A stretch of DNA of 64,000 bases from Pelomonas caseinilytica (GTDB lineage: Bacteria > Pseudomonadota > Gammaproteobacteria > Burkholderiales > Burkholderiaceae_C): assembly GCF_021353235.1 (NCBI RefSeq), contig NZ_JAJTWT010000008.1, positions 1-64,000 of the forward strand, written 5' to 3'. Every line of letters starts with the position of its first letter. Position 1 is the stretch's first letter. Below, piece after piece: positions 1 through 64,000 of the stretch. Under the pieces are notes generated by a model that had not been told where the DNA came from, searched no databases, and saw only the letters and a program-made list of their open reading frames with translations. A program made the position numbers and the translations under genes.

Positions 1-158
1 GTTCGACCGACTGGGCCTGCCCCGACTCTCCTGACCTCAAGCGCTCGAACCGCCTGGTGCGGACCCGCATGCCAGGTGGTGTGGCAGGGGCGCCTCCTGA
101 GATGGAGGTCCCCTATGCCGATCATGTCGCCGTCATGGGCGGGTCACACACTGCCGGC

Positions 159-995
159 ATGGATGACATCACAACAACAACAAAGTTCAGCCTGCCGCAC
201 CGTGTGAAGGCCTGGTGCGGGCGACAGAGGGAGGCCTACCGGCGCCATGCCTTGCGCACCGCCTGCCCGCGGGCGACCGAAGCGGCCAGCCGGATTCCCG
301 CGGCCGTGCGCGAAGCCTGGCGCGGGCATGCCGCCCGGGAGCTGCCAGGCCTGCCCGTCGATGATGGCGCGTGGCTGCGCTGCAGCATCGGCCTCGCACA
401 GTTCTTCGAGGCCTGCCGCCTGCAGGAGGCGCACGGCCCCTGCGCCCTGCCCAGCCGGGCGGCCGACTCCGTCTGGCATGCCTGGCTCGCCTTCGATCCC
501 GAGGGCCTGGCCGCCTGGCAGCAACGGCACTTCGGCCGCGTGCTTGACCACGTCGAATCCCACGCCCTCGGCGCGCCCCTGGAAGCCTGCCTGGCGCGCA
601 GCTGGGCCGGGGCCTGCCGCAGCGAGGGCCTGAGCCCCCTGGCGCGGCGGCTGCCGCTGCTGTTCGCCCTCGACGGGATGCTCCGGGTGCCCACGGGCTG
701 GGCCTACCGCCACGAGGGCGCCACCCTCGTGCACCAGCCCATCGACGGCTTCGGCCAGGCCAGCGGCGCTGCGGTGGCGCATGCGGCGGTCGGCGCCGCG
801 GCGCTCACGGCCATGAGCCTGGTGACGCCGCTCGAACTGCGCGCCAGGCGTCGGGACGACGGCGCAGGCGCGAGCTGCGGCAGCAGCGTGGCCAGCGACG
901 GCCCGGGCTGCTCCGGCGACGCGGGAGCCGGCTGCGATGGCGGCGGCAGCAGCTGCGGCTCGAGCTGCGGCGGCGGTTGCGGCGGAGGCGGCTGA
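159..995 (+). CDS. Gly/Cys-rich C-terminal protein, GRDP/DUF1399-like
   Basis: Function unknown. The body of the protein (about residues 60-210) is soluble-looking and contains SVWHAWLAF followed by QQRHFGRVLDH around residues 103-132. This resembles the D-x-x-W-H-x-x-L and F-G-x-x-x-x-H signature of glycine-rich domain proteins (GRDP/DUF1399 type); that link is an inference from motif shape. The last 40 residues are almost only Gly, Ser, Cys and Asp, ending in a CGSSCGGGCGGGG tail, as in other bacterial proteins of this type. The frame is open from a GTG at 57, with further ATGs at 69, 102 and 135. I chose the ATG at 159 because the residues before it look non-coding. No start has a convincing ribosome site. 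It converges on the chemotaxis receptor gene with a 9-base gap. Confidence 0.6.
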   Translation: MDDITTTTKFSLPHRVKAWCGRQREAYRRHALRTACPRATEAASRIPAAVREAWRGHAARELPGLPVDDGAWLRCSIGLAQFFEACRLQEAHGPCALPSRAADSVWHAWLAFDPEGLAAWQQRHFGRVLDHVESHALGAPLEACLARSWAGACRSEGLSPLARRLPLLFALDGMLRVPTGWAYRHEGATLVHQPIDGFGQASGAAVAHAAVGAAALTAMSLVTPLELRARRRDDGAGASCGSSVASDGPGCSGDAGAGCDGGGSSCGSSCGGGCGGGG

Positions 996-1004
996 CGCCG
1001 CCGT

Positions 1005-2552
1005 TCAGCGGCGCGCCACCTGGAAGGTACCCACCGCGTTGGCCAGCGACTGGGCCTGCTCCCGCAGGCTTTCCGCCGCTGCGGTGGACTGCTCCACCAG
1101 GGCCGCGTTCTGCTGCGTGACCTGGTCGAGCTGGGTGATGGCGATGTTGACCTGGGCGATGCCGTCGGACTGTTCGGTCGCCGCGGTCGTGATCTCGCCC
1201 ATGATGTCCTTGACGCGCTGCACGGCACCGACGAGTTCGTCCATGGTCTTGCCCGCCTCGGCCACCAGGCGCGCGCCAGCCTCCACCCGCTCGACGCTGC
1301 TGCCGATGAGGCTCTTGATCTCCTTGGCGGCGTCGGCGCTGCGGCCGGCCAGCGAACGCACCTCGCCAGCGACGACGGCGAAGCCCCGGCCCTGCTCGCC
1401 GGCGCGTGCGGCCTCCACGGCCGCATTCAGCGCCAGGATGTTGGTCTGGAAGGCGATGCCGTCGATGACGCCGATGATGTCGGCGATCTTGCGCGAGCTG
1501 ACATTGATCTCGTCCATCGTGTGGACGACCTGGGCCACCACCTCGCCGCCGCGCTGGGCGACGCTGGCCGCCGACACCGCCAGCGAATTGGCCTGGCCGG
1601 CCGACGCGGCGGAGTGCTGCACGGTGCCCGTGAGCTCCTCCATGGCACTGGCGGTTTCTTCCAGGCTGGATGCGGCCTTCTCGGTGCGGGCGCTCAGGTC
1701 CTGGTTGCCGCTGGCGATCTCGGCCGAGGCCGTGTTGATGGACTCCGCCACCTCGCGGATGCCGCCGATCGTCTGGGACAGCGTCTCGCGCATGCGGCGC
1801 AGTGTGGTCTGGAGCTGGCCGATCTCGTCCGCCCGGGCGGCCATGCCCTGGCCCGAGGGCACGAGGTTGCCATCGGCCACGCGCTCCGCCAGCTCGTTGG
1901 CGGCGAGCAGCGGCTGGGTGATGCCGCGGGTGATGACCCAGGCCGCGCCTGCGCCCAGCGCCAGCATGAGGGCGCCCAGGCCGATCAGCACGGCACGTCC
2001 GCTGGCGGCGGCGGCGTCGATGTCGGCGGCCGTCTTGTCGATCTGGGCGCGCTGGAAGTCCAGGAACTCCTGCATGCGCTGGAGGTAGGCCTTGGAGACG
2101 GGGATGAAGGTGTCGGTCAGCAGCTTGTCGGCGGCTTCGGCCTGGCCGTCCTTCTTGAGCTTGACGATCTCTTCGCGGGACCGGATGTACTCCTGCCGCA
2201 CCTTGGCGATGGCGTCGTAGATCGCCTGCTCCTCGGGTGTGCGGACCAGCGCCTTGATCTTCTCCTGCATCTCGCCCGAGGACTTGGTGGACTGGGCCTG
2301 GTCCTCCGCGAAGAGCTGGGCCAGCGACGAGTCCGAGCTCTTGGCGATGGCGATGGTGCGGCGCACCCCCGCGTTGATGTTGCGGTTCCAGTCCGCGATC
2401 AGCCTTTCCTTGGCCAATGGCTCGGCCATCATCTGCCGCGTGGCCGCAGCCGTCGCCCCCAGGCGCCAGGACGCCAGCGCGATGACCAGTGCCGCCAGCG
2501 CGAGGACCAGCGCAAACCCCGCCGCCAGCCGCATTCCTATCGTCAGTTTCAT
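1005..2552 (-). CDS. methyl-accepting chemotaxis protein
   Basis: Transmembrane chemoreceptor of 515 residues that signals to the CheA/CheW complex. Order of parts: first membrane helix at about 7-29, a periplasmic four-helix-bundle type sensor (about 30-184, no recognisable ligand pocket), second membrane helix at about 185-207, HAMP linker at about 208-260, then a long cytoplasmic coiled coil. The highly conserved hairpin tip is present ([20 protein letters not shown] followed by [15 protein letters not shown]). The reading frame is open upstream to 2684, but a GAGGAG ribosome site lies 8 bases before the ATG at 2552, and the protein then starts [13 protein letters not shown] as is usual for Burkholderiales receptors. 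No C-terminal CheR-tethering pentapeptide is visible. No chemotaxis genes are adjacent, so it is an orphan receptor. Confidence 0.93.
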
Positions 2553-2726
2553 GGTGCTTGCTCCTCGCTCGTTGTCGAGCCCCTCTTGTCGGGGGCTGAC
2601 CATGCTAGCGCCGCAAGCCTCTGGCAAAGCGATGAAAACCCGGTCGCGGCCGCCTGCGCCTTGTGCGGTGGCCTTCGTTGCCAATTACTCCTCGTCCCGG
2701 CCCGGCCGGGGCGCCGGTGCCGTCGG

Positions 2727-3866
2727 TCAGCGTGACGCCGCCAGCAGGGCGCGGTAGTCGTCGACGCTGGCCAGGCGGGGGTTGGTCTTGTGGCAGTGGT
2801 CGACGAGGGCGTGCTCGATGATGCGGTCGTCCAGCTCCGGCCCCACGCCCATCGCGGCCAGGCCGGCAGGCAGGCCCAGGCGGGCGTTCATCGCGGCGAT
2901 GGCATCGGCCACTGCGTCGGCATCGCGGCCGGGCAGGTCCATGGCCTGGGCCAGGCGCTCGATGCGCCGCTCCCGCCTGACGCCGTCGGCCTGCGCGTTG
3001 AAGCGGATGACGGCCGGCAGGAAGACGGCGTTCAGCGTGCCGTGGTGCAGCCGCGGGTTCAGGCCACCCAGGGCATGGCTGAGCGAATGCACGGCGCCCA
3101 GCCCCTTCTGGAAGGCCATGGCGCCGTGCACGCTGGCGCACATCATGTCCAGGCGCGCGTCGCGGTCCTGCCCGTCGCGGGTGGCGCGTTCGATGGCGCC
3201 CCAGCCGCGGCGCAGGCCTTCCAGCGCGATGCCGTCGGCCGGTGGGTTGAAGGCCGGCGCGAGGAAGGTCTCGATGCAATGGGCGAGGGCGTCCATGCCG
3301 GTGGCCGCGGTCAGGGCGGGGGGCAGCTTGAGCGTCAGCGCCGGGTCGCAGATGGCCGCCTTGGGCAGCAGCTCCCAGTTGTGGAAGCCCAGCTTGCGAC
3401 CGTCGTCGACGATGAGGATGGCGCCGCGCGCCACCTCGCTGCCGGTGCCCGCCGTGGTCGGCACGGCGATCAGCGGCAGCACCCGCGAGGTGATGTCCCC
3501 CGCGCCGCCCTCGATGGTGGCGTAGCGCTTGAGCGGCCCCTCGTGCGTGGCCGCGATGGCTACGCCCTTGGCCAGGTCCATGCTGGAGCCGCCGCCGATG
3601 GCGATGAGGCCGTCGCAGCCGGTGTCGCGGGCGGCCTGCACCGCCAGCCGCACGGCGGCCTCGGTCGGGTTGGCGGGCGTCTGGTCGAAGACCGGGGGCT
3701 TGGCGGCGAAGGCGGCCAGGGCCTCGTCCAGCACGCCGGCCGCGCGCACGCCGGCATCCGTCACCACCAGCGGCCGGCGGATGCCGAGGCGCTCGCACTC
3801 CGCCGGCAGCAGGCGGCTGGCGCCGAACTCGATCTCGATGCGGGTCAGGTAAAGGATCTGGGCCAT
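2727..3866 (-). CDS. iron-containing alcohol dehydrogenase
   Basis: Group III (iron-dependent) NAD(P)-linked alcohol dehydrogenase of 379 residues. The nucleotide-binding GGGSSMDLAKG and the AVPTTAGTGSE motif are present. The usual metal ligands are all present: Asp and His in GMDALAHCIE, and two His in HALGGLNPRLHHG. The natural substrate cannot be read from sequence; 4-hydroxybutyrate, butanol or lactaldehyde dehydrogenases and maleylacetate reductases share this fold. The ATG at 3866 is preceded by GGAGAG; an in-frame ATG at 3893 is less likely. It is divergent from the esterase gene at 3962. Confidence 0.88.
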   Translation of the reverse strand: MAQILYLTRIEIEFGASRLLPAECERLGIRRPLVVTDAGVRAAGVLDEALAAFAAKPPVFDQTPANPTEAAVRLAVQAARDTGCDGLIAIGGGSSMDLAKGVAIAATHEGPLKRYATIEGGAGDITSRVLPLIAVPTTAGTGSEVARGAILIVDDGRKLGFHNWELLPKAAICDPALTLKLPPALTAATGMDALAHCIETFLAPAFNPPADGIALEGLRRGWGAIERATRDGQDRDARLDMMCASVHGAMAFQKGLGAVHSLSHALGGLNPRLHHGTLNAVFLPAVIRFNAQADGVRRERRIERLAQAMDLPGRDADAVADAIAAMNARLGLPAGLAAMGVGPELDDRIIEHALVDHCHKTNPRLASVDDYRALLAASR

Positions 3867-3961
3867 GTCGCTCTCCGCGCTGTGCAGCGGCATCGTAGTT
3901 CGCGTGGCCGGGGCGGGAAGTCATGCACGCGACGCGCCGCGGCGCCACGGACAATGCCGTC

Positions 3962-4887
<926 letters not shown>

Positions 4888-4891
<4 letters not shown>

Positions 4892-5745
4892 AACGCACCG
4901 ACTTCCGCCACCTCGAGCCCCTGCGCGTGCGCTGGGCCGAGATCGACGCCCAGGGCATCGTCTTCAACGGCCACTACCTCACCTACCTCGACACCGCCAT
5001 CAGCGGCTACTGGCGGGCCCTGGCGCTGCCTTATGCGGAGACGATGAAGGGCCTGGGCGGCGACCTCTACGTGCGCCGGGCGACGCTGGACTACCGCGGT
5101 TCGGCGCGCTACGACGACCGGCTGGACGTGGGCATCCGCTGCCGCGAGTTCGGCGGCAGCTCCATGATGGTGGACGGCGCCGTCTTCCACGGCGACCAGA
5201 TGCTCGTGCAGGCCGAGACGATCTACGTCTTCGCCGACCCCGACACGCAGTCGCCGGTGCGGCTGCCCGACGCGCTGCGCCGCGTCATCCTCGACTTCGA
5301 GGCCGGCCAGCCGGTCGTCGACGTGGCCGTGGGCCCCTGGAGCGAACTCGGCGAGGCGGCGGGCGCCATCCGGCGCGAGGTCTTCATCGAGGAACAGCAC
5401 ATCCCGGCCGACATGGAATGGGACGCCGCCGACGCCAGCTGCCTGCACGCCCTGGCGCGCAACCGCTTCGGCATGCCTCTCGCCACGGGCCGGATGCTGG
5501 AGCACGTGCCGGGCGTGGCCAAGATCGGCCGCATGGCCGTGCGCCGCTCCATGCGCGGCGGCCAGATCGGCCGCCAGGTACTGGACGCGCTGATGGCCGA
5601 GGCGCGCCGCCAGGGCTACCGCGAGGTGCTGCTGCATGCTCAGCTGTCGGCGGAGAACTTCTACCTGCGAGCGGGCTTCCAGCGGCGGGGCGAGCCCTTC
5701 GAGGAGGCCGGCATCGGCCATGTGGAGATGGTGCGGGCGCTGTGA
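4888..5745 (+). CDS. hotdog acyl-CoA thioesterase fused to GNAT acetyltransferase
   Basis: Two-domain protein of 285 residues. Residues 1-140 are a 4HBT/YbgC-type hotdog thioesterase with the catalytic region RVRWAEIDAQGIVFNGHYL (Asp in the usual place). Residues 150-285 are a GNAT N-acetyltransferase (ElaA/YjcF-like) with IRREVFIEEQHIP and the acetyl-CoA loop, here RSMRGGQIGRQVL. The fusion suggests that acyl-CoA hydrolysis and acyl transfer act on linked substrates, but no substrate can be inferred. It is coupled to the upstream esterase by the ATGA overlap. A short GC hairpin (5746-5760) directly after the stop separates it from the convergent DUF4936 gene. Confidence 0.87.
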
Positions 5746-5758
5746 AGCGCCGACGGCG

Positions 5759-6013
5759 CTAACCGAGCATCTCGAAGCGTTCCACCTTGCGCTCGCTCGC
5801 GAGCCAGCGCTCCAGCGCCACGGCCACCTGCGGTTCGCGGTGGCTCCAGCCTTCGGGGTAGATCTCCATCCACGTCCAGTGGCCGTCTTCGTCCGGCCGC
5901 GGGCGCCGCAGCAGCTCGATGGGCGCTTCGACCCGCGCCTTGCGGAAGGCGACGAGGGCCTCCTCGGCATGCTCCGCAGCGACGCGGTAGTACACGTACA
6001 GCTGCACGCTCAC
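5759..6013 (-). CDS. DUF4936 family protein
   Basis: Small cytoplasmic protein of 84 residues, resembling a ferredoxin-like dimeric alpha/beta barrel. It begins MSVQLYVYYRV and contains WMEIYP. Proteins of this family (DUF4936) commonly sit immediately downstream of ygfZ in Burkholderiales, as here. It starts with GTG inside the stop region of ygfZ (GTGA overlap, 6010-6013), so it is translated with that gene. Function is unknown. Confidence 0.8.
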   Translation of the reverse strand: MSVQLYVYYRVAAEHAEEALVAFRKARVEAPIELLRRPRPDEDGHWTWMEIYPEGWSHREPQVAVALERWLASERKVERFEMLG

Positions 6014-6888
6014 TCCTGCGGGGGGATTTCGTAGGGCAGGGGGCGCGGGTCCAGCCTGGGGCCTGAGGCGCTGCCGAGATGCAGGCTGCCGCCTTCGAGT
6101 GCCGCCAGCTTGATTTCCGCCGCGACGAGGGTGCGGCCTCCGCGCGAGCCGCTGCCGGCCACGACGCCGGCCGGCTGTTCGGGGTCGGCGCTGTGGAAGA
6201 TCTCCTGTCCCACCGTGGCGGGCGACGCCGCCTCGAAGACCTGCAGCCGCCGCTTCAGCGTGCCGCGGTACTGGCTGCGGGCGACGATCTCCTGGCCCGG
6301 GTAGCAGCCTTTCTTGAAGCTCACGCCGCCGAGCACTTCGAAGTTGATCATCTGCGGCACGAAGGCCTCGACGGTGGCGCCGCGCACCCAGGCCATGCCG
6401 GCCTCGGCCTCGGCGAAGGCCCAGTCGTCGGGCGACAGGGGAGCGCCGGCCGGGGCGGGCGCATCGGCGGGCTGGATGCGCAGGGCGCGGCCGGCACCGG
6501 GCAGGCTCACCTGCACGGCCTGGCCGTCGCGCTGCAGCGTCCAGGCGTCAGCCGCCGGCACGCCCATCAGGCCGTAGACGGCGAACTCGCCGCTCGCATC
6601 GCTCAGCTTGCACTTGGCGCGCAGCACGAACATGGACAGGCGCTTGAGTGTCGCGGCGAGCGTCTCCGCCGGCAGGGCCAGCAGGATCTCGTCGTCGCCC
6701 TGGCGCCAGCCCACCATCGTCGCCAGCAGGCGGCCCTTGGCCGTGCAGAAGCCGGCGAGCCGGGCGTGCCCGCGGTCGAGCAGGGCGAAGTCCTGGGTCA
6801 ACTGACCGTGCAGGAAGGCGGCGGCATCGGCGCCCTGGGCGCGGATGACGCCCCAGTCGGAAAGCAGGAGCTGCGAGGTGTGCGACAT
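6010..6888 (-). CDS. ygfZ: folate-binding Fe-S cluster repair protein YgfZ
   Basis: YgfZ/GcvT-like tetrahydrofolate-binding protein, 292 residues, which supports assembly or repair of certain Fe-S enzymes. The family signature K-G-C-Y-x-G-Q-E is intact (KKGCYPGQEIVARSQYRG), including the functionally important cysteine. The N-terminal FLHGQLTQD is also typical. The start at 6888 gives MSHTSQLLLSDWG; an in-frame ATG at 6903 adds five unlikely residues. It is divergent from mltG (47-bp gap), and the two promoters must share that space. Confidence 0.93.
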   Translation of the reverse strand: MSHTSQLLLSDWGVIRAQGADAAAFLHGQLTQDFALLDRGHARLAGFCTAKGRLLATMVGWRQGDDEILLALPAETLAATLKRLSMFVLRAKCKLSDASGEFAVYGLMGVPAADAWTLQRDGQAVQVSLPGAGRALRIQPADAPAPAGAPLSPDDWAFAEAEAGMAWVRGATVEAFVPQMINFEVLGGVSFKKGCYPGQEIVARSQYRGTLKRRLQVFEAASPATVGQEIFHSADPEQPAGVVAGSGSRGGRTLVAAEIKLAALEGGSLHLGSASGPRLDPRPLPYEIPPQE

Positions 6889-6935
6889 GGGCGGAATTAT
6901 CATCGGCGCCCTTTGAACGGCCGGTTGGCAGGGCT

Positions 6936-7931
6936 ATGAAGTGGGTGATGCGGGCGCTGCTCGCGGTGTTGTTGATCGCGGCGCTGGTCGCGGGTGCCGT
7001 GTGGCAATGGCTGCGCAGCCCGATGGCGCTGGCGGCGCCGTCGGTGGAGCTGTCCATCGAGCCGGGCACGAATCCGGCCGAGGTCGCGCGCGCCTGGGTG
7101 GCTGCCGGCGTGCAGGTCGACCCGCGCTGGCTCTACGAGTGGTTCCGCTGGTCGGGCCAGGCCAAGCTGATCCGCGCGGGCAGCTACGAGGTGCACGCCG
7201 GCATCACGCCGCGCGAACTGCTCGACAAGATGGTGCGTGGCGACCAGGTGCTGGAGCAGTTGCGCCTCACCGAGGGCTGGAACTGGCGGCAGGTGAGGGC
7301 GGCTCTGGCCGCAGCCCCGGCGCTCAAGGCAAAGACGGCCGCCATGAGTGATGCCGAGGTGATGGCCGAGCTGGGCGAGCCGGGCGTGGCGCCTGAGGGC
7401 CGCTTCTTCCCCGACACCTATGCCTACAGCCGTGGCGTCAGCGACCTGACCGTGCTCAGGCGCGCCCATGAAGCCATGCGCCGGCGCCTGGCCGCGGCCT
7501 GGGCGGCGCGCTCGCCCGGCCTGCCGCTGAAGAGCGCCGACGAGGCCCTCATCCTCGCCTCCATCGTCGAGAAGGAAACCGGCACCGCCGCCGACCGCAG
7601 CCGCGTGGCCGCCGTCTTCGTGAACCGCCTGCGCCTGGGCATGCCGCTGCAGACCGACCCGACCGTCATCTACGGCCTGGGCGAGGCCTTCGACGGCAAC
7701 CTGCGCAAGCGCGACCTGCTGGCCGACACGCCCTACAACACCTACACGCGCGGCGGCCTGCCGCCCACGCCCATCGCCATGCCGGGCGCGGCCTCGCTGA
7801 AGGCGGCCCTCAACCCAGCGCCGGTCAAGTCGCTGTACTTCGTCTCGCGGGGCGACGGCAGCAGCGAGTTCAGCGACGACCTGGACGCGCACAATCGCGC
7901 CGTCAACAAATACCAGCGCGGAGGCAAGTGA
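6936..7931 (+). CDS. mltG: endolytic murein transglycosylase MltG
   Basis: Inner-membrane lytic transglycosylase that cuts nascent peptidoglycan glycan strands. It is 331 residues long with one N-terminal membrane helix (about residues 5-25), a LysM-like region, and a YceG catalytic domain. The catalytic Glu lies in LASIVEKETG, followed by AVFVNRLRLGMPLQTDPTVIYG and the conserved TPYNTYTRGGLPPTPI. It heads a tightly packed run (mltG-tmk-holB-pilZ-tatD-ankyrin) in which each gene overlaps or nearly abuts the next. The stop overlaps the GTG start of tmk. Confidence 0.95.
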   Translation: MKWVMRALLAVLLIAALVAGAVWQWLRSPMALAAPSVELSIEPGTNPAEVARAWVAAGVQVDPRWLYEWFRWSGQAKLIRAGSYEVHAGITPRELLDKMVRGDQVLEQLRLTEGWNWRQVRAALAAAPALKAKTAAMSDAEVMAELGEPGVAPEGRFFPDTYAYSRGVSDLTVLRRAHEAMRRRLAAAWAARSPGLPLKSADEALILASIVEKETGTAADRSRVAAVFVNRLRLGMPLQTDPTVIYGLGEAFDGNLRKRDLLADTPYNTYTRGGLPPTPIAMPGAASLKAALNPAPVKSLYFVSRGDGSSEFSDDLDAHNRAVNKYQRGGK

Positions 7932-8548
7932 GCCAGGGCCGTTTCATCAGCTTCGAAGGCATCGACGGTGCCGGCAAGTCCACCCACATCCAGGCCGTGG
8001 CCGACTGGTTCCGCGCCCGCGGCGACGACGTGCAGCTCAGCCGCGAGCCCGGCGGCACGCCGCTGGCCGAGACGCTGCGCGACATCGTCCTCAAGCAGCC
8101 GATGGGCAGCCTCACCGAGCTGCTGCTGATGTTCGCCGGTCGGCGCGACCACGTCGAGACCGTCATCCGTCCGGCGCTCGCGGCCGGCAGGACGCTGCTG
8201 TGCGACCGCTTCACCGACGCGAGCTTCGCCTACCAGGGCGGCGGACGCGGCCTGCCGCTGACCGTGCTGGAGCCCCTGGCCGACTGGGTGCAGGAAGGCA
8301 CCGAACCCGAGCTGACGCTGTGGTTCGACCTGCCGCCGGCCCAGGCCGCGGCCCGCCGCGCCGGTGCCCGCGAGGCCGACCGCATCGAGCAGCAGGACCT
8401 CGACTTCTTCGAGCGCGTGCGCGCGGCCTATGCCGCGCGGGCGGCGAAGGCGCCGCGGCGCATCGTGCGGGTCGACGCCAGCGGCACGGTGGAGCAGGTG
8501 GGCCGTGCGGTGCTGGCCGTGCTGTCGGAGCGCTACCCGCCATGCTGA
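7928..8548 (+). CDS. tmk: thymidylate kinase
   Basis: dTMP kinase, which phosphorylates dTMP to dTDP for DNA synthesis. It has 206 residues, the normal length. P-loop GIDGAGKST near the N-terminus, the DR motif in LLCDRFTDASFAYQGGGRG, and the family LID region are present. It starts with GTG at 7928, overlapping the mltG stop (GTGA), and its own stop lies seven bases inside holB, so translation is coupled along the run. Confidence 0.95.
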   Translation: MSQGRFISFEGIDGAGKSTHIQAVADWFRARGDDVQLSREPGGTPLAETLRDIVLKQPMGSLTELLLMFAGRRDHVETVIRPALAAGRTLLCDRFTDASFAYQGGGRGLPLTVLEPLADWVQEGTEPELTLWFDLPPAQAAARRAGAREADRIEQQDLDFFERVRAAYAARAAKAPRRIVRVDASGTVEQVGRAVLAVLSERYPPC

Positions 8549-9549
8549 ACGCCGACCTGCCCTGGCTGGAAGCGCCCCTGGCCGACGCCCTCGCGCGGGC
8601 CCGCTCGCATGCCCTGCTCGTGCAGGGGCCGGCGGGCGTGGGTCAGCTTGAACTGGCCGTCAAGCTCGCGCAGAGCTGGCTGTGCGAGGCCCGCGCCGGG
8701 GCCGCACCGGCCTGCGGCCAGTGCGCCAGCTGCCGGCTCTTCGCCAGCGGCACGCATCCCGACTTCCAGCTGCTGATGCCCGAGGCCCTGGACGCCGCGG
8801 CCCGCGAGTCCCTCGGTCTGCCCTTCGAGGAGCCCGACGCGCCCAAGGCCGGCAAGGCCAAGCCCAGCCGCGAGATCAAGGTCGAGGCCGTGCGCAGCCT
8901 GCTCGCCTTTGCCCAGGCCACGTCGGCGCGCGGCAAGGCCAAGGTGGCGGTCATCTTCCCGGCCGAGGCGCTCAACGGCGTGGCGGCCAATGCCCTGCTC
9001 AAGACGCTGGAGGAGCCGGCCGGCCTGCTGCGCTTCGTGCTGGCCAGCCACGACAGCGCCAGCCTGCTGCCCACCATCCGCAGCCGCTGCCAGCCCCTGC
9101 CGCTGGCCTTGCCGGCGCGCGCCGCCGCGCTGACCTGGCTGGCGGCCAAGGGCGTGGACGGCGCCGAGGGCCTGCTCGACGCCACCGGCGGCCGGCCGCA
9201 GCAGGCCCTGGCCTGGTTCGAGGCCGGCCTCACCGACGCCGCCTGGCAGGCCATGCCCAAGCGCGTCGCCCGCGGCGAGGTGGCAGCCCTGTCCGACTGG
9301 GCGCCGCCCCGCGTCATCGACGCCTTGCAGCGCCTGTGCCACGACCTCGTGCGGCGCGCGCACGGCCAGCCGGGCCAGTTCTTCGCGCAGGCGGCCCTGC
9401 CGTCGCCGCGCCGCACCGCGCCGCTGCTGGCCTGGGAGGCCGAGCTCCGCCGCGCCGCCCGCCATGCCGAGCACCCGCTCAACGCCAGCCTGTGGATCGA
9501 AGCCCTCGTGGCCCAAGCCCAGGCGGCGATGGGGGCGGCTGCCCGGTGA
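8542..9549 (+). CDS. holB: DNA polymerase III subunit delta prime
   Basis: Clamp-loader subunit delta prime, 335 residues. The zinc module CGQCASCRLFASGTHPD and the AAA+ sensor region (NALLKTLEEP, then the SRC-like IRSRCQPL) are clear. The P-loop position reads GPAGVGQLEL, with Gln in place of Lys. This fits the known inability of delta prime to hydrolyse ATP. Placement between tmk and pilZ is the standard arrangement in gamma- and betaproteobacteria. Confidence 0.94.
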   Translation: MLNADLPWLEAPLADALARARSHALLVQGPAGVGQLELAVKLAQSWLCEARAGAAPACGQCASCRLFASGTHPDFQLLMPEALDAAARESLGLPFEEPDAPKAGKAKPSREIKVEAVRSLLAFAQATSARGKAKVAVIFPAEALNGVAANALLKTLEEPAGLLRFVLASHDSASLLPTIRSRCQPLPLALPARAAALTWLAAKGVDGAEGLLDATGGRPQQALAWFEAGLTDAAWQAMPKRVARGEVAALSDWAPPRVIDALQRLCHDLVRRAHGQPGQFFAQAALPSPRRTAPLLAWEAELRRAARHAEHPLNASLWIEALVAQAQAAMGAAAR

Positions 9550-9562
9550 ATACACTCGCGGC

Positions 9563-10006
9563 ATGAGCGACGCCACTTCAAAGCCCGGCCCGAACACGCA
9601 ATTCCAGCCCAGCCAACTGGGCGGGTCGCTGCCGTTGCCCACGGTGGGCGGGCAGGCCGGCTCGGGCGCGCGTCCCAGCGTCATCCAGCTCGTCTTCCGC
9701 GAGAAGTCGGCCCTGTACGCCGCCTACATCCCCGCCTTCACGGAGGGCGGCCTGTTCGTGCCGACCACGCGCGACTACAAGCTGGGCGAAGACATCTACC
9801 TGCTGCTCGCCCTGCCCGAGGACAACCAGCGCTATCCCGTGGCCGGCAAGGTCGCCTGGCTGACGCCGGCCAACGCCTCGGGCGGCCGCACGCAAGGCGT
9901 GGGCGTGCGCTTCCCGGGCGACGAGAAGACGCGGTTGATCCGCGTGCGCATCGAGGAAATCCTCGGCACGGCGGTGTCGTCGAGCAAGCCGACCCAGACC
10001 CTCTGA
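9563..10006 (+). CDS. pilZ: type IV pilus assembly protein PilZ
   Basis: Single PilZ-domain protein of 147 residues. The domain (about residues 35-125) contains VIQLVFREKSALYAAYIP, GGLFVPTTRDYKLGE and QGVGVRFPGDE. The RxxxR and D/NxSxxG motifs required for cyclic di-GMP are absent, as in Pseudomonas PilZ. That makes it a pilus-assembly partner (PilB/FimX binding in known systems) rather than a second-messenger receptor. The holB-pilZ-tatD order is conserved in pilus-bearing proteobacteria. Its stop overlaps the next start by one base. Confidence 0.88.
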   Translation: MSDATSKPGPNTQFQPSQLGGSLPLPTVGGQAGSGARPSVIQLVFREKSALYAAYIPAFTEGGLFVPTTRDYKLGEDIYLLLALPEDNQRYPVAGKVAWLTPANASGGRTQGVGVRFPGDEKTRLIRVRIEEILGTAVSSSKPTQTL

Positions 10007-10794
10007 TGTTCATCGACTCCCACTGCCACCTCAGCTTTCCGGAGCTGAGGGAGAGGCTTCCCGACATCCTCGCGGCCATGCGCGCCGCCCAGGTCGAACA
10101 GGCCATCTGCATCTGCACGCAGATGGAGGAGTTCGAGACGGTGCATGCGCTGGCCGTTGCACACCCCCAGCTGTGGGCGACGGTCGGCGTGCATCCCGAC
10201 ACCGAGGACATGCGCGAGCCCGACGTGGCCGAGCTGGTGCGCCTGGCGGGCCTGCCGCGCGTCGTCGCCATCGGCGAGACGGGGCTGGACTACTACCGGC
10301 TGAACGGCCGCAGCGTCGCCGACATGGAGTGGCAGCGCGAGCGCTTCCGCACCCACATCCGCGCCGCCAGGCAGGCGCGCAAGCCGCTGGTCATCCACAC
10401 CCGGGCCAGCGCGGCCGACACGCTTCGCGTGCTCGACGAGGAGGGCGGCGAGCAGGCAGGCGGCGTCTTCCACTGCTTCACCGAGACGGCTGAGGTGGCC
10501 CTGGCGGCGGTCGAGCGCGGCTACTACATCTCCTTCTCGGGCATCGTCAGCTTCAAGAACGCGCAAGACCTTCGCGACCTCGCGCGGCTGCTGCCGCTGG
10601 ACCGCATCCTCATCGAGACCGACAGCCCCTACCTCGCGCCGGTGCCCTTCCGGGGCAAGACCAACTCGCCCGCCTACGTGCCGCACGTGGCCCAGGCCGT
10701 GGCGGACGCCATCGGCCTGCCGGTGGTGGAGCTCGCCGCGCACACGACGGCCAACACGCGGCGCCTGTTCGCCCTGCCGGAGGCCTTGCCATGA
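10006..10794 (+). CDS. TatD family metal-dependent hydrolase (YcfH-like)
   Basis: TIM-barrel metal-dependent DNase-type hydrolase, 262 residues. Metal ligands are in the expected places: DSHCHL at the N-terminus, Glu in IGETGLDYY, His in VIHTRA, His in FHCFTE, and Asp in IETDSPYLAPVPFRGK. Its place after pilZ matches the YcfH branch of the family. The stop overlaps the start of the ankyrin gene (ATGA at 10791-10794). Confidence 0.92.
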   Translation: MFIDSHCHLSFPELRERLPDILAAMRAAQVEQAICICTQMEEFETVHALAVAHPQLWATVGVHPDTEDMREPDVAELVRLAGLPRVVAIGETGLDYYRLNGRSVADMEWQRERFRTHIRAARQARKPLVIHTRASAADTLRVLDEEGGEQAGGVFHCFTETAEVALAAVERGYYISFSGIVSFKNAQDLRDLARLLPLDRILIETDSPYLAPVPFRGKTNSPAYVPHVAQAVADAIGLPVVELAAHTTANTRRLFALPEALP

Positions 10795-11465
10795 AGAGCC
10801 GCTTTGCCGCCTTGCTGCTCGCCGGGACCGCCGTGGCGGCCATGGCCGCGCCCATCGACGACCTTGTCATCGCCGCTGAAATGAACGAGCCGCGCGCCGT
10901 GCTGGCACTGCTGCTGAAGGGCGTGGACCCCAACCAGCCCGATTCGCGCGGGCGCAAGGCCCTCTTCATCGCCGTGCGCGAGAACTCGCTGCGGGCGCTG
11001 GACAGCTTGCTCGCCTCGCCGCAGACCCACGTCGACGAGCCCAACGACAAGGGCGAGACGCCGCTGATGATCGCCGCCATCCGCGGCTCGCTGCCGGCGG
11101 TCAAGGCCCTGGTCAAGCACGGCGCGGCCATCAACCGCGAGGGCTGGACGCCGCTGCACTACGCCTGCAGCGGGCCGGACAACGGCGTCGCAGCCTGGCT
11201 GATCGAGCACGGGGCCGACATCAACGCCCGCTCGGAGAACGGCACGACGCCGCTGATGATGGCGGCCCGCTACGGCAACGGCGACCTCGTGCCGATGCTG
11301 CTCAAGGCCGGTGCCGAGCCCCGCGCCGCCAACGAGCAAGAGCTGACGGCCGCCGACTTCGCCCAGCGCGGCGACCGCGACGTGATGGCCAAGGAGCTGC
11401 GCCGCATCATCCAGGAGCGCCAGCGCGCGGCCGATGCGGCCAAGGCGGCCGGCACCGCCAAATAG
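10791..11465 (+). CDS. periplasmic ankyrin-repeat protein
   Basis: Exported protein of 224 residues. It has a Sec signal peptide (about 1-20, MKSRFAALLLAGTAVAAMAA) and then four to five ankyrin repeats, for example DKGETPLMIAAIRGSLPAVK, EGWTPLHYACSGPDNGVAAW and NGTTPLMMAARYGNGDLVPM. Ends with a charged helix. Probably a protein-protein interaction module in the periplasm; partner unknown. Last gene of the mltG run. Confidence 0.85.
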   Translation: MKSRFAALLLAGTAVAAMAAPIDDLVIAAEMNEPRAVLALLLKGVDPNQPDSRGRKALFIAVRENSLRALDSLLASPQTHVDEPNDKGETPLMIAAIRGSLPAVKALVKHGAAINREGWTPLHYACSGPDNGVAAWLIEHGADINARSENGTTPLMMAARYGNGDLVPMLLKAGAEPRAANEQELTAADFAQRGDRDVMAKELRRIIQERQRAADAAKAAGTAK

Positions 11466-11581
11466 TTCTCGGCCAGGCGGGCGTGTAAGGCAAAGTCTTA
11501 CAGCGCCTAGCGCGCTGAGCCGACTGTCGCGGAAAACCGCGGCTGCCTACAGTGGACTCACCGTCAAACACGAGGTCCGCC

Positions 11582-11800
11582 ATGCTGTCCACCACCCCCA
11601 ATCTGGTCGATCCCTTCGCGATGCTGATCGCGCCCGAACAGGTGATGAACGCCATCGAGCGCTCCGACCGCCTGGCCCGCCTGCAGCGCCGCGTCTACCG
11701 CCCGCTGGACCGGCCGTGGATCCCGATGAAGGGCAGCGCCGAGTTCGACAGCGAGATCGATGCCGAGCCCGACGTGCCTGACCTCTCCGACACCGAATGA
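11582..11800 (+). CDS. small conserved hypothetical protein, 72 residues
   Basis: Small soluble protein with no membrane segment. It contains PEQVMNAIERSDRLARLQRRVYRPLDRPWIP and an acidic tail. The core pattern of a helix with Arg/Leu followed by RPLDRP resembles small unnamed proteins seen in other Burkholderiales; this is memory-based and untested. The ATG at 11582 has a GAGG ribosome site and is followed at once by a strong hairpin terminator, supporting a real transcribed gene. An ATG at 11552 in frame is less likely. Function unknown. Confidence 0.65.
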   Translation: MLSTTPNLVDPFAMLIAPEQVMNAIERSDRLARLQRRVYRPLDRPWIPMKGSAEFDSEIDAEPDVPDLSDTE

Positions 11801-11803
11801 AGC

Positions 11804-11830
11804 AAAACGCCCGCATCAGCGGGCGTTTTT
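11804..11830. terminator. bidirectional intrinsic terminator
   Basis: Perfect 11-bp stem AAAACGCCCGC (11804-11814) and GCGGGCGTTTT (11819-11829), four-base loop, flanked by A and T runs on each side. It lies between the convergent small gene ending at 11800 and efp ending at 11853, so it can serve both. Confidence 0.9.
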
Positions 11831-11852
11831 CATGAGCGGGCCGCGAGGGCGG

Positions 11853-12407
11853 TCAGACGCGCTTGCGGTACTCGTGGGTGCGGGTGTCGATTTCGATCTT
11901 GTCGCCGTTCTCGACGAACAGCGGCACGGCGATCTCGAAGCCGGTGCCCTTCAGGCGGGCGGGCTTCAGGACCTTGCCCGAGGTGTCGCCCTTGACGGCC
12001 GGCTCGGTCTCGATCTCGCGCACGACGCTGGTGGGCAGTTCGACCGAGATGGCCTTGCCGTCGTAGAAGGTCACTTCCACGCCCATGCCGTCTTCCAGGT
12101 AGGAGATGGCGTCGCCCATGTTCTCGGCCTCGACCTCGTACTGGTTGTACTCGGTGTCCATGAAGACGTACATCGGGTCGGCGAAGTAGGAGTAGGTGCA
12201 CTCCTTCTTGTCGAGGATGATCTGGTCCATCTTGTCGTCGGCCTTGAAGACCAGCTCGGCGCCCGCGCCGTTGAGCAGGTTCTTCATCTTGATGCGCACG
12301 GTGGCGGCGCCACGGCCGCCGCGGCTGTATTCGGTCTTCAGGACGACCATCGGGTCCTTGCCCTGCATGATCACGTTGCCGGCGCGGATTTCTTGAGCGA
12401 GTTTCAT
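11853..12407 (-). CDS. efp: elongation factor P (Arg32 type)
   Basis: Translation factor of 184 residues that relieves ribosome stalling at proline runs. The domain I tip loop reads SRGGRGAA, placing an arginine at residue 32 where the lysine-type factors have the modified lysine. Arg32 is the residue rhamnosylated by EarP in Pseudomonas and betaproteobacteria, and earP is the adjacent gene on the same strand. The KOW-like N-terminal domain and two OB-fold domains are complete. The ATG at 12407 gives the canonical [11 protein letters not shown] start; the in-frame ATG at 12494 would add 29 non-conserved residues. Confidence 0.96.
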
Positions 12408-12505
12408 GGTGTATCGGGGGTAGAAGGCCGGAACGCTCCGGCTGCAGGCGGCGCACCAGGCTCCCGAAGACTCCGTCCCGGCTTGGCGCGGCAAAGCCAG
12501 CTATT

Positions 12506-13525
12506 CTAGCTGGGAAACCCTAGGAAGCTCCGCAGCTGGCTCAGCAGGTCAGGCTGGGCCGCCAATTGCTCACGCCAGGCCGGCGCATGCGCGTGGGCGG
12601 CGTCCAGGCCCTCCAGCGTTGCCGGCAAGGGGGCGAGCCCGTTCCAGCCGCGCCACACGCGGCGCCACGCCCCGGGCAGCGCGGCGCGGTCCATGAAGGC
12701 TTCCAGCTTGGCGTGGTGGGCGTCGTCGTGCTGTGGGTAGATGTGCCAGACGAAGGGCTTGCCGGCCCACTGGGCGCGCACGAAGGAGTCCTCCCCCCGC
12801 ACGAAGTTGAGGTCGCAGGCCCAGAGCAGACAGTCGTAGTCGTCCTGGCTGAGGTAGGGCAGGGCGAGGTGGCGCAGGCCGGGGCGGTCCGCCACCTGCT
12901 GCTGCAGCGGGCCGGGGCAGGCCAGCAGCAGCGTGGGCGCCTGGGCGAGGGCATCGAGCAGGGCCGGCAGGCCCGGGTTGGCATAGGCGAACAGGCTGAC
13001 GACGCGCTCCTGCGGCCGCGGCCCCCAGCCCTGGGTGGCCAGCCAGGTCGGGCCGTCGAAGGCGGCGATGCGCTCCCTGAGGCCGGGCTCGCGCAGCAGC
13101 CCGCCGGTGCGCGGCGTGAAGCCCGGGTAGAAGAAGTGCTTGGCCAGCCCGGCGCCCGGGCCGCTGGACTGCGGCGAGGCCAAGCCGTGGCAGCGCTCGA
13201 CGTAGTCTTCGGCGCTGAGGTATTCGAGGTTGATCCAGCGCGGGGTGGGCTGGCGCGCCGCCATGCGGGCCACGAAGCCTTCCGGCAGCTCGCAGCCGAA
13301 GGCTTCGACGACGACGTCGCCGGGCACGACCTCGACGTCCTCTTCGGGCCATGGGCGCACCTCGATGCCGGTGGGCCGCCGCGGCGCCATCCAGGCCAGG
13401 GCCGAGGCGTCGTCCACCCACAGTCGCACCGCGTCGCCGCGCGTGGCCATGTCGCGCGCCAGGCGCCAGCACACGCCGATGTCGCCATGGTTGTCGATGA
13501 CGCGGCAAAAGAGGTCCCAGAGCAT
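12506..13525 (-). CDS. earP: EF-P arginine rhamnosyltransferase EarP
   Basis: Inverting GT-B glycosyltransferase (339 residues) that transfers rhamnose from dTDP-L-rhamnose to Arg32 of EF-P. It begins [20 protein letters not shown], with the two N-terminal Asp residues (11 and 15) spaced as in characterised EarP. The nucleotide-sugar-binding region [16 protein letters not shown] with its essential Glu is intact. The ATG at 13525 is chosen because the family starts MLWD or similar; the frame is open to 13669, but that would overlap uvrC. Gene order earP then efp on the minus strand, 98 bp apart. The start is only 31 bp from the divergent uvrC start. Confidence 0.95.
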
Positions 13526-13556
13526 GGGCGGATTGTCCCAGGCCAAAATCCCGGCC

Positions 13557-15512
13557 ATGTCCGACACGCCCGTCCCCAACGCCGAGATCGGTGAATCCGG
13601 CGCCCAGCAAGCCGCCGACCTCGAAGCCGCCGCGCGCGCCGCCCGGGACCGGGTGCTCGCCGAGGTCAACGCCTTGCCCGCGCTGCCCGGCGTCTACCGC
13701 TATTTCGATGCCCGTGGCGAGGTGCTCTACGTCGGCAAGGCCAAGGACCTGAAGCGCCGCGTCAGCAGCTACTTCCACAAGAACCACGGCGGCACCCGCA
13801 TCGGCATGATGGTCGCGCGCGTCGCGCGGCTGGAAACGACCGTGGTGCGCACCGAGGCCGAGGCCCTGCTGCTCGAGAACAACCTCATCAAGACGCTGAA
13901 CCCGCGGTTCAACATCCTGTTCCGGGACGACAAGAGCTACCCCTACCTCAAGATCACGGCCCACGCCTGGCCGCGCATGGCCTACTACCGCGGCGCGGTG
14001 GACAAGCGCCACAAGTACTTCGGGCCCTTCCCGAGCGCCTGGGCGGTGAAGGAGTCCATCCAGCTGATGCAGAAGGTGTTCAAGCTGCGCACCTGTGAGG
14101 ACAGCGTCTTCAACAACCGCAGCCGCCCCTGCCTGCTGCACCAGATCAAGCGCTGTTCGGCGCCCTGCGTGCCGCTCGGGCAGACGCCGGAGTACGCCCG
14201 CGACGTGGCCAGCGCCGAGCGCTTCCTGCGCGGCGAGACCGACGAGGTGATGGCCTCGCTGCAGGAGCAGATGATGGCCTACGCCGAGGCACAGCGTTAT
14301 GAGCTGGCCGCCGAGGTACGCAACCAGATCCAGGCGCTGTCCAAAGTGCTGCAGCAGCAGGTCATCGAGGAGAGCAGCGCCACCGGCCGCGACCGCGACG
14401 TGGACATCCTGGCCGTCAAGGTGCAGGGCGGCAAGGCCTGCGTGAACCTGGCCATGGTGCGGGGCGGCCGCCATTTGGGCGACCGCGCCTTCTTCCCCAG
14501 GCACGTCGACGACGCGACCGCGATGCAGCTGGACGATGAGGAGGCCGTGTCGCCCGAACGCCAGGTGCTGGAGGCCTTCATGGCCCAGCACTACCTGGCC
14601 TCGCCCGTGCCCGGCCTCATCGTCGTCAGCGAGCCGGTCGAGCCCGGCCTGGCCGATACCTTGGCGGCCCAGGCGGGCAGCCGCGTCACCGTGCAGGCCC
14701 AGCCGCGCGGCCAGCGGCGCATCTGGCAGGAGATGTGCATCAAGGGCGCCGAGCTGGCGCTGGCGCGGCTGCTGGCCGAGGAGGGCTCGCAGCAGGCGCG
14801 CACGCGGGCGCTGGTGGACGCGCTGGACCTGTCGGTCGCCGAGATCGACAAGTTCCGCGTCGAGTGCTTCGACATCAGCCACACGGCCGGCGAGGCGACG
14901 ATGGCGAGCTGCGTGGTCTTCGAGAACCACCAGATGCAGAGCAGCCAGTACCGGCGCTACAACATCGAGGGCGTCGTCGGCGGCGACGACTATGCGGCCA
15001 TGCGCCAGGTGCTCACGCGCCGCTACAGCAAGCTGGCCGAGGCCGCGCAGCTCGGCACCGGGCGGCTGCCCGACCTCGTGCTGGTGGACGGTGGGCGAGG
15101 GCAGGTCAGCATGGCGCGCGAGGTGTTCGAGGAGCTGGGCCTGGACCTCGGCCTCATCGCCGGCGTGGAGAAGGGGGAGGGCCGCAAGGTCGGCCTCGAG
15201 GAGCTCGTCTTCGCCGACGGGCGCGAGAAGGTCTACCTCGGCCGCGACTCGGCCGCGCTGATGCTGATCGCGCAGATTCGCGACGAGGCCCACCGCTTCG
15301 CCATCACCGGCATGCGCGCCAGGCGCGCCGCCGCTCGCACGGGCGGTTCGCGGCTGGAGGACGTGCCGGGCGTCGGGCCCAAGAAGCGCTCGCAGCTGCT
15401 GCAGCGCTTCGGCGGCGTGCGCGGCGTGGCCGGCGCCAGCGTCGACGAGCTGGCCAGCGTGAAAGGCATCTCGCGCGAACTCGCCGAAGACATCTACCGC
15501 GCGCTGCATTGA
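13557..15512 (+). CDS. uvrC: excinuclease ABC subunit C
   Basis: Nucleotide excision repair nuclease, 651 residues. It has a GIY-YIG N-terminal nuclease (GVYRYFD followed by [17 protein letters not shown], about 44-74), a UVR/UvrB-binding coiled coil (about residues 240-275, [20 protein letters not shown]), a C-terminal RNase H-like nuclease with DISHTAGE, and a final helix-hairpin-helix pair ([15 protein letters not shown]). The N-terminus has about 30 extra Ala-rich residues compared with E. coli. The ATG at 13557 lies in the short gap divergent to earP. Confidence 0.95.
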
Positions 15513-15568
15513 CCCGAAATGGGCGCAACATGGCGCCCGCCACGACGGCCCGAGGAGGGGCCCAATCC

Positions 15569-16087
15569 ATGTCCATCGTCCAACGAATCCAGCGCGCCAC
15601 CCGCTGGCTGCTGGCCCCCGTGCTGGCCGCCTGCGGGGTGGCGCCACGTGCCCCCGCCCCGTCGCCGACGCCCGCTCCCACGCCGGCTCCGGTGGCAGCC
15701 CCGGCCGCCACGCCCGCCGCGCCAACCGCGGCCAAGGCGGCCGGCCTGCCGGCACCCAAGGCCGTGCGCACCCATGACGAACTGCGTCGCCAGGCTGCCG
15801 AGCGCCTGGTGCTCGCCAACCCGGAGCGCAGCTACATGACGCCGGCGCCGGCCCAACTGCTCACCGTCATCGTGCTGGACGTCGAGGTCAAGTCCGACGG
15901 CAGCGTGCGCAAGGTGCATGTCGTCCGCGGGCCCAAGTTCGGCCCCGAGACGCTGCAGATGGCCATCGACGCCATCCACCGGGCGGCTCCCTTCGGCGAC
16001 GTGCGCCGCATGCCCGAACCCTGGAAGTTCACCGAGACCTTCCTCTTCGACGAGGACCGGCGCTTCAAGCCGCGCAGCCTCGATTGA
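15569..16087 (+). CDS. putative lipoprotein with TonB-C-like domain
   Basis: 172 residues with an N-terminal export signal ending LLAPVLAACG, a plausible lipobox with the cysteine as lipid site. A Pro/Ala/Thr-rich linker (about 30-75) follows, then a C-terminal domain resembling the TonB C-terminal fold (VIVLDVEVKSDGSVRKVHVV, then an Ala/Ile helix and FTETFLFD). The pattern V-x-V-x-x-D-G-S-V is typical of TonB-like domains in proteins that lack a membrane anchor and do not energise receptors. A strong GAGGAGG ribosome site precedes the ATG at 15569. It sits between uvrC and pgsA. Role unknown; an envelope scaffold is possible. Confidence 0.75.
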   Translation: MSIVQRIQRATRWLLAPVLAACGVAPRAPAPSPTPAPTPAPVAAPAATPAAPTAAKAAGLPAPKAVRTHDELRRQAAERLVLANPERSYMTPAPAQLLTVIVLDVEVKSDGSVRKVHVVRGPKFGPETLQMAIDAIHRAAPFGDVRRMPEPWKFTETFLFDEDRRFKPRSLD

Positions 16088-16143
16088 GCGGGGCGCACGC
16101 GCACCTCGGCCGTGCAAGCCCCAGCCTTGTGCACAATCGCCCC

Positions 16144-16710
16144 ATGTTCCTGACCCTGCCGACTCTGCTGACCTGGGCCCGCATCGTGGCCATCCCGCTG
16201 ATCGTCGGGGTGTTCTACCTGGACCTGAGCCGTGCCCACCAGAACCTTTTCGCGACGGTGCTCTTCATCGTCGTCGCGCTGACCGACTGGCTGGACGGCT
16301 GGCTGGCGCGCCGGCTCAACCAGACCTCCTCCTTCGGCGCCTTCCTCGATCCCGTCGCTGACAAGTTCCTGGTCTGCTCCGCGCTGCTGGTGCTGCTCAA
16401 GCTCGGCCGGGTGGAGGATTTCGTCGCCCTCGTCATCATCGGCCGCGAGATCGCCATTTCGGCCCTGCGCGAGTGGATGGCGCAGATCGGGGCCTCGCGG
16501 AGCGTGGCGGTGCACATGGTCGGCAAGCTCAAGACGACGGTGCAGATGATCGCCATCCCCTTCCTGCTCTACGACGGCCGCCTGTTCGGCCTGATCCCGA
16601 CGCTGGCCTGGGGGACCTGGCTGATCTACGCCGCCGTCGTCCTGACCATCTGGTCGATGGTCTACTATCTGCAGAAGGCTCTGCCCGAAATCCGCGCCAA
16701 GGCTCGCTGA
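16144..16710 (+). CDS. pgsA: CDP-diacylglycerol--glycerol-3-phosphate 3-phosphatidyltransferase
   Basis: Membrane enzyme that makes phosphatidylglycerol phosphate. It has 188 residues and several hydrophobic helices. The CDP-alcohol phosphatidyltransferase signature D-G-x2-A-R-x8-G-x3-D-x3-D is complete in DWLDGWLARRLNQTSSFGAF with the following LDPVADK. The ATG at 16144 gives the usual short N-terminus before helix 1; the frame is open back to 16084. Confidence 0.94.
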   Translation: MFLTLPTLLTWARIVAIPLIVGVFYLDLSRAHQNLFATVLFIVVALTDWLDGWLARRLNQTSSFGAFLDPVADKFLVCSALLVLLKLGRVEDFVALVIIGREIAISALREWMAQIGASRSVAVHMVGKLKTTVQMIAIPFLLYDGRLFGLIPTLAWGTWLIYAAVVLTIWSMVYYLQKALPEIRAKAR

Positions 16711-16931
16711 ACGGCGCCTGCCGACCGGACATCGAGTTGTATCGGGACTTTTCCCTCCCCGCCTGGCACTGGGGGCGCGTCTAGAATCCGCTTCCCGCGC
16801 GTGCCTGGACTCCTTTTTTGGAGGCCGAACAGGCGTGCAGTGCGCGGAACCGCATCTCTTCGCAAACCCTGCTGACCGGCCACCGGAGCAGGGCCAACAG
16901 TCCGCTGAATCTCCAAGAGTGGGGGGCACGA

Positions 16932-17204
16932 GTGAACAAGTCCGAACTGATCGAGCACATCGCCAAGCAGGCCGACATCTCCAAGGCTGCTGCGGGGCGT
17001 GCGCTCGAAGCCGTCATCGGCGGCGTCAAGACGACGCTGAAGAAGAACGGCACCGTCTCGCTGGTGGGCTTCGGCACCTTCAGCGTCACCAAGCGTGCCG
17101 CCCGCGCCGGCCGCAACCCGCGCACCAACGAGGCGATCAAGATCAAGTCGGCCAAGGTTCCCAAGTTCAAACCGGGCAAGGCCCTGAAGGACGCGGTCAA
17201 CTGA
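16932..17204 (+). CDS. hup: HU family DNA-binding protein
   Basis: Nucleoid protein of 90 residues, standard HU length. It has the [10 protein letters not shown] start, GFGTF core, and the DNA-binding arm around [14 protein letters not shown], where RNP is conserved. The start is a GTG at 16932; the frame is open upstream to 16818, but only the region from the GTG matches HU. A purine-rich stretch (GTGGGGGGCACGA) lies before the start. tRNA-Val begins 28 bp after the stop and may be co-transcribed. Confidence 0.95.
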
Positions 17205-17232
17205 TTTCATCGAGATCGGGCCCCGGCTCGCC

Positions 17233-17308
17233 GGGTGCTTAGCTCAGTTGGTAGAGCGCCGCTCTTACACAGCGATGGTCGGCGGTTCGAGCCCGTCAGC
17301 ACCCACCA
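17233..17308 (+). tRNA. tRNA-Val(TAC)
   Basis: 76 bases including an encoded CCA. Acceptor stem GGGTGCT pairs with AGCACCC; D arm GCTC-AGTTGGTA-GAGC; anticodon loop CTTACAC gives anticodon TAC; T arm GGCGG-TTCGAGC-CCGTC. The first anticodon-stem pair is a C27-A43 mismatch, the only blemish in the cloverleaf. Confidence 0.95.
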
Positions 17309-17361
17309 ACCGATCTCCCAGACGACGGTACCCGCCGTCCCCACATAGAATGCGACTCCCT

Positions 17362-17387
17362 CGAAGGCGAACCCCGGTTCGCCTTCG
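17362..17387. repeat. perfect inverted repeat between tRNA-Val and ppiD
   Basis: Arms CGAAGGCGAAC (17362-17372) and GTTCGCCTTCG (17377-17387) with a four-base loop. It could terminate the hup/tRNA-Val transcript or act in the ppiD leader. The following bases (TTGCGTTTGATCC) are only weakly T-rich, so intrinsic termination is uncertain. Confidence 0.6.
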
Positions 17388-17416
17388 TTGCGTTTGATCC
17401 TTCAAGGCTTTCCGCG

Positions 17417-19330
17417 ATGTTCGATTTCGTCCGCCAGCACAACCGCCTGTTCCAGTTCATCCTGCTGCTGCTCATCCTGCCGTCCTTCGCCTTCGTCGGC
17501 ATGCAGGGCTACACCAGCATGATGGGCGGCGCCAACGCCGGCGTGGCCAGCGTCGATGGCCGCAAGATCACCCAGGCCGAGTGGGACGTCGCCCAGCGCG
17601 AGCAGGCCAACCGCATCCGCAGCCAGAGCCCCAACATCGACGCCAAGCTGCTCGACACGCCCGAGATGAAGCACAAGGCGCTCGAGGGCCTGGTCACCGA
17701 GCGCACCCTGCAGGCCGCGGCGGACCACCAGCATTTCACGCCCAGCCCCGAGGCCGTCAACGCACGCTTCTGGAACGATCCGCAGTTCGCCTTCCTCCGC
17801 AACCCGGACGGCACCGTCAACAAGGCGCTGCTGGCCGCGCAGGGCATGACGCCCTCCGTCTTCCTGGAGCGGCTGCGCCAGGACTACGCGCTGCGCCAGG
17901 TCACGGCGCCGGTCGAGACCGCCCCGGTCGTCGGCAACAGCGCGCCCAAGCTGGCCTTCGACGCCCTGCTGCAGCAGCGCGAAGTGCAGCTGCAGCGCTT
18001 CGAGCTCAAGGACTACGCCGCCAAGATCAACCCGAGCGACGCCGACCTCGAAGCCTTCTACAAGGAGCCGGCCAGCGCCGCCAAGTTCCAACTGCCCGAA
18101 TCCGCCCAGATCCAATACCTGGTCCTGGACGTCGAGGCGCTGAAGAAGGACGTCAAGTTCACCGAGGACGACCTGCAGACCTACTACAAGGAAAACGCCT
18201 CCCGCTACGGCGTGCCCGAAGAGCGCCGCGCCAGCCACATCCTCATCAAGGCCGACCGCAACGCCCCCGCCGACGAGCGCGCCAAGGCCAAGGCCAAGGC
18301 CGAGGAGATCCTGGCCCAGGTGCGCAAGAACCCGGCCGACTTCGCGGCCCTCGCCAAGAAGAACTCCCAGGACGAAGGCTCGGCAGCCAATGGCGGCGAC
18401 CTCGACTTCTTCGGCCGTGGCGCCATGGTCAAGGAGTTCGACGCCGCGGTCTACGCCATGAAGCCGGGCGAGATCAGCAACCTCGTCGAGACCGACTTCG
18501 GTTACCACATCATCCAGCTGACCGGCGTGCGCGGCGGCGAGAAGAAGCCCTTCGAGGCCGTGCGCGGCGAGGTCGAGTCCGAAGTGCGCAAGCAGCTCGC
18601 CCAGCGCCGCTACGCCGAAGCCGCCGAGCAGTTCGGCAATCTCGTCTACGAGCAGTCCGACAGCCTCCAGCCCGCGGCCGACAAGCTCAAGCTGCAGATC
18701 CAGACCGCCACCGTCCAGCGCCAGCCGCAAGCCGGCGCCGCCGGCCCGCTCGCCTCGCCCAAGCTGCTGGAAGCCGTCTTCGGCGCCGAGGCGCTGCGCA
18801 ACAAGCGCAACACCGAGGCCGTCGAGACCGGCCCGAGCCAGCTGGTGTCCGCCCGCGTGACGCAATACAGCCCCGCGCGCGTGCCGCCCCTGGCCGACGT
18901 GAAGGACAAGGTCCGCGAGCAGCTCGTCAAGAAGCTGGCCAGCGCCGAAGCCAAGAAGGCCGGCGAGGCGCGCCTGGCGGCCCTGAAGGCCAACCCGGCG
19001 GATACCGCTGGACTGGAGCCGGCGACGATCGTGTCCCGCGCCAAGCCGCAGAGCCTCTCTCGCGGCCAGCTCGAAGCCGTGCTGGGGGCCGACGCCGCCA
19101 AGCTGCCCACCGCTGTCGGCGTCGCAGCCGAGGACGGCGGCTACGTCGTCGTGCGCATCAGCCAGCTCCTGCCGCGCGACGCTGCCGTCATCGACGACAA
19201 GCGTGCCGTCCAGCAATACGCCAACGCCTGGGCCCGCGCCGAAGGCCAGGCCTACCTCGCGGCCCTCAAGTCCCAGTACAAGGCCGTCCTCAAGGTCGCC
19301 GCCCCGGCATCTGCCGCCAGCGCACCCTGA
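17417..19330 (+). CDS. ppiD: periplasmic folding chaperone PpiD
   Basis: Membrane-anchored SurA/parvulin-type peptidyl-prolyl isomerase (637 residues, usual for betaproteobacteria) that helps outer-membrane and secreted proteins fold as they leave the Sec translocon. It has one N-terminal membrane helix (about 12-34), a SurA-N-like chaperone domain, a parvulin domain at about 270-375 (RRASHILIKAD through GDLDFFGRGAMVKEF to TDFGYHIIQL), and a second less conserved C-terminal domain. Seven bases before the ATG is AAGG. Its stop is followed by tRNA-His. Confidence 0.93.
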   Translation: MFDFVRQHNRLFQFILLLLILPSFAFVGMQGYTSMMGGANAGVASVDGRKITQAEWDVAQREQANRIRSQSPNIDAKLLDTPEMKHKALEGLVTERTLQAAADHQHFTPSPEAVNARFWNDPQFAFLRNPDGTVNKALLAAQGMTPSVFLERLRQDYALRQVTAPVETAPVVGNSAPKLAFDALLQQREVQLQRFELKDYAAKINPSDADLEAFYKEPASAAKFQLPESAQIQYLVLDVEALKKDVKFTEDDLQTYYKENASRYGVPEERRASHILIKADRNAPADERAKAKAKAEEILAQVRKNPADFAALAKKNSQDEGSAANGGDLDFFGRGAMVKEFDAAVYAMKPGEISNLVETDFGYHIIQLTGVRGGEKKPFEAVRGEVESEVRKQLAQRRYAEAAEQFGNLVYEQSDSLQPAADKLKLQIQTATVQRQPQAGAAGPLASPKLLEAVFGAEALRNKRNTEAVETGPSQLVSARVTQYSPARVPPLADVKDKVREQLVKKLASAEAKKAGEARLAALKANPADTAGLEPATIVSRAKPQSLSRGQLEAVLGADAAKLPTAVGVAAEDGGYVVVRISQLLPRDAAVIDDKRAVQQYANAWARAEGQAYLAALKSQYKAVLKVAAPASAASAP

Positions 19331-19357
19331 TTTCTGGGTTATACTTTTTGGCTCTGC

Positions 19358-19434
19358 GGTGGCTGTAGCTCAGTTGGTAGAGTCCAGGATTGTGATTCCT
19401 GTTGTCGTGGGTTCGAGTCCCATCAGCCACCCCA
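19358..19434 (+). tRNA. tRNA-His(GTG)
   Basis: Acceptor GTGGCTG pairs with CAGCCAC; the extra 5-prime G at 19358 faces discriminator C73, the hallmark of tRNA-His. The anticodon loop holds GTG (TTGTGAT), the T arm is GTGGG-TTCGAGT-CCCAT, and CCA is encoded. A -10-like TATACT lies at 19340-19345. Confidence 0.96.
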
Positions 19435-19446
19435 AGTAATACGAAG

Positions 19447-19486
19447 TCCCCTATGAAGACCGGTTCTCATAGGGGATTTTTCTTTG
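19447..19486 (+). terminator. intrinsic terminator after tRNA-His
   Basis: Ten-bp perfect stem TCCCCTATGA (19447-19456) and TCATAGGGGA (19467-19476), ten-base loop, followed by TTTTTCTTT. It ends the tRNA-His transcript. Confidence 0.9.
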
Positions 19487-19560
19487 GCGCCTTGTGCTGA
19501 CGCGGCTTCCTGAGGCCCACGAGGTCGCCAGCCAGCGGGATGAGGGCGAGGCCCCACCCA

Positions 19561-22500
19561 TCACACCGTTGCAGTCCACCAGGCGGCTGATGCGTCCTCG
19601 GTTGAGATGACGATTTCGTCGAACTGCAGCAGCGGCAGCTCGACAAAGCCTTGCCTGCCGATGACCGTGATGGCCAGCGCCAGGCTGCCGGACCGGGTCG
19701 ACGGCCGGACGGCGCCGTACCAGCTCGCCAGCTCTGCCGCGAGCGTGGTCGCCAGTTGCCCAGGATCATCGATGGCACTGGCAGTCAACAGCGTGATGGG
19801 CGCGGACACCAGCAAAGGCATCGTGTCACTGGCGGCGTATCGGCAGGCCACCGATACCTGCAGATGGGTCGCCGAGCCCTGGCCGACTTGAGCGATGGGT
19901 GTGAGGATGCCGGCCAGGGTGGCAGTCAGATTGGCGCCACGTGTGATCGCGAGCGGCCCCTGCCGGTGGATCAGCGGCACGACAGGCGACGCAAAGTCGA
20001 CCCTCGGCGTGCGGTGGATGAAGGTGCTGGCGGTGCGCCGGCCTTCGATCAGGTGAGCATTGCGAACGACCCAGCTGGACAGCATGCCGCTCTGCGCCTG
20101 CGTGATCTCCAGTGGGCCGAAGGACAGCGACAGGCGGGTCAGTGACGGCGGCGTCGGGAAGGTGTGAGACTGCGCGAGCCACTGCTCGCCGGCCGGGCTG
20201 CCTGCGTCTGGCGCAGGCGAGGGGGGCGAGTCGCCGGGTACCCAGGACTGGCCGTCTGCCGTGGTGAGCGTTGGCCAGTGAAGCGCCGGGTCGCCCAGCC
20301 CATGGCGCCCGAACAACGTCAGCTCGAATTCGCCGTTTGCGGCGGTACCTGTCCGCAGGCAGAAGCGCTCCCTCACCTCCGGCGGCCTGTCGGTCAGCGT
20401 GCCGGCTTTGACGGTGTGAAGCGCTTCCCAGGCCTCAGTGATGTTCTTCGCAAGGTCGCGGAATGCCTCCACCAGTTCGCGCGTGGAGGTCGTCGAGCCG
20501 GTCGGGCTGCCCTCGGCGCCTGCGGGTGTCAGCGCACGGAGCGTCGTGGCGACCGGTGGATACCAGGCCTGGAAGGCCGCGAGTTGCTGGAACAGCTTCC
20601 CGACCGTGTCCTGCGGCGCTGGCTGGATCTGCATGCCGGCCGCGGCCTCGTTGTAGGTCATGTCGAAGTGCAGCTGGTCTTGGGCGACGAGCTGCAGATT
20701 CATGTCGACGTCGTACAGCCACTGCATGGCCGCGGCGATCTCATCACTGGCGGTTGGCGGGCTGGCCGGCGAGGCCAAGGCCGCGGGCCGTGCGGTCTGT
20801 TGCAGCAGCGCGGGTTGCACGGGACTGAAGATCAGCGGCACCGGCAGCACCACCTCGTCAGCGATGGGCATCTGCAGAGGTGCGGCCTGCGGCTGCGCGA
20901 ACTTCGACCAGGCCCAGGGGACGTAGCCGAGGTGGGCCGCGCCCGGGTCGAAATCCTCCTGGAGATGGCTGACCTCGAAAGTCAGCGGCAGGCCGATCCG
21001 GGCCTGCAGGTCGGTCTGCGCGACCGTCACCAGCGTGGACATCCAGGGGCTGCCCTCGACCAGGTCCAGGCTGCCGCTCGACAAGCAGCAGGGGCGGCTG
21101 GCTGCGGCAGGCGAGGCACCCGGCAGCGACGGCGCACCGAGGCTGCCGAACAGCCGCGGCGCTGTCGCGGGGCTGGCGGGCGCTCCGCAGCCCGTCACGT
21201 GGATGGTGGCCCTTACCTGCAGGACGGTGTTGACCGTGAACGCGCTGGCGAGCTCGCCCAGCAAGGCCTGCTCGAGGCGCTCGCGCGCGGCGGTCAGGTC
21301 GCCAGCCGACCCGGTGTCGTCGAAGAGCGGTGACAGGCCCAGTGGGATGGCCTTGGCAAGCCTGTACTTCAGCGCCATGAGCTGTTCGAACAGGGCCTCG
21401 TCCTTGCTGCCGGCTTGGCTCTCCAGCAGGGAGATCGCCATTGCTGGCGCCGGGGCCAGCAGGGCATCGAAGGCGGCCAGGAAATCACGGGCCCACAGGT
21501 TCAGGTCGATGCCGACCCAAGTCCGGCCGTCGGCCACCGCCGTGATCGGCTTGACGCTGAGCGGTCGAAGCGCAAAGAAGGCGAATTCGCTGCCCAGCTT
21601 GACGTCCACGCCATGGCTGGCGCTCCAGCGCACGGCGCGGAGTGTGGGCAGGGCACCGGTGCCCGCGCCGGTGACGCCTGCGCGCCGTGCGAGCTTGAGG
21701 CAGCCGCCCTCGCCGTCGAAGTTCCGGAAGGCGCTTTCGAATGCCGCGGCGAAGTCGCTCAGGCCATCGGTGCCGCCGGGCGAGCCGCCTGACAGGTCGG
21801 GCGCGATGGCCTGGGCTACCCGAGCCACGCCGGGCAAGGCGGACAGCGCGTCGGGCGCGACCAGGGCCTCGGGGCGCGCCAGCGTGAGGGTCACCGTCAG
21901 CGGCACGATGAGCTGCGTCAAGGCCTGCACGGCGGCGTTGGGCACGGCCAGGCACAAGCTGGCGTCCACCGGGTCCACATGCAGCGGGGAAGCCGCCAGC
22001 GCAAGCTCGATCTGCGCTGCAATCGCCTGGGTCAGCGTGATCAGGCCGTTCGCCACGGCATGCGGATCGGTGCCGGGAAGGGGCTGGCCGCTGAGGCTGC
22101 AGGCCAGGCTCACGCTCATGTGCCGATCGGTGAGCTGGTCGATGATGAGACGGTAGCGAGACAGCGCGGCCTGCCAGGCGTCAAGCGCTCGGTCGCCTGT
22201 GATGCCGGCGGCGGGCGGTCCGCCCGCAGACGCTGGGTCCGGCACGATGGCCTGCGGGTCGAAGTTCAGCTTGAGCGCCAGCTGCGCCTGACCGTCTGTG
22301 CCCGGCTCGATCCTGTAGTGGATGAGCACCCCGGGCCATTCGGCCGGTCCGATGATCGGATCCTGGTACATCGGCGTCTGCTGGAGTTGCCGCAAGGGCG
22401 GCAGGGCATTGCCGTAGATGTCGATGATGCGCAGCGCGAGGCCGAGAGGCCGGCCGATGATGTCGTAACGGTTCACCGCGCCAGAGGGCGGCGGCAAAGA

Positions 22501-23847
22501 GGCACTGGCCGGGATGCTGCACAGGTATTTGGGCCAGGGACTGGGCGATGAGCCCGACCCGGCGGCGGGTGAGCCCGGCTCGGCGGCCTCCTGCGCCGGG
22601 TCGATGGGCGGGCTCCAATCGGACACCTCGTCACTACCTTCGCCCAGCACCGCGAACTGCAGCCGGTGATGGAGCTGGCGCATCGACACCGGGCCGTCAT
22701 CGGCCGCGGGCGGCCATTGCACCTGCACGGCCAGTGTGCCTGCCGGGTAGTTCGGCGTGCCGACCTGGACGGGCTGGCCCGTGCCAGGGTCACTCAATGC
22801 GGCGTACCAAGGCGTGGTGCGGCCATGCGCTCCCACCACCAGTGCGTTGGCGCAGGCCGGAACGGAGGTCGGGGTCGCGGCTGCGCCGAAGGTCAGCACG
22901 ACGTCCAGCTCGGCCGCTTGGCGGCCACTGCCGACGGGGGCGGTGAACAGCGACGCGGGAAGGTCCGCGCCGCTGGCGGACTGGTAGAAGAGGAAGAAGC
23001 CCGGCGCGTTCACCACGCCGCGCTCCCAGATCAACCGCAGGAAGCCCGCGACATCGGCCACCGCGGCGCGCGCCTCGGTGCGTGGCAGCGCAACGGCCTT
23101 TGCCGCCGGATCGGCGCCCTCCTGCGGAGCCAGCTCGAGCGAGGACAGGTCGGCCTTGATGAGCTGGACTTGCGGGCTGAGCGCGTCGGACGCCATCGAC
23201 GAGGCTTGGCGGCCGGCTGATGCGCTCTCCGCCGGCGCCGTGCAGGGGTAGAGCAGCGACAGGCTGGCCTGCGACAGGTCGCCGCCGAGAGCGAGGTGGA
23301 TCAGGTCCCGCGTCGCTGCGTCGGTGCCGCCGAGCTGGTAGACGTTGGGCAGGATGGACGGCGCATGCGAGCCCTCGGCCAGCGCCCCCGGCGCCGGCGA
23401 GCCGTCGGAGGCCATCGCGCCGCCGTGGCTGCACGGCAACTGCGTCAGTGACAAGCGGATATGCAATGCCGCCTGGGCAGGGATGGGCGGCGTGGGCGGA
23501 GACGACGGTGGATCGACGTTGAGCGCGGGAGGCAGCCCCTCGCTGATGGCCAGCGTCAGGCCTCCGTGGATCGCCTGCAAGGCGGTGAGGGTCTGGGGCA
23601 GCGGCAGCAAGGTCACCGTCTCGGTACCGTCGCCTTGCGGCCGCTCCCAGTCGATTCGGCGCTTCAGCGCCACGTACGCTGGCTGCAGGGTGATGGGGGG
23701 CACCCAGTCGAAGACCGGGTGGCCCGCGTGCTGCATCTGCAGGGAGGGTGATCCGGACCCCGCGGGCATGGGCGGTGCGGGTACCTCGGCCGGCGTCGTG
23801 GGGCCGCGCGGGGCGGCGTCGAAGGCCGGGCTCAACGCATCGGACAT
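19561..23847 (-). CDS. very large unrecognised protein, 1428 residues
   Basis: I do not recognise this protein. It has no signal peptide, no membrane helix and no obvious catalytic motif. The first 60 residues are Pro/Ala/Ser-rich and probably disordered. After that come alternating beta-rich stretches (for example YDIIGRPLGLALRIIDIYGN and GVLIHYRIEPGTDGQAQLAL) and Pro/Ser/Gly linkers, which gives the look of a multi-domain structural or binding protein. There are several helix-rich blocks (about residues 830-900 and 1080-1180). The frame is continuous over 4.3 kb with third-position GC bias, so it is coding. The upstream ribosome site is weak (AGGG). It stands alone between tRNA-His and an Lrp regulator, with no apparent operon partner. 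A secreted or contractile-machine cargo role is possible but unsupported. Confidence 0.75.
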   Translation of the reverse strand: MSDALSPAFDAAPRGPTTPAEVPAPPMPAGSGSPSLQMQHAGHPVFDWVPPITLQPAYVALKRRIDWERPQGDGTETVTLLPLPQTLTALQAIHGGLTLAISEGLPPALNVDPPSSPPTPPIPAQAALHIRLSLTQLPCSHGGAMASDGSPAPGALAEGSHAPSILPNVYQLGGTDAATRDLIHLALGGDLSQASLSLLYPCTAPAESASAGRQASSMASDALSPQVQLIKADLSSLELAPQEGADPAAKAVALPRTEARAAVADVAGFLRLIWERGVVNAPGFFLFYQSASGADLPASLFTAPVGSGRQAAELDVVLTFGAAATPTSVPACANALVVGAHGRTTPWYAALSDPGTGQPVQVGTPNYPAGTLAVQVQWPPAADDGPVSMRQLHHRLQFAVLGEGSDEVSDWSPPIDPAQEAAEPGSPAAGSGSSPSPWPKYLCSIPASASLPPPSGAVNRYDIIGRPLGLALRIIDIYGNALPPLRQLQQTPMYQDPIIGPAEWPGVLIHYRIEPGTDGQAQLALKLNFDPQAIVPDPASAGGPPAAGITGDRALDAWQAALSRYRLIIDQLTDRHMSVSLACSLSGQPLPGTDPHAVANGLITLTQAIAAQIELALAASPLHVDPVDASLCLAVPNAAVQALTQLIVPLTVTLTLARPEALVAPDALSALPGVARVAQAIAPDLSGGSPGGTDGLSDFAAAFESAFRNFDGEGGCLKLARRAGVTGAGTGALPTLRAVRWSASHGVDVKLGSEFAFFALRPLSVKPITAVADGRTWVGIDLNLWARDFLAAFDALLAPAPAMAISLLESQAGSKDEALFEQLMALKYRLAKAIPLGLSPLFDDTGSAGDLTAARERLEQALLGELASAFTVNTVLQVRATIHVTGCGAPASPATAPRLFGSLGAPSLPGASPAAASRPCCLSSGSLDLVEGSPWMSTLVTVAQTDLQARIGLPLTFEVSHLQEDFDPGAAHLGYVPWAWSKFAQPQAAPLQMPIADEVVLPVPLIFSPVQPALLQQTARPAALASPASPPTASDEIAAAMQWLYDVDMNLQLVAQDQLHFDMTYNEAAAGMQIQPAPQDTVGKLFQQLAAFQAWYPPVATTLRALTPAGAEGSPTGSTTSTRELVEAFRDLAKNITEAWEALHTVKAGTLTDRPPEVRERFCLRTGTAANGEFELTLFGRHGLGDPALHWPTLTTADGQSWVPGDSPPSPAPDAGSPAGEQWLAQSHTFPTPPSLTRLSLSFGPLEITQAQSGMLSSWVVRNAHLIEGRRTASTFIHRTPRVDFASPVVPLIHRQGPLAITRGANLTATLAGILTPIAQVGQGSATHLQVSVACRYAASDTMPLLVSAPITLLTASAIDDPGQLATTLAAELASWYGAVRPSTRSGSLALAITVIGRQGFVELPLLQFDEIVISTEDASAAWWTATV

Positions 23848-24005
23848 GGTGTCTGCCCTGGTGTGCCCAGGATTTCGTCGGCGGGGGCTGCCGCCTGTCG
23901 ATGTAACTCGCGAGTTCGGCGGATGTCAATGCCGCGGCGAAGCCGCCGCAGGCCTCGTGAAGTCGCCACGGTCGGCCGGTGCTGCCGAGCTGGCGATGGC
24001 CGTTC

Positions 24006-24494
24006 TCAAACCACGTAGCTCAGCGGCAGCGCCGTCGTCAGCTTGAGTTCCTCCATCGCGAAGCTCGAGCTCACGTCGTGCAACTGCGTGCCGGCGATGA
24101 GGCGCTTGTAGACGCGGTCGTAGGCGGCGATGTCGGGCACGACGACGCGAAGCAGGTAGTCCACGTCGCCGCTCATGCGGTAGAACTCGACGACTTCGGG
24201 GATGGCCTGCACGGTGGCCTTGAAGGTGTCGAACCACTCCTGCGTGTGCGTGCTGGTGCGCACCGAGACGAAGACGGTCACCCCCACGTTCACCTTCTGC
24301 GCATCCAGCAAGGCCACCTGGCGGGTGATGACGCCGGCCTCCTTGAGGCGCTGGATGCGGCGCCAGCAGGGCGTGGTCGACAGGCCCACCCGCTGGGCTA
24401 CCTCCGCGACCTGCAGGTCCGCGTCCTGCTGGAGGATGTCCAGAATCCGGATATCGATGGAATCCAATTTCATGGATTTGATGATATCCAGCAT
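24006..24494 (-). CDS. Lrp/AsnC family transcriptional regulator
   Basis: 162 residues: an N-terminal helix-turn-helix (LQVAEVAQRVGLSTTPCWRRIQRL, about 28-52) and a C-terminal RAM ligand-binding and oligomerisation domain containing SGDVDYLLRVVVPD. Lrp-type regulators bind amino acids. This one is divergent, across 104 bp, from a cysteine-desulfurase fusion gene, so a cysteine or sulfur-amino-acid effector is a reasonable guess (compare DecR/YbaO, which senses cysteine). The start at 24494 has GAGAG close by; an alternative ATG at 24473 gives the more usual MKLDSIDIRIL beginning. Confidence 0.9.
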   Translation of the reverse strand: MLDIIKSMKLDSIDIRILDILQQDADLQVAEVAQRVGLSTTPCWRRIQRLKEAGVITRQVALLDAQKVNVGVTVFVSVRTSTHTQEWFDTFKATVQAIPEVVEFYRMSGDVDYLLRVVVPDIAAYDRVYKRLIAGTQLHDVSSSFAMEELKLTTALPLSYVV

Positions 24495-24598
24495 GGCATG
24501 CTCTCATTTGGCGGGTTGGCGCCAGCGTGCGCAAACCGTTTCCCAGCCTCGATGGGAACAATGCGCGCCAGCCTTCCCACTGCCGGCGGATCTGCTCC

Positions 24599-26851
24599 AT
24601 GGAAATCTATCTCGACGCCAATGCCACGACCCCCGTCCTGCCGCAGGCCCGCGAGGCGGCCCTGGCGGTGATGGCGGAGGACTTCGGCAATCCCAGCAGC
24701 GTGCACAGCACCGGCCTGAAGGCGCGGGCCCTGGTGGACAGCGTGAGGGCGCGGGCTCGGCGCGTGCTGGGGGCGGACACCGGCCGCCTGCTCTTCCTGA
24801 GCGGTGCGACCGAAGGCATCCAGACGGCCGTGCTGTCGGCCCTGAGCGCGCTGCGCGAACGCCTCGCGCAGCCCCAGGCGCCCGAGCTGCTGCTCTACGG
24901 GGCGACCGAGCACAAGGCCGTGCCTGAAGCGCTCCGGCACTGGAACGCGCTGCTCGGCCTCGACCTCCAGGTGCTGGCCATCCCGGTCGGCCGCGATGGC
25001 CGCCACGACCTCGGCTGGCTGCGGGAACACGCGCCGCGGGCCGGCCTGGTCTGCACCATGGCGGCGAACAACGAGACCGGCGTCATCAGCGACCTCGACG
25101 GCATCGAGGCCGCTCTGGCGGGCAGCGCGGCGCTCTGGATGGTCGACGGCGTGCAGGCCCTGGGCAAGCTGCCTTTGCGCCTGGCCGGGCGACGCATCGA
25201 CTACGCGCCCTTCTCGGGCCACAAGCTCTACGCGCCCAAGGGCGTCGGCCTGCTCTACGTTCGCGAAGCCGCGCCCTTCACGCCGCTGCTGGCCGGCGGC
25301 GGGCAGGAGGGCGCCCTGCGCTCGGGCACGGAGAACATGTCGGGCATCGCGGCCCTGGGCGCCGTGCTCGCCGCGCTGGAGGACGGCCAGACCTTCCGCG
25401 ACGCCGCGACGCTGGCCGCCTACCGCCGTGATCTGGCGGAGGCCCTGCACCAGGCCTTCCCGGGCCTGGTATTCAACGCGCCGCCCGACCTCTGCCTGCC
25501 GACGACCCTCAACTTCTCCGTGCCCGGGCTCAGTTCCAAGCTGCTGCTGGACCTGTTCGACGCCGCCGAGCTGCGGGTCAGCGGCGGCTCGGCCTGCAGC
25601 GCCGCCAAGGCCGCGCCGAGCTATGTGCTCGAGGCCATGGGCCTGCCGGCCTGGCAGACGGCCTCGGCGGTGCGCCTGTCGTTCGGGCCGGTGGCCGACC
25701 GCGCCTTCATCGACGAGGCCTGCGCCCGCATCCGCGTCTGTGGCGAGTCGCTGCGCGCCAGTTGCCTGGCCCCCCAGACCACCGGCGAGGCCGCCCCGGC
25801 CGACGGCGTCACCCGCTTCGTCGTGGAGGGCGCCTGCTGCTACCTGCTGGCTGACGCCGCGAGCCGCCGCGCCGTCGTCATCGACCCCTTGCCCGAGTTG
25901 ACCGGGCGCATCGCCCAGTGGCTGGGCTGCCAGGGCTACGCGCTGGCAGCGGTGCTGGACACCCACAGCCATGGCGACCACGCCTCCTCCGCGCCCGAGT
26001 TGCTGAAGGCCTTGGCGCAGGACCCCGGCGAAGTCGACGGCCTGGGCTGGCCGCTCGGCCGCGAGGCCATCGCACTCGGTGCGCTGAAGCTGACCCGCCT
26101 GGCCGTGCCCGGCCACACCCGGGACTCGACCGCCTACCTCCTCCACGACGCGCAAGGCCTGCGGCTGGCCTTCGTCGGCGACACGGTGATGCCCGGAGCG
26201 TTGGGGCGCAGCGACTTCGAACAAAGCGCGCCGCTGGACTACGGCGCCTCGCTGCGCCGGCTGGCCGAGGCCGTCGGCCCGCAGACGCTGCTGCTGCCGG
26301 GGCACGACTACGAAGACCGCTTCGCCAGCACCCTGGCCGTCGAATGCGCCGTGCAGCCCTTGCTTGCCGACGTGCTCGGAGGCCGGCTGGACGACGAAGC
26401 CTTCGCCTCGGCCAAGGCCGTGCTGGAACGCGACCTCGCCTTGACCCGCTACCAGACCGTCGCCTGCGGCGCCCGGGTCGATGGGGGAGGGGAGTGCACG
26501 TCGAGCCAGATCAGCCCCGCCGAATTGAGGCAGCTGCTGGGCGAACCGGCGGCTGTCGTGCTCGTGGACGTGCGCGAGCCCTACGAGCAACGCCTGGGCC
26601 AGGTGCCCGAGCTCGGCGCCCGGGTGCAGCGCGAGGCCGTGGCGCTCTCCGGCCTGCCCAATGCCATGGGCCGTTGGCTGTCGCTGCCGGCCGAGACGAT
26701 GGTCGTCTTCTTCTGCCGCAGCGGCAATCGCAGCGCGCAGGCGGCGCGCGCCCTGCGCCGCCTCGGCCACGAACGCGCGTCGAGCCTGACAGGCGGGCTG
26801 GCCCTGTGGCCCCGGCAGAGCGCGGCCTCGGACGCCGCCTTCGCCATCTGA
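24599..26851 (+). CDS. cysteine desulfurase / ETHE1-like MBL / rhodanese triple fusion
   Basis: 750 residues, three sulfur-handling domains in one chain. Residues 1-385: class V aminotransferase of the NifS/IscS type with PLP-stacking His104, PLP lysine K209 in FSGHKLYAPKG and catalytic Cys333 in GGSACSAAKAAPSYVL. Residues 400-625: metallo-beta-lactamase fold close to persulfide dioxygenase ETHE1, with HSHGDH (456-461), PGHT (H506), Asp528 in FVGDT, GRSDF and PGHD (H569). Residues 640-745: rhodanese with active Cys706 in FFCRSGNRS. All key residues are intact. Inferred role: remove sulfur from cysteine as persulfide, then oxidise it or pass it on (sulfite, thiosulfate). The ATG at 24599 is chosen because the NifS motif YLDANATTP follows at once; the frame is open from 24527. 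An Lrp regulator is divergent. Confidence 0.88.
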   Translation: MEIYLDANATTPVLPQAREAALAVMAEDFGNPSSVHSTGLKARALVDSVRARARRVLGADTGRLLFLSGATEGIQTAVLSALSALRERLAQPQAPELLLYGATEHKAVPEALRHWNALLGLDLQVLAIPVGRDGRHDLGWLREHAPRAGLVCTMAANNETGVISDLDGIEAALAGSAALWMVDGVQALGKLPLRLAGRRIDYAPFSGHKLYAPKGVGLLYVREAAPFTPLLAGGGQEGALRSGTENMSGIAALGAVLAALEDGQTFRDAATLAAYRRDLAEALHQAFPGLVFNAPPDLCLPTTLNFSVPGLSSKLLLDLFDAAELRVSGGSACSAAKAAPSYVLEAMGLPAWQTASAVRLSFGPVADRAFIDEACARIRVCGESLRASCLAPQTTGEAAPADGVTRFVVEGACCYLLADAASRRAVVIDPLPELTGRIAQWLGCQGYALAAVLDTHSHGDHASSAPELLKALAQDPGEVDGLGWPLGREAIALGALKLTRLAVPGHTRDSTAYLLHDAQGLRLAFVGDTVMPGALGRSDFEQSAPLDYGASLRRLAEAVGPQTLLLPGHDYEDRFASTLAVECAVQPLLADVLGGRLDDEAFASAKAVLERDLALTRYQTVACGARVDGGGECTSSQISPAELRQLLGEPAAVVLVDVREPYEQRLGQVPELGARVQREAVALSGLPNAMGRWLSLPAETMVVFFCRSGNRSAQAARALRRLGHERASSLTGGLALWPRQSAASDAAFAI

Positions 26852-26855
26852 AGCG

Positions 26856-26882
26856 CGCTTTCCGGCCACCGGCCGGAAAGCG
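26856..26882. repeat. 12-bp perfect inverted repeat after the triple-fusion gene
   Basis: Arms CGCTTTCCGGCC (26856-26867) and GGCCGGAAAGCG (26871-26882), three-base loop, starting five bases after the stop codon. Probably ends the transcript, although no T run follows. Confidence 0.55.
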
Positions 26883-26933
26883 TCCCGGGCCCGTGGGCAT
26901 TCGCCTTGCCGCGCTGTGGCGGTGCTGGCGGTG

Positions 26934-26961
26934 TCGTTAGAATAAATTAGACATCTAACGA
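26934..26961. promoter_or_regulatory. palindromic operator upstream of the MarR gene
   Basis: TCGTTAGA (26934-26941) and TCTAACGA (26954-26961) are exact inverted half-sites separated by 12 AT-rich bases. They lie 27 bp before the MarR start, in an AT-rich island within GC-rich DNA. TAGAAT at 26938-26943 could be a -10 element overlapping the left arm, as expected for MarR autorepression. Confidence 0.65.
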
Positions 26962-26988
26962 TTAGCCGACGAATCAACCGGCCCCGCC

Positions 26989-27423
26989 ATGCCTACCACC
27001 GAAGAGCGCTTTTCCCTGGCGCTGCACAACACCGCCCGCATCTGGCGCCAGGCCATCGACCGCCGGCTCAAGGACCTCGGCGTCGGGCAAGCCGGCTGGC
27101 TGGCCATCGCCAACGTCGCCAAGTCGAAGGAGCCCCTGTCCCAGATCGAGTTGGCCAACCGGCTGGGCGTCGAGGGCCCCTCCGTCGTCGCCCTCGTGGA
27201 CCGCCTCGTCAAGGCCGGGCTGGTGCAGCGCGTGCCGTCCGAGACCGATCGGCGCATCAAGCATGTCGTGCTGACCGAGGCCGGGCGCCAGCTCTACGCC
27301 AAGGTCAAGACGGCGGCCGACGCCTACCGCGTGGAGTTGCTCGGTGGCATCGACAAGTCCCGCCTGCAAGCCGCCACCGAACTGCTCGAGGAACTGCAGG
27401 CCATGGTGGAGGCCAGCCTGTGA
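26989..27423 (+). CDS. MarR family transcriptional regulator
   Basis: 144 residues with the winged helix-turn-helix (LSQIELANRLGVEGPSVVALVDRLVKAGLV, about 48-78, quoted here for position) and wing residues SETDRRIKHV, where DxR is conserved. These repressors usually bind phenolic or aromatic ligands and control an adjacent gene, but no obvious target is next to it; the downstream gene encodes an EF-hand protein 253 bp away. The palindrome just upstream suggests autoregulation. Confidence 0.92.
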   Translation: MPTTEERFSLALHNTARIWRQAIDRRLKDLGVGQAGWLAIANVAKSKEPLSQIELANRLGVEGPSVVALVDRLVKAGLVQRVPSETDRRIKHVVLTEAGRQLYAKVKTAADAYRVELLGGIDKSRLQAATELLEELQAMVEASL

Positions 27424-27516
27424 CGGGCGCCGACCTGCAACTCCCGCATCGGCCAGCCCATGTGCCGGGAGACGGCGCCCAGGGCGGCAAGGACCGAGGG
27501 GTGACAGGCATTGCGC

Positions 27517-27544
27517 GAACTGGGCGGTGATTGCCGCCCAGTTC
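27517..27544. repeat. inverted repeat downstream of MarR gene
   Basis: GAACTGGGCGG (27517-27527) and CCGCCCAGTTC (27534-27544), six-base spacer, extended by one further C-G pair. It is in the 253-bp gap between the MarR gene and the EF-hand gene. Either a terminator without a T run or an operator. Nothing else was recognised in the gap. Confidence 0.5.
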
Positions 27545-27676
27545 GTCCGCTCAAACCCCGCTTTATGTCGGTGCCGACACATGGCGCATACGAAGGCTTG
27601 ACTCGCACTTTCAAGAATGAACCGTCCCGCCGCGCCGGCGCCGCGGGGCGATCCAAACCATTGAAAGGAGTCCCCA

Positions 27677-28387
27677 ATGAGCACGATCAGCGGCCTGGGC
27701 GGTGCCAACCGGTCCTGGGAAAACCTCCCGAACCGTCGGGCCGAAAATGAAGCCCGCATGTTCGCCAAGGTCGACAGCGACGGCAGCGGCGGTGTCGATG
27801 CCACCGAGCTGAAGGCCATGCTGGAGAAGGGGCCGCTCAGCGGCCAGGCCGGCGACAGCGCCGAGCTGTTGAAGAAGATGGACAGTGACGGCAACGGCAG
27901 CCTGACCAGCGAAGAGCTGAGCCAGGGCATGCGCGATCTGATGCCGCCGCCGTCGACGCTGGAGTTCGCGCAGTCTCGCAGTGCGGCCAACGGCGAAGGC
28001 GGCGAGGACGGCGACATGTTCGCCAAGCTCGACACTGATGGCGACGGCCAGCTGTCGCGCACCGAGTTCGAGGCCGGCAGGACGCAGCGGCACGAAGGCG
28101 GCCCGCACGGCGCCGGCGGCCCGCCACCCTCCTCGTCGGGCAGCGGTGAGACCAGCGCGACCTCGACCACCTACGACCCGCTGGACGCCAACCAGGACGG
28201 CACGGTCTCGCCGATCGAGCGGCTGGCCGGCCAGTTGAAGGAGCTTGCACAAACGGCGAGTTCCGACGGCAACTCCGGCAGCGCCAACGGCGACATCGCT
28301 GCCCTGGCGCAGAAGCTCTACGACCAGCTCAGCAAGAACTGGCTGCAGCAATCCGGCGTTGACTCGCAGCTCAGCGTTTCGGCTTGA
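27677..28387 (+). CDS. four-EF-hand calcium-binding protein
   Basis: 236 residues, no signal peptide. Four 12-residue EF-hand loops are visible at about residues 33-44 (DSDGSGGVDATE), 69-80 (DSDGNGSLTSEE), 119-130 (DTDGDGQLSRTE) and 170-181 (DANQDGTVSPIE). All carry the Ca-coordinating acidic residues at positions 1, 3, 5 and 12. A Gly/Pro/Ser-rich linker separates the third and fourth. The arrangement recalls the EF-hand proteins related to Xanthomonas XopAW, but there is no type III machinery here to support an effector role. A good AAGGAG ribosome site precedes the ATG. It converges with the FAD oxidoreductase gene 4 bp away. Confidence 0.87.
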   Translation: MSTISGLGGANRSWENLPNRRAENEARMFAKVDSDGSGGVDATELKAMLEKGPLSGQAGDSAELLKKMDSDGNGSLTSEELSQGMRDLMPPPSTLEFAQSRSAANGEGGEDGDMFAKLDTDGDGQLSRTEFEAGRTQRHEGGPHGAGGPPPSSSGSGETSATSTTYDPLDANQDGTVSPIERLAGQLKELAQTASSDGNSGSANGDIAALAQKLYDQLSKNWLQQSGVDSQLSVSA

Positions 28388-28391
28388 CGCA

Positions 28392-29471
28392 TCAAAGCCG
28401 GGCGGCGACCTCTTCGGCCAAGGCCAGCGAGGCCGTCAAGCCCGGCGACTCGATGCCGAAGAGCTGGACCAGGCCGGGCATGCTGGCGTCGATGGCGAAG
28501 TCGGCCGCGGGCTCGCCCGGGCCGCTGAGCTTGGGCCGGATGCCGCTGTAGGCCGGCTGCAGGGCGCCCGGCGGCAGGCCGGGCCAATAGCGGCGCACCT
28601 CGGCCTCGAAGGCCGGAGCCAGGGCCGGGTCGACGGCATAGTCCAGCTGCGCGGGGGCCTGGCCGTCCAGCCATTGCACATCGGGCCCGAAGCGGGCTTG
28701 GCCGCCGAGGTCCAGGGTCAGGTGCACGCCCAGGCCGCCTTCCACCGGCAGCGGATAGATCAGCCGCGAGAACGGCGCCCGGCCGGGCAGCGAGAAGTAG
28801 TGGCCGCGGGCGAAGCGCAGCTGCGGCGCCGGTGCGCCCAGGGACCGGGCCACCTGCGCCGCGAACAGCCCTGCGGCATTGACCACGTGGCGGGCGCGCA
28901 GCTCGAAGCCCTCGGTGCTCAGCCGCCAGCCCGTGGCATCGCGGGCGCCGCCGGTCACCGGGCTGGCGAGGGCCAGGCTGGCACCCGCGGCTTCGGCGTC
29001 GCCCAGCAGGGCGGTCATGAGGCCGTGGCTGTCGACGATGCCGCTGGCCGGCGACCACAGCGCGCCAGCCGCCTGCAGGGCCGGCTCCAGGGCCAGCGTT
29101 TCGGCCCGGTCCAGCAGGCGCAGCCCCTCCACGCCGTTGCCGGCGGCATTGGCGGCCAGGGCTTCCAGGCGCGGCAGGTCCTCGGGCCGCGTGGCCACCA
29201 CGAGCTTGCCGCAACGGCGGTGGGCGATGCCGCGCGACTCGCAGTAGGCGTAGAGCAGGTGCCGCCCGCGCACGCACAGCTGCGTCTTCAGGCGGTCGGT
29301 GCGGTCGTACAGCCCGGCGTGGATGACCTCGCTGTTGCGCGACGAGATGCCGGTGCCGAAGGCGCCGGCCGCCTCGATCACGACGACCTCGCGGCCTCGC
29401 TGTGCGAGCTCGCGGGCCACGGCCAGGCCCACGACGCCGGCGCCGATGACGGCGACTTCGATTTCATCCAT
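28392..29471 (-). CDS. FAD-dependent oxidoreductase, L-2-hydroxyglutarate dehydrogenase-like
   Basis: DAO-superfamily flavoenzyme of 359 residues. The N-terminal dinucleotide fold is [21 protein letters not shown], followed by the family segment [14 protein letters not shown], which is typical of the L2HGDH/LhgO branch. Later come VVNAAGLFA and a C-terminal [18 protein letters not shown]. It probably oxidises L-2-hydroxyglutarate or a related 2-hydroxy acid and passes electrons to the quinone pool. The exact substrate is inferred. Confidence 0.82.
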
Positions 29472-29646
29472 GGCGGATCGGGATGACGCAAAGGCGCGAG
29501 CTTAGGGCCGCTCCGTAGAATCGCCGCCGCGCCGGGTGCTTCGCCGCGGCGCCGTCCCTGCCGAGGGGTGCTGCGACGGAAGCCCGAAGCGCTTCCGCCA
29601 CGCTCGGTGGCGACGTTTGGACAAGGGCGCCCTCACGAGGGCCTCC

Positions 29647-30855
29647 ATGCATCCATCGTCTTCCCCGCCTTCCGCTTCCGTCCGAACCATCCTGCCGCTG
29701 GCTTTCGTCACCGGCGTCAGCATGGCCGCCATGGACCTCTACCTCCCTGCGGTCCCGGCCCTGCAGGCGGACCTGGCCGTCAGCGTGCCGCTCGCCCAGG
29801 CGACCGTGGCCGTCTACCTGGCGGGCCTGGCCGGCGCCCAGCTGCTGTGGGGCGAACTGCTCAACCGCATGGGGCCGCGCCGCTGCATGGAGGTCGGCCT
29901 GGCCCTGCTGGCCCTGACCAGCCTGGGCTGCGCGCTCGCGCCGGGCATCGAGCTGCTGCTGGCGATGCGCCTGCTGCAGGGCGTGGCGGCGGCTGCCGCC
30001 ACGGTGGTGGCTCCGACGGTGGTGCGCGCCACGCTGGGCGATGCCGACGTGGTGCGCGGCATCGCCGCGATCTCCATGGTCGAGGCCATCGTGCCGGCCG
30101 CGGGGCCGGTGCTTGGCGCGCTGATGCTGCCGCTGATCGGCTGGCGCGGCACCTTCTGGCTGCTCGCCTCGCTGGCCTTGCTGGTGCTGCCCTGGGTGGT
30201 GCGCATCGCGCCGCGGCGCCTGCCCGGCCTGGATTCTTCCCACGATGCCGGTTGGCTGGGCCTGCTGCGCAACCGCAGCTACCTGCGCCTGGCGGCCTCG
30301 CATGCGCTGTGCATCGGCGCGCTGCTGACCTTCCTGGCCAGCGCGCCGCAGTTGCTGCTGCACAGCCTGGGCCAGGGCCCGGCGGCCTTCGCGGTGCTGC
30401 AGGTGCTGGGCGTGGGCTCGTTCATGCTCGGGGCGACCCAGTCGGGCCGGCTGGCGGCCCGCTTCGGGCATGCCCGCGTCGTCCAGTGGGGCAGCGGGGC
30501 ACAGTTGCTGGCCTGTGGGCTGGCCCTGGGCGTCACGCTCGCCTGGGGGCGTCCGCCCTATGCCGTCGTGCTGGCTTATTGGATGAGCTTCTGCGGCGCC
30601 CTCGCCGTCCGCGGCCCGGCGACCTTCGGCGACGCCCTGGCCGTGCCACCGGCGCAGATGGGCCGCGGCACGGCACTGCTGGTGCTGGCCCTGCTCGCGG
30701 CAGGCTCGATCGGCACCCAGGCCGTCGCGCCTTTCATGGGCCGGACCGACGGCGCGGCACCCCTCTTCGCCAGCGTGCTGCTGATGCTGGCGGCCAGTGC
30801 CGCGCTGGTCTGGCGTTATCCGCGCATCAGGCGTCCAGGGGCTCCGTCCGCCTGA
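29647..30855 (+). CDS. MFS transporter, Bcr/CflA drug-efflux type
   Basis: 402 residues with about 12 predicted membrane helices. The N-terminal AMDLYLPAVPALQADL and the GELLNRMGPRRCMEVG loop between helices 2 and 3 mark the Bcr/CflA (DHA1) subfamily that exports drugs or small metabolites by proton antiport. The ATG at 29647 is chosen; the frame is open from 29536 but those residues are not hydrophobic. The 3-prime end overlaps the convergent aminopeptidase gene by 29 bp. Confidence 0.88.
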   Translation: MHPSSSPPSASVRTILPLAFVTGVSMAAMDLYLPAVPALQADLAVSVPLAQATVAVYLAGLAGAQLLWGELLNRMGPRRCMEVGLALLALTSLGCALAPGIELLLAMRLLQGVAAAAATVVAPTVVRATLGDADVVRGIAAISMVEAIVPAAGPVLGALMLPLIGWRGTFWLLASLALLVLPWVVRIAPRRLPGLDSSHDAGWLGLLRNRSYLRLAASHALCIGALLTFLASAPQLLLHSLGQGPAAFAVLQVLGVGSFMLGATQSGRLAARFGHARVVQWGSGAQLLACGLALGVTLAWGRPPYAVVLAYWMSFCGALAVRGPATFGDALAVPPAQMGRGTALLVLALLAAGSIGTQAVAPFMGRTDGAAPLFASVLLMLAASAALVWRYPRIRRPGAPSA

Positions 30856-32644
30856 GCAGCCAGTCGCGCGCCGCGCCGTCCACCAGCGGCAGCAGCCGCT
30901 CGCGCACGGTGGCGTGGTAGCTGTCCAGCCAGGCGATCTCGTCGGCGCCCAGCAGGCTGGCGTCGATGCAGCGGGTGTCGATGGGGCAGAGCGTCAGCGT
31001 CTCGAACTCCAGCATCTCGCCGAAGGCGTTGTGCTCCGGCGTCTCGACGGCCACGTTCATCACCAGGTTCTCGATGCGCACGCCCCACAGGCCCGGCCGG
31101 TACAGGCCCGGCTCGATGGAGGTCACCATGCCGGGTTCCATCGCCATGGCCGGCTCGGCCACGGCCTTGGAGATGCTCTGCGGGCCTTCGTGCACGTTCA
31201 GGAAATAGCCCACGCCGTGGCCGGTGCCGTGGCCGTAGTCCAGCCCGTGGGCCCAGAGCGGCGCGCGGGCGATGCTGTCGAGCATGGGGCTGGGCGTGCC
31301 GCGCGGGAAGCGGGTGCGCGACAGCGCCAGCGTGCCCTTGAGCACCAGGGTGTAGTCGCGCCTTTGCCGGTCGCTGACCTCGCCGATGGGCCAGACGCGG
31401 GTGATGTCGGTCGTGCCGCCGAGGTACTGGCCGCCGGAGTCGATGAGCAGCAGCCCGTCGCCTTCGATCCAGGCGAAGGACTCGGGCGTGGCGCGGTAGT
31501 GGGGCAGGGCGCCGTTGGCCATCCAGCCGGCGATGGTGGCGAACGACAGGCCGACGAAGCCCGGGCGCTTGCGGCGCTGCGCGGACAGGCGGGTGTCGAT
31601 GTCCAGCTCGCTCCAGCGCTCGCCGCGGGCCAGCGAGGCCTCGAACTCGGCGTAGAACTCGCACATGGCGGCGCCGTCCTGGGCCATGGCCTCGCGGATG
31701 AAACGGGCCTCCTCGGGCGTCTTGCGGCTCTTGAGCAGGGTGCTGGGGTTGATCTGCTCGACGACCTCCACGCCGGCCGGCACGGCCTCGCGCAGGCCCA
31801 GGGTGACGCGGCGCGGGTCCACCAGCAGCTTGGCGCCGGCCGGCAGCGCGCCGAGGGCGGCGCGGGCCTCGCCGTAAGGCGCGAGCTGGATGCCGTCGGC
31901 CGCGAGACGGGCGGCCACGTCGGCCGGCACCTTGCCCTCGGCGACGAAGAGGCGGCCACCCTGGGCGTCGAGCAGCAGGTGGGCGATGAAGACGGGGTTG
32001 CACTCCACGTCGGAGCCGCGCAGGTTGAGCAGCCAGGCGACGTCGTCGACGGTGGACACGAGATGGTGGCTGGCGCCGATGCTCGCCATGGCTGCGCGCA
32101 CGCGGGCCAGCTTGTCGGCGCGGGCGACGACGGCATGCGGCGCGGCGTGCTCGTAGACGGGCGCCTTGGGCAGGCCGGGCCGGCCGGGCCAGGCCTGCTC
32201 GACGAGGTCGAGGTCGGTGCGCAGCTGGATGCCGGCGCGGGACAGGGCCGCGCCCAGGGCCTTGGCCAGGGCCAGGCCCAGTACCTGGCCGTCCACCGCC
32301 AGCACTTCGCCCGGCTTGAGGGTCCGGGCGATCCAGTCCATGTACTGCGTCGAGGCGCCCGAGGTCATCTTCTCGAGCTGGACGCCGCTGCCGGCGAGCT
32401 GGGCTTCGGCCTGGGCCCAGTAGCGGCTGTCAGCGAAGAGGGCGGCGTGGTCGCGCGTGACGACGAGGCTGCCCACCGAGCCGGTGAAGCCCGACAGCCA
32501 TTCGCGGCCCTGCCAGCGCTCGGGCAGGTACTCGGAGAGGTGGGGGTCGCTGGACGGCACCAGGACGGCGTGCACGTCGTTGGCGGCCAGGGCGTCGCGC
32601 AGGTGGTCGATGCGCAGTCGGGTTTCGGAGGTGCGGCTGTCCAT
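30827..32644 (-). CDS. Xaa-Pro aminopeptidase (M24B, APP1-like)
   Basis: Cytoplasmic aminopeptidase P of 605 residues, the long three-domain form. It has two creatinase-like N-terminal domains, then the pita-bread catalytic domain with metal ligands in LLIDSGGQYLGGTTDITR (two Asp), GTGHGVGYF (His), SIEPGLYRPG (Glu) and VRIENLV (Glu). It cleaves N-terminal residues before proline and assists peptide turnover. Convergent 29-bp overlap with the MFS gene. Confidence 0.92.
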   Translation of the reverse strand: MDSRTSETRLRIDHLRDALAANDVHAVLVPSSDPHLSEYLPERWQGREWLSGFTGSVGSLVVTRDHAALFADSRYWAQAEAQLAGSGVQLEKMTSGASTQYMDWIARTLKPGEVLAVDGQVLGLALAKALGAALSRAGIQLRTDLDLVEQAWPGRPGLPKAPVYEHAAPHAVVARADKLARVRAAMASIGASHHLVSTVDDVAWLLNLRGSDVECNPVFIAHLLLDAQGGRLFVAEGKVPADVAARLAADGIQLAPYGEARAALGALPAGAKLLVDPRRVTLGLREAVPAGVEVVEQINPSTLLKSRKTPEEARFIREAMAQDGAAMCEFYAEFEASLARGERWSELDIDTRLSAQRRKRPGFVGLSFATIAGWMANGALPHYRATPESFAWIEGDGLLLIDSGGQYLGGTTDITRVWPIGEVSDRQRRDYTLVLKGTLALSRTRFPRGTPSPMLDSIARAPLWAHGLDYGHGTGHGVGYFLNVHEGPQSISKAVAEPAMAMEPGMVTSIEPGLYRPGLWGVRIENLVMNVAVETPEHNAFGEMLEFETLTLCPIDTRCIDASLLGADEIAWLDSYHATVRERLLPLVDGAARDWLLRRTEPLDA

Positions 32645-32737
32645 GGCAGGGCTTGTTAGCGTGGAAGCCGCGAGTTTAGTTTTGCGGCTTCCCCCTGCCG
32701 GAAGGAAGGTTCCCGGCCGCCCGGCGGCGCCGGAGCG

Positions 32738-33946
32738 TCAGGCCAGGGCGGGGGCCGGCGTCAGCATGCGCTCCAGCAGCTCGCGCACGCTGCGGATCTG
32801 GCTGCCGAAGGGCAGGGCGCCGGCGCCGCGGAAGAACAGGCCCTTCTTCACGTCGCCACGCAGGGCGGCGGCGAGCTGGTTGTCGATGCAGAACTGGCCC
32901 CAGTCCTTGAAGCCGTCGCGCAGGCCGCACTGGGCCAGGCAGTCGAAGGCCTTGGTGCAGCGCTGCTTGACCTGGGCGACCGACTGCAGGCGGGATTCCA
33001 GCTTGAGATAGGTCTTGAGCCAGGGCGTGGCCACGGCGCGGGCGGGCAGCCCGGCCACGCTGGTGAACTCGACCATGTCCTCGTCGCCGGCCTCAGCCAG
33101 CACGCGTTTGAACTCGGGGTGGGCGTCCCCCTCGCTTGTCACCGCGAAGGGCGTGCCCAGCTGCACGCCGGCCGCGCCCAGGTCCTGCAGGCGGCGGATG
33201 TCCTCGAAGCTGCGGATGCCGCCGGCGGCGATCAGCGGGATGTCGCGCTCCAGGCCGGCCTGCTTGAAGAACTCGCGGCAGGCGGGCAGCACCTGGTCGA
33301 AGTCAAAGCGCCGGTCGTTCACGTCGGCGATGCGGGCTGCGCCGAGGTGGCCGCCGGCCAGGCCGGGGTGCTCGATGACGATGGCGTCGGGCAGGCGCTT
33401 CTTGCGCTCCCACTTCTTGACGATGAGCTGCACGCCGCGGGCGTCGCTCAGGATGGGGATGAGCAGGGCCTTGGGGTGGTCCTGGGCGAGGTCGGGGAGG
33501 TCCAGCGGCAGGCCGGCGCCGACGACCACGGCATCGACGCCGGCCGCCAGCGCGCGCTTCACGGACGCCGCGTACTCGCTGACCGCGCGCATGACGTTCA
33601 GCGCCACCAGGCCGCGCCCCTGCGAGCGCTCGCGGGCGCCGGCGATCTCGCGGTCCAGGGCGACGAGGTTGGCCTCGTTGATGCGGCGCTTGGCGTCCTC
33701 GCCGGCATTGCAGCCTTCGGTGGCGGCCATCAGGTCGGGGTGGTGGCGGCGCAGGTCGACCGAGCTGAGCGTGCCGATACCGCCCTCGGCAGCCACGGCG
33801 CCGGCCAGGCGCTGGGCGCTGACGCCGATGCCCATGCCGCCCTGCACGATGGGCAGCAGCTCACGGCCCCCCAGGCGCAGCGGGGCCAGGCCGGTCCGCG
33901 CCAGCAGGGCGCCGAGTTCTTGGGAGACGTGGGGGAAGGGGTTCAT
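32738..33946 (-). CDS. nitronate monooxygenase family protein
   Basis: FMN-dependent TIM-barrel enzyme of the 2-nitropropane dioxygenase family, 402 residues. QGGMGIGVSA near the N-terminus, HPGLAGGHLG mid-protein, and the phosphate-binding AAGGIRSFEDI and GAAGVQLGTPF are conserved. A C-terminal extension with Cys-containing RCTKAFDCLAQCGLRDG is found in the longer subgroup. It either detoxifies nitronates or acts as an enoyl-reductase-like enzyme; sequence alone does not decide. It follows kynA by 93 bp on the same strand and could be the last gene of that transcript. Confidence 0.85.
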   Translation of the reverse strand: MNPFPHVSQELGALLARTGLAPLRLGGRELLPIVQGGMGIGVSAQRLAGAVAAEGGIGTLSSVDLRRHHPDLMAATEGCNAGEDAKRRINEANLVALDREIAGARERSQGRGLVALNVMRAVSEYAASVKRALAAGVDAVVVGAGLPLDLPDLAQDHPKALLIPILSDARGVQLIVKKWERKKRLPDAIVIEHPGLAGGHLGAARIADVNDRRFDFDQVLPACREFFKQAGLERDIPLIAAGGIRSFEDIRRLQDLGAAGVQLGTPFAVTSEGDAHPEFKRVLAEAGDEDMVEFTSVAGLPARAVATPWLKTYLKLESRLQSVAQVKQRCTKAFDCLAQCGLRDGFKDWGQFCIDNQLAAALRGDVKKGLFFRGAGALPFGSQIRSVRELLERMLTPAPALA

Positions 33947-34039
33947 GGCGGCACGCGTGGCGGGCGGCCACGGGTCGGATCAAAAGGGCCCGAGACTAGC
34001 CGCCCCCGCCGCCTGGGGTTTTGACCCAGATCATGCGCG

Positions 34040-34867
34040 CTACAGATCCGTTCGCAGGGCCCACAGCTCGGGGAAGAGCACCACGTCCAGCATCTTGCGC
34101 AGGTAGCTGACGCCGCCGGTGCCGCCGGTGCCGCGCTTGAAGCCGATGACCCGCTCGACCGTCGTGACGTGGCGGAAGCGCCAGAGCCGGAAGGCGTCCT
34201 CCAGGTCCACCAGCTCCTCGCCCATCTGGTAGAGGTCCCAGTGGTCCTGCGGCGCCCGGTAGACGGTCAGCCAGGCGGCCTTGACGCCTTCGTCGGCGGC
34301 ATGGGGCTGGGTCCAGTCGCGCTCGAGGTGGGTGGCCGGCACGTCGATGCCGCGGCGGGCCATGAGCTTGAGCACCTCGTCGTAGAGCGATGGCGCCTCG
34401 AAGGCTGCCTTCACCTGTGCATGCAGGTCGGCGCGGTGCTCGTGGGGCTTGAGCATGGCCGGGTTCTTGTTGCCGAGCATGAACTCGATGCGCCGGTACT
34501 GGGCGCTCTGGAAGCCGCTGCTCCGGGCGAGGTAGGGCCGGATGGCGCTGTACTCGGGCGGCGTCATGGTGGCCAGCACGTCCCAGGCGTGGACGAGCTG
34601 CTCCATGATGCGCGACACCCGGGCCAGCATCTTGAAGGCCTCGGGCAGCCTGTCGGCCGAGACGTGGGCGACGGCGGCGTGCAGCTCGTGCAGCATCAGC
34701 TTCATCCACAGCTCCGAGGTCTGGTGCTGCACGATGAAGAGCATCTCGTTGTGGTCGGGCGAGAGCGGTTTCTGCGCGTTCAGGATGGCGTCGAGCTGGA
34801 GGTAGTCGCCATAGCTCATGTCCTTGGAGAAGTCGAGCTGGGCGCCGTGGTGTTCGATGGTTGACAT
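34040..34867 (-). CDS. kynA: tryptophan 2,3-dioxygenase
   Basis: Heme enzyme, 275 residues, that opens the indole ring of L-tryptophan to give N-formylkynurenine, first step of the kynurenine route. Conserved [16 protein letters not shown], the heme-ligand His in [20 protein letters not shown] (the GTGGT loop binds substrate) and the normal length support it. It is the distal gene of kynB-kynU-kynA. Confidence 0.96.
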
Positions 34868-34930
34868 GGGAATGCGTAGTGCCTTACTGAGTGACTGCCG
34901 TGGAACCGGCTTTGACGGGCCACTGGCAGT

Positions 34931-34958
34931 GCCCCCTTGAGGGGGCTCGCGAAGCGAG
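34931..34958. repeat. GC-rich hairpin pair between kynU and kynA
   Basis: GCCCCC-TTGA-GGGGGC (34931-34946) followed immediately by CTCGC-GAA-GCGAG (34946-34958). The CCCCCTTGAGGGGGCTCGCGAAGCGAG arrangement is the type of intergenic hairpin often seen in Burkholderiales; a similar element is at 41011-41030. It may affect mRNA stability or processing in the kyn operon. Confidence 0.5.
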
Positions 34959-34969
34959 TAGGGGGTGGT

Positions 34970-36223
34970 TCAAGTCACCTTGGAGCGGCTGGTGAATTGC
35001 GGGGCTTTCCAGCTGCCCGATTCGACGATGCCGGCCAGCACGTCCACGGCGCGGGCGACGTCGGCGAAGCCGTTGTACAGCGGCGCGAAGCCGAAACGCA
35101 GCAGCTCCGGCCGGCCGGCCCGGAAGTCGCCGATGACGCCCTGCGCGATCAGCGCCTGCATCACGGCATAACCGTCCACGCCCTTGGCGAGGGAGAACGA
35201 CACCTGCGAGCCGCGCATCGCGGCGTCGCGCGGCGTGGCGATGGTGGCGCCGGGCACGCGCGCCTCCACGCTGTCGATGAAGGCTTCCGTCAGGGCCAGC
35301 GACTTGTTGCGCAGGGCCTTGATGCCGCCGAGTTTCTGGGCGGCGTCGAAGACGTCCAGCGCCGTGTCCAGCCCCGTCATCGCGAGCACGGCGGGCGTGC
35401 CGCACTGGTATTGCTGGATGCCGGGGGCAGGCTGGTATTCGCTGTCGAAATCAAAGGGGTTGGCATGGCCCAGCCAGCCGGTGAGCGGCTGCCAGACCTG
35501 GCCTTCGTGGCGCGGGTGCATCCAGACGAAGGCGGGGGCGCCCGGGCCGCCGTTGAGGTATTTGTAGCCGCAGCCGATGGCGAAGTCCGCCGCGCTGCCG
35601 AGCAGGTCGATGGGCACCGCGCCGGCACTGTGCGCCAGGTCCCAGACGGCCAGTGCGCCGGCCTGGTGGGCCCAGCGCGTCAGCAGCGACATGTCGTGCA
35701 TGCGGCCGGTGCGGTAGTTCACGTGGGTGAGCATCAGCACGGCGCAGCGCTCGTCGAGCAGGGGCGGGATGTCCTCGGGCGACTCGGCCAGGATGAGCTC
35801 GCCGCCGTGGGCGCGCACGACGCTCTGGGCAATGTAGTTGTCGGTGGGGAAGTTGCTGCGCTCGCTCACCACCACCCGGCGCTTGCCCTGCTGAAGCTGC
35901 AGCGCGGCGTGCAGCACCTTGTAGAGGTTGATGGAGGTGGAGTCCGCCACCAGCACCTCGCCCGGCCGCGCGCCCAGCCACGGCGCCAGGCGGTCGCCGA
36001 GGCGGCGCGGCAGGTCGATCCAGCCGGCGGTGTTCCAGCTCTTGATGAGGCCTTCGCCCCATTCCTGCTCCACCGCGCGACGGATGCGTTCGGGCGTGGC
36101 GCGGGGCAGGGCGCCGAGAGAGTTGCCGTCGAGATAGGTGATGCCTTCGGGAAGCTGGAAGAGGTCGCGCAGGGAGTGCAGGGGGTCGGCGGCGTCGAGC
36201 CGCTGGGCGTCGTCGAGGTTCAT
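34970..36223 (-). CDS. kynU: kynureninase
   Basis: PLP enzyme of 417 residues that cleaves L-kynurenine to anthranilate and L-alanine. The N-terminal ITYLDGNSLGALP, the DSTSINLYK segment, and the PLP lysine in GCGYKYLNGGPGAPAF are conserved. The ATG at 36223 overlaps the kynB stop (ATGA, 36220-36223), showing translational coupling; a longer open frame to 36499 lies inside kynB and is not used. Confidence 0.96.
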   Translation of the reverse strand: MNLDDAQRLDAADPLHSLRDLFQLPEGITYLDGNSLGALPRATPERIRRAVEQEWGEGLIKSWNTAGWIDLPRRLGDRLAPWLGARPGEVLVADSTSINLYKVLHAALQLQQGKRRVVVSERSNFPTDNYIAQSVVRAHGGELILAESPEDIPPLLDERCAVLMLTHVNYRTGRMHDMSLLTRWAHQAGALAVWDLAHSAGAVPIDLLGSAADFAIGCGYKYLNGGPGAPAFVWMHPRHEGQVWQPLTGWLGHANPFDFDSEYQPAPGIQQYQCGTPAVLAMTGLDTALDVFDAAQKLGGIKALRNKSLALTEAFIDSVEARVPGATIATPRDAAMRGSQVSFSLAKGVDGYAVMQALIAQGVIGDFRAGRPELLRFGFAPLYNGFADVARAVDVLAGIVESGSWKAPQFTSRSKVT

Positions 36224-36888
36224 GGGGTCAGCTCGCGGAGGATGGCGCGCACGGGCGAGGCGCAGGCGCCCTGCAGCTTGAGCGGCAGGGCGATGAGTTC
36301 GTAGTCGCCCTCGGGCACGTCGTCGAGCACGAGGTTCTCCAGCACGCGCAGGTCGTGGCGGCGCAGCTGCTGGTGGCTGTCCAGCGCCTTGGAGTCGGCG
36401 GGGTCGACGCTCGGGGTGTCGATGCCGATCAGGCGCACGCCGCGCGCCGCCAGCCACTCGATGGCCTCGGGTGCATAGGCGGTGAAGGCAGGGTTCCACA
36501 CCGTGTCGGCCTTCTCGCAGCAGCGCACGAGCACGCGCGGCGGCAGGGCGGCTTCGGCATGGCGCAGGTGCTCGACCGTGACGAGGGGCGCGGCACCCAG
36601 GGCGTGGATGACGCGGCAGGGTCCGAGATAGGCGTCCAGCGGTACCTCGGCGATGGCGGGCGCGTCGTTGGCGTAATGCAGCGGTGCATCGGCATGGGCG
36701 CCGACGTGGGGCGACAGGGTGATGGCGCTGAGGTTGACCGGGCAGCCCGGCGCCAGGCGCGCCGTCCAGGCCAGGCGATAGGGTTCATCGCCGGGGAAGA
36801 TGGGGGCGTCGGGCGCGACCAGGGGGGAGATGTCCCACAGGCGCGGCGAGGCCTGGGGCCGGGGATGGGAAGGGGCGGTGGAAGGCAT
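36220..36888 (-). CDS. kynB: kynurenine formamidase (arylformamidase)
   Basis: Metal-dependent cyclase-type formamidase of 222 residues that hydrolyses N-formylkynurenine. Metal-binding motif SPHVGAHADAPLHY (H-x-G-x-H-x-D-x-P-x-H) is complete; RLIGIDTPSVDP is the conserved second motif. First gene of kynB-kynU-kynA. A TTGACA-like -35 (plus-strand TGTCAA at 36946-36951) lies upstream, but no clear -10. Confidence 0.94.
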   Translation of the reverse strand: MPSTAPSHPRPQASPRLWDISPLVAPDAPIFPGDEPYRLAWTARLAPGCPVNLSAITLSPHVGAHADAPLHYANDAPAIAEVPLDAYLGPCRVIHALGAAPLVTVEHLRHAEAALPPRVLVRCCEKADTVWNPAFTAYAPEAIEWLAARGVRLIGIDTPSVDPADSKALDSHQQLRRHDLRVLENLVLDDVPEGDYELIALPLKLQGACASPVRAILRELTP

Positions 36889-36980
36889 GGCGGCGGCACC
36901 ATAAACGCGGTGGCGGCCTCGTGGTGTCGGTTAATTCCAACTGCCTGTCAACCGCGGGCCCCGGCTCCCCGGCGCTGCCT

Positions 36981-38102
36981 TCAGCGCCGGAACTTGCCGG
37001 AGTGGTCGATGATGGACAGGTCGACGTATTCCAGGCCGGTGTGGTCGGTCGGGCTGTAGCCCAGCTCGATGCCGCCGACGTCGTAGTGGCTCATGCCCTC
37101 CAGTGCCTTGCGCAGGCTTTCCCGCGTCGGCTTGGGGCCAGCTCGCTTCAATCCTTCCACAAGCACCTTGGCCGAGACGAAACCTTCCACCACCGTGGGC
37201 GTCAGCTCGACACCGGCCTTCTGGGCCGCCTCCGAAGCCTCCTTGATGATGGGCTTGGCGATGGAGCGCTCGTAGGGGAAGACCTGGCTGACGATGACCC
37301 CATAGGCGATGTCGCCGAGGTCCTTGATGAAGCCGGCCGAGGCGTTGTTCGACAGGGTCACCAGCTGTGCCGTCGAACCCGCGGCCCGCACGGCCTTCAT
37401 GCCCTGCACGACGGCCGTGCCCGAGCCGATGAAGACGATGGCCTGCGGTTGCCGGGCGAGCAGCCTGGGGATGATGGGCGCGAAGTCGGGCTTGGCGCGG
37501 TCGTACTTCTCGTGGGCGACGGCCGTCTTGTTCACCTTGGCCAGGCCCGAGAGCGCACCGGCGGCGGCGTCCTCGCCGAAGCTGTCGTCCACCTGCACGA
37601 GGGCGATGCGCTCGATGCCGATGAGGCTCAGGTGCTCGATGGACCGCTCCGCCTCGCGCTGGTAGGTGGCGCGCACGTTGAAGAGCCAGGGGTGGACGGG
37701 CTTGTGCAGCACCATGGCCCCGGTGGACGGACCGACCAGCGGCACCTTGTGTTCGGTGAGCAGCGGCATGACGGCCTGGGTGTGCGGCGTCCCGCGGTTC
37801 AGGAAGAGGGCGATGACGCCCTGGTCGATCAGCGTCTTGGCGTTGGCGACGGCCAGCTTGGGGTCGAACTTGTCGTCCAGTGACACGAGGGTGATCTTCT
37901 GGCCATTGACGCCGCCGGCGGCGTTGACGATGTCGAAGTAGAGCCTGGCGCCCTTAGTCGCCTCACCGACGCTGGAAGCGACGGCGCCGCTGATGCCGGC
38001 CGTCTGGCCGACGGTCAGCTGGGCATGGGCGGCGCCTGCCAGGCCGGCCGCCACCAGGGGGGCGAGCAGCAGGCGAGCCGCGAGCTGGCGAATCGAGGTC
38101 AT
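36981..38102 (-). CDS. branched-chain amino acid ABC-type periplasmic binding protein
   Basis: LivK-like (Peripla_BP_6) binding protein of 373 residues. It has a Sec signal peptide ending AGAAHA, then LTVGQTAGISGAVA and the two-lobed fold with LVGPSTGAMVLH, IALVQVDDSFGEDAAAG and VFIGSGTAVVQGMKA. Family ligands are amino acids or aromatic acids. No livHMGF transport genes are adjacent, so it is an orphan that must work with a distant permease or as a sensor. AGGAGA precedes the ATG at 38102; the longer open frame to 38861 crosses the LysR gene. Confidence 0.88.
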   Translation of the reverse strand: MTSIRQLAARLLLAPLVAAGLAGAAHAQLTVGQTAGISGAVASSVGEATKGARLYFDIVNAAGGVNGQKITLVSLDDKFDPKLAVANAKTLIDQGVIALFLNRGTPHTQAVMPLLTEHKVPLVGPSTGAMVLHKPVHPWLFNVRATYQREAERSIEHLSLIGIERIALVQVDDSFGEDAAAGALSGLAKVNKTAVAHEKYDRAKPDFAPIIPRLLARQPQAIVFIGSGTAVVQGMKAVRAAGSTAQLVTLSNNASAGFIKDLGDIAYGVIVSQVFPYERSIAKPIIKEASEAAQKAGVELTPTVVEGFVSAKVLVEGLKRAGPKPTRESLRKALEGMSHYDVGGIELGYSPTDHTGLEYVDLSIIDHSGKFRR

Positions 38103-38223
38103 GGTGTCGTCTCCTGGCTGCCCCGTGCTGCGGCGGGCTCTGTGGAAAGCGGGTGGCCTGCTCGCGGGACTGCCATTCAAACACGGCGGCAGGTCGGATC
38201 GGGCCGGATCGCCCCTGAAAGCG

Positions 38224-39129
38224 TCAGCCGGGGCGTGCGGCAAGGAATTGGTCACGCAGCACGGCCGGCGCGTCGCGTCGCCAGGCCGCGAACACGGCCG
38301 AGGGTTCGATGGCTTCCGCCAGGGGCCGGAACACGGCGCCCTGCACGCCCGCGCGCAGGAAAGCCGCCGGCACGATGGACACGCCCAGGCCCTGGGACAC
38401 CAGCGAGACCACCGAGAGCCAATGCCGCCCTTCATGCTGCAGCCGAGGGTAGAAGCCCTCGCGCCGGCAGATGTCGACGATGCGGGCGTGGTAGTCGGGC
38501 GAGCCCTTGCGGGAGAAAAGGATGAAGGGCTGGTCGCTGAGCGCGGCCAGCGGCAGGGTCTCTCGCGCCGCGAGCGGATGGTGGGCCGGCAGGCAGGCGA
38601 GGAAGGGCTCGCTGTAAAGCGGCTGCGAGGCCATGCTGGGCGGCAGGCGGTCGGTATGGACGAGGCCGAGGTCCAGTTCGCCGGCCAACAGGGCGTCGAT
38701 CTGGTCCTGGGAATTGAGCTCGACGACGATGACTTCCACCTTGGGGTGCCGCGCCTGGTGGGCCTGCAGCCAGCTCGACAGGCCGGTGAACAGCGTCGAG
38801 CCGACGAAGCCCAGCCGCAGCCGGCCCACTTCGCCGGCCTGGACCTCCCGCGCGAGGGCACTGGCCTCCTCAGCGCCCGCGAGCAGGGCGGCGGCCGGGC
38901 CGCGGAAGGCCTGGCCGGCCGGCGTCAGGCGCACGCCCTTGCTGTCGCGGTCGAAAAGCCGCGCACCCACGCTGGCCTCCAACTGCTGGATGGCCACGGA
39001 CAAGGGCGGCTGCGACAGGCCCAGGCGCTGGGCCGCCCGGCCGAAGTGCAGCTCATCGGCCACGGCGATGAAGCACCGCAGGTGGCGGAACTCCAGGGCG
39101 CGGGCGTTGGCCGCGTTGTCGATAGGCAT
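38224..39129 (-). CDS. LysR family transcriptional regulator
   Basis: 301 residues. The helix-turn-helix is in FIAVADELHFGRAAQRLGLS with PPLSVAIQQLE (about 20-50), then a LysR substrate-binding domain. It is divergent from glutaryl-CoA dehydrogenase over 114 bp, the usual arrangement for a LysR activator and its target, so control of gcdH is likely (compare GcdR). The ATG at 39129 is chosen; the frame runs far upstream through gcdH but that part is a shadow. Confidence 0.92.
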   Translation of the reverse strand: MPIDNAANARALEFRHLRCFIAVADELHFGRAAQRLGLSQPPLSVAIQQLEASVGARLFDRDSKGVRLTPAGQAFRGPAAALLAGAEEASALAREVQAGEVGRLRLGFVGSTLFTGLSSWLQAHQARHPKVEVIVVELNSQDQIDALLAGELDLGLVHTDRLPPSMASQPLYSEPFLACLPAHHPLAARETLPLAALSDQPFILFSRKGSPDYHARIVDICRREGFYPRLQHEGRHWLSVVSLVSQGLGVSIVPAAFLRAGVQGAVFRPLAEAIEPSAVFAAWRRDAPAVLRDQFLAARPG

Positions 39130-39156
39130 GGCGAATCGTCGTAGTGGTTTCTTGAA

Positions 39157-39185
39157 TTGGACACGAATCGAGGCCGGCGCAATAC
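39157..39185 (+). promoter_or_regulatory. candidate gcdH promoter
   Basis: TTGGAC (39157-39162), 17-bp spacer, CAATAC (39180-39185), 58 bp before gcdH, in the gap shared with the divergent LysR gene. The -10 match is weak, as expected of an activator-dependent promoter. Confidence 0.4.
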
Positions 39186-39243
39186 TCCCGTCATTCGCGC
39201 CCGGTGATTTCCGCCGGGCGTTCGCGCATTCAGGAGACGCCGC

Positions 39244-40422
39244 ATGGCCACCAAGGCAAGCTTCCACTGGGACGACCCGCTGCTGTTGAACGAGCAGCTC
39301 ACCGACGACGAGCGCATGGTGCGCGACGCCGCCGCGGCCTATTGCCGCGACCGGCTGCGCCCGCGGGTGCTGGAGGCCTTCCGCAAGGAGCAGACGGACG
39401 TGGCCGTCTTCCGCGAGATGGGCGAACTCGGGCTGCTCGGCCCGACGATCCCGACCGAGTACGGCGGCGCCGGACTCAACTACGTCAGCTACGGCCTCAT
39501 CGCCCGCGAGGTGGAGCGCGTCGACTCGGGCTACCGCTCGATGATGAGCGTGCAGTCGTCCCTCGTCATGGTGCCCATCTTCGAATTCGGCAACGAGGCG
39601 ACCCGCCGGAAGTACTTGCCCAAGCTGGCCACGGGCGAATGGATCGGCTGCTTCGGCCTCACCGAGCCCAACCACGGCTCCGACCCGGGCAGCATGGTGA
39701 CCCGCGCGCGCAAGGTGGACGGCGGCTACGAGCTGACGGGCAGCAAGATGTGGATCACCAACAGCCCGATCGCCGATGTCTTCGTCGTCTGGGCCAAGGA
39801 CGATGGCGGCCAGATCCGGGGCTTCGTGCTGGAGAAAGGTGCCAAGGGCCTGTCGGCGCCGGCCATCCACGGCAAGGTGGGCCTGCGCGCCTCCATCACC
39901 GGCGAGATCGTCATGGACAAGGTGTTCTGCTCCGAGGAGAACGCCTTCCCCGAGGTGCGCGGGCTCAAGGGACCGTTCACCTGCCTGAACAGCGCCCGCT
40001 ACGGCATCGCCTGGGGTGCCCTGGGTGCCGCCGAGGACTGCTGGCACACCGCCCGCCAATACACCCTGGACCGCAAGCAGTTCGGCAAGCCGCTGGCGGC
40101 CAACCAGCTCGTGCAGAAGAAGCTCGCCGACATGCAGACCGAGATCGCCCTGGGCCTGCAGGGCTGCCTGCGGCTGGGCCGCATGAAGGACGACGGCACC
40201 GCCGCCGTGGAGATCACCTCCATCATGAAGCGCAACAGCTGCGGCAAGGCGCTGGACATCGTGCGCATGGCGCGCGACATGCTCGGCGGCAACGGCATTT
40301 CGGACGAGTTCGGCATCGCCCGCCATCTCGTCAACCTCGAGGTCGTGAACACCTACGAGGGCACGCACGACATCCATGCGCTGATCCTGGGCCGGGCGCA
40401 GACGGGCATCGCGGCGTTCTGA
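39244..40422 (+). CDS. gcdH: glutaryl-CoA dehydrogenase
   Basis: FAD-dependent acyl-CoA dehydrogenase, 392 residues, that oxidises and decarboxylates glutaryl-CoA to crotonyl-CoA in lysine, tryptophan and benzoate breakdown. Conserved [23 protein letters not shown], the catalytic Glu at about 372 in [11 protein letters not shown], and the substrate-binding SVQSS region near residue 100 (an Arg that in this family binds the second carboxylate precedes it) identify it. The divergent LysR gene probably controls it. Confidence 0.93.
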
Positions 40423-40495
40423 GGAAGAGCGACATGACTTGCGCCACACGGGCGCATTGCGGCCATCCTGCGGTCAGCCCTTTTGGAGACCGCAG

Positions 40496-40957
40496 ATGAC
40501 CACACGCCGCCATGCCCTGCTCGCTGCCGCCAGCCTGCCCGCGGTGGCGTCCGCAGCCAAGCCTGAAGGCTGGCCCGCGCCCGACGAGATCAACCGCCGC
40601 ATCTCCGAGGTGACGGCCACCGAGATCGCCTTCGCGGCCCGCATGGCCCACCGCGACGCGGCCGGCTTTCGCCGCTTCCTCGCGCCGGACACCATCTTCG
40701 TGAACGGCCGCAACCCGCTGCACGGGCCGGACGCCGTCATGGAGAAGTGGCAGCGCTTCTTCGAGGGGCCGCAGGCGCCGTTCGCCTGGGCGCCGGACCT
40801 CGTCGTGGTGCTGCCCAGCGGCGACCTGGCCCAGAGCAGCGGTCCGGTGACCGACCCCGACGGCAAGGTCGTGGCGCGCTTCCAGTCCGTCTGGCGGCGC
40901 AAGCCGGCCGGCGGCTGGGAGATCGTGTTCGATCAGGGCAGCGACGTCTGCCGCTGA
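40496..40957 (+). CDS. exported NTF2-like/DUF4440 protein
   Basis: 153 residues with a signal sequence starting TTRRHALLAAASLPAVASA. The RR could make it a Tat substrate, though the consensus is incomplete. The mature part is a single NTF2-like (SnoaL/DUF4440) cone fold with AARMAHRDAAGFRRFLAPD and VWRRKPAGGWEIVFDQG. Function not determined. TTTTGGAGACC precedes the ATG. Possibly expressed with gcdH 73 bp upstream. Confidence 0.8.
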   Translation: MTTRRHALLAAASLPAVASAAKPEGWPAPDEINRRISEVTATEIAFAARMAHRDAAGFRRFLAPDTIFVNGRNPLHGPDAVMEKWQRFFEGPQAPFAWAPDLVVVLPSGDLAQSSGPVTDPDGKVVARFQSVWRRKPAGGWEIVFDQGSDVCR

Positions 40958-40980
40958 AGTGAAACAGCCCCCGGCCCAAC

Positions 40981-41030
40981 CCCGCGCGCTGAACGCGGCG
41001 CGGGTCTGGTCCGCCCCCCCGAGGGGGCGG
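40981..41030. repeat. two GC-rich hairpins in the 222-bp gap
   Basis: CCCGCGC (40981-40987) pairs with GCGCGGG (40998-41004); CCGCCCCC (41011-41018) pairs with GGGGGCGG (41023-41030). They lie between the convergent DUF4440 and glutaminyl cyclase genes and may end both transcripts; there is no T run. No gene was seen in 40958-41179. Confidence 0.5.
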
Positions 41031-41179
41031 CGATGCTCGCAGCTTCGAGCCGCAAGCACATCGCCAGCGCGGGCCGGCTCGGGAGCGGCCCAGCGCTTGG
41101 CCCGCAATGCATCCGTTTCATGCGTCGTGGGTGCCGCGAACGCGGAATGGACAACTGAGATGCGGCTCCAGCGCCGGGC

Positions 41180-41995
41180 TCAGCGAGCCGGCTTGGTCAG
41201 CTTGATCTCGAACAGCCTGGGCCAGAGCTTGCCGGTGACGAAGAGGCGCTTGGCCTTGGCGTCGTAGGCGATGCCGTTGAGCACGGCGTCGGCGTTGAGC
41301 TTCTGGTCGTCGGGCAGCAGGCCGGCGAGGTCGATCCAGGCGGTCACGCGGCCGGTGCGTGGGTCGATGCGGGCGATGCGGTCGGTCTGCCAGACGTTGG
41401 CCAGGATTTCGCCTTCCACCCATTCCAGCTCGTTGAGCTGGTAGACCGGCTGGCCGTCGGCCGTGACCTTGAGCCGGCGCAGCTCCTTGAAGCTCACCGG
41501 GTCGAGGAAGCGCAGCTCGGGCGAGCCGTCGCTCATGATGAGTTCGCGGTCGTTGTGGGTCAGGCCCCAGCCTTCGCCGGCATAGCTGAACTTGCGCCAG
41601 AGCTTGAAGGACTTGAGATCGAGCACATAGGCGGTCTGGTCCCGCCAGGTCAGGCCGATGAGGCGGTCGCCCCAGCGGGTGATGCCTTCGCCGAAGACCT
41701 CGGGCGGCAGGGCCGCCTCCTGCAGCACCCGGCCGGTCTCGACGTCGAGCCTGCGGATGCTGGAGCGGCCCTGCAAGCCGGTGCCTTCGTAGAGGAAGCC
41801 GTCATGAAAGAACAGGCCCTGCGTGAAGGCCTGGGGGTCGTGTGGGTAGGCCTTGACGACCCGGTAGCCCTGCACGGGCGTGGCGGCGGCGGCCGGCAAG
41901 GCGGATGTGGCCAGGGCGGCGGCGAACAGGGCCAGCGCGCAGCGGCGGCCCAGGGCGCCGGCTTGAAGCAGGGGTGGCAGAGATGTGGAGCGCAT
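41180..41995 (-). CDS. glutaminyl-peptide cyclotransferase
   Basis: Exported plant-type glutaminyl cyclase of 271 residues that turns N-terminal glutamine of peptides into pyroglutamate. Signal peptide to about residue 37, then a five-bladed propeller with FTQGLFFHDGFLYEGTG, FGEGITRWGDRLIGLTW, LNELEWVEGEILANVW and LNGIAYDAKAKRLFVTGKLWP, all standard for this family. Monocistronic as far as can be seen. Confidence 0.9.
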   Translation of the reverse strand: MRSTSLPPLLQAGALGRRCALALFAAALATSALPAAAATPVQGYRVVKAYPHDPQAFTQGLFFHDGFLYEGTGLQGRSSIRRLDVETGRVLQEAALPPEVFGEGITRWGDRLIGLTWRDQTAYVLDLKSFKLWRKFSYAGEGWGLTHNDRELIMSDGSPELRFLDPVSFKELRRLKVTADGQPVYQLNELEWVEGEILANVWQTDRIARIDPRTGRVTAWIDLAGLLPDDQKLNADAVLNGIAYDAKAKRLFVTGKLWPRLFEIKLTKPAR

Positions 41996-42059
41996 CCCGC
42001 CAGCCTAACCCGAGCTCGCGCGGCCTGGCTGTCTGCAGCGCTTCGGCGCCCGTCCGCCG

Positions 42060-43454
42060 TCAGGCGCCGCCCAGCGCCTTGAACAGCAGGGCTTGCACCT
42101 GCCACTGGCGCAGCCGGAGCTGGATGCGGGTTTGCTCGGCGTCGAGCCGCGCGCTGCGGACCTGCAGCCAGTCGGCGCGCGAAATGGCGCCGACTTCGTA
42201 GCGCAGCGCCGCCAGGCGCTCGTTCTCGGTGGCCTCGCGCAATCGGCCCGCATTGGCGGCCAGTTGCTGGGCGGTGCGCTCGGCCTCGACGCGCTGGGTC
42301 TCGATGTCGGCCAGCGCCTTCTGCAGGGTGTCGCGCAGAGCCAGCGCGGCGCTGTCGAGTTCGCTGCGCGCACCTTCGCGCTGCAGGTCCAGCCGCTTCC
42401 AGTCGATCATGGGCACGACGAGGTTGGCGGCGAAGGAGGCCAGGGGCTGGGCCAGCCAGTCGCGTGCCAGCGTGCCGCCGGTGTTGACGCCAGCCGAGAA
42501 GCTCAGGCGTGGATAACGGTCGGCCTCGGCGGCGCGCAGCCGCGCCAGCGCGGCGTCCACGCCGAGGCGAGCCTTGAGCACGTCAGGCCGGCGCGCCAGC
42601 ACCTCGGCCGGGTCGGACAGCCGCCAGTGCGGTGGCTCGCCAGTGGGCAGGGCCGCCGCGGGCGCTGGGCCGGGGAGCGGCTCGTCCAGCAACAAGGCCA
42701 GGCGCTGGCGCTGCAGCAGGGTGTCGGCCGCCAGGTCGGCCAGATGGGCTTGCGCTGCCTGCACGTTGACGGCGATCTTGTCGACCTCGATGGGCAGCAG
42801 CTTGCCTTCGAGCACGCGTTGGCGGGTCAGGGCCAGCGTCTCGCGGGTTAGCGCGAGCTGGGTTTCGGCGAGCGGCTGCTGGGCCTGCAGGGCGGCCAGC
42901 GTCCAGTAGGCGTCGGCCACCTGGCTGCGCAGCGACAGCCGGGCGGCCTCGACGTCGGTGCGAACGGCCTCGGCGTTGGCGCGTTGGGCGGCGTCGGCCT
43001 GGGCGATCCGGTCCCAGAGGTCGAGCTCATAGCCCACGCCGATGGAGGCGCCATAACTGCGGCTCCAGCCGGTGGAGGTGGTGACCGGCACGGTGACGCC
43101 GCCGACGTCGACGTTGCGCGTCGTGGTCTGCGTCTGCAGCGGCCGGCTGGCGTTGGCCGACAGGCCGGCGCTGGGCGTCCAACGCAGCGCACTCTGCTCG
43201 GCCAGCAGCCGGGCCTGCTGCCAGCGCAATGCAGCCTGGGCGAGGTCGCGGTTGGCTTCCAGCGCCCGGGCCTGGAGTGACGCCAGCGTGGCGTCGAGGA
43301 GGCCGGCCCAGTCGGGCGTGCGGTCGCCGTCGGACACCGTCCAGGACCCGGGCGGTGCGACCTCGGGTGCAGGCACCTCGGGGCCGTGGGCGCAGCCGGC
43401 CAGCAGGGCGGCGGCAAGGGCAAGGCAGGTCAGCTTCATCGTCTTGGCCTTCAT
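42060..43454 (-). CDS. efflux outer-membrane lipoprotein, NodT/TolC family
   Basis: Outer-membrane factor of 464 residues with a lipoprotein signal (LAAALLAGC) and two OEP repeats; ARRPDVLKARLGVDAALARL is the characteristic second-repeat motif. It forms the outer duct for the macAB-type exporter encoded just upstream. The ATG at 43454 overlaps the macB stop (ATGA) and is favoured; a second in-frame ATG at 43439 starts MKLTCLALAAALL and is also possible. Confidence 0.92.
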   Translation of the reverse strand: MKAKTMKLTCLALAAALLAGCAHGPEVPAPEVAPPGSWTVSDGDRTPDWAGLLDATLASLQARALEANRDLAQAALRWQQARLLAEQSALRWTPSAGLSANASRPLQTQTTTRNVDVGGVTVPVTTSTGWSRSYGASIGVGYELDLWDRIAQADAAQRANAEAVRTDVEAARLSLRSQVADAYWTLAALQAQQPLAETQLALTRETLALTRQRVLEGKLLPIEVDKIAVNVQAAQAHLADLAADTLLQRQRLALLLDEPLPGPAPAAALPTGEPPHWRLSDPAEVLARRPDVLKARLGVDAALARLRAAEADRYPRLSFSAGVNTGGTLARDWLAQPLASFAANLVVPMIDWKRLDLQREGARSELDSAALALRDTLQKALADIETQRVEAERTAQQLAANAGRLREATENERLAALRYEVGAISRADWLQVRSARLDAEQTRIQLRLRQWQVQALLFKALGGA

Positions 43455-45478
43455 TCGCGTGCCAGGGCGTCCACCGGGCTCAGTGCGGCGGCGCGCCGCG
43501 CCGGCAGGGTGCCGAACAGCAGGCCCACGCCGCTGGACACCGCGAAGGCCACGCCGAGCGCGGCCCAGCTGATGTCGACGTGCAGGAAGGATTGGGCGGC
43601 GTTGGCGACCTGGGCGGCCAGCCAGCTGAGCATCACGCCCACCAGGCCACCCAGGCAGCACAGCACCACGGCCTCGATCAGGAACTGCAGCCTGACGTCA
43701 CCCTGGCGCGCACCGATGGCCATGCGGATGCCGATCTCGCGGGTGCGCTCCGATACCGACACCAGCATGATGTTCATGACGCCCACGCCGCCCACCAGCA
43801 AGGCGATGGCGCCGACGCCCGCGAAGACGGCTGCCATCGCACCAGTGACGCTCTGGAACTTGCGGAACTCCTCCTCGCCGTTCCAGGTGCCGAAGTCCTC
43901 TGCGCCATGGAGGGCCTTGAGGCGGTGGATGATCTGCTCGCGCACCTGCTGGGGCGGCACGGTCAGGTCCAGAAGCACATCGAAGTTGTCCACGTCGGTG
44001 CGGGCGTCGAGCTTGCGCGCGAAGGTGGTGTTGGGCAGATAGAGCTGGCCCATCCAGCTGCCGAAGCTGAAGGCGCCGCCCTCGGGCAGGGCCACGCCGA
44101 TGACGGTGAAGGGCAGGGCGGCCGTGGGTGGCGGCGCAGGCAGCCCGCCCGGGACGGCGGCGGGCTCGGCGGGGCCGCCACCGGCGCCCATGGGGTTGAC
44201 GAAGACGCGGCGGCCCAGGGGCGACTCGTTCTTCTTGAAGAGCGCGTCACGCGACTTCTCGTCGAGCACGATGACCTGGGCACGCGACTCGTAATCCATG
44301 GCGTTGAACCAGCGGCCTTGAGCCAGCTTGAGCTTGCGAGCCTTCAGCGTGTTGGCATCACCCCCGACGGCTTCCAGCGCCGCGTCGCGGGATTGGTGGC
44401 GGGCGGTCAGTTGCATCTGGCGGTTCAGCGTCACGCCCTTGACGCCGGGCAGGGCGCGCAAGGCGTCGATCTCGTGCGGGCGGAAAGGCTGGGGCACGGC
44501 GCCGGGCGGCAGCGAGGGATTGCCGCGCCAGACGGGGATGCGGCCGGAAATGAGGCTGGAGAGATCGCCCTCGATGGAGGAGCGCGCTGCGCTGGTCAGC
44601 GCGACGATGCTGACCACCGAGGCGATGCCGATGCTGATGCCGAGCATGGACAGCGCCGTGCGCAGCCGGTTGCCCCTGAGGGCCAGCACGGCCGTGGCAA
44701 GGGCTTCGCGCCATTGCACCTGCAGGCGCCGCAGGGCACCGCCCTGCCTCACGGGCGGGGCGTCGCTGGGCAGGGATTCGGGCGGCCGGTGGCCGGCCGG
44801 CGTGCCGCTGTCGGCGACGACCTTGCCGTCCCTGAGTTCGATGATGCGGCGCGCATGCGCGGCCACGGCGGCGTCATGGGTGACGAGGATGACGGTGTGC
44901 CCACGGTCGTTGAGTTCGCGCAGCAGGCCCAGCATCTCCGCCCCGGAAGCGGAGTCCAGCGCGCCGGTGGGCTCGTCGGCCAGGATGATCTGGCCGCCGT
45001 TCATCAGCGCCCGGGCGATGGACACGCGTTGCTGCTGGCCACCGGACAGCTCGCTGGGCCGGTGGTGCAGCCGCTCGCCCAGCCCCAGGCGCTCCAGCAG
45101 CGCCCGGGCGCGCTCGCCCCGAGCGCCGGCGGCGACTCCGGCATAGACGGCCGGCAGCGCGGCATTGGCGCGGGCGTCCAGGTGGGGCAGCAGGTGGTAG
45201 CGCTGGAAGATGAAACCGAAGCGTTCGCGCCGCAGCGCCGCGAGCTGGTCGGGGCCGAGGGTGCTGGCGTCGCGGCCGTCGATGAGGAAGTGGCCGTGGG
45301 TGGGGTTGTCCAAGCAGCCCAGCACGTTCATCAGGGTGCTCTTGCCCGAGCCGGACTGGCCCATGATGGCGACGAACTCGCCGGCCTCGATGGCCAGGCT
45401 CACGCCGTCCAGCGCGGGGACGTCGATCTCGCCGAGCTGGTAGTGGCGGGCGACGTCCTGGAGTTCGATCAGCGGCAT
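43451..45478 (-). CDS. macB: MacB-type ABC transporter, fused ATPase and permease
   Basis: 675 residues. N-terminal ATPase with Walker A GQSGSGKST, signature LSGGQQQRVSIARAL, Walker B IILADEPTGALD and H-loop VTHD. A first membrane helix follows at about residue 275, then a large periplasmic domain and three C-terminal helices of the FtsX permease. MacB uses ATP to drive export of macrolides, lipopeptides or heme-type molecules from the periplasm through the adaptor and outer-membrane factor. Middle gene of macA-macB-OMF. Confidence 0.95.
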   Translation of the reverse strand: MPLIELQDVARHYQLGEIDVPALDGVSLAIEAGEFVAIMGQSGSGKSTLMNVLGCLDNPTHGHFLIDGRDASTLGPDQLAALRRERFGFIFQRYHLLPHLDARANAALPAVYAGVAAGARGERARALLERLGLGERLHHRPSELSGGQQQRVSIARALMNGGQIILADEPTGALDSASGAEMLGLLRELNDRGHTVILVTHDAAVAAHARRIIELRDGKVVADSGTPAGHRPPESLPSDAPPVRQGGALRRLQVQWREALATAVLALRGNRLRTALSMLGISIGIASVVSIVALTSAARSSIEGDLSSLISGRIPVWRGNPSLPPGAVPQPFRPHEIDALRALPGVKGVTLNRQMQLTARHQSRDAALEAVGGDANTLKARKLKLAQGRWFNAMDYESRAQVIVLDEKSRDALFKKNESPLGRRVFVNPMGAGGGPAEPAAVPGGLPAPPPTAALPFTVIGVALPEGGAFSFGSWMGQLYLPNTTFARKLDARTDVDNFDVLLDLTVPPQQVREQIIHRLKALHGAEDFGTWNGEEEFRKFQSVTGAMAAVFAGVGAIALLVGGVGVMNIMLVSVSERTREIGIRMAIGARQGDVRLQFLIEAVVLCCLGGLVGVMLSWLAAQVANAAQSFLHVDISWAALGVAFAVSSGVGLLFGTLPARRAAALSPVDALARE

Positions 45479-45487
45479 CGAGAGCTC

Positions 45488-46636
45488 TCAGTTGCTGGCC
45501 GCACTGCCGGCCGACGCCGCCGCATCCCCAGCGCTCGGCGGCGCCAGCAGCACCTTCTCGCCGACCTTGACGCCGTCGAGCACCTGCACCTTGGCGCCGT
45601 CCTGCAGGCCCACCTTCACTTGCCGAGGCACCTGCTTGCCAGCGGCGTCCAGCACCTGCACCGTGAAGCGGCCATCCTTGCCGCGCTCGCCCAGGGCCAC
45701 GACCGGCATGGTCGGCACCTGGGTGACGGCACCGGTCTCGATGTCGACCTGCACCGTCATGTCGCTGAACAAGGCGCGGTCGCGGTTGTCGACTTCGAAG
45801 AGCACGTTGTAGAAGACGGCGTTGCCGGCACGCTCGGGCACGGGCTGGATGACCCGCACCTTGCCCTCGTAGCGCTTGCCTTCGCCGGACAGCGTCGTGA
45901 AGCGCGCCACCTGCCCGGGCTTGACGGACTGGATGTCGGCTTCGGGCACCTTGGTCCGCACGGTGATGGTGTCCAGGTCGGCGAGCGTCAGCATCACCGG
46001 CGTCACCTGCACGGCGATGACGGTCTGGCCGGCCTGCACGGGCAGGTTGACGACGGTGCCGTCCATGGGCGCGGTGATGCGGGTGTAGGACAGCCGCAGG
46101 CGGCGGTTGTCCAGTTCTGCTTCCAGCCGTGCGACGGTGGCGGCCTGGCCGCGCAGGGCGGCTTCGATCTTGGCCAGCTCGGTCTCGGCCTTCTCTGCTT
46201 CCGTCGCGGCGGTGGCCTGGCCGGCCAGCAGCCGGCGTTGGCGGGCAACCTCGCGGCGTGCCGCCTCGGCGTCGACCTTGCTGCTGTCGAGCTGGGCCCG
46301 TGCCTGGGCGAGGGCCGCCTCCGACTGGGCGACGTCGCTGCGGGCCAGCTCGGGGTCGAGGCTGACGAGCAGCTCGCCCTTGTGCACCTGCTGGCCGAGC
46401 TGCACGTGAAGGGTCTGGATCTGGCCGCTGACCTGGGCGCCGACGTCGACGCGGTTCTTGGCCTGCAGCACGCCGGCGGCCTGCACGGTCTGGGTCACGT
46501 CGGCGAGGGCGACGACGCCACTGGGCGGTGGTGGCGGTGGCGGCGGGCGGCGCAGCCACCACCAGGCTCCGGCACCCAGGGCGAGCACGGCGACGACGAT
46601 CAGGCGCGTGCGCCAGCGTTTGAAGAAGGCTTTCAT
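45488..46636 (-). CDS. macA: MacA-type periplasmic adaptor
   Basis: Membrane-fusion protein of 382 residues: one N-terminal membrane helix, a striking eight-proline run, a lipoyl half (VDVGAQVSGQIQTLHVQLGQ), a long helical hairpin (about 100-190), the second lipoyl half, beta barrel and membrane-proximal domain. It links MacB to the outer-membrane factor. The ATG at 46636 with GGGAG upstream is preferred to 46684. First gene of the operon, 9 bp from macB. Confidence 0.93.
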   Translation of the reverse strand: MKAFFKRWRTRLIVVAVLALGAGAWWWLRRPPPPPPPPSGVVALADVTQTVQAAGVLQAKNRVDVGAQVSGQIQTLHVQLGQQVHKGELLVSLDPELARSDVAQSEAALAQARAQLDSSKVDAEAARREVARQRRLLAGQATAATEAEKAETELAKIEAALRGQAATVARLEAELDNRRLRLSYTRITAPMDGTVVNLPVQAGQTVIAVQVTPVMLTLADLDTITVRTKVPEADIQSVKPGQVARFTTLSGEGKRYEGKVRVIQPVPERAGNAVFYNVLFEVDNRDRALFSDMTVQVDIETGAVTQVPTMPVVALGERGKDGRFTVQVLDAAGKQVPRQVKVGLQDGAKVQVLDGVKVGEKVLLAPPSAGDAAASAGSAASN

Positions 46637-46759
46637 GGGGCTCCCTGGACCTGCGGCGTCTGGTGCGCCGCTGGCTGGCTTCAAGTGAGGACCGGGAGGC
46701 CTGCCGCCCGGCCGGACCGATGGTGGGCAGCCGCGCGCTGCCTGGCGAAAGTCATGCGC

Positions 46760-48670
46760 TCAGCGGCTATGCGAAGTCAGCCGCGCCAGCGGCGAGGCGG
46801 TGCTGACGCCCGGCGCGGCGTTGCTGCCGGTACCGCGGGGTGCCTTGGCTTCGTCGTCGTCGGGGCCGCCAGACAGCGCGGCGATGCTGTCGGGGCTGCG
46901 CCGCATGGCGACGCCGACGGCGAGGATGTCGATGACCAGCAGGTGCAGGATGCGGCTGACCATGGGCAGGTGGGTGGCGATGTCCTCGACGTGGTCGACG
47001 ATCAGGGTCACGTCGGCCTTCTTGGCCAGCGGACTCTGGCTGGCGGTGATGGCCACGACCTTGGCGCCGCGCTCCTGCGCCTTTTCCACGACCGAGAGCA
47101 GCTCGGGCAGGCGGCCGCCGCTGCTGATGACGACGGCCACGTCGCCTTCGCGCAGCACGTCGGCGGCCAGGGCCTGCAACCGCGGATCGGTGTAGGCGCC
47201 GCAGGGCATGCCGAAGCGCAGGAACTTGAACTGCGCATCCTGGGCCACGACACCGTAGTGCCCGAGGGCGAAGAACTCGATGCGGTGGGCCGCCAGCAGC
47301 ATCTCGATGGCGCGGTCGATGGTGTCGCGGTTGAGGTGGCTGCGCACCTGCAGGATGGCGCTGGCGGTGTTGCCCAGCACCTTGGCGCCCAGCTCCAGCA
47401 TGGAGTCGTTGGTGTTGACCTGGGTGTGGGTGACGGGCACCGTGCCCGTCAGGCCCGAGGCCAGGCGCAGCTTGAAGTCCGACAGGCCCTCGCAGCCGAG
47501 GGAGCGGCAGAAGCGGATGACGGTGGGTTGGCTGACGCCGGCGGCGCGTGCGATCTCGGCGATGGGGTCGTTGAGCACCGAGCGGGGCTGGGCCAGCACG
47601 AGGTCGGCCACGCGCAGCTCGGCCGGCGACAGTTCGCTGCGCGCGCGGCGGATCTGGCCGAGGATGGCCGAGCCGGGCGATGCCTGCAGCGTGCGCAGCT
47701 GGTTCTCGAGGATGGCCGAGGCGCCCTTGAAGGTGGCTTGCTCGGCGGTGATCACGAAGGTGGGGATGGCCGAGACGTAGTCGTGGAAACGCCCCTTGTC
47801 CTCGAAGCGAGCGCGAAAGGGGCTGCGGTCGAAGTACTCGCCCAGCCGCGGGACGATGCCGCCGCCGATGTAGATGCCGCCCAGCGACCCCAGCGTGACG
47901 GCGAGGTTGGCGGCGGCCGTGCCCAGCAGGCCGCAGAAGACCTCGAGCGTCTCGAGGCAGAGGGCGTTCCCGTCCTCCAGCGCGCGCTGGGTGATGGCCG
48001 GCGCCTGCAGCGGCGGTGCATCGACCTTGTTGCGGTCGGCCAGGGCGCGGTGGATGAGCTCCAGGCCGGGGCCGGAGATGAGGCGCTCGTAGGAGACGTG
48101 GTCCAGCGATTTCCACGCGAACTTCAGGATGTCCATCTCCCGTTCATCGCGTGGGCCGAAGTTGACATGGCCGCCTTCGGTGCCGAGCGCGATCCAGCCT
48201 TCGCCCGCGGGGATGAGGCCCGACACGCCCAGACCCGTGCCGGCCCCGAGCAGGCCGATGACGCTGGGCCGGCGCGCCTGGCCGCCGCCCACCTGGCGCA
48301 CGTCGGCCTCCGCCAGGCGCGGCAAGGCCATGGCCAGGGCCGTGAAGTCGTTGACCACGACCAGGGTGTCCAGCCCCAGGCGCTGGCGCATCTCGTCGAT
48401 GGAGAACTGCCAGTGGTAGTTGGTCATGCGCACCTGGTCACCCTCGACCGGGTTGGCGATGGCTACGGCGGCGTGGGCGATCTGCTGCGGGCCGCCGTCC
48501 TGCCAGTTCAGCGACTCCAGATAGGCGCGCACGGCGGCATGGAAGTCGGCGTGGTCGGCGCAGCGCAGCGAGGCCAGTTGCGTGAATTCGCCGGGAGCGG
48601 TTTCCAGCGCGAAACGGGCATAGGTGCCGCCAATATCGGCAAGCAGGCGGGGGCTGTCGAAACGGGGCAT
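46760..48670 (-). CDS. glk: bifunctional glucokinase / RpiR-type (HexR-like) regulator
   Basis: 636 residues. Residues 1-325 are an ROK-independent bacterial glucokinase: DIGGTYARF (ATP site), catalytic Asp108 in VVNDF, GAGTGLGVSG, EGGHVNFGP and IGGGIVPRLG. Residues 340-636 are an RpiR regulator: helix-turn-helix at about 368-390 (IAEIARAAGVSQPTVIRFCR) and a sugar-phosphate-binding SIS domain (about 450-610). Such fusions are known in Burkholderia and relatives. The enzyme makes glucose 6-phosphate and the regulator half is a HexR homologue whose known ligand is KDPG or another sugar phosphate. It is divergent from a second glucokinase over 361 bp containing two palindromes. Confidence 0.93.
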   Translation of the reverse strand: MPRFDSPRLLADIGGTYARFALETAPGEFTQLASLRCADHADFHAAVRAYLESLNWQDGGPQQIAHAAVAIANPVEGDQVRMTNYHWQFSIDEMRQRLGLDTLVVVNDFTALAMALPRLAEADVRQVGGGQARRPSVIGLLGAGTGLGVSGLIPAGEGWIALGTEGGHVNFGPRDEREMDILKFAWKSLDHVSYERLISGPGLELIHRALADRNKVDAPPLQAPAITQRALEDGNALCLETLEVFCGLLGTAAANLAVTLGSLGGIYIGGGIVPRLGEYFDRSPFRARFEDKGRFHDYVSAIPTFVITAEQATFKGASAILENQLRTLQASPGSAILGQIRRARSELSPAELRVADLVLAQPRSVLNDPIAEIARAAGVSQPTVIRFCRSLGCEGLSDFKLRLASGLTGTVPVTHTQVNTNDSMLELGAKVLGNTASAILQVRSHLNRDTIDRAIEMLLAAHRIEFFALGHYGVVAQDAQFKFLRFGMPCGAYTDPRLQALAADVLREGDVAVVISSGGRLPELLSVVEKAQERGAKVVAITASQSPLAKKADVTLIVDHVEDIATHLPMVSRILHLLVIDILAVGVAMRRSPDSIAALSGGPDDDEAKAPRGTGSNAAPGVSTASPLARLTSHSR

Positions 48671-48782
48671 GGAGAGCGTCGGGAAACTGGGGAAACAGGC
48701 GGCCGATTATTCAGCGGATCGAGGGGCGTGACGGAGGCGGCGGCGCGCAGATGCCAGCGCTCGAAGCAGAAGGAAATGGGGT

Positions 48783-48797
48783 TGTAGCTTCACTACA
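48783..48797. promoter_or_regulatory. HexR/RpiR-like operator A
   Basis: TGTAGCTTCACTACA: exact inverted half-sites TGTAG and CTACA with a five-base spacer, 113 bp upstream of the glucokinase-RpiR fusion start. Resembles the TGTAAT-N3-ATTACA form described for HexR. Confidence 0.65.
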
Positions 48798-48896
48798 GCG
48801 CCCTGGGCAGCGAATTTTCCCCTGGGCAGCGGCCTGCCTCTCGGAAGGCGCCGGCGTTATGGCCCATGCGAAGGGGAATCTCGGGGTGGTCCAGTA

Positions 48897-48925
48897 TTGT
48901 CGAAGTGATGTAGTTTTGCTACCGT
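48897..48925 (+). promoter_or_regulatory. candidate promoter with operator B for the second glucokinase
   Basis: TTGTCG (48897-48902), 17-bp spacer, TACCGT (48920-48925). The palindrome TGTAGTTTTGCTACC (48909-48923, one mismatch in the last base) covers the spacer and -10, a position that suits repression. Confidence 0.5.
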
Positions 48926-49031
48926 CCGCGCCGACCGAAATTTTGCCTTTTCCAGATACCGTGGCTGCTCAAACCCGAATTCCGAAATCCCTGTCCTGCA
49001 TTTCTGAAACCTGCGCATCGGAGGGTCGGTC

Positions 49032-50024
49032 GTGAGCGCCGCCTATCCCTGGCTGGTGGCCGACGTCGGCGGCACCAATGCCCGCTTCGGCACCGTGGCC
49101 GGCCCCGGCGAACCGGTGCAGGACGTGCGCGTGCTGCCGGTGGCGGCCCATGCCGGCCCGGCGGCGGCCGTGAAGGCCTATCTGGCAGGTCAGGAGCCCG
49201 GTCGGCCGGCGCCGCAAAGCGCGGCCTTCGCCCTGGCCACGGCGTTGGATGGCGACCTCATCGAACTCACCAACGGGGCCTGGAGTTTCTCCCGCTCCGG
49301 CACACAGGCCGAACTGGGCCTGCGCACACTGCTGTGCCTGAACGACTTCGAAGCCCAGGCCCTGTCGTTGCCCAAACTTCGTCCGGAGCAATTGCGCCCC
49401 TGGGATGCGCCGCCGCCGGCTGCCGGCGAAGTCGCGACCGGCATGGTCATGGCCGTCATCGGCCCGGGCACCGGGCTGGGCGTGGGCGGCATCGTGAGGG
49501 CGCCGGGGCGCTGGATTGCATTGCCGGGGGAGGGTGGGCATGCGACGCTGGCGCCAGCGGACGATTTCGAGAGTGCGGTCCTGGGCCAGGCGCGGCGGGA
49601 GTTCCCTCATGTCTCGGCCGAACGCTTCCTCTCGGGTATCGGCCTGCCGGTGCTGTGCCGGTCTGTGGCTGCCGTGCTTGGCGAGGGCGAGGACGTCTCT
49701 GCGCTGCCGGCCGAGCAGATCGTGGCGCGTGGCATGGCCGGCGAATCGCCCGCCTGCGTCCGCACGCTGGACCTTTTCTGCGCCCTGCTCGGAGGCTTTG
49801 CCGGCAACGTGGCGCTGACCTTGGGATCCCGGGGCGGTGTCTTCATCGGCGGCGGCATCGTGCCGCGGCTGGGCGAGCACTTTTTCCGGTCGGAATTCCG
49901 GCGCCGCTTCGAGGCCAAGGGCCGCTTCCAGTCGTATCTGGCGGGCATTCCCACGGTGCTCATCACCGACACGCTGGCGGCCCTGTCGGGCGCCGCGATG
50001 GCGCTGGAGCAGGCCGACGCCTGA
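49032..50024 (+). CDS. glk: glucokinase (second copy, not fused)
   Basis: 330 residues, the same family as the N-terminal half of the upstream fusion: DVGGTNARFG, catalytic Asp105 in LNDF, GPGTGLGVGG, EGGHATL and IGGGIVPRLGEHF. It has no regulator domain. Starts with GTG at 49032 preceded by GGAGGG. Supplies glucose 6-phosphate, presumably from glucose released by the amylase and maltodextrin pathway nearby. The two copies differ enough to be old paralogues. Confidence 0.94.
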   Translation: MSAAYPWLVADVGGTNARFGTVAGPGEPVQDVRVLPVAAHAGPAAAVKAYLAGQEPGRPAPQSAAFALATALDGDLIELTNGAWSFSRSGTQAELGLRTLLCLNDFEAQALSLPKLRPEQLRPWDAPPPAAGEVATGMVMAVIGPGTGLGVGGIVRAPGRWIALPGEGGHATLAPADDFESAVLGQARREFPHVSAERFLSGIGLPVLCRSVAAVLGEGEDVSALPAEQIVARGMAGESPACVRTLDLFCALLGGFAGNVALTLGSRGGVFIGGGIVPRLGEHFFRSEFRRRFEAKGRFQSYLAGIPTVLITDTLAALSGAAMALEQADA

Positions 50025-50466
50025 ACCGCTCGCGGGCCCGACCCGCCTTCGAACCCTTCCGACCCGCGCCGGGCAGTGGCCCCCGCGGGTTTTCTTTTGC
50101 CTGTCGCCGACCTTGCGCGCGGGTCGGCGCGTCCGCAAGGCGCGTTTCCGTGGCGTTTTTGCGCCATGTCAGCGCTGTCTTCTGTGATTGGTGACGATGT
50201 AGTTGCGCTACAGAATGGGCCGTTTCATGGCTTTGCATAACCGGCGAGCGCTGCATAACTATCGATTCCATACGTGGTTACCCTCGGTATTGGCGCGAAA
50301 TCGGGTCGTTTCTTCGCAACTTCTAGGGTTTACGCAGGTGCGTTGAAAAATCTAGTTTTGATACAAACCTGGTTGAGACGTTGGGTTCTCGCCCTTTCGC
50401 GCACGCTGGTGGCACCGGTGGCGCCTGCGGGCCAGGCCGTTTTCCAATGAACCAGAGGAGACATCC
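50025..50466. other. 442-bp leader region before the TonB-dependent receptor
   Basis: No gene seen. It holds the operator and promoter at 50188-50216, which would give a 5-prime untranslated region of about 245 bases. Later AT-rich stretches (50225-50360) include repeated GCATAAC words at 50235-50241 and 50253-50259. A strong ribosome site AGAGGAG lies at 50454-50460. Confidence 0.6.
50188..50216 (+). promoter_or_regulatory. candidate receptor promoter with HexR/RpiR-like operator C
   Basis: TTGGTG (50188-50193), 17-bp spacer, CAGAAT (50211-50216). The exact palindrome TGTAGTTGCGCTACA (50198-50212) fills the spacer. The layout is nearly the same as at operator B, which supports one repressor acting on both. 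Confidence 0.6.
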
Positions 50467-53262
50467 ATGACCATGAGCAAACACCAGGGCGGTTGGGGTA
50501 CCGCGAACTCATTCCGCGTCCATCCGGTGGCCATCGGCTGCACGCTGCTGATCGCTGCGGCGGCTGCAACGGCGCAGCAGCAGCCCGCCCAACAGCTGGA
50601 GACGGTGACCGTCACCGGCATCCGCAGGGGGATCGAGGCGGCCATCTCGGTCAAGAAGAACTCGGACAACATCGTCGAGTCGGTGTCCGCCGAGGACATC
50701 GGCAAGCTGCCCGACGTCAGCATCGCCGAGTCCATCGCACGCCTGCCGGGCCTGTCCGCCCAGCGCGTTGCCGGCCGCGCCCAGGTCATCAGCGTGCGCG
50801 GTCTGTCCCCTGACTTCGCCACATCGCTGCTGAACGGCCGCGAGCTGGTCAGCACCGGTGACAACCGCTCCGTCGAGTTCGACCAGTACCCCTCCGAGCT
50901 GCTGGCCAGCGTCAACGTCTACAAGACGCCTGACGGCGGCCTGGTCGGCCAGGGCTTGTCGGGCACCATCGACATGAACACGGTGCGCCCGCTGAACTTC
51001 GGCAACCGCGTTGTCGCCCTGAACGTGCGCGGCCAGCGCAACTCCCTGGGTGATGCCGCCAATGCGAAGGCCACGGGCAATCGCGTCAGCGCCAGCTACA
51101 TCGACCAATTCGCCAACCGCAGCTTCGGCCTGGTGTTGGGCTATGCACACCAGGAGACGCCGGTCCAGGAAGAGCAGGTCGGCCTCTACGAGCCCTGGCA
51201 AGCCCTCGGCGCGGGCTGGCGCCCGGGCGTGGCCGCGGGCACCTACTACTCCGACGGCATCAAGGCGCTGCGCCGCACCGGCGTGACCAAGCGCGACGCC
51301 TTCCTGGCGACCGCCGAGTTCCGTCCGAGCAAGGAATTCACCAGCGTGGTGGACTACTACCACACCAAGGCCCATCAGGAAGACACGGCCAACCAGTTCG
51401 AGGTCCACCTCGGCGGCTACAACGGCGGCTACAACCCCGGCCTGAGCGTCAGCAACGTCGTCGTCAACAACAACAGCACCTTCGTCGGGGGCGCCGCCAG
51501 CGGCGTCTACCCGTTGGTGCGCGGCATGTACAACGACCGCCACGACACCATCGACGCCTTCGGCTGGAACAACAAGCTCAGGCTGGCTGGCGGCGGCACG
51601 CTGACGGCCGACGTGAGCTACTCCAAGGCCGATCGCCGCGAGACCAGCCTCGAGAACAACACCCAGCTTCCGCCCACTGGCAGCGTCGCGCCGCTGGACA
51701 CGTTGACGGTCAATTTCGCGACCGGCGGCTTCCCCACGCTCACGCCTTCGCGTAGCTACTCCGACCCGACCAAGCTCTTGCTGCGCGGCACGATCTACGG
51801 TTCCGGCTATGGCAAGACCCCGAGCGTCAAGGACGAGCTCAAGTCCCTCAAGCTGGCTGGCAACTTCCCGCTGCCGCAGTCCATGCAAGGCTTCTTCCAG
51901 GACATCGACGTCGGCCTGAACTACGCCGACCGCTCCAAGAAGAAGCACCAGCCCGAAGGCAACATCAACGTCGGCGCGCAGGGCGACACGCCCATCGCCA
52001 GCGACCTGCAGTACTCGCCGGTCGATCTCGGCTTCGCCGGCGTGGGCGTCATCCCTGCCTGGAACGTGCCCGGGGCGGTCGCGAAGTACATGACCTTCAA
52101 CCCCAGCGAGACGAGCGCTGCCTATCTCATTCCCAAGGCCTGGAACGTCTACGAAAAGACGACGACCGCCTTTGTGAAGGGCAACATCGAAGCGGACTGG
52201 GGCGTGCCGGTGCGCGGCAACGTCGGGCTCCAGGTGGTTCGCGTCGACCAGTCGTCCACGTCCAACTACTGGGACAACAACGCTGCGGCGGGCAGCAACA
52301 TCAAGCCCAACACCAGCGGCAAGGTGCGTACCGACGTGCTGCCCAGCATGAACCTCGCGTTTTCGCTGACCGATGACCAGACCGTGCGACTGGCCCTGGC
52401 CCGCCAGATGGCGCGTCCGCGTGTCGACCAGCTGCGCTCGGGCATCGAGTTCGGCGTCGACAACGCAACCGGCAAGCCTGGCGCCAGCGGCGGCAATCCC
52501 AAGGCCGACCCGTGGATCGCCAACGCCTTCGACGTCTCCTACGAGAAGTACTTCGGCACCAAGGCCTATGTCTCCGCTGCCGCCTTCTACAAGGACCTGA
52601 AGAGCTACATCTACACGCAGAAGCAGGACGGCTACGACTTCAGCGACTTCGTGAAGAGCTATGTGCCGCCCAGCACCTGCACGACGCCGGCCGGCCCCAA
52701 CCAGCCCTGCCCGGCGGCCCTGCCCACCGGCACCTTCACCGCGCCCTTCAACGGCAAGGGCGGCAAGCTCAACGGCGTCGAACTGGCCGCGTCCCTGCCG
52801 CTGGATCTCGTAACGCCGGGCCTCAAGGGCTTCGGCATTCAGGCCAGCGCCAGCTTCACGCACAGCAGCATCAAGGTCCAGGATCCCGAAAGCGCCTCCA
52901 GCGTTGGCGGCGGCGACATCGCCCTGCCGGGTCTATCCAAGCGGGTCTACAACCTGACGGCCTACTACGAGATCAACGGTTTCGAAGCTCGTGTCAGCCA
53001 GCGCCGCCGTTCCGACTTCATCGGCGAGATCGGCAACTTCAATGGTGCTCGCACGCTGCGTTATGTCGTCGGCGAGAACATCACCGACATGCAGGTGGGC
53101 TACACCTTCAATCAAGGATCCCTCAAGGGACTCGGCCTGCTGTTCCAGGTGAACAACCTGACGAACGCCGCCTACCAGACCTACGCCGGCACCAAGGATC
53201 GCCCGCTGGAGTACATCAAGTGGGGCCGCACCTATCTGCTCGGTGCCAACTACAAGTTCTGA
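50467..53262 (+). CDS. TonB-dependent receptor, maltodextrin/sugar type
   Basis: Outer-membrane active transporter of 931 residues. Signal peptide to about residue 36; TonB-box region LETVTVTGIRRGIEAAI; plug domain (about 60-180, with VISVRGLSPDFATSLLNGREL); 22-strand barrel ending in aromatic LGANYKF. The GIRRGIEAAISVKKNSDNIVE start is typical of carbohydrate receptors of Caulobacter (MalA) and Xanthomonas. With the adjacent amylase, mal ABC genes and glucokinases, import of maltodextrins is the likely job. It is preceded by the operator C promoter and followed by a terminator. Confidence 0.9.
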   Translation: MTMSKHQGGWGTANSFRVHPVAIGCTLLIAAAAATAQQQPAQQLETVTVTGIRRGIEAAISVKKNSDNIVESVSAEDIGKLPDVSIAESIARLPGLSAQRVAGRAQVISVRGLSPDFATSLLNGRELVSTGDNRSVEFDQYPSELLASVNVYKTPDGGLVGQGLSGTIDMNTVRPLNFGNRVVALNVRGQRNSLGDAANAKATGNRVSASYIDQFANRSFGLVLGYAHQETPVQEEQVGLYEPWQALGAGWRPGVAAGTYYSDGIKALRRTGVTKRDAFLATAEFRPSKEFTSVVDYYHTKAHQEDTANQFEVHLGGYNGGYNPGLSVSNVVVNNNSTFVGGAASGVYPLVRGMYNDRHDTIDAFGWNNKLRLAGGGTLTADVSYSKADRRETSLENNTQLPPTGSVAPLDTLTVNFATGGFPTLTPSRSYSDPTKLLLRGTIYGSGYGKTPSVKDELKSLKLAGNFPLPQSMQGFFQDIDVGLNYADRSKKKHQPEGNINVGAQGDTPIASDLQYSPVDLGFAGVGVIPAWNVPGAVAKYMTFNPSETSAAYLIPKAWNVYEKTTTAFVKGNIEADWGVPVRGNVGLQVVRVDQSSTSNYWDNNAAAGSNIKPNTSGKVRTDVLPSMNLAFSLTDDQTVRLALARQMARPRVDQLRSGIEFGVDNATGKPGASGGNPKADPWIANAFDVSYEKYFGTKAYVSAAAFYKDLKSYIYTQKQDGYDFSDFVKSYVPPSTCTTPAGPNQPCPAALPTGTFTAPFNGKGGKLNGVELAASLPLDLVTPGLKGFGIQASASFTHSSIKVQDPESASSVGGGDIALPGLSKRVYNLTAYYEINGFEARVSQRRRSDFIGEIGNFNGARTLRYVVGENITDMQVGYTFNQGSLKGLGLLFQVNNLTNAAYQTYAGTKDRPLEYIKWGRTYLLGANYKF

Positions 53263-53280
53263 TCCTCGCGTCCCTCTTCA

Positions 53281-53306
53281 AGCCCCGCTCGCGCGGGGCT
53301 TTTTTG
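53281..53306 (+). terminator. intrinsic terminator after the receptor
   Basis: Stem AGCCCCGC (53281-53288) and GCGGGGCT (53293-53300), four-base loop, then TTTTT. It starts 18 bp after the receptor stop codon. Confidence 0.9.
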
Positions 53307-53439
53307 ATTTGCCCGGTCGACCGGCCGGGCTGGTGCGGCGACGCACGAGGACCGCATCGGCGAGCGCTGCAGGGCGCCGGTTTAGCATCAAGGAAAAAGG
53401 GGCTCGCACAAGAATAAGACGAAGCGACAGGGAGGAGAC

Positions 53440-55425
53440 ATGACTCACAGGATGAAGCGCCGCGAGTTTGCGGCGCTGGCCACGCTTGCGGCCTGGCCGC
53501 TCGATCGCATCGAAGCCCAGGTACCCGCCGCCGACCCCGCGCTGTTCTTCGCGCGCCCGCAGATGACGGGGGCCGCGTTTTCGCCCAATGGCAAACGCCT
53601 GGCCATGCGCAGCCGCAACAAGGAAGGCCGGGCCATGCTGAGCGTGCTCGACCTCGAGACGCTCACGCCATTTCCGCTCTATGCCGCGGAGTCGGACGAC
53701 GTGCAGAGCTTCTTTTGGGTCAACAACGAGCGCCTCGCCTTCACGCTGGGCGACCTGGAGGCGCCCGTCGCCGATCAGGACGCGGCGCCGGGCCTGTTCG
53801 CCGTCAACCACGATGGCAAGAATTTCCGCCAGCTCGTGGAGCGCCAGCGCGCCTGGCTCAAGGTCGGCGGGGACGTCCGCAACCTTCAGCCCTGGAATAC
53901 CGTCCCGCTGTCTGCCGACACGTCGACGCAAGGCGCCGAGATGTGGGCTTTCCGGGTCGATGCCTACGATGGCAAGGACTACGGCTTCATGCGGTTGTTG
54001 TCCCTCAACACGGCCACCGGCTCGGCGCGCGAGGTGGACGCGCCGCTTCATGGCGAGCATTGGTGGTTTGACAGGGGTGGGCGCCTGCGCCTGGCGATGA
54101 CCCGGCACGGGAACCGGTCGGCGCTGCTCTGGCGCGCCGACGAAGGCAGCGCCTGGAAGACGCTCCGGGAATTCGATCCCTACGTGGATGACGGAAACCT
54201 GGCTGTCGTCGGCCTCGGCGTGGATGACAGGCTCTACGTCGCCGCGCGACAGGGCAGCGACAAGCTCTCCGTCTGGACCCTCGATCCGGACACCGGCAAG
54301 CTGTCGGATCAGCCGCTCGTCCGGTCGCCGCAGTACGACGTGCGTGCTGAGCTGATCCAGCGCGAGGACAGGGTCCTCGGCCTGCGCTTCGCCATCGATG
54401 GGGAAGTCACGCAATGGGTGGACGCCGACATGAACGCATTGCAGCAGCAGATCGACAAGGTGTTGCCGCGTACCGTCAATCGGCTCAGCGTGCCGCGAAG
54501 CGGTGCCGAGCCGTGGGTGCTCATCGAGTCGTTCAGCGACGTGCAGCCCTCGGTGTACTACCTCTTCAACCGCAGCACGCGCAAGTTCACCAAGCTCGGT
54601 GCCAAGCGGCCCGATCTTGACGCCAAGAACCAGGCCAGCATGGACATTCACTGGATCAAGTCTCGGGACGGCCGCGACTTCCCGGTCTGGGTCAGCCTGC
54701 CCAAGGGCAGCGCCGGCAAGAACCTGCCCACCTTGGTTCTGGTCCACGGTGGGCCCTGGGTCAAGAACGCCACGTGGAACTGGGATGCCGAGGTGCAATA
54801 CCTGTGCGCTCTCGGCTACGCGGTGGTGCAGCCGCAGTTTCGCGGCACGCAAGGACTCGGGGCGGCCTGGGAGAGTGCGGCCCGCAAGCAATGGGGGCGG
54901 GCCATGCAGGACGACGTGGCGGACGCGACGCGCTGGGCCATCGCTCAAGGAATTGCCGACCCGAAGCGCATCGCCATCCTGGGGGCGAGCTACGGCGGGT
55001 ATTCGACGCTGATGGGCCTGGCGCGCGATCCCGACCTCTACCGTTGCGGCGTGGCCTGGGTTGCGGTGACCGATCTCGACCTGCTCTATGGCGCCCATTG
55101 GAGCGATACCTCCGACGCGTACAAGCGTTTCGGCATGCCCACACTGGTGGGCGACCGTGTCAAGGACGCGGACATGCTCAAGGCCAATTCGCCCATCCAC
55201 GTGGCCGGCAGGATTCGTCAGCCTGTGCTGCTTGCCTATGGCGAGAAGGATGTGCGCGTGCCCGTCGAGCACGGCAGGGCGATGCGCAAGGCGCTCGCGG
55301 ATGGCGGTAACACGCAGGTCGAGTGGTTGACGTATCCCAAGGAGGGGCATGGCTGGATCGAGGCCTCGACCAAGGCCGACTTCTGGGCCCGTGTCGCCAC
55401 CTTCCTTGCCAAGCACCTCGCCTGA
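53440..55425 (+). CDS. S9 family prolyl oligopeptidase-type peptidase
   Basis: 661 residues. It starts MTHRMKRREFAALATLA, possibly an export (Tat-like, RRE) signal. A propeller-type N-terminal half is followed by the alpha/beta hydrolase half with nucleophile Ser in LGASYGGYST, Asp in YGEKDVRVPVEHG and His in KEGHGWIEA; LVLVHGGPWVKN is the oxyanion region. Cleaves oligopeptides, likely in the periplasm. GGGAGGAG ribosome site. It has its own 177-bp upstream gap after the receptor terminator. A peptidase in a sugar locus is unexpected. Confidence 0.9.
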   Translation: MTHRMKRREFAALATLAAWPLDRIEAQVPAADPALFFARPQMTGAAFSPNGKRLAMRSRNKEGRAMLSVLDLETLTPFPLYAAESDDVQSFFWVNNERLAFTLGDLEAPVADQDAAPGLFAVNHDGKNFRQLVERQRAWLKVGGDVRNLQPWNTVPLSADTSTQGAEMWAFRVDAYDGKDYGFMRLLSLNTATGSAREVDAPLHGEHWWFDRGGRLRLAMTRHGNRSALLWRADEGSAWKTLREFDPYVDDGNLAVVGLGVDDRLYVAARQGSDKLSVWTLDPDTGKLSDQPLVRSPQYDVRAELIQREDRVLGLRFAIDGEVTQWVDADMNALQQQIDKVLPRTVNRLSVPRSGAEPWVLIESFSDVQPSVYYLFNRSTRKFTKLGAKRPDLDAKNQASMDIHWIKSRDGRDFPVWVSLPKGSAGKNLPTLVLVHGGPWVKNATWNWDAEVQYLCALGYAVVQPQFRGTQGLGAAWESAARKQWGRAMQDDVADATRWAIAQGIADPKRIAILGASYGGYSTLMGLARDPDLYRCGVAWVAVTDLDLLYGAHWSDTSDAYKRFGMPTLVGDRVKDADMLKANSPIHVAGRIRQPVLLAYGEKDVRVPVEHGRAMRKALADGGNTQVEWLTYPKEGHGWIEASTKADFWARVATFLAKHLA

Positions 55426-55478
55426 TTCGCGAGATGCTCCCAGGCCTTGTTCGTGAAGTCTGAAGGCCAAGTGCCGGC

Positions 55479-56375
55479 TCAGCCCTCGCCAGGCTGCAGC
55501 CAGAGTTCCCGCCGTTGCAGCGGTGTCTGGGGCGGCAGCAGCGGGTTGCTCAGGCGCAGCACGCGGTCCCGCGAGACGGGGTGGGCTTTCAACAAGGGGC
55601 CGTAGTGCTCGCGGTGCAGGCGCTGCAGGCTGCCGTCGGCGACGGCGGCTTCCAGGCCTGTCTTCAACTCGGCGGCGAGGTCGGGCCGCGCGGGGCTCAC
55701 GAAGAGATAGGCCGCCGTGGGGTAGTGCAGCATCAGGTTGGGGGCGATGGCCAGGGCCGGATGGCGGTCGCCCGCCATCTCCGCGTCGATCTCCAGGATG
55801 GACCGCGGGAAGTAGTCGACACGCCCCGCGGCCAGCATGCGGAACAGCGCCTCGTAGCCGCTGCTCGTGCCCACCTGCAGGCCGTTGGCGCGCAGGATGG
55901 TGGTGTCGGGCCAGTCGTGGCCCTGGCCGGCCAGGCGCTGGGCCAGGGCTTGCAGGGTGTGCACCTCGCGCCATTGCGGCAGTTCGCTGCGGCGCACCAG
56001 CAGCAGCCGCCAGCCCATCAGGCCGCGGTCGATGGGAATGCGCACCGGCAGCAGGCCCGAGGCCTCGCGCTGGCGGTCGGTCACGGTCCACATCAGGTCG
56101 ACGGGGCTGTGGCCGGTGGCCAGCTCGATGAGGGTGCGGCCCTGGGCCATGTCCAGGTCGACGGGTTGGATCTCCAGCCGGCTACCGGCTCGGTTGAGCG
56201 CCAGCTCCACCACGCGGCGCACGTAGTGGAGCTGCGGGTCGGGCATGCTGACGTGGCGCGGCAGCCGCACCGGCTCGCCCGGCTGGGCGGCCAGCGGCCT
56301 GCCCACCAGCAGCAGCGGCAGGGCCAGCAGCGGCCGGCGGCGCAGAGGCGGCCGTTTGGAAATCGTTGTCATCAC
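55479..56375 (-). CDS. periplasmic solute-binding-like protein (SBP_bac_3 type)
   Basis: 298 residues with a signal peptide (basic start, then LLALPLLLVGRPLAA). The mature part resembles extracellular solute-binding family 3: LRANGLQVGTSSGYEALFRMLAAGRVDYFPRSILEI and VSPARPDLAAELKTGLEAAVADGSLQRL. Similar single proteins occur without transport genes in Burkholderiales. It begins 66 bp after the amylase gene on the same strand and could be on the end of the mal transcript. Ligand unknown. Confidence 0.75.
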   Translation of the reverse strand: MMTTISKRPPLRRRPLLALPLLLVGRPLAAQPGEPVRLPRHVSMPDPQLHYVRRVVELALNRAGSRLEIQPVDLDMAQGRTLIELATGHSPVDLMWTVTDRQREASGLLPVRIPIDRGLMGWRLLLVRRSELPQWREVHTLQALAQRLAGQGHDWPDTTILRANGLQVGTSSGYEALFRMLAAGRVDYFPRSILEIDAEMAGDRHPALAIAPNLMLHYPTAAYLFVSPARPDLAAELKTGLEAAVADGSLQRLHREHYGPLLKAHPVSRDRVLRLSNPLLPPQTPLQRRELWLQPGEG

Positions 56376-56441
56376 CCCGCATCATGACGCCGGCAGCACC
56401 GGCAGGGCGCTGGCGTCAACCCCAAGCGGGCCGCGCAGCAC

Positions 56442-58826
56442 TCAGGGGGTGAGGAGGACTCGGCCGAACAGCGGCGATACCGTGAGCAGGACTTCGCCAT
56501 CCTGCACCGCCACGGCGGGCCCGCCGAGGGCGTCGAGCAGGCGCTCGGCAGGCATGGGCAGGGCGAACTTCACGGTGCGCGCCTGAGGGCTGTTGTTGGT
56601 GGCGGTGATGGCCCAGCGATCGCCGTCCTGGCGTGCCAGCACCACGACGTGGTCGTCGACGTGCAGGGGCGGCCCGAGGCGGCCATGCCGCAGCATGGGC
56701 TGGTCATGACGCAAGCGGGTCAGGCGCTTGAAGTCGGCAAGCAGGGCGGCGTCGGGCTGGCCGCCTTCGTCGGCCCAGGGGTAGGGCGCGCGGTTGAAGG
56801 GGTCCTCCCCGCCGCCCAGGCCGACTTCGTCGCCGTAATAGATGGCGGGTGCGCCGGGGTAGGTCATCTGGAAGAAGACGGCCAGGCGCAGGCGCTGCTT
56901 GGCGAGGGCCAGGTCACGGTCCTCGCCCAGGTGGTGCAGGGCGCGTGGCTGGTCGTGGGTCGAGAGCAGGTTCATCAGCGCCGAGAAGGCCTGGGGCGGG
57001 TAGGCCTCGCGCATCAACTCGAGGTTGGCGGCCATCGTCCGGCCCGATTTGCCGGCCGCGTAGTCCAGCACCGCGTTGCGGAAGATGTAGTTCATCGTGC
57101 TGTCGAACATGTCGCCGAGGAAGTACTTGCTGGCGTCGAACCAGGTCTCGGCGATGGTCAGTGCGTCGGGCTTGGTGGCCTTCACGACCTGGCGCCACTC
57201 GCGCCAGAAGTCGTCGGGCACCCAGGGCGCCACGTCCATGCGCCAGCCGGAGGCGCCGCGGTCCAGCCAGAGCCGCGTGACCGAGTCCTCGTCACGGTAG
57301 GCATAGGCACGGAAGGACGGGCTGGCCTTGTCGATCTCGGGCAGGTCGCTCACGCCGACCCAGCCCTGGTACTGCTTGTCCGGGTCTTTCTCGTCCGGCT
57401 TGAACTTGAACCAGCCGTAGTACGGCGAGGCGGGGTTGATCTTGCCGCCATCGAAGGCGCCGCCCGAGGGGTAGTTGCCGAAACGGTTGAAGTAGGGCGA
57501 GTCCGCGCCGACGTGGTTGAGCGAGGTGTCGGGAATGACGCGGATGCCGCGCTTGGCGGCCTCGGCGCACAGGCGTGCGAAATCGTCGTTGGTGCCGAAG
57601 GCCGGGTCGATCTGCTTGTAGTCCGCGGTGTCGTACTTGTGGTTGCTGGGCGCGCGGAAGATGGGCGTCATGTAGATCGCATTGACGCCCAGGCTCCGGA
57701 TGTAGTCGAGTTTGTCGATGAGGCCCGCGAGGTCGCCACCGAAGAAGTCGTTGTTGTAGACGGCGTCCGAGCCGTCGCCCTTCTGTCCAGGTCCGGCGGG
57801 CTTGAAGGGCTTCTCGTTCCAGCGGGCATGGCGTTCGACGTCGTGGTCCTGGTAGCGGTCCTGGAGCCGCCCGCCGCCCGGGCGCGGGTCGTTGGACTTG
57901 TCGCCATTGCGGAAGCGCTCGGGGAAGACGTAGTAGTAGACGACGTCGCGCGCCCAGTCCGGCACCTGGAAGTCCGGTGCGTGGATGGTCTGGCGGTAGC
58001 GGCGGATGCGTCGGGCATCAGCCGGCAGGCGCTCGACGGTGGCCGGGCCCATCGAGCCCTTCTCGCGGGTCCAGTAGATGGCGTCGGTGTTGTTCTGAAG
58101 GGCGTAGCGGCCCTCGGCCGTTTCCAGCTCGAACCAGTAGCCGTAGATCCCCACCTCGGCGAAGCGGTAGCGCGCCGAGAAGCCCACGCCCAGGCCGCGC
58201 GAATGCGGCGTCATGTCGATGCGGGCCAGGGGTTCGTAGTCGAGCTGCTCCTGGTTGCCGCTCATGCGGCGGCGCTCGATGACCAGGGTGGCGCGCTTCA
58301 GGCCGGGCACGTCGTTGCCGATGCTGAAGCTGATCTCGCTGCCGGCCGGCTGGGCGCCGAACGGTGTCTTGAACTCGTCGTTGCGTGAGTCGAAGTGGGT
58401 GGTCAGGGCTGCGCGGTCGGTGAGGGGCCGGGCCGGCGTCGGCTTGAAGGTCTGCGGGCCGACGGCCAGGCGTGCGCTGCCGTCGGTGGCCAGGCTCAGG
58501 CGCAGGGTGTGCTTGCCATGGAAGTCGCGCGTCAGGTTGCCGGCCGCGCCGCGCTCGGGCTGGCCCTGGGCGCCGCCGCCGAAGGTGAGGCGCGGCGTCC
58601 AGTCCTCGTCGGCGATCTTGAAGGCCTGAGGGCCCTTCGCCTCGAGGTTGAGGTAGTAGGCGTCGCAGCGGTACTCGAAGGTCTGGCCGTTCTGGGCCGC
58701 CCAGTTGTTGAGGTTGCCGCGCAAGTAGAGCACGGCGTCGCCGAGCGGGGCCGGCTTGCACTCGGCGGCCCGGGCCGCCGGCGCGAGCGAAAGCAGCGCT
58801 GCACACAGCGCGAGGGTCTTGAACAT
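56442..58826 (-). CDS. secreted GH13 alpha-amylase / cyclomaltodextrinase-like
   Basis: 794 residues. Signal peptide ending APAARA; N-terminal module (about 25-130, YLRGNLNNWAA, like the domain before many pullulanase-type enzymes), a second beta domain, then the GH13 barrel. Region I is DTSLNH; the catalytic nucleophile is Asp531 in GWRMDVAPW, the acid is Glu560 in AETWFD, and the third is Asp625 in STHDQP. A C-terminal beta domain ends the protein. It should hydrolyse alpha-1,4-glucans in the periplasm or outside and feed the MalEFGK importer. Distal to malG by 5 bp. The ATG at 58826 is chosen over a longer frame that runs through malG. Confidence 0.93.
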   Translation of the reverse strand: MFKTLALCAALLSLAPAARAAECKPAPLGDAVLYLRGNLNNWAAQNGQTFEYRCDAYYLNLEAKGPQAFKIADEDWTPRLTFGGGAQGQPERGAAGNLTRDFHGKHTLRLSLATDGSARLAVGPQTFKPTPARPLTDRAALTTHFDSRNDEFKTPFGAQPAGSEISFSIGNDVPGLKRATLVIERRRMSGNQEQLDYEPLARIDMTPHSRGLGVGFSARYRFAEVGIYGYWFELETAEGRYALQNNTDAIYWTREKGSMGPATVERLPADARRIRRYRQTIHAPDFQVPDWARDVVYYYVFPERFRNGDKSNDPRPGGGRLQDRYQDHDVERHARWNEKPFKPAGPGQKGDGSDAVYNNDFFGGDLAGLIDKLDYIRSLGVNAIYMTPIFRAPSNHKYDTADYKQIDPAFGTNDDFARLCAEAAKRGIRVIPDTSLNHVGADSPYFNRFGNYPSGGAFDGGKINPASPYYGWFKFKPDEKDPDKQYQGWVGVSDLPEIDKASPSFRAYAYRDEDSVTRLWLDRGASGWRMDVAPWVPDDFWREWRQVVKATKPDALTIAETWFDASKYFLGDMFDSTMNYIFRNAVLDYAAGKSGRTMAANLELMREAYPPQAFSALMNLLSTHDQPRALHHLGEDRDLALAKQRLRLAVFFQMTYPGAPAIYYGDEVGLGGGEDPFNRAPYPWADEGGQPDAALLADFKRLTRLRHDQPMLRHGRLGPPLHVDDHVVVLARQDGDRWAITATNNSPQARTVKFALPMPAERLLDALGGPAVAVQDGEVLLTVSPLFGRVLLTP

Positions 58827-58831
58827 GGAGA

Positions 58832-59722
58832 TCAGCCCTTGACGCCGCCGGCCGTGAGCCCGGAGACGATCCAGCGCTGGGCAAGCAGGAAGACCGCCGT
58901 GATCGGCAGGCCCGAGAGCACGGCCGCGGCTGCGAAGTCGCCCCAGAGAAAGCGCTGGTCGTGCAGGAAATACTTCGACCCCACGGCCAGCGTCAGGTTG
59001 CCCTCCTCGCGCAGCAGGACGGAGGCCACCGGGTACTCGATGATGGTGCCGATGAAGGCCAGCACGAAGACCACCATCAGGATGGGCACGGCCATGGGCA
59101 GCAGCACGCGCGAGAAGGCCTGCCAGTGCGTGGCGCCGTCGACCTTGGCGTTCTCCTCGATCTCGACCGGGATGGTTTCGAAGTAGCCCTTGATGGTCCA
59201 CACGTGCGTCGCGATGCCGCCGAGGTAGGCCAGCACGAGGCCGGCGTGCGTCTCGACGCCCAGCGCCGGCACGTAGGTGCCGATGGTCTCGAAGATCGCA
59301 AAGATGGCCACCAGCGCCAGCACGGGCGGGAACATCTGCAGCAGCAGCATGCCGTTGAGCACGGGCTTGCTGAAGCGGAACTTGAGCCGCGCGAAGGCGT
59401 AGGCCGCCGTCGTGGAGATGGCCACGATGAGGAAGGCCGAGGCGGTGGCGATCTTGATGGAATTCCAGAGCCAGGTGAGCACGGGGAAGGGCGGCTGCAC
59501 GAGGCTGCCGTCGGCGGCCTGGTAGGGGATGCCGAGGGCCAGCTTCCAGTGCTCCAGGCTGATCTCGGCCGGGATCAGGCTGCCGGTGGCGAAGTTGCCT
59601 GGCCGCAGCGAGATGGACACGACCGCCAGCAGCGGGAAGAGGGTGACGGCGATGAAGATCCACATCACGGCGTGGGCCGCGAAGGAGCGCCAGCGGGCTT
59701 GCTTGCCGAGGACGATGGCCAT
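58832..59722 (-). CDS. malG: maltose/maltodextrin ABC transporter permease MalG
   Basis: Inner-membrane permease of 296 residues with six predicted helices. The EAA loop that docks on MalK reads [25 protein letters not shown]. Pairs with MalF. It is separated from malF by 101 bp containing a palindromic repeat, unlike the overlapping junctions elsewhere in the operon. Confidence 0.93.
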
Positions 59723-59743
59723 TCAGGAACTCCCAAAGACATT

Positions 59744-59820
59744 GGCCACAGAGGCACAGAGACACAGAGAAGGACAAAGGAATTTCCCCTGTGCCTCTGT
59801 GCCTCTGTGGCTGTGTTCGG
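59744..59820. repeat. CCACAGAG/CTCTGTGG palindromic repeat, copy 1
   Basis: Imperfect inverted repeat filling the malF-malG gap. Left arm is built of GGCCACAGAGGCACAGAG and ACACAGAG units; right arm reads GTGCCTCTGTGCCTCTGTGG then CTGTG. Copy 2 at 62549-62637 has the same orientation and near-identical arms. Repeats of this type are widespread in Burkholderiales intergenic DNA, to my knowledge. Confidence 0.85.
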
Positions 59821-59823
59821 TTT

Positions 59824-61407
59824 TCATTTCTGCGCCTTCGCCGACAACCGCAGATTGATCAACGACAGCGCCGCGACGAGGAAGAAGATCAGCGTCGAGA
59901 TCGCCGCAGCCAGGCCGAAGTCCGAGCCGGAGTCGCGGAAGGCGATGCGGTAGGTGTAGCTGACCAGGATGTCGGTCTGGCCCGCCGGCAGCTTGGTGGA
60001 GAGGAAGTCCGGCCGGCCGTCGGTGAGCAGGGCGATCAGCACGAAGTTGTTGAAGTTGAAGGCGAAGGCGCTGACCAGCAGCGGGGCCAGCGGCTTGATG
60101 ATCAGCGGCGCGGTGATGCGCAGGAAGTTCGTGGCCGGGCTCGCGCCGGCCAGGGCCGAGGCCTCGTACAGGTCGGCGGGGATGGCCTTGAGCAGGCCTG
60201 AGCACAGGATCATCACATAGGGATAACCCAGCCAGACGTTGACGATGAGGAGCATGGCCTTGGCCAGCAGCGGGTCGGCGAACCAGGCGGGCTTCACGCC
60301 GAAGAGGGCGTCCAGGATGGCGTTGATCTCGCCGAAGTTCTGGTTGAACAGGCCCTTGAACACGAGGATGGAGATGAAGCCCGGCACCGCATACGGCAGG
60401 AAGAGCAGGGTGCGGTAGGTGGTGCGGAACCGCATGCCCTCCCAGTTCAGCATCACCGCGAAGAGCATGCCGATGGCGGTGGAGAAGACGACGGTCAGCG
60501 CGGAGAACACCACCGTCCAGCTGAAGATGGACAGGAAGGGGCCGCGGAACTCGTCGTCGAAGAGCATGCGGGCGTAGTTGCCCACGCCGATGAAGGCCTT
60601 GAAGCCGGGCTGCAGCGTTTCGCCGGTGGCCGTCTGGAAGAAACCGGTGTCGCGGTTGGGCTTGAAGACCGCGCCGTCGGCGGTGCGCGTCAGGCTGCCG
60701 TCGCCGTGGGCCGTCCATTGCGGCTTGACCGGTCCGAATTCGCGCAGGCCGAGATAGTGCAGCTCGGTCTTGTCGGGCAGGACGAGCACGAGTTGCGACA
60801 GCGCCTCGCGGTGCTGGATCAGCTCGGGCAGGGACAGCGCCGCCCCGCCGGGCCTGGTGGCTGCATCGGCCGGCGTGGCTTCGACCCGCAGCGGCTTGCC
60901 GGCGCGCAGCGCCAGGGGCGGCGACACCCATCGCGGAGCGGTCTCGCCCTCGGCACGCAGCACGAGCCGGTATTCGGCGCCGCTGGCGTGCAGGCTGTAG
61001 GCCAGCACCTGGTCTTCGACGGCGTCGTGCTGTTCCAGCAGGTATTCGCGCACACGCGCCTCGCTGAGCAGGTGGGTGCTGGAGTAGTTCGTGAAGCCGA
61101 TCTGCGCCGTGTAGACCAGCGGGAAGGCGATGAACACCAGCATGCCCGCCACGCCCGGGAAGAGGTAGCGCCAGGCGAAGCCGCCTCGGCTCAGGTAGAC
61201 GTAGAAGCCCGCCGTGAAGAGGACCAGCAGCCCGGCCGCCCAGGCCGCCTGGCCCGTGGCATAGACGACGAAGACGAGGTAAAGGGCCGCCAGCATGGCC
61301 ACGATGGCGGCGGGCCAGTGCAGCCAGCGGGCCAGCTTCTCGGCCGGCGTGGGAGGCCGCGTCGTGTAGCTGCCCTGGCCCAGGGAGGAGGAAGTGGCGG
61401 CGTTCAT
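59824..61407 (-). CDS. malF: maltose/maltodextrin ABC transporter permease MalF
   Basis: 527 residues, long like E. coli MalF. Two or three N-terminal helices, a large periplasmic P2-like loop (about residues 105-270), then a core permease with the EAA loop EASALAGASPATNFLRITAPL. Start at 61407 overlaps the malE stop (ATGA, 61404-61407). The longer open frame upstream is inside malE. Confidence 0.93.
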   Translation of the reverse strand: MNAATSSSLGQGSYTTRPPTPAEKLARWLHWPAAIVAMLAALYLVFVVYATGQAAWAAGLLVLFTAGFYVYLSRGGFAWRYLFPGVAGMLVFIAFPLVYTAQIGFTNYSSTHLLSEARVREYLLEQHDAVEDQVLAYSLHASGAEYRLVLRAEGETAPRWVSPPLALRAGKPLRVEATPADAATRPGGAALSLPELIQHREALSQLVLVLPDKTELHYLGLREFGPVKPQWTAHGDGSLTRTADGAVFKPNRDTGFFQTATGETLQPGFKAFIGVGNYARMLFDDEFRGPFLSIFSWTVVFSALTVVFSTAIGMLFAVMLNWEGMRFRTTYRTLLFLPYAVPGFISILVFKGLFNQNFGEINAILDALFGVKPAWFADPLLAKAMLLIVNVWLGYPYVMILCSGLLKAIPADLYEASALAGASPATNFLRITAPLIIKPLAPLLVSAFAFNFNNFVLIALLTDGRPDFLSTKLPAGQTDILVSYTYRIAFRDSGSDFGLAAAISTLIFFLVAALSLINLRLSAKAQK

Positions 61408-62644
61408 TTGTTCAGCAGCATCCGCGCGGCGGCGCCGTCGAGGGCGTCCTTGGGGCTTTGCAGTCCGTTGGTGATGGCTTCCAGCGCCGCGTCCATCGCG
61501 GTCCAGAAGCGCCCCACCTCGGGGATGTTGGGAATGGGGGCGCCGTTGCGGGCGTTGGTCATGCTGGCCGCGATCAGCGGATTGACCGACAGCTCGGCAT
61601 AGAAGGCCTTGTTGGCCGGCACGCCGATGGGGACGTCGGCGTCCAGCACCTTCAGCGCCTCTGGGCGCATCAGGTGGTTCTCGATGAACTCCTTGGCGAT
61701 GTCCTTGTTGTGGCTGGGCGCGGAGATCATGCAGCCCAGCACGCCGACGAAGCTCTTGCTCGGCTTGCCCGGGATGACGGCGGGAATGGGGCCGACGCCG
61801 ATGTCGACCTTGGCCTTGCGCGCGTTGTCCCAGGCCCAGGGGCCGGAGATCATCATCGCGATCTCGCCGCGGGCGAATGCGGATTCCATCTCGGCGTAGT
61901 TGGCGCCCTTGGGCATGTGGCCGTCGCGGATCAGGCGGTCCAGCATGCGCGCGGCCTGCACCGCCCCGGGGGTGTTGACGCCCACCTGGCGCGGGTCGAA
62001 ATCGCCTTGCGCGTCGCGGCCGAAGATCTCGCCGCCGGCGCCTGCCAGCATGGGCCAGGTGAAGAAGCTCTTGTTGTAGTGCCAGAGGATGGCGTGCCGG
62101 CCCTGGGCCTGCAGTTGCTTGTCGAGCGCGATGACCTCGTCCCAGGTGGCGGGCGGCTGCTTGACGAGGGCCTTGTTGTAGATGAGCGCCGTCGTCTCGA
62201 TGGCGATGGGGTAGCCCCAGATGCGCCCCCGATAGGTCATGGCCGTCCAGGCCTGGTCTTCGACCTCGGCCTTGAGCCGGGCCGACGGCCGCAGCGGCGT
62301 CAGCAGGCCGGCCTTGGCCCACTCGCCGACCCGGTCATGCGGCCAGCAGAAGATGTCCGGCCCCTTGCCGGCGCCCGCGGCCTGCTGGAACTTGTCGGTG
62401 GCATCCACCGGGTGCTCCACCACCACCTTGACGCCGGAGGCCTTTTCGAAGGCGTCGCCCACCTTCTGCAGGCCGTTGTAGGCCTTGTCGCCGTTGATCC
62501 AGACCAACAGCCGGGGAGTGGGCTCTGCCTGGGCCGGCTGCAGGAATGCGCCACAGAGGCACAGAGCCACAGAGGTGCTCAGGCGCTTGAAAAGGCCTGC
62601 TTTCTCTGTGTCTCCGTGTCTCTGTGGCTGTGTTTGGAATTTCT

Positions 62645-62648
<4 letters not shown>
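61404..62648 (-). CDS. malE: maltose/maltodextrin-binding protein MalE
   Basis: Periplasmic binding protein of 414 residues (SBP_bac_1), beginning mature sequence EPTPRLLVWINGDKAYNGL as in E. coli MalE; WPHDRVGEWAKAGLLTPL, YPIAIETTALIYNK and MISGPWAWDN are also conserved. The signal peptide is odd: residues 4-34 (QTQPQRHGDTEK through STSVALCLCG) are encoded by the CCACAGAG repeat copy at 62549-62637, with predicted cleavage after QPAQA at residue 41. No other in-frame start could give a signal. GGAG precedes the ATG at 62648, which overlaps the malK stop (ATGA). Confidence 0.93.
62549..62637. repeat. CCACAGAG/CTCTGTGG palindromic repeat, copy 2, inside malE
   Basis: Same family and orientation as copy 1 (59744-59820). 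Read on the minus strand, the first arm (AACACAGCCACAGAG shared exactly) encodes the charged n-region of the MalE signal and the second arm (GCTCTGTGCCTCTGTGG shared in most positions) encodes its hydrophobic core VALCLCG. Confidence 0.85.
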
Positions 62649-63766
<1,118 letters not shown>

Positions 63767-63849
63767 TTGTCGCCTTTCTGTCGCCAGCCGCCGCGCGGCC
63801 TGGCCTGTCTCGTTGCTCGACGCCGAAATACCCGTGTTTCGACCGCCTG

Positions 63850-63864
63850 TGTAGACAATATACA
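63850..63864. promoter_or_regulatory. palindrome over the malK -10 element
   Basis: TGTAGACAATATACA: arms TGTA and TACA with a seven-base centre, covering the -10 box. A possible repressor site; it differs from the TGTAG-N5-CTACA class in one half. Confidence 0.45.
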
Positions 63865-63885
63865 GCTCTGATGCGCTGGCAACAA
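63857..63885 (-). promoter_or_regulatory. malK promoter
   Basis: On the minus strand TTGTTG (63885-63880), 17-bp spacer, TATATT (63862-63857). Good sigma-70 match in a GC-rich genome. Start of transcription is expected near 63850, about 85 bp before malK. Confidence 0.6.
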
Positions 63886-63911
63886 CAGAGTAGACCCGCT
63901 GAAATCTTCTC

Positions 63912-63936
63912 TAAACCATTGTGGATCAATGGTTTA
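63912..63936. promoter_or_regulatory. 10-bp perfect inverted repeat upstream of malK promoter
   Basis: TAAACCATTG (63912-63921) and CAATGGTTTA (63927-63936), five-base spacer, about 30 bp upstream of the malK -35. Strong AT-rich dyad; likely binding site of a dimeric regulator other than the RpiR type. Confidence 0.6.
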
Positions 63937-63959
63937 CCGTGCGGTTCGGGTTTTCCCGA

Positions 63960-63974
63960 TGTAGTCAAACTACA
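63960..63974. promoter_or_regulatory. HexR/RpiR-like operator D
   Basis: TGTAGTCAAACTACA: the best palindrome of the set, with six-base exact arms TGTAGT and ACTACA. It lies about 110 bp upstream of the inferred malK transcription start and 194 bp upstream of the GTG. Confidence 0.65.
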
Positions 63975-64000
63975 CAACCGCTCGGACCTACCCGATACTT

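Follow-up and report, generated by a model that had tools for sequence, protein, structure and literature searches.

Small palindromic repeats that read in frame into bacterial proteins are a known kind of element, and the closest described system is the RU-2/YPAL repeat of Yersinia, which in YPO1552 is reported to supply a portion of a predicted signal peptide (Delihas 2007, PMC2759123, PMC2229807). According to the accessible text of these papers, the N-terminal codons of this gene contain a dispersed small palindromic repeat in frame, which makes up residues 1 to 30 of a predicted 41-residue signal, and relatives of the protein in other genera carry signals without relation to the repeat (PMC2759123). 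Comparable features are seen in the system described here. The Yersinia example, as presented there, concerns a single putative exported protein, whereas we find repeat-coded N-termini in six conserved, recognizable families and in several repeat phases, with native signals at the same start codon in close relatives and with malE and GH18 fusions that are conserved across species. Judged against that text, the malE case looks like a stronger, recurrent variant of the RU-2 precedent.

Three further systems are related in part. The Rickettsia palindromic elements (RPE; Ogata 2000, 2002) are in-frame insertions in conserved genes, as related in PMC2229807 and PMC10969869; in the accessible parts of these sources they figure as tolerated segments of metabolic and other conserved proteins and not as export signals, a contrast that is one of description only. 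Enterobacterial fusions with ERIC/RU-1f resemble ours in their hydrophobic repeat frame, which is predicted to form membrane segments and in one case (YE2643) a signal, but most of them are, in the available text, small ORFs that may be non-functional according to the author (PMC2759123). The palindromic amphipathic repeat coding elements (PARCEL) also combine dyad-symmetric DNA with an amphipathic coding pattern and an association with membrane proteins; as far as the accessible text goes, they form repeated domains within surface proteins and not the signal itself (PMC2996958). In the literature searched, which included few subscription journals, no precedents beyond Yersinia RU-2, RPE, ERIC/RU-1f, and PARCEL were found, nor was the 16-letter arm sequence, although an absence from such a sample weighs little. 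As far as these searches tell, what is new here is that such fusions recur in conserved families, that several frames are used, and that native signals have visibly been replaced.

The window, i.e., the whole stretch of 64,000 nucleotides of Pelomonas caseinilytica DNA that was analysed, contains genes in the order malK-malE-malF-malG (Table 1), the neighbors being named from sequence. The malE product matches SBP_bac_1 (E = 2.9e-45, Pfam search), and fold and gene neighbors are those of a putative maltose-binding protein of the MalE type. A palindrome with arms of 25 nt each, 88% complementary and spaced by 29 nt, is read in malE's own frame, with an outer CTGTGTT that reaches position 62634, and covers about residues 5 to 34 of a predicted 41-residue Sec signal. 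The left arm together with the outer end encodes TQPQRHGDTEK and the right arm encodes SVALCLCG. Thus, the in-frame palindrome, the division into a charged n-region and a hydrophobic core, and the further intergenic copy between malF and malG, all of which had been claimed in the sequence-only reading, were found where that reading had put them. Its claim that mature MalE follows directly on the repeat fails, however: about eight residues, AFLQPAQA, separate the right arm from the predicted cleavage site, and mature MalE would be expected to start at EPTPRLLVW. The ancestral core is lost from this signal, and only the cleavage end is retained. A lipoprotein signal was considered and rejected, as inspection of the malE signal by eye revealed no lipobox. 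Within the window, the bare 8-mer CCACAGAG is unremarkable (6 matches versus 2.5 expected; 5 of 100 shuffles reach 6).

Table 1. Coordinates of the mal genes and the parts of the palindrome in the window, and of further genes with repeat-coded N-termini
Feature	Position	Strand	Remark
malE CDS	61404..62648	minus	414 aa, extracellular solute-binding protein; Pfam SBP_bac_1, SBP_bac_8
Predicted signal peptide of malE	62526..62648	minus	41 codons, MKKFQTQPQRHGDTEKAGLFKRLSTSVALCLCGAFLQPAQA; cleavage predicted after AQA
ATGA shared by malK stop and malE start	62645..62648	minus	ATGA or GTGA in 18/18 same-genus loci
Element outer end	62628..62634	minus	AACACAG in malE reading; shared with many other genomic copies
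Left palindrome arm as read by malE	62604..62628	minus	codes basic n-region
Inter-arm loop, 29 nt	62575..62603	minus	codes ~KAGLFKRLST; codon spacing identical in 7/7 carriers
Right palindrome arm	62550..62574	minus	codes hydrophobic core
malK-like ABC ATPase gene	62645..63766	minus	373 aa; name from own sequence
malF-like permease gene	59824..61407	minus	probable start ATG 61407; name from sequence and place
Second repeat copy, intergenic malG/malF	59746..59810	.	read in sequence
malG-like permease gene	58832..59722	minus	296 aa; name from sequence and place
Outer membrane efflux protein (Pfam OEP)	L159:1671		repeat in frame at gene start
SoxA/TsdA-type cytochrome c	L152		repeat in frame at gene start
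GH18 glycosidase	L198:1693		repeat in frame at gene start
TonB-dependent receptor	L214:2840		repeat in frame at gene start
GDSL lipase of R. puraquae (G018)	L350:428-1768	minus	repeat-coded N-terminus

The comparison with relatives covers 18 malE loci, since among 20 same-genus genomes G010 has no malE match and G016 is cut by a contig end. At all 18, with or without the repeat, the malE start overlaps the malK stop. The repeat-coded signal is present in seven species (G000, which is the home genome, and G018, G013, G005, G019, G012, and G007), so that an assembly error is unlikely. At ten loci the aligned malE 5′ ends have an ordinary, plain signal of 17 to 19 residues (e.g., MKWLPLVAALVAAPALA) from the same start codon, and one locus, G017, has a different long N-terminal extension. 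The distance from the start to the VWI motif is 47 to 48 codons in the carriers versus 23 to 25 in nine of the ten plain loci (the tenth, G003, reads LLIW). G002, G008, and G006 have the repeat family in the genome and a plain malE signal, and no repeat was present at the malE 5′ end in nine same-family or same-order orthologues read. Orthologues with the repeat-coded signal in a genome devoid of the repeat, which would have spoken against the sequence-only reading, were not encountered, because all seven carriers hold the repeat family elsewhere, with 33 to 253 arm matches each. The recruitment of a repeat as an export signal, as claimed in that reading, is thus supported by the sequence tests; an existing signal was apparently displaced, and export would not have been created anew.

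Two side observations concern the relatives. The malE extension of G017 (L048, near 1454) contains another repeat that resembles GGCTTGGGAGCGGCCCAGCGCTCGGCC, of which copies with up to four mismatches were seen once in the window (~41076) and at 7 of 107 G000 loci searched; since this repeat is itself dispersed, a second repeat family seems to have entered the same malK-malE junction. In addition, a record titled Methylotenera sp. (MAG Tobar12m-G18; L063) has a malE that is 90% identical to Roseateles-type malE, and the label of this MAG is probably wrong.

The repeat is abundant in the home genome. A count of genome copies, which had been proposed in the sequence-only reading together with a search for other genes with in-frame repeat-coded signals, gave 358 arm matches (up to two mismatches) in 6.0 Mb on 40 contigs versus 23 for a reversed control, which rules out that the arms occur by chance. 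At least 118 different paired copies were identified, and half the arm count suggests about 180. The 118 copies have two 24-nt inverted arms, which was also the search criterion, and therefore have the form of a short element with terminal inverted repeats; the dispersal in many copies is that of a small palindromic repeat or MITE-like element. The outer ends are mostly of the AACACAG/AACAAAG or AAATGCAA/AAAGGCAA types, and the loop is 10 to 61 nt long, with 18 nt in 44 of the 118. Five copies are clustered locally within 18 kb (L155; G000:C12:727000-745000). Arm matches are present in 14 of 20 same-genus genomes and absent from six. When 200 genomes were sampled from the family, seven had matches at one mismatch or fewer: two belong to the same genus, two belong to other genera and have 31 and 34 matches, in one the matches form a simple tandem array, and the last two have one match each. 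Several arm pairs in G053, which like G032 belongs to another genus of the family and has arm matches, show a wider spacing of the opposing arms, and the element may also have a longer form.

REP elements with RAYT have a GTAG or CGTC tag at one end (PMC3733652, accessible part). Such tags lie close to either end in only 1 of 118 copies from G000 and 3 of 54 from G018. Furthermore, a search for mobilizing enzymes that covered the Y1 family gave three Y1_Tnp matches in the home genome, none with an exact CACAGAG or CTCTGTG within ~3.3 kb around. Membership in the REP/RAYT group was rejected on both counts.

What sets the repeat apart is how it reads. The 118 copies were translated in both orientations and three frames (708 translations), with three dinucleotide shuffles and genomic stretches as controls and with thresholds of our own choice that were set once. 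Frames free of stops amounted to 90%, versus 45 to 51% in the shuffles and 74% in genomic stretches, and 58% of the 708 had a positive part followed by a hydrophobic part without a stop, versus 1.0 to 2.3% and 1.4%, respectively. The right half has a mean hydropathy of 2.05 in its best 10-residue window (shuffles, 0.20 to 0.36; genomic stretches, −0.12), and the left half, at −1.88 in its best window, is hydrophilic. The mean net charge of the left half, +1.33, is above that of the shuffles (+0.40 to +0.49) but not above that of genomic stretches (+1.42). Hence, the distinctive features are the hydrophobic half and the stop-free reading, not the charge of the left half, and the repeat is nearly frame- and orientation-blind as a signal-like coding sequence.

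Indeed, malE is not the only gene that uses it. Candidate fusions were listed by a rule that asks for an in-frame start close upstream and a coding-like base composition downstream, and fusions were chosen by eye from these lists; candidates that were judged by eye to have their own start downstream of the repeat, or a composition favoring the other strand, were discarded. The rule listed 23 of 118 copies in G000, of which five were kept (malE, OEP, SoxA-like, GH18, and TonB receptor), and 12 of 54 copies in R. puraquae (G018), of which three were kept (malE, GH18, and GDSL lipase). By a crude base-composition rule, which out-of-frame cases would escape, none of the 118 G000 and 54 G018 copies was flagged as intragenic with coding sequence in the same frame on both sides. 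All six fusion families are typical of exported proteins. Some members of the GH18 and GDSL families are intracellular, and for these two the assignment as exported therefore rests on the signals.

As in malE, most orthologues of the OEP, SoxA-like, TonB receptor, and GH18 fusions lack the repeat. Ordinary signals without it were found in 18 of 18 OEP orthologues, in 15 of 15 SoxA-like orthologues, and in all seven relatives in which the N-terminus of the TonB receptor was read in addition to that of G000 (a partial G016 match was left out). Weaker matches that reflect paralogues or the repeat alone are not in these counts (OEP in G010; SoxA-like in G004, G006, and paralogues). Among the GH18 relatives, 14 of 17 lack the repeat, and G018, G013, and G005 have it. 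In the GH18 gene of G005 (L270) the usual overlapping start is altered and an apparent new ATG directly adjoins the repeat, which seems to have come together with the shifted start.

All three phases of the left arm are in use among the fusions: PQRH in malE, an HRGTEAQR-like reading in OEP and GH18, and TEAQRH or TETQRH in the SoxA-like protein, the TonB receptor, and the GDSL lipase. The six have the features of Sec signals, i.e., a positive n-region, a hydrophobic core, and a small residue at the cleavage end, as predictions: with signal ends chosen by eye, the n-region charge is +1 to +5, the best 10-residue KD value is 2.0 to 2.8, and Ala is at −1 in six of six. These values are similar to those of four plain orthologues, which have core KD values of 2.5 to 3.1 and n-region charges of +1 to +2.

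We consider it highly probable that malE acquired, close to its start, an inserted copy of a dispersed palindromic repeat that has taken on the role of Sec signal peptide. In our model, a repeat of ~80 to 110 nt would land near the malE start; its purine-rich arm gives a hydrophilic stretch containing basic residues whichever frame is read and its pyrimidine-rich arm gives a hydrophobic core, and therefore an N-terminal insertion in either orientation and in any stop-free frame would give a signal-like sequence. In exported proteins the insertion would be tolerated and could displace the native core, with the native cleavage end staying in place, whereas a cytoplasmic protein with such an insertion would be mis-targeted, and the insertion would then be lost. 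With more reserve, we lean toward the wider view that the palindrome may act as a frame- and orientation-independent signal-peptide cassette, with repeated signal replacement in unrelated exported proteins. In this view, each arm is hydrophilic with basic residues as read on one strand and hydrophobic as read on the other, so that almost every insertion at an N-terminus would supply an n-region and then a core.

The history of the repeat at malE is complicated, because the seven carriers do not form one clade on the tree of mature malE (AU test, P = 1.7e-5). They are not grouped on a four-gene protein tree either (AU test, P = 2.3e-7), on which parsimony requires four changes, at least three of them forced by well-supported branches, although the backbone of this tree is largely poor (good support for 7 of 16 inner branches); four changes are likewise required on a DNA tree of three genes that leaves malE out. 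One insertion followed by plain descent was rejected as a simple story, as the carriers are not a clade on either tree. Eleven codons separate the last left-arm codon from the right-arm GTG in seven of seven carriers, and the right-junction letters of G000 are shared with G018, G013, G005, and G019. This common spacing and junction points to parallel insertions no more strongly than to shared 5′ ends moved by recombination or to repeated loss. Compared with the repeat consensus, the eight core codons of malE show, across the carriers, six silent changes and two replacements (neutral P = 0.014), with one replacement at a naturally variable repeat position; with eight changes in the test, modest support is given for a coding constraint on the core. 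The GH18 core has two silent and two replacement changes (P = 0.37), and the left arm of malE has three silent and four replacement changes, counted as distinct changes.

It is imaginable that the repeat is a neutral passenger, merely tolerated in front of a native signal that still works. The OEP gene fits this, and there the repeat extends and does not replace the signal, since much of the native core is kept, with a native-like VLVFWLGGGAAAVHA after the repeat; in malE, the SoxA-like gene, and GH18, however, the best hydrophobic window is mostly repeat-derived and the native ends are short, and we regard a passenger role as unlikely. Rather less likely still is that the repeat is kept for its RNA, as a hairpin early in the malE message that acts on decay or translation between malK and malE, the coding being a by-product. 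The malE repeat does fold strongly (−54.7 kcal/mol; z = −4.9; equaled by 0 of 200 shuffles), a further copy lies between malG and malF, and intergenic palindromes affect the stability of the E. coli mal mRNA. Against this, 10 of 18 relatives have no repeat at malE, and the recurrent placement in exported-type proteins stays unaccounted for. Furthermore, in five of the seven carriers, a small set that was aligned without G012 and G007, none of 25 pairs shows a two-sided change, 15 are invariant, seven are disrupted in one or two sequences, and one lacks pairing in every sequence; with no two-sided changes and several broken pairs, there is no sign of maintained pairing.

The least credible alternative, which we give hardly any chance, is a malE start further downstream, e.g., at the in-frame GTG that is indeed present in the right arm, with the left arm untranslated. 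Initiation there would leave the signal without its basic n-region, a ribosome-binding site before the GTG was not obvious by eye, and the conserved overlap of the malE start with the malK stop counters a start elsewhere, as had been raised in the sequence-only reading. The uptake of the repeat as a signal peptide is therefore the reading that we retain for malE.

In a 2018 survey of how Enterobacterales gain and lose signals, insertions of whole signals were found; transposable elements were tested as their cause with an insertion-sequence finder, which detected none nearby, and the survey argued that a working signal is unlikely to arise from randomly prepended residues (PMC5952966, accessible text). 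Such a finder may overlook palindromic repeats of the present kind, and the objection from random prepending, as it is put in that text, is answered by a repeat whose two arms supply, in nearly every frame, the two halves of a signal. Orthologous MalE, SoxA-like, and GH18 proteins with plain or repeat-coded signals also provide natural swap pairs. In sum, fusions of the malE type suggest an unusual route by which proteins come to a new export tag and, if the reading of the palindrome as a signal-peptide cassette is true, signal turnover via small repeats would be a general mechanism and not a curiosity.
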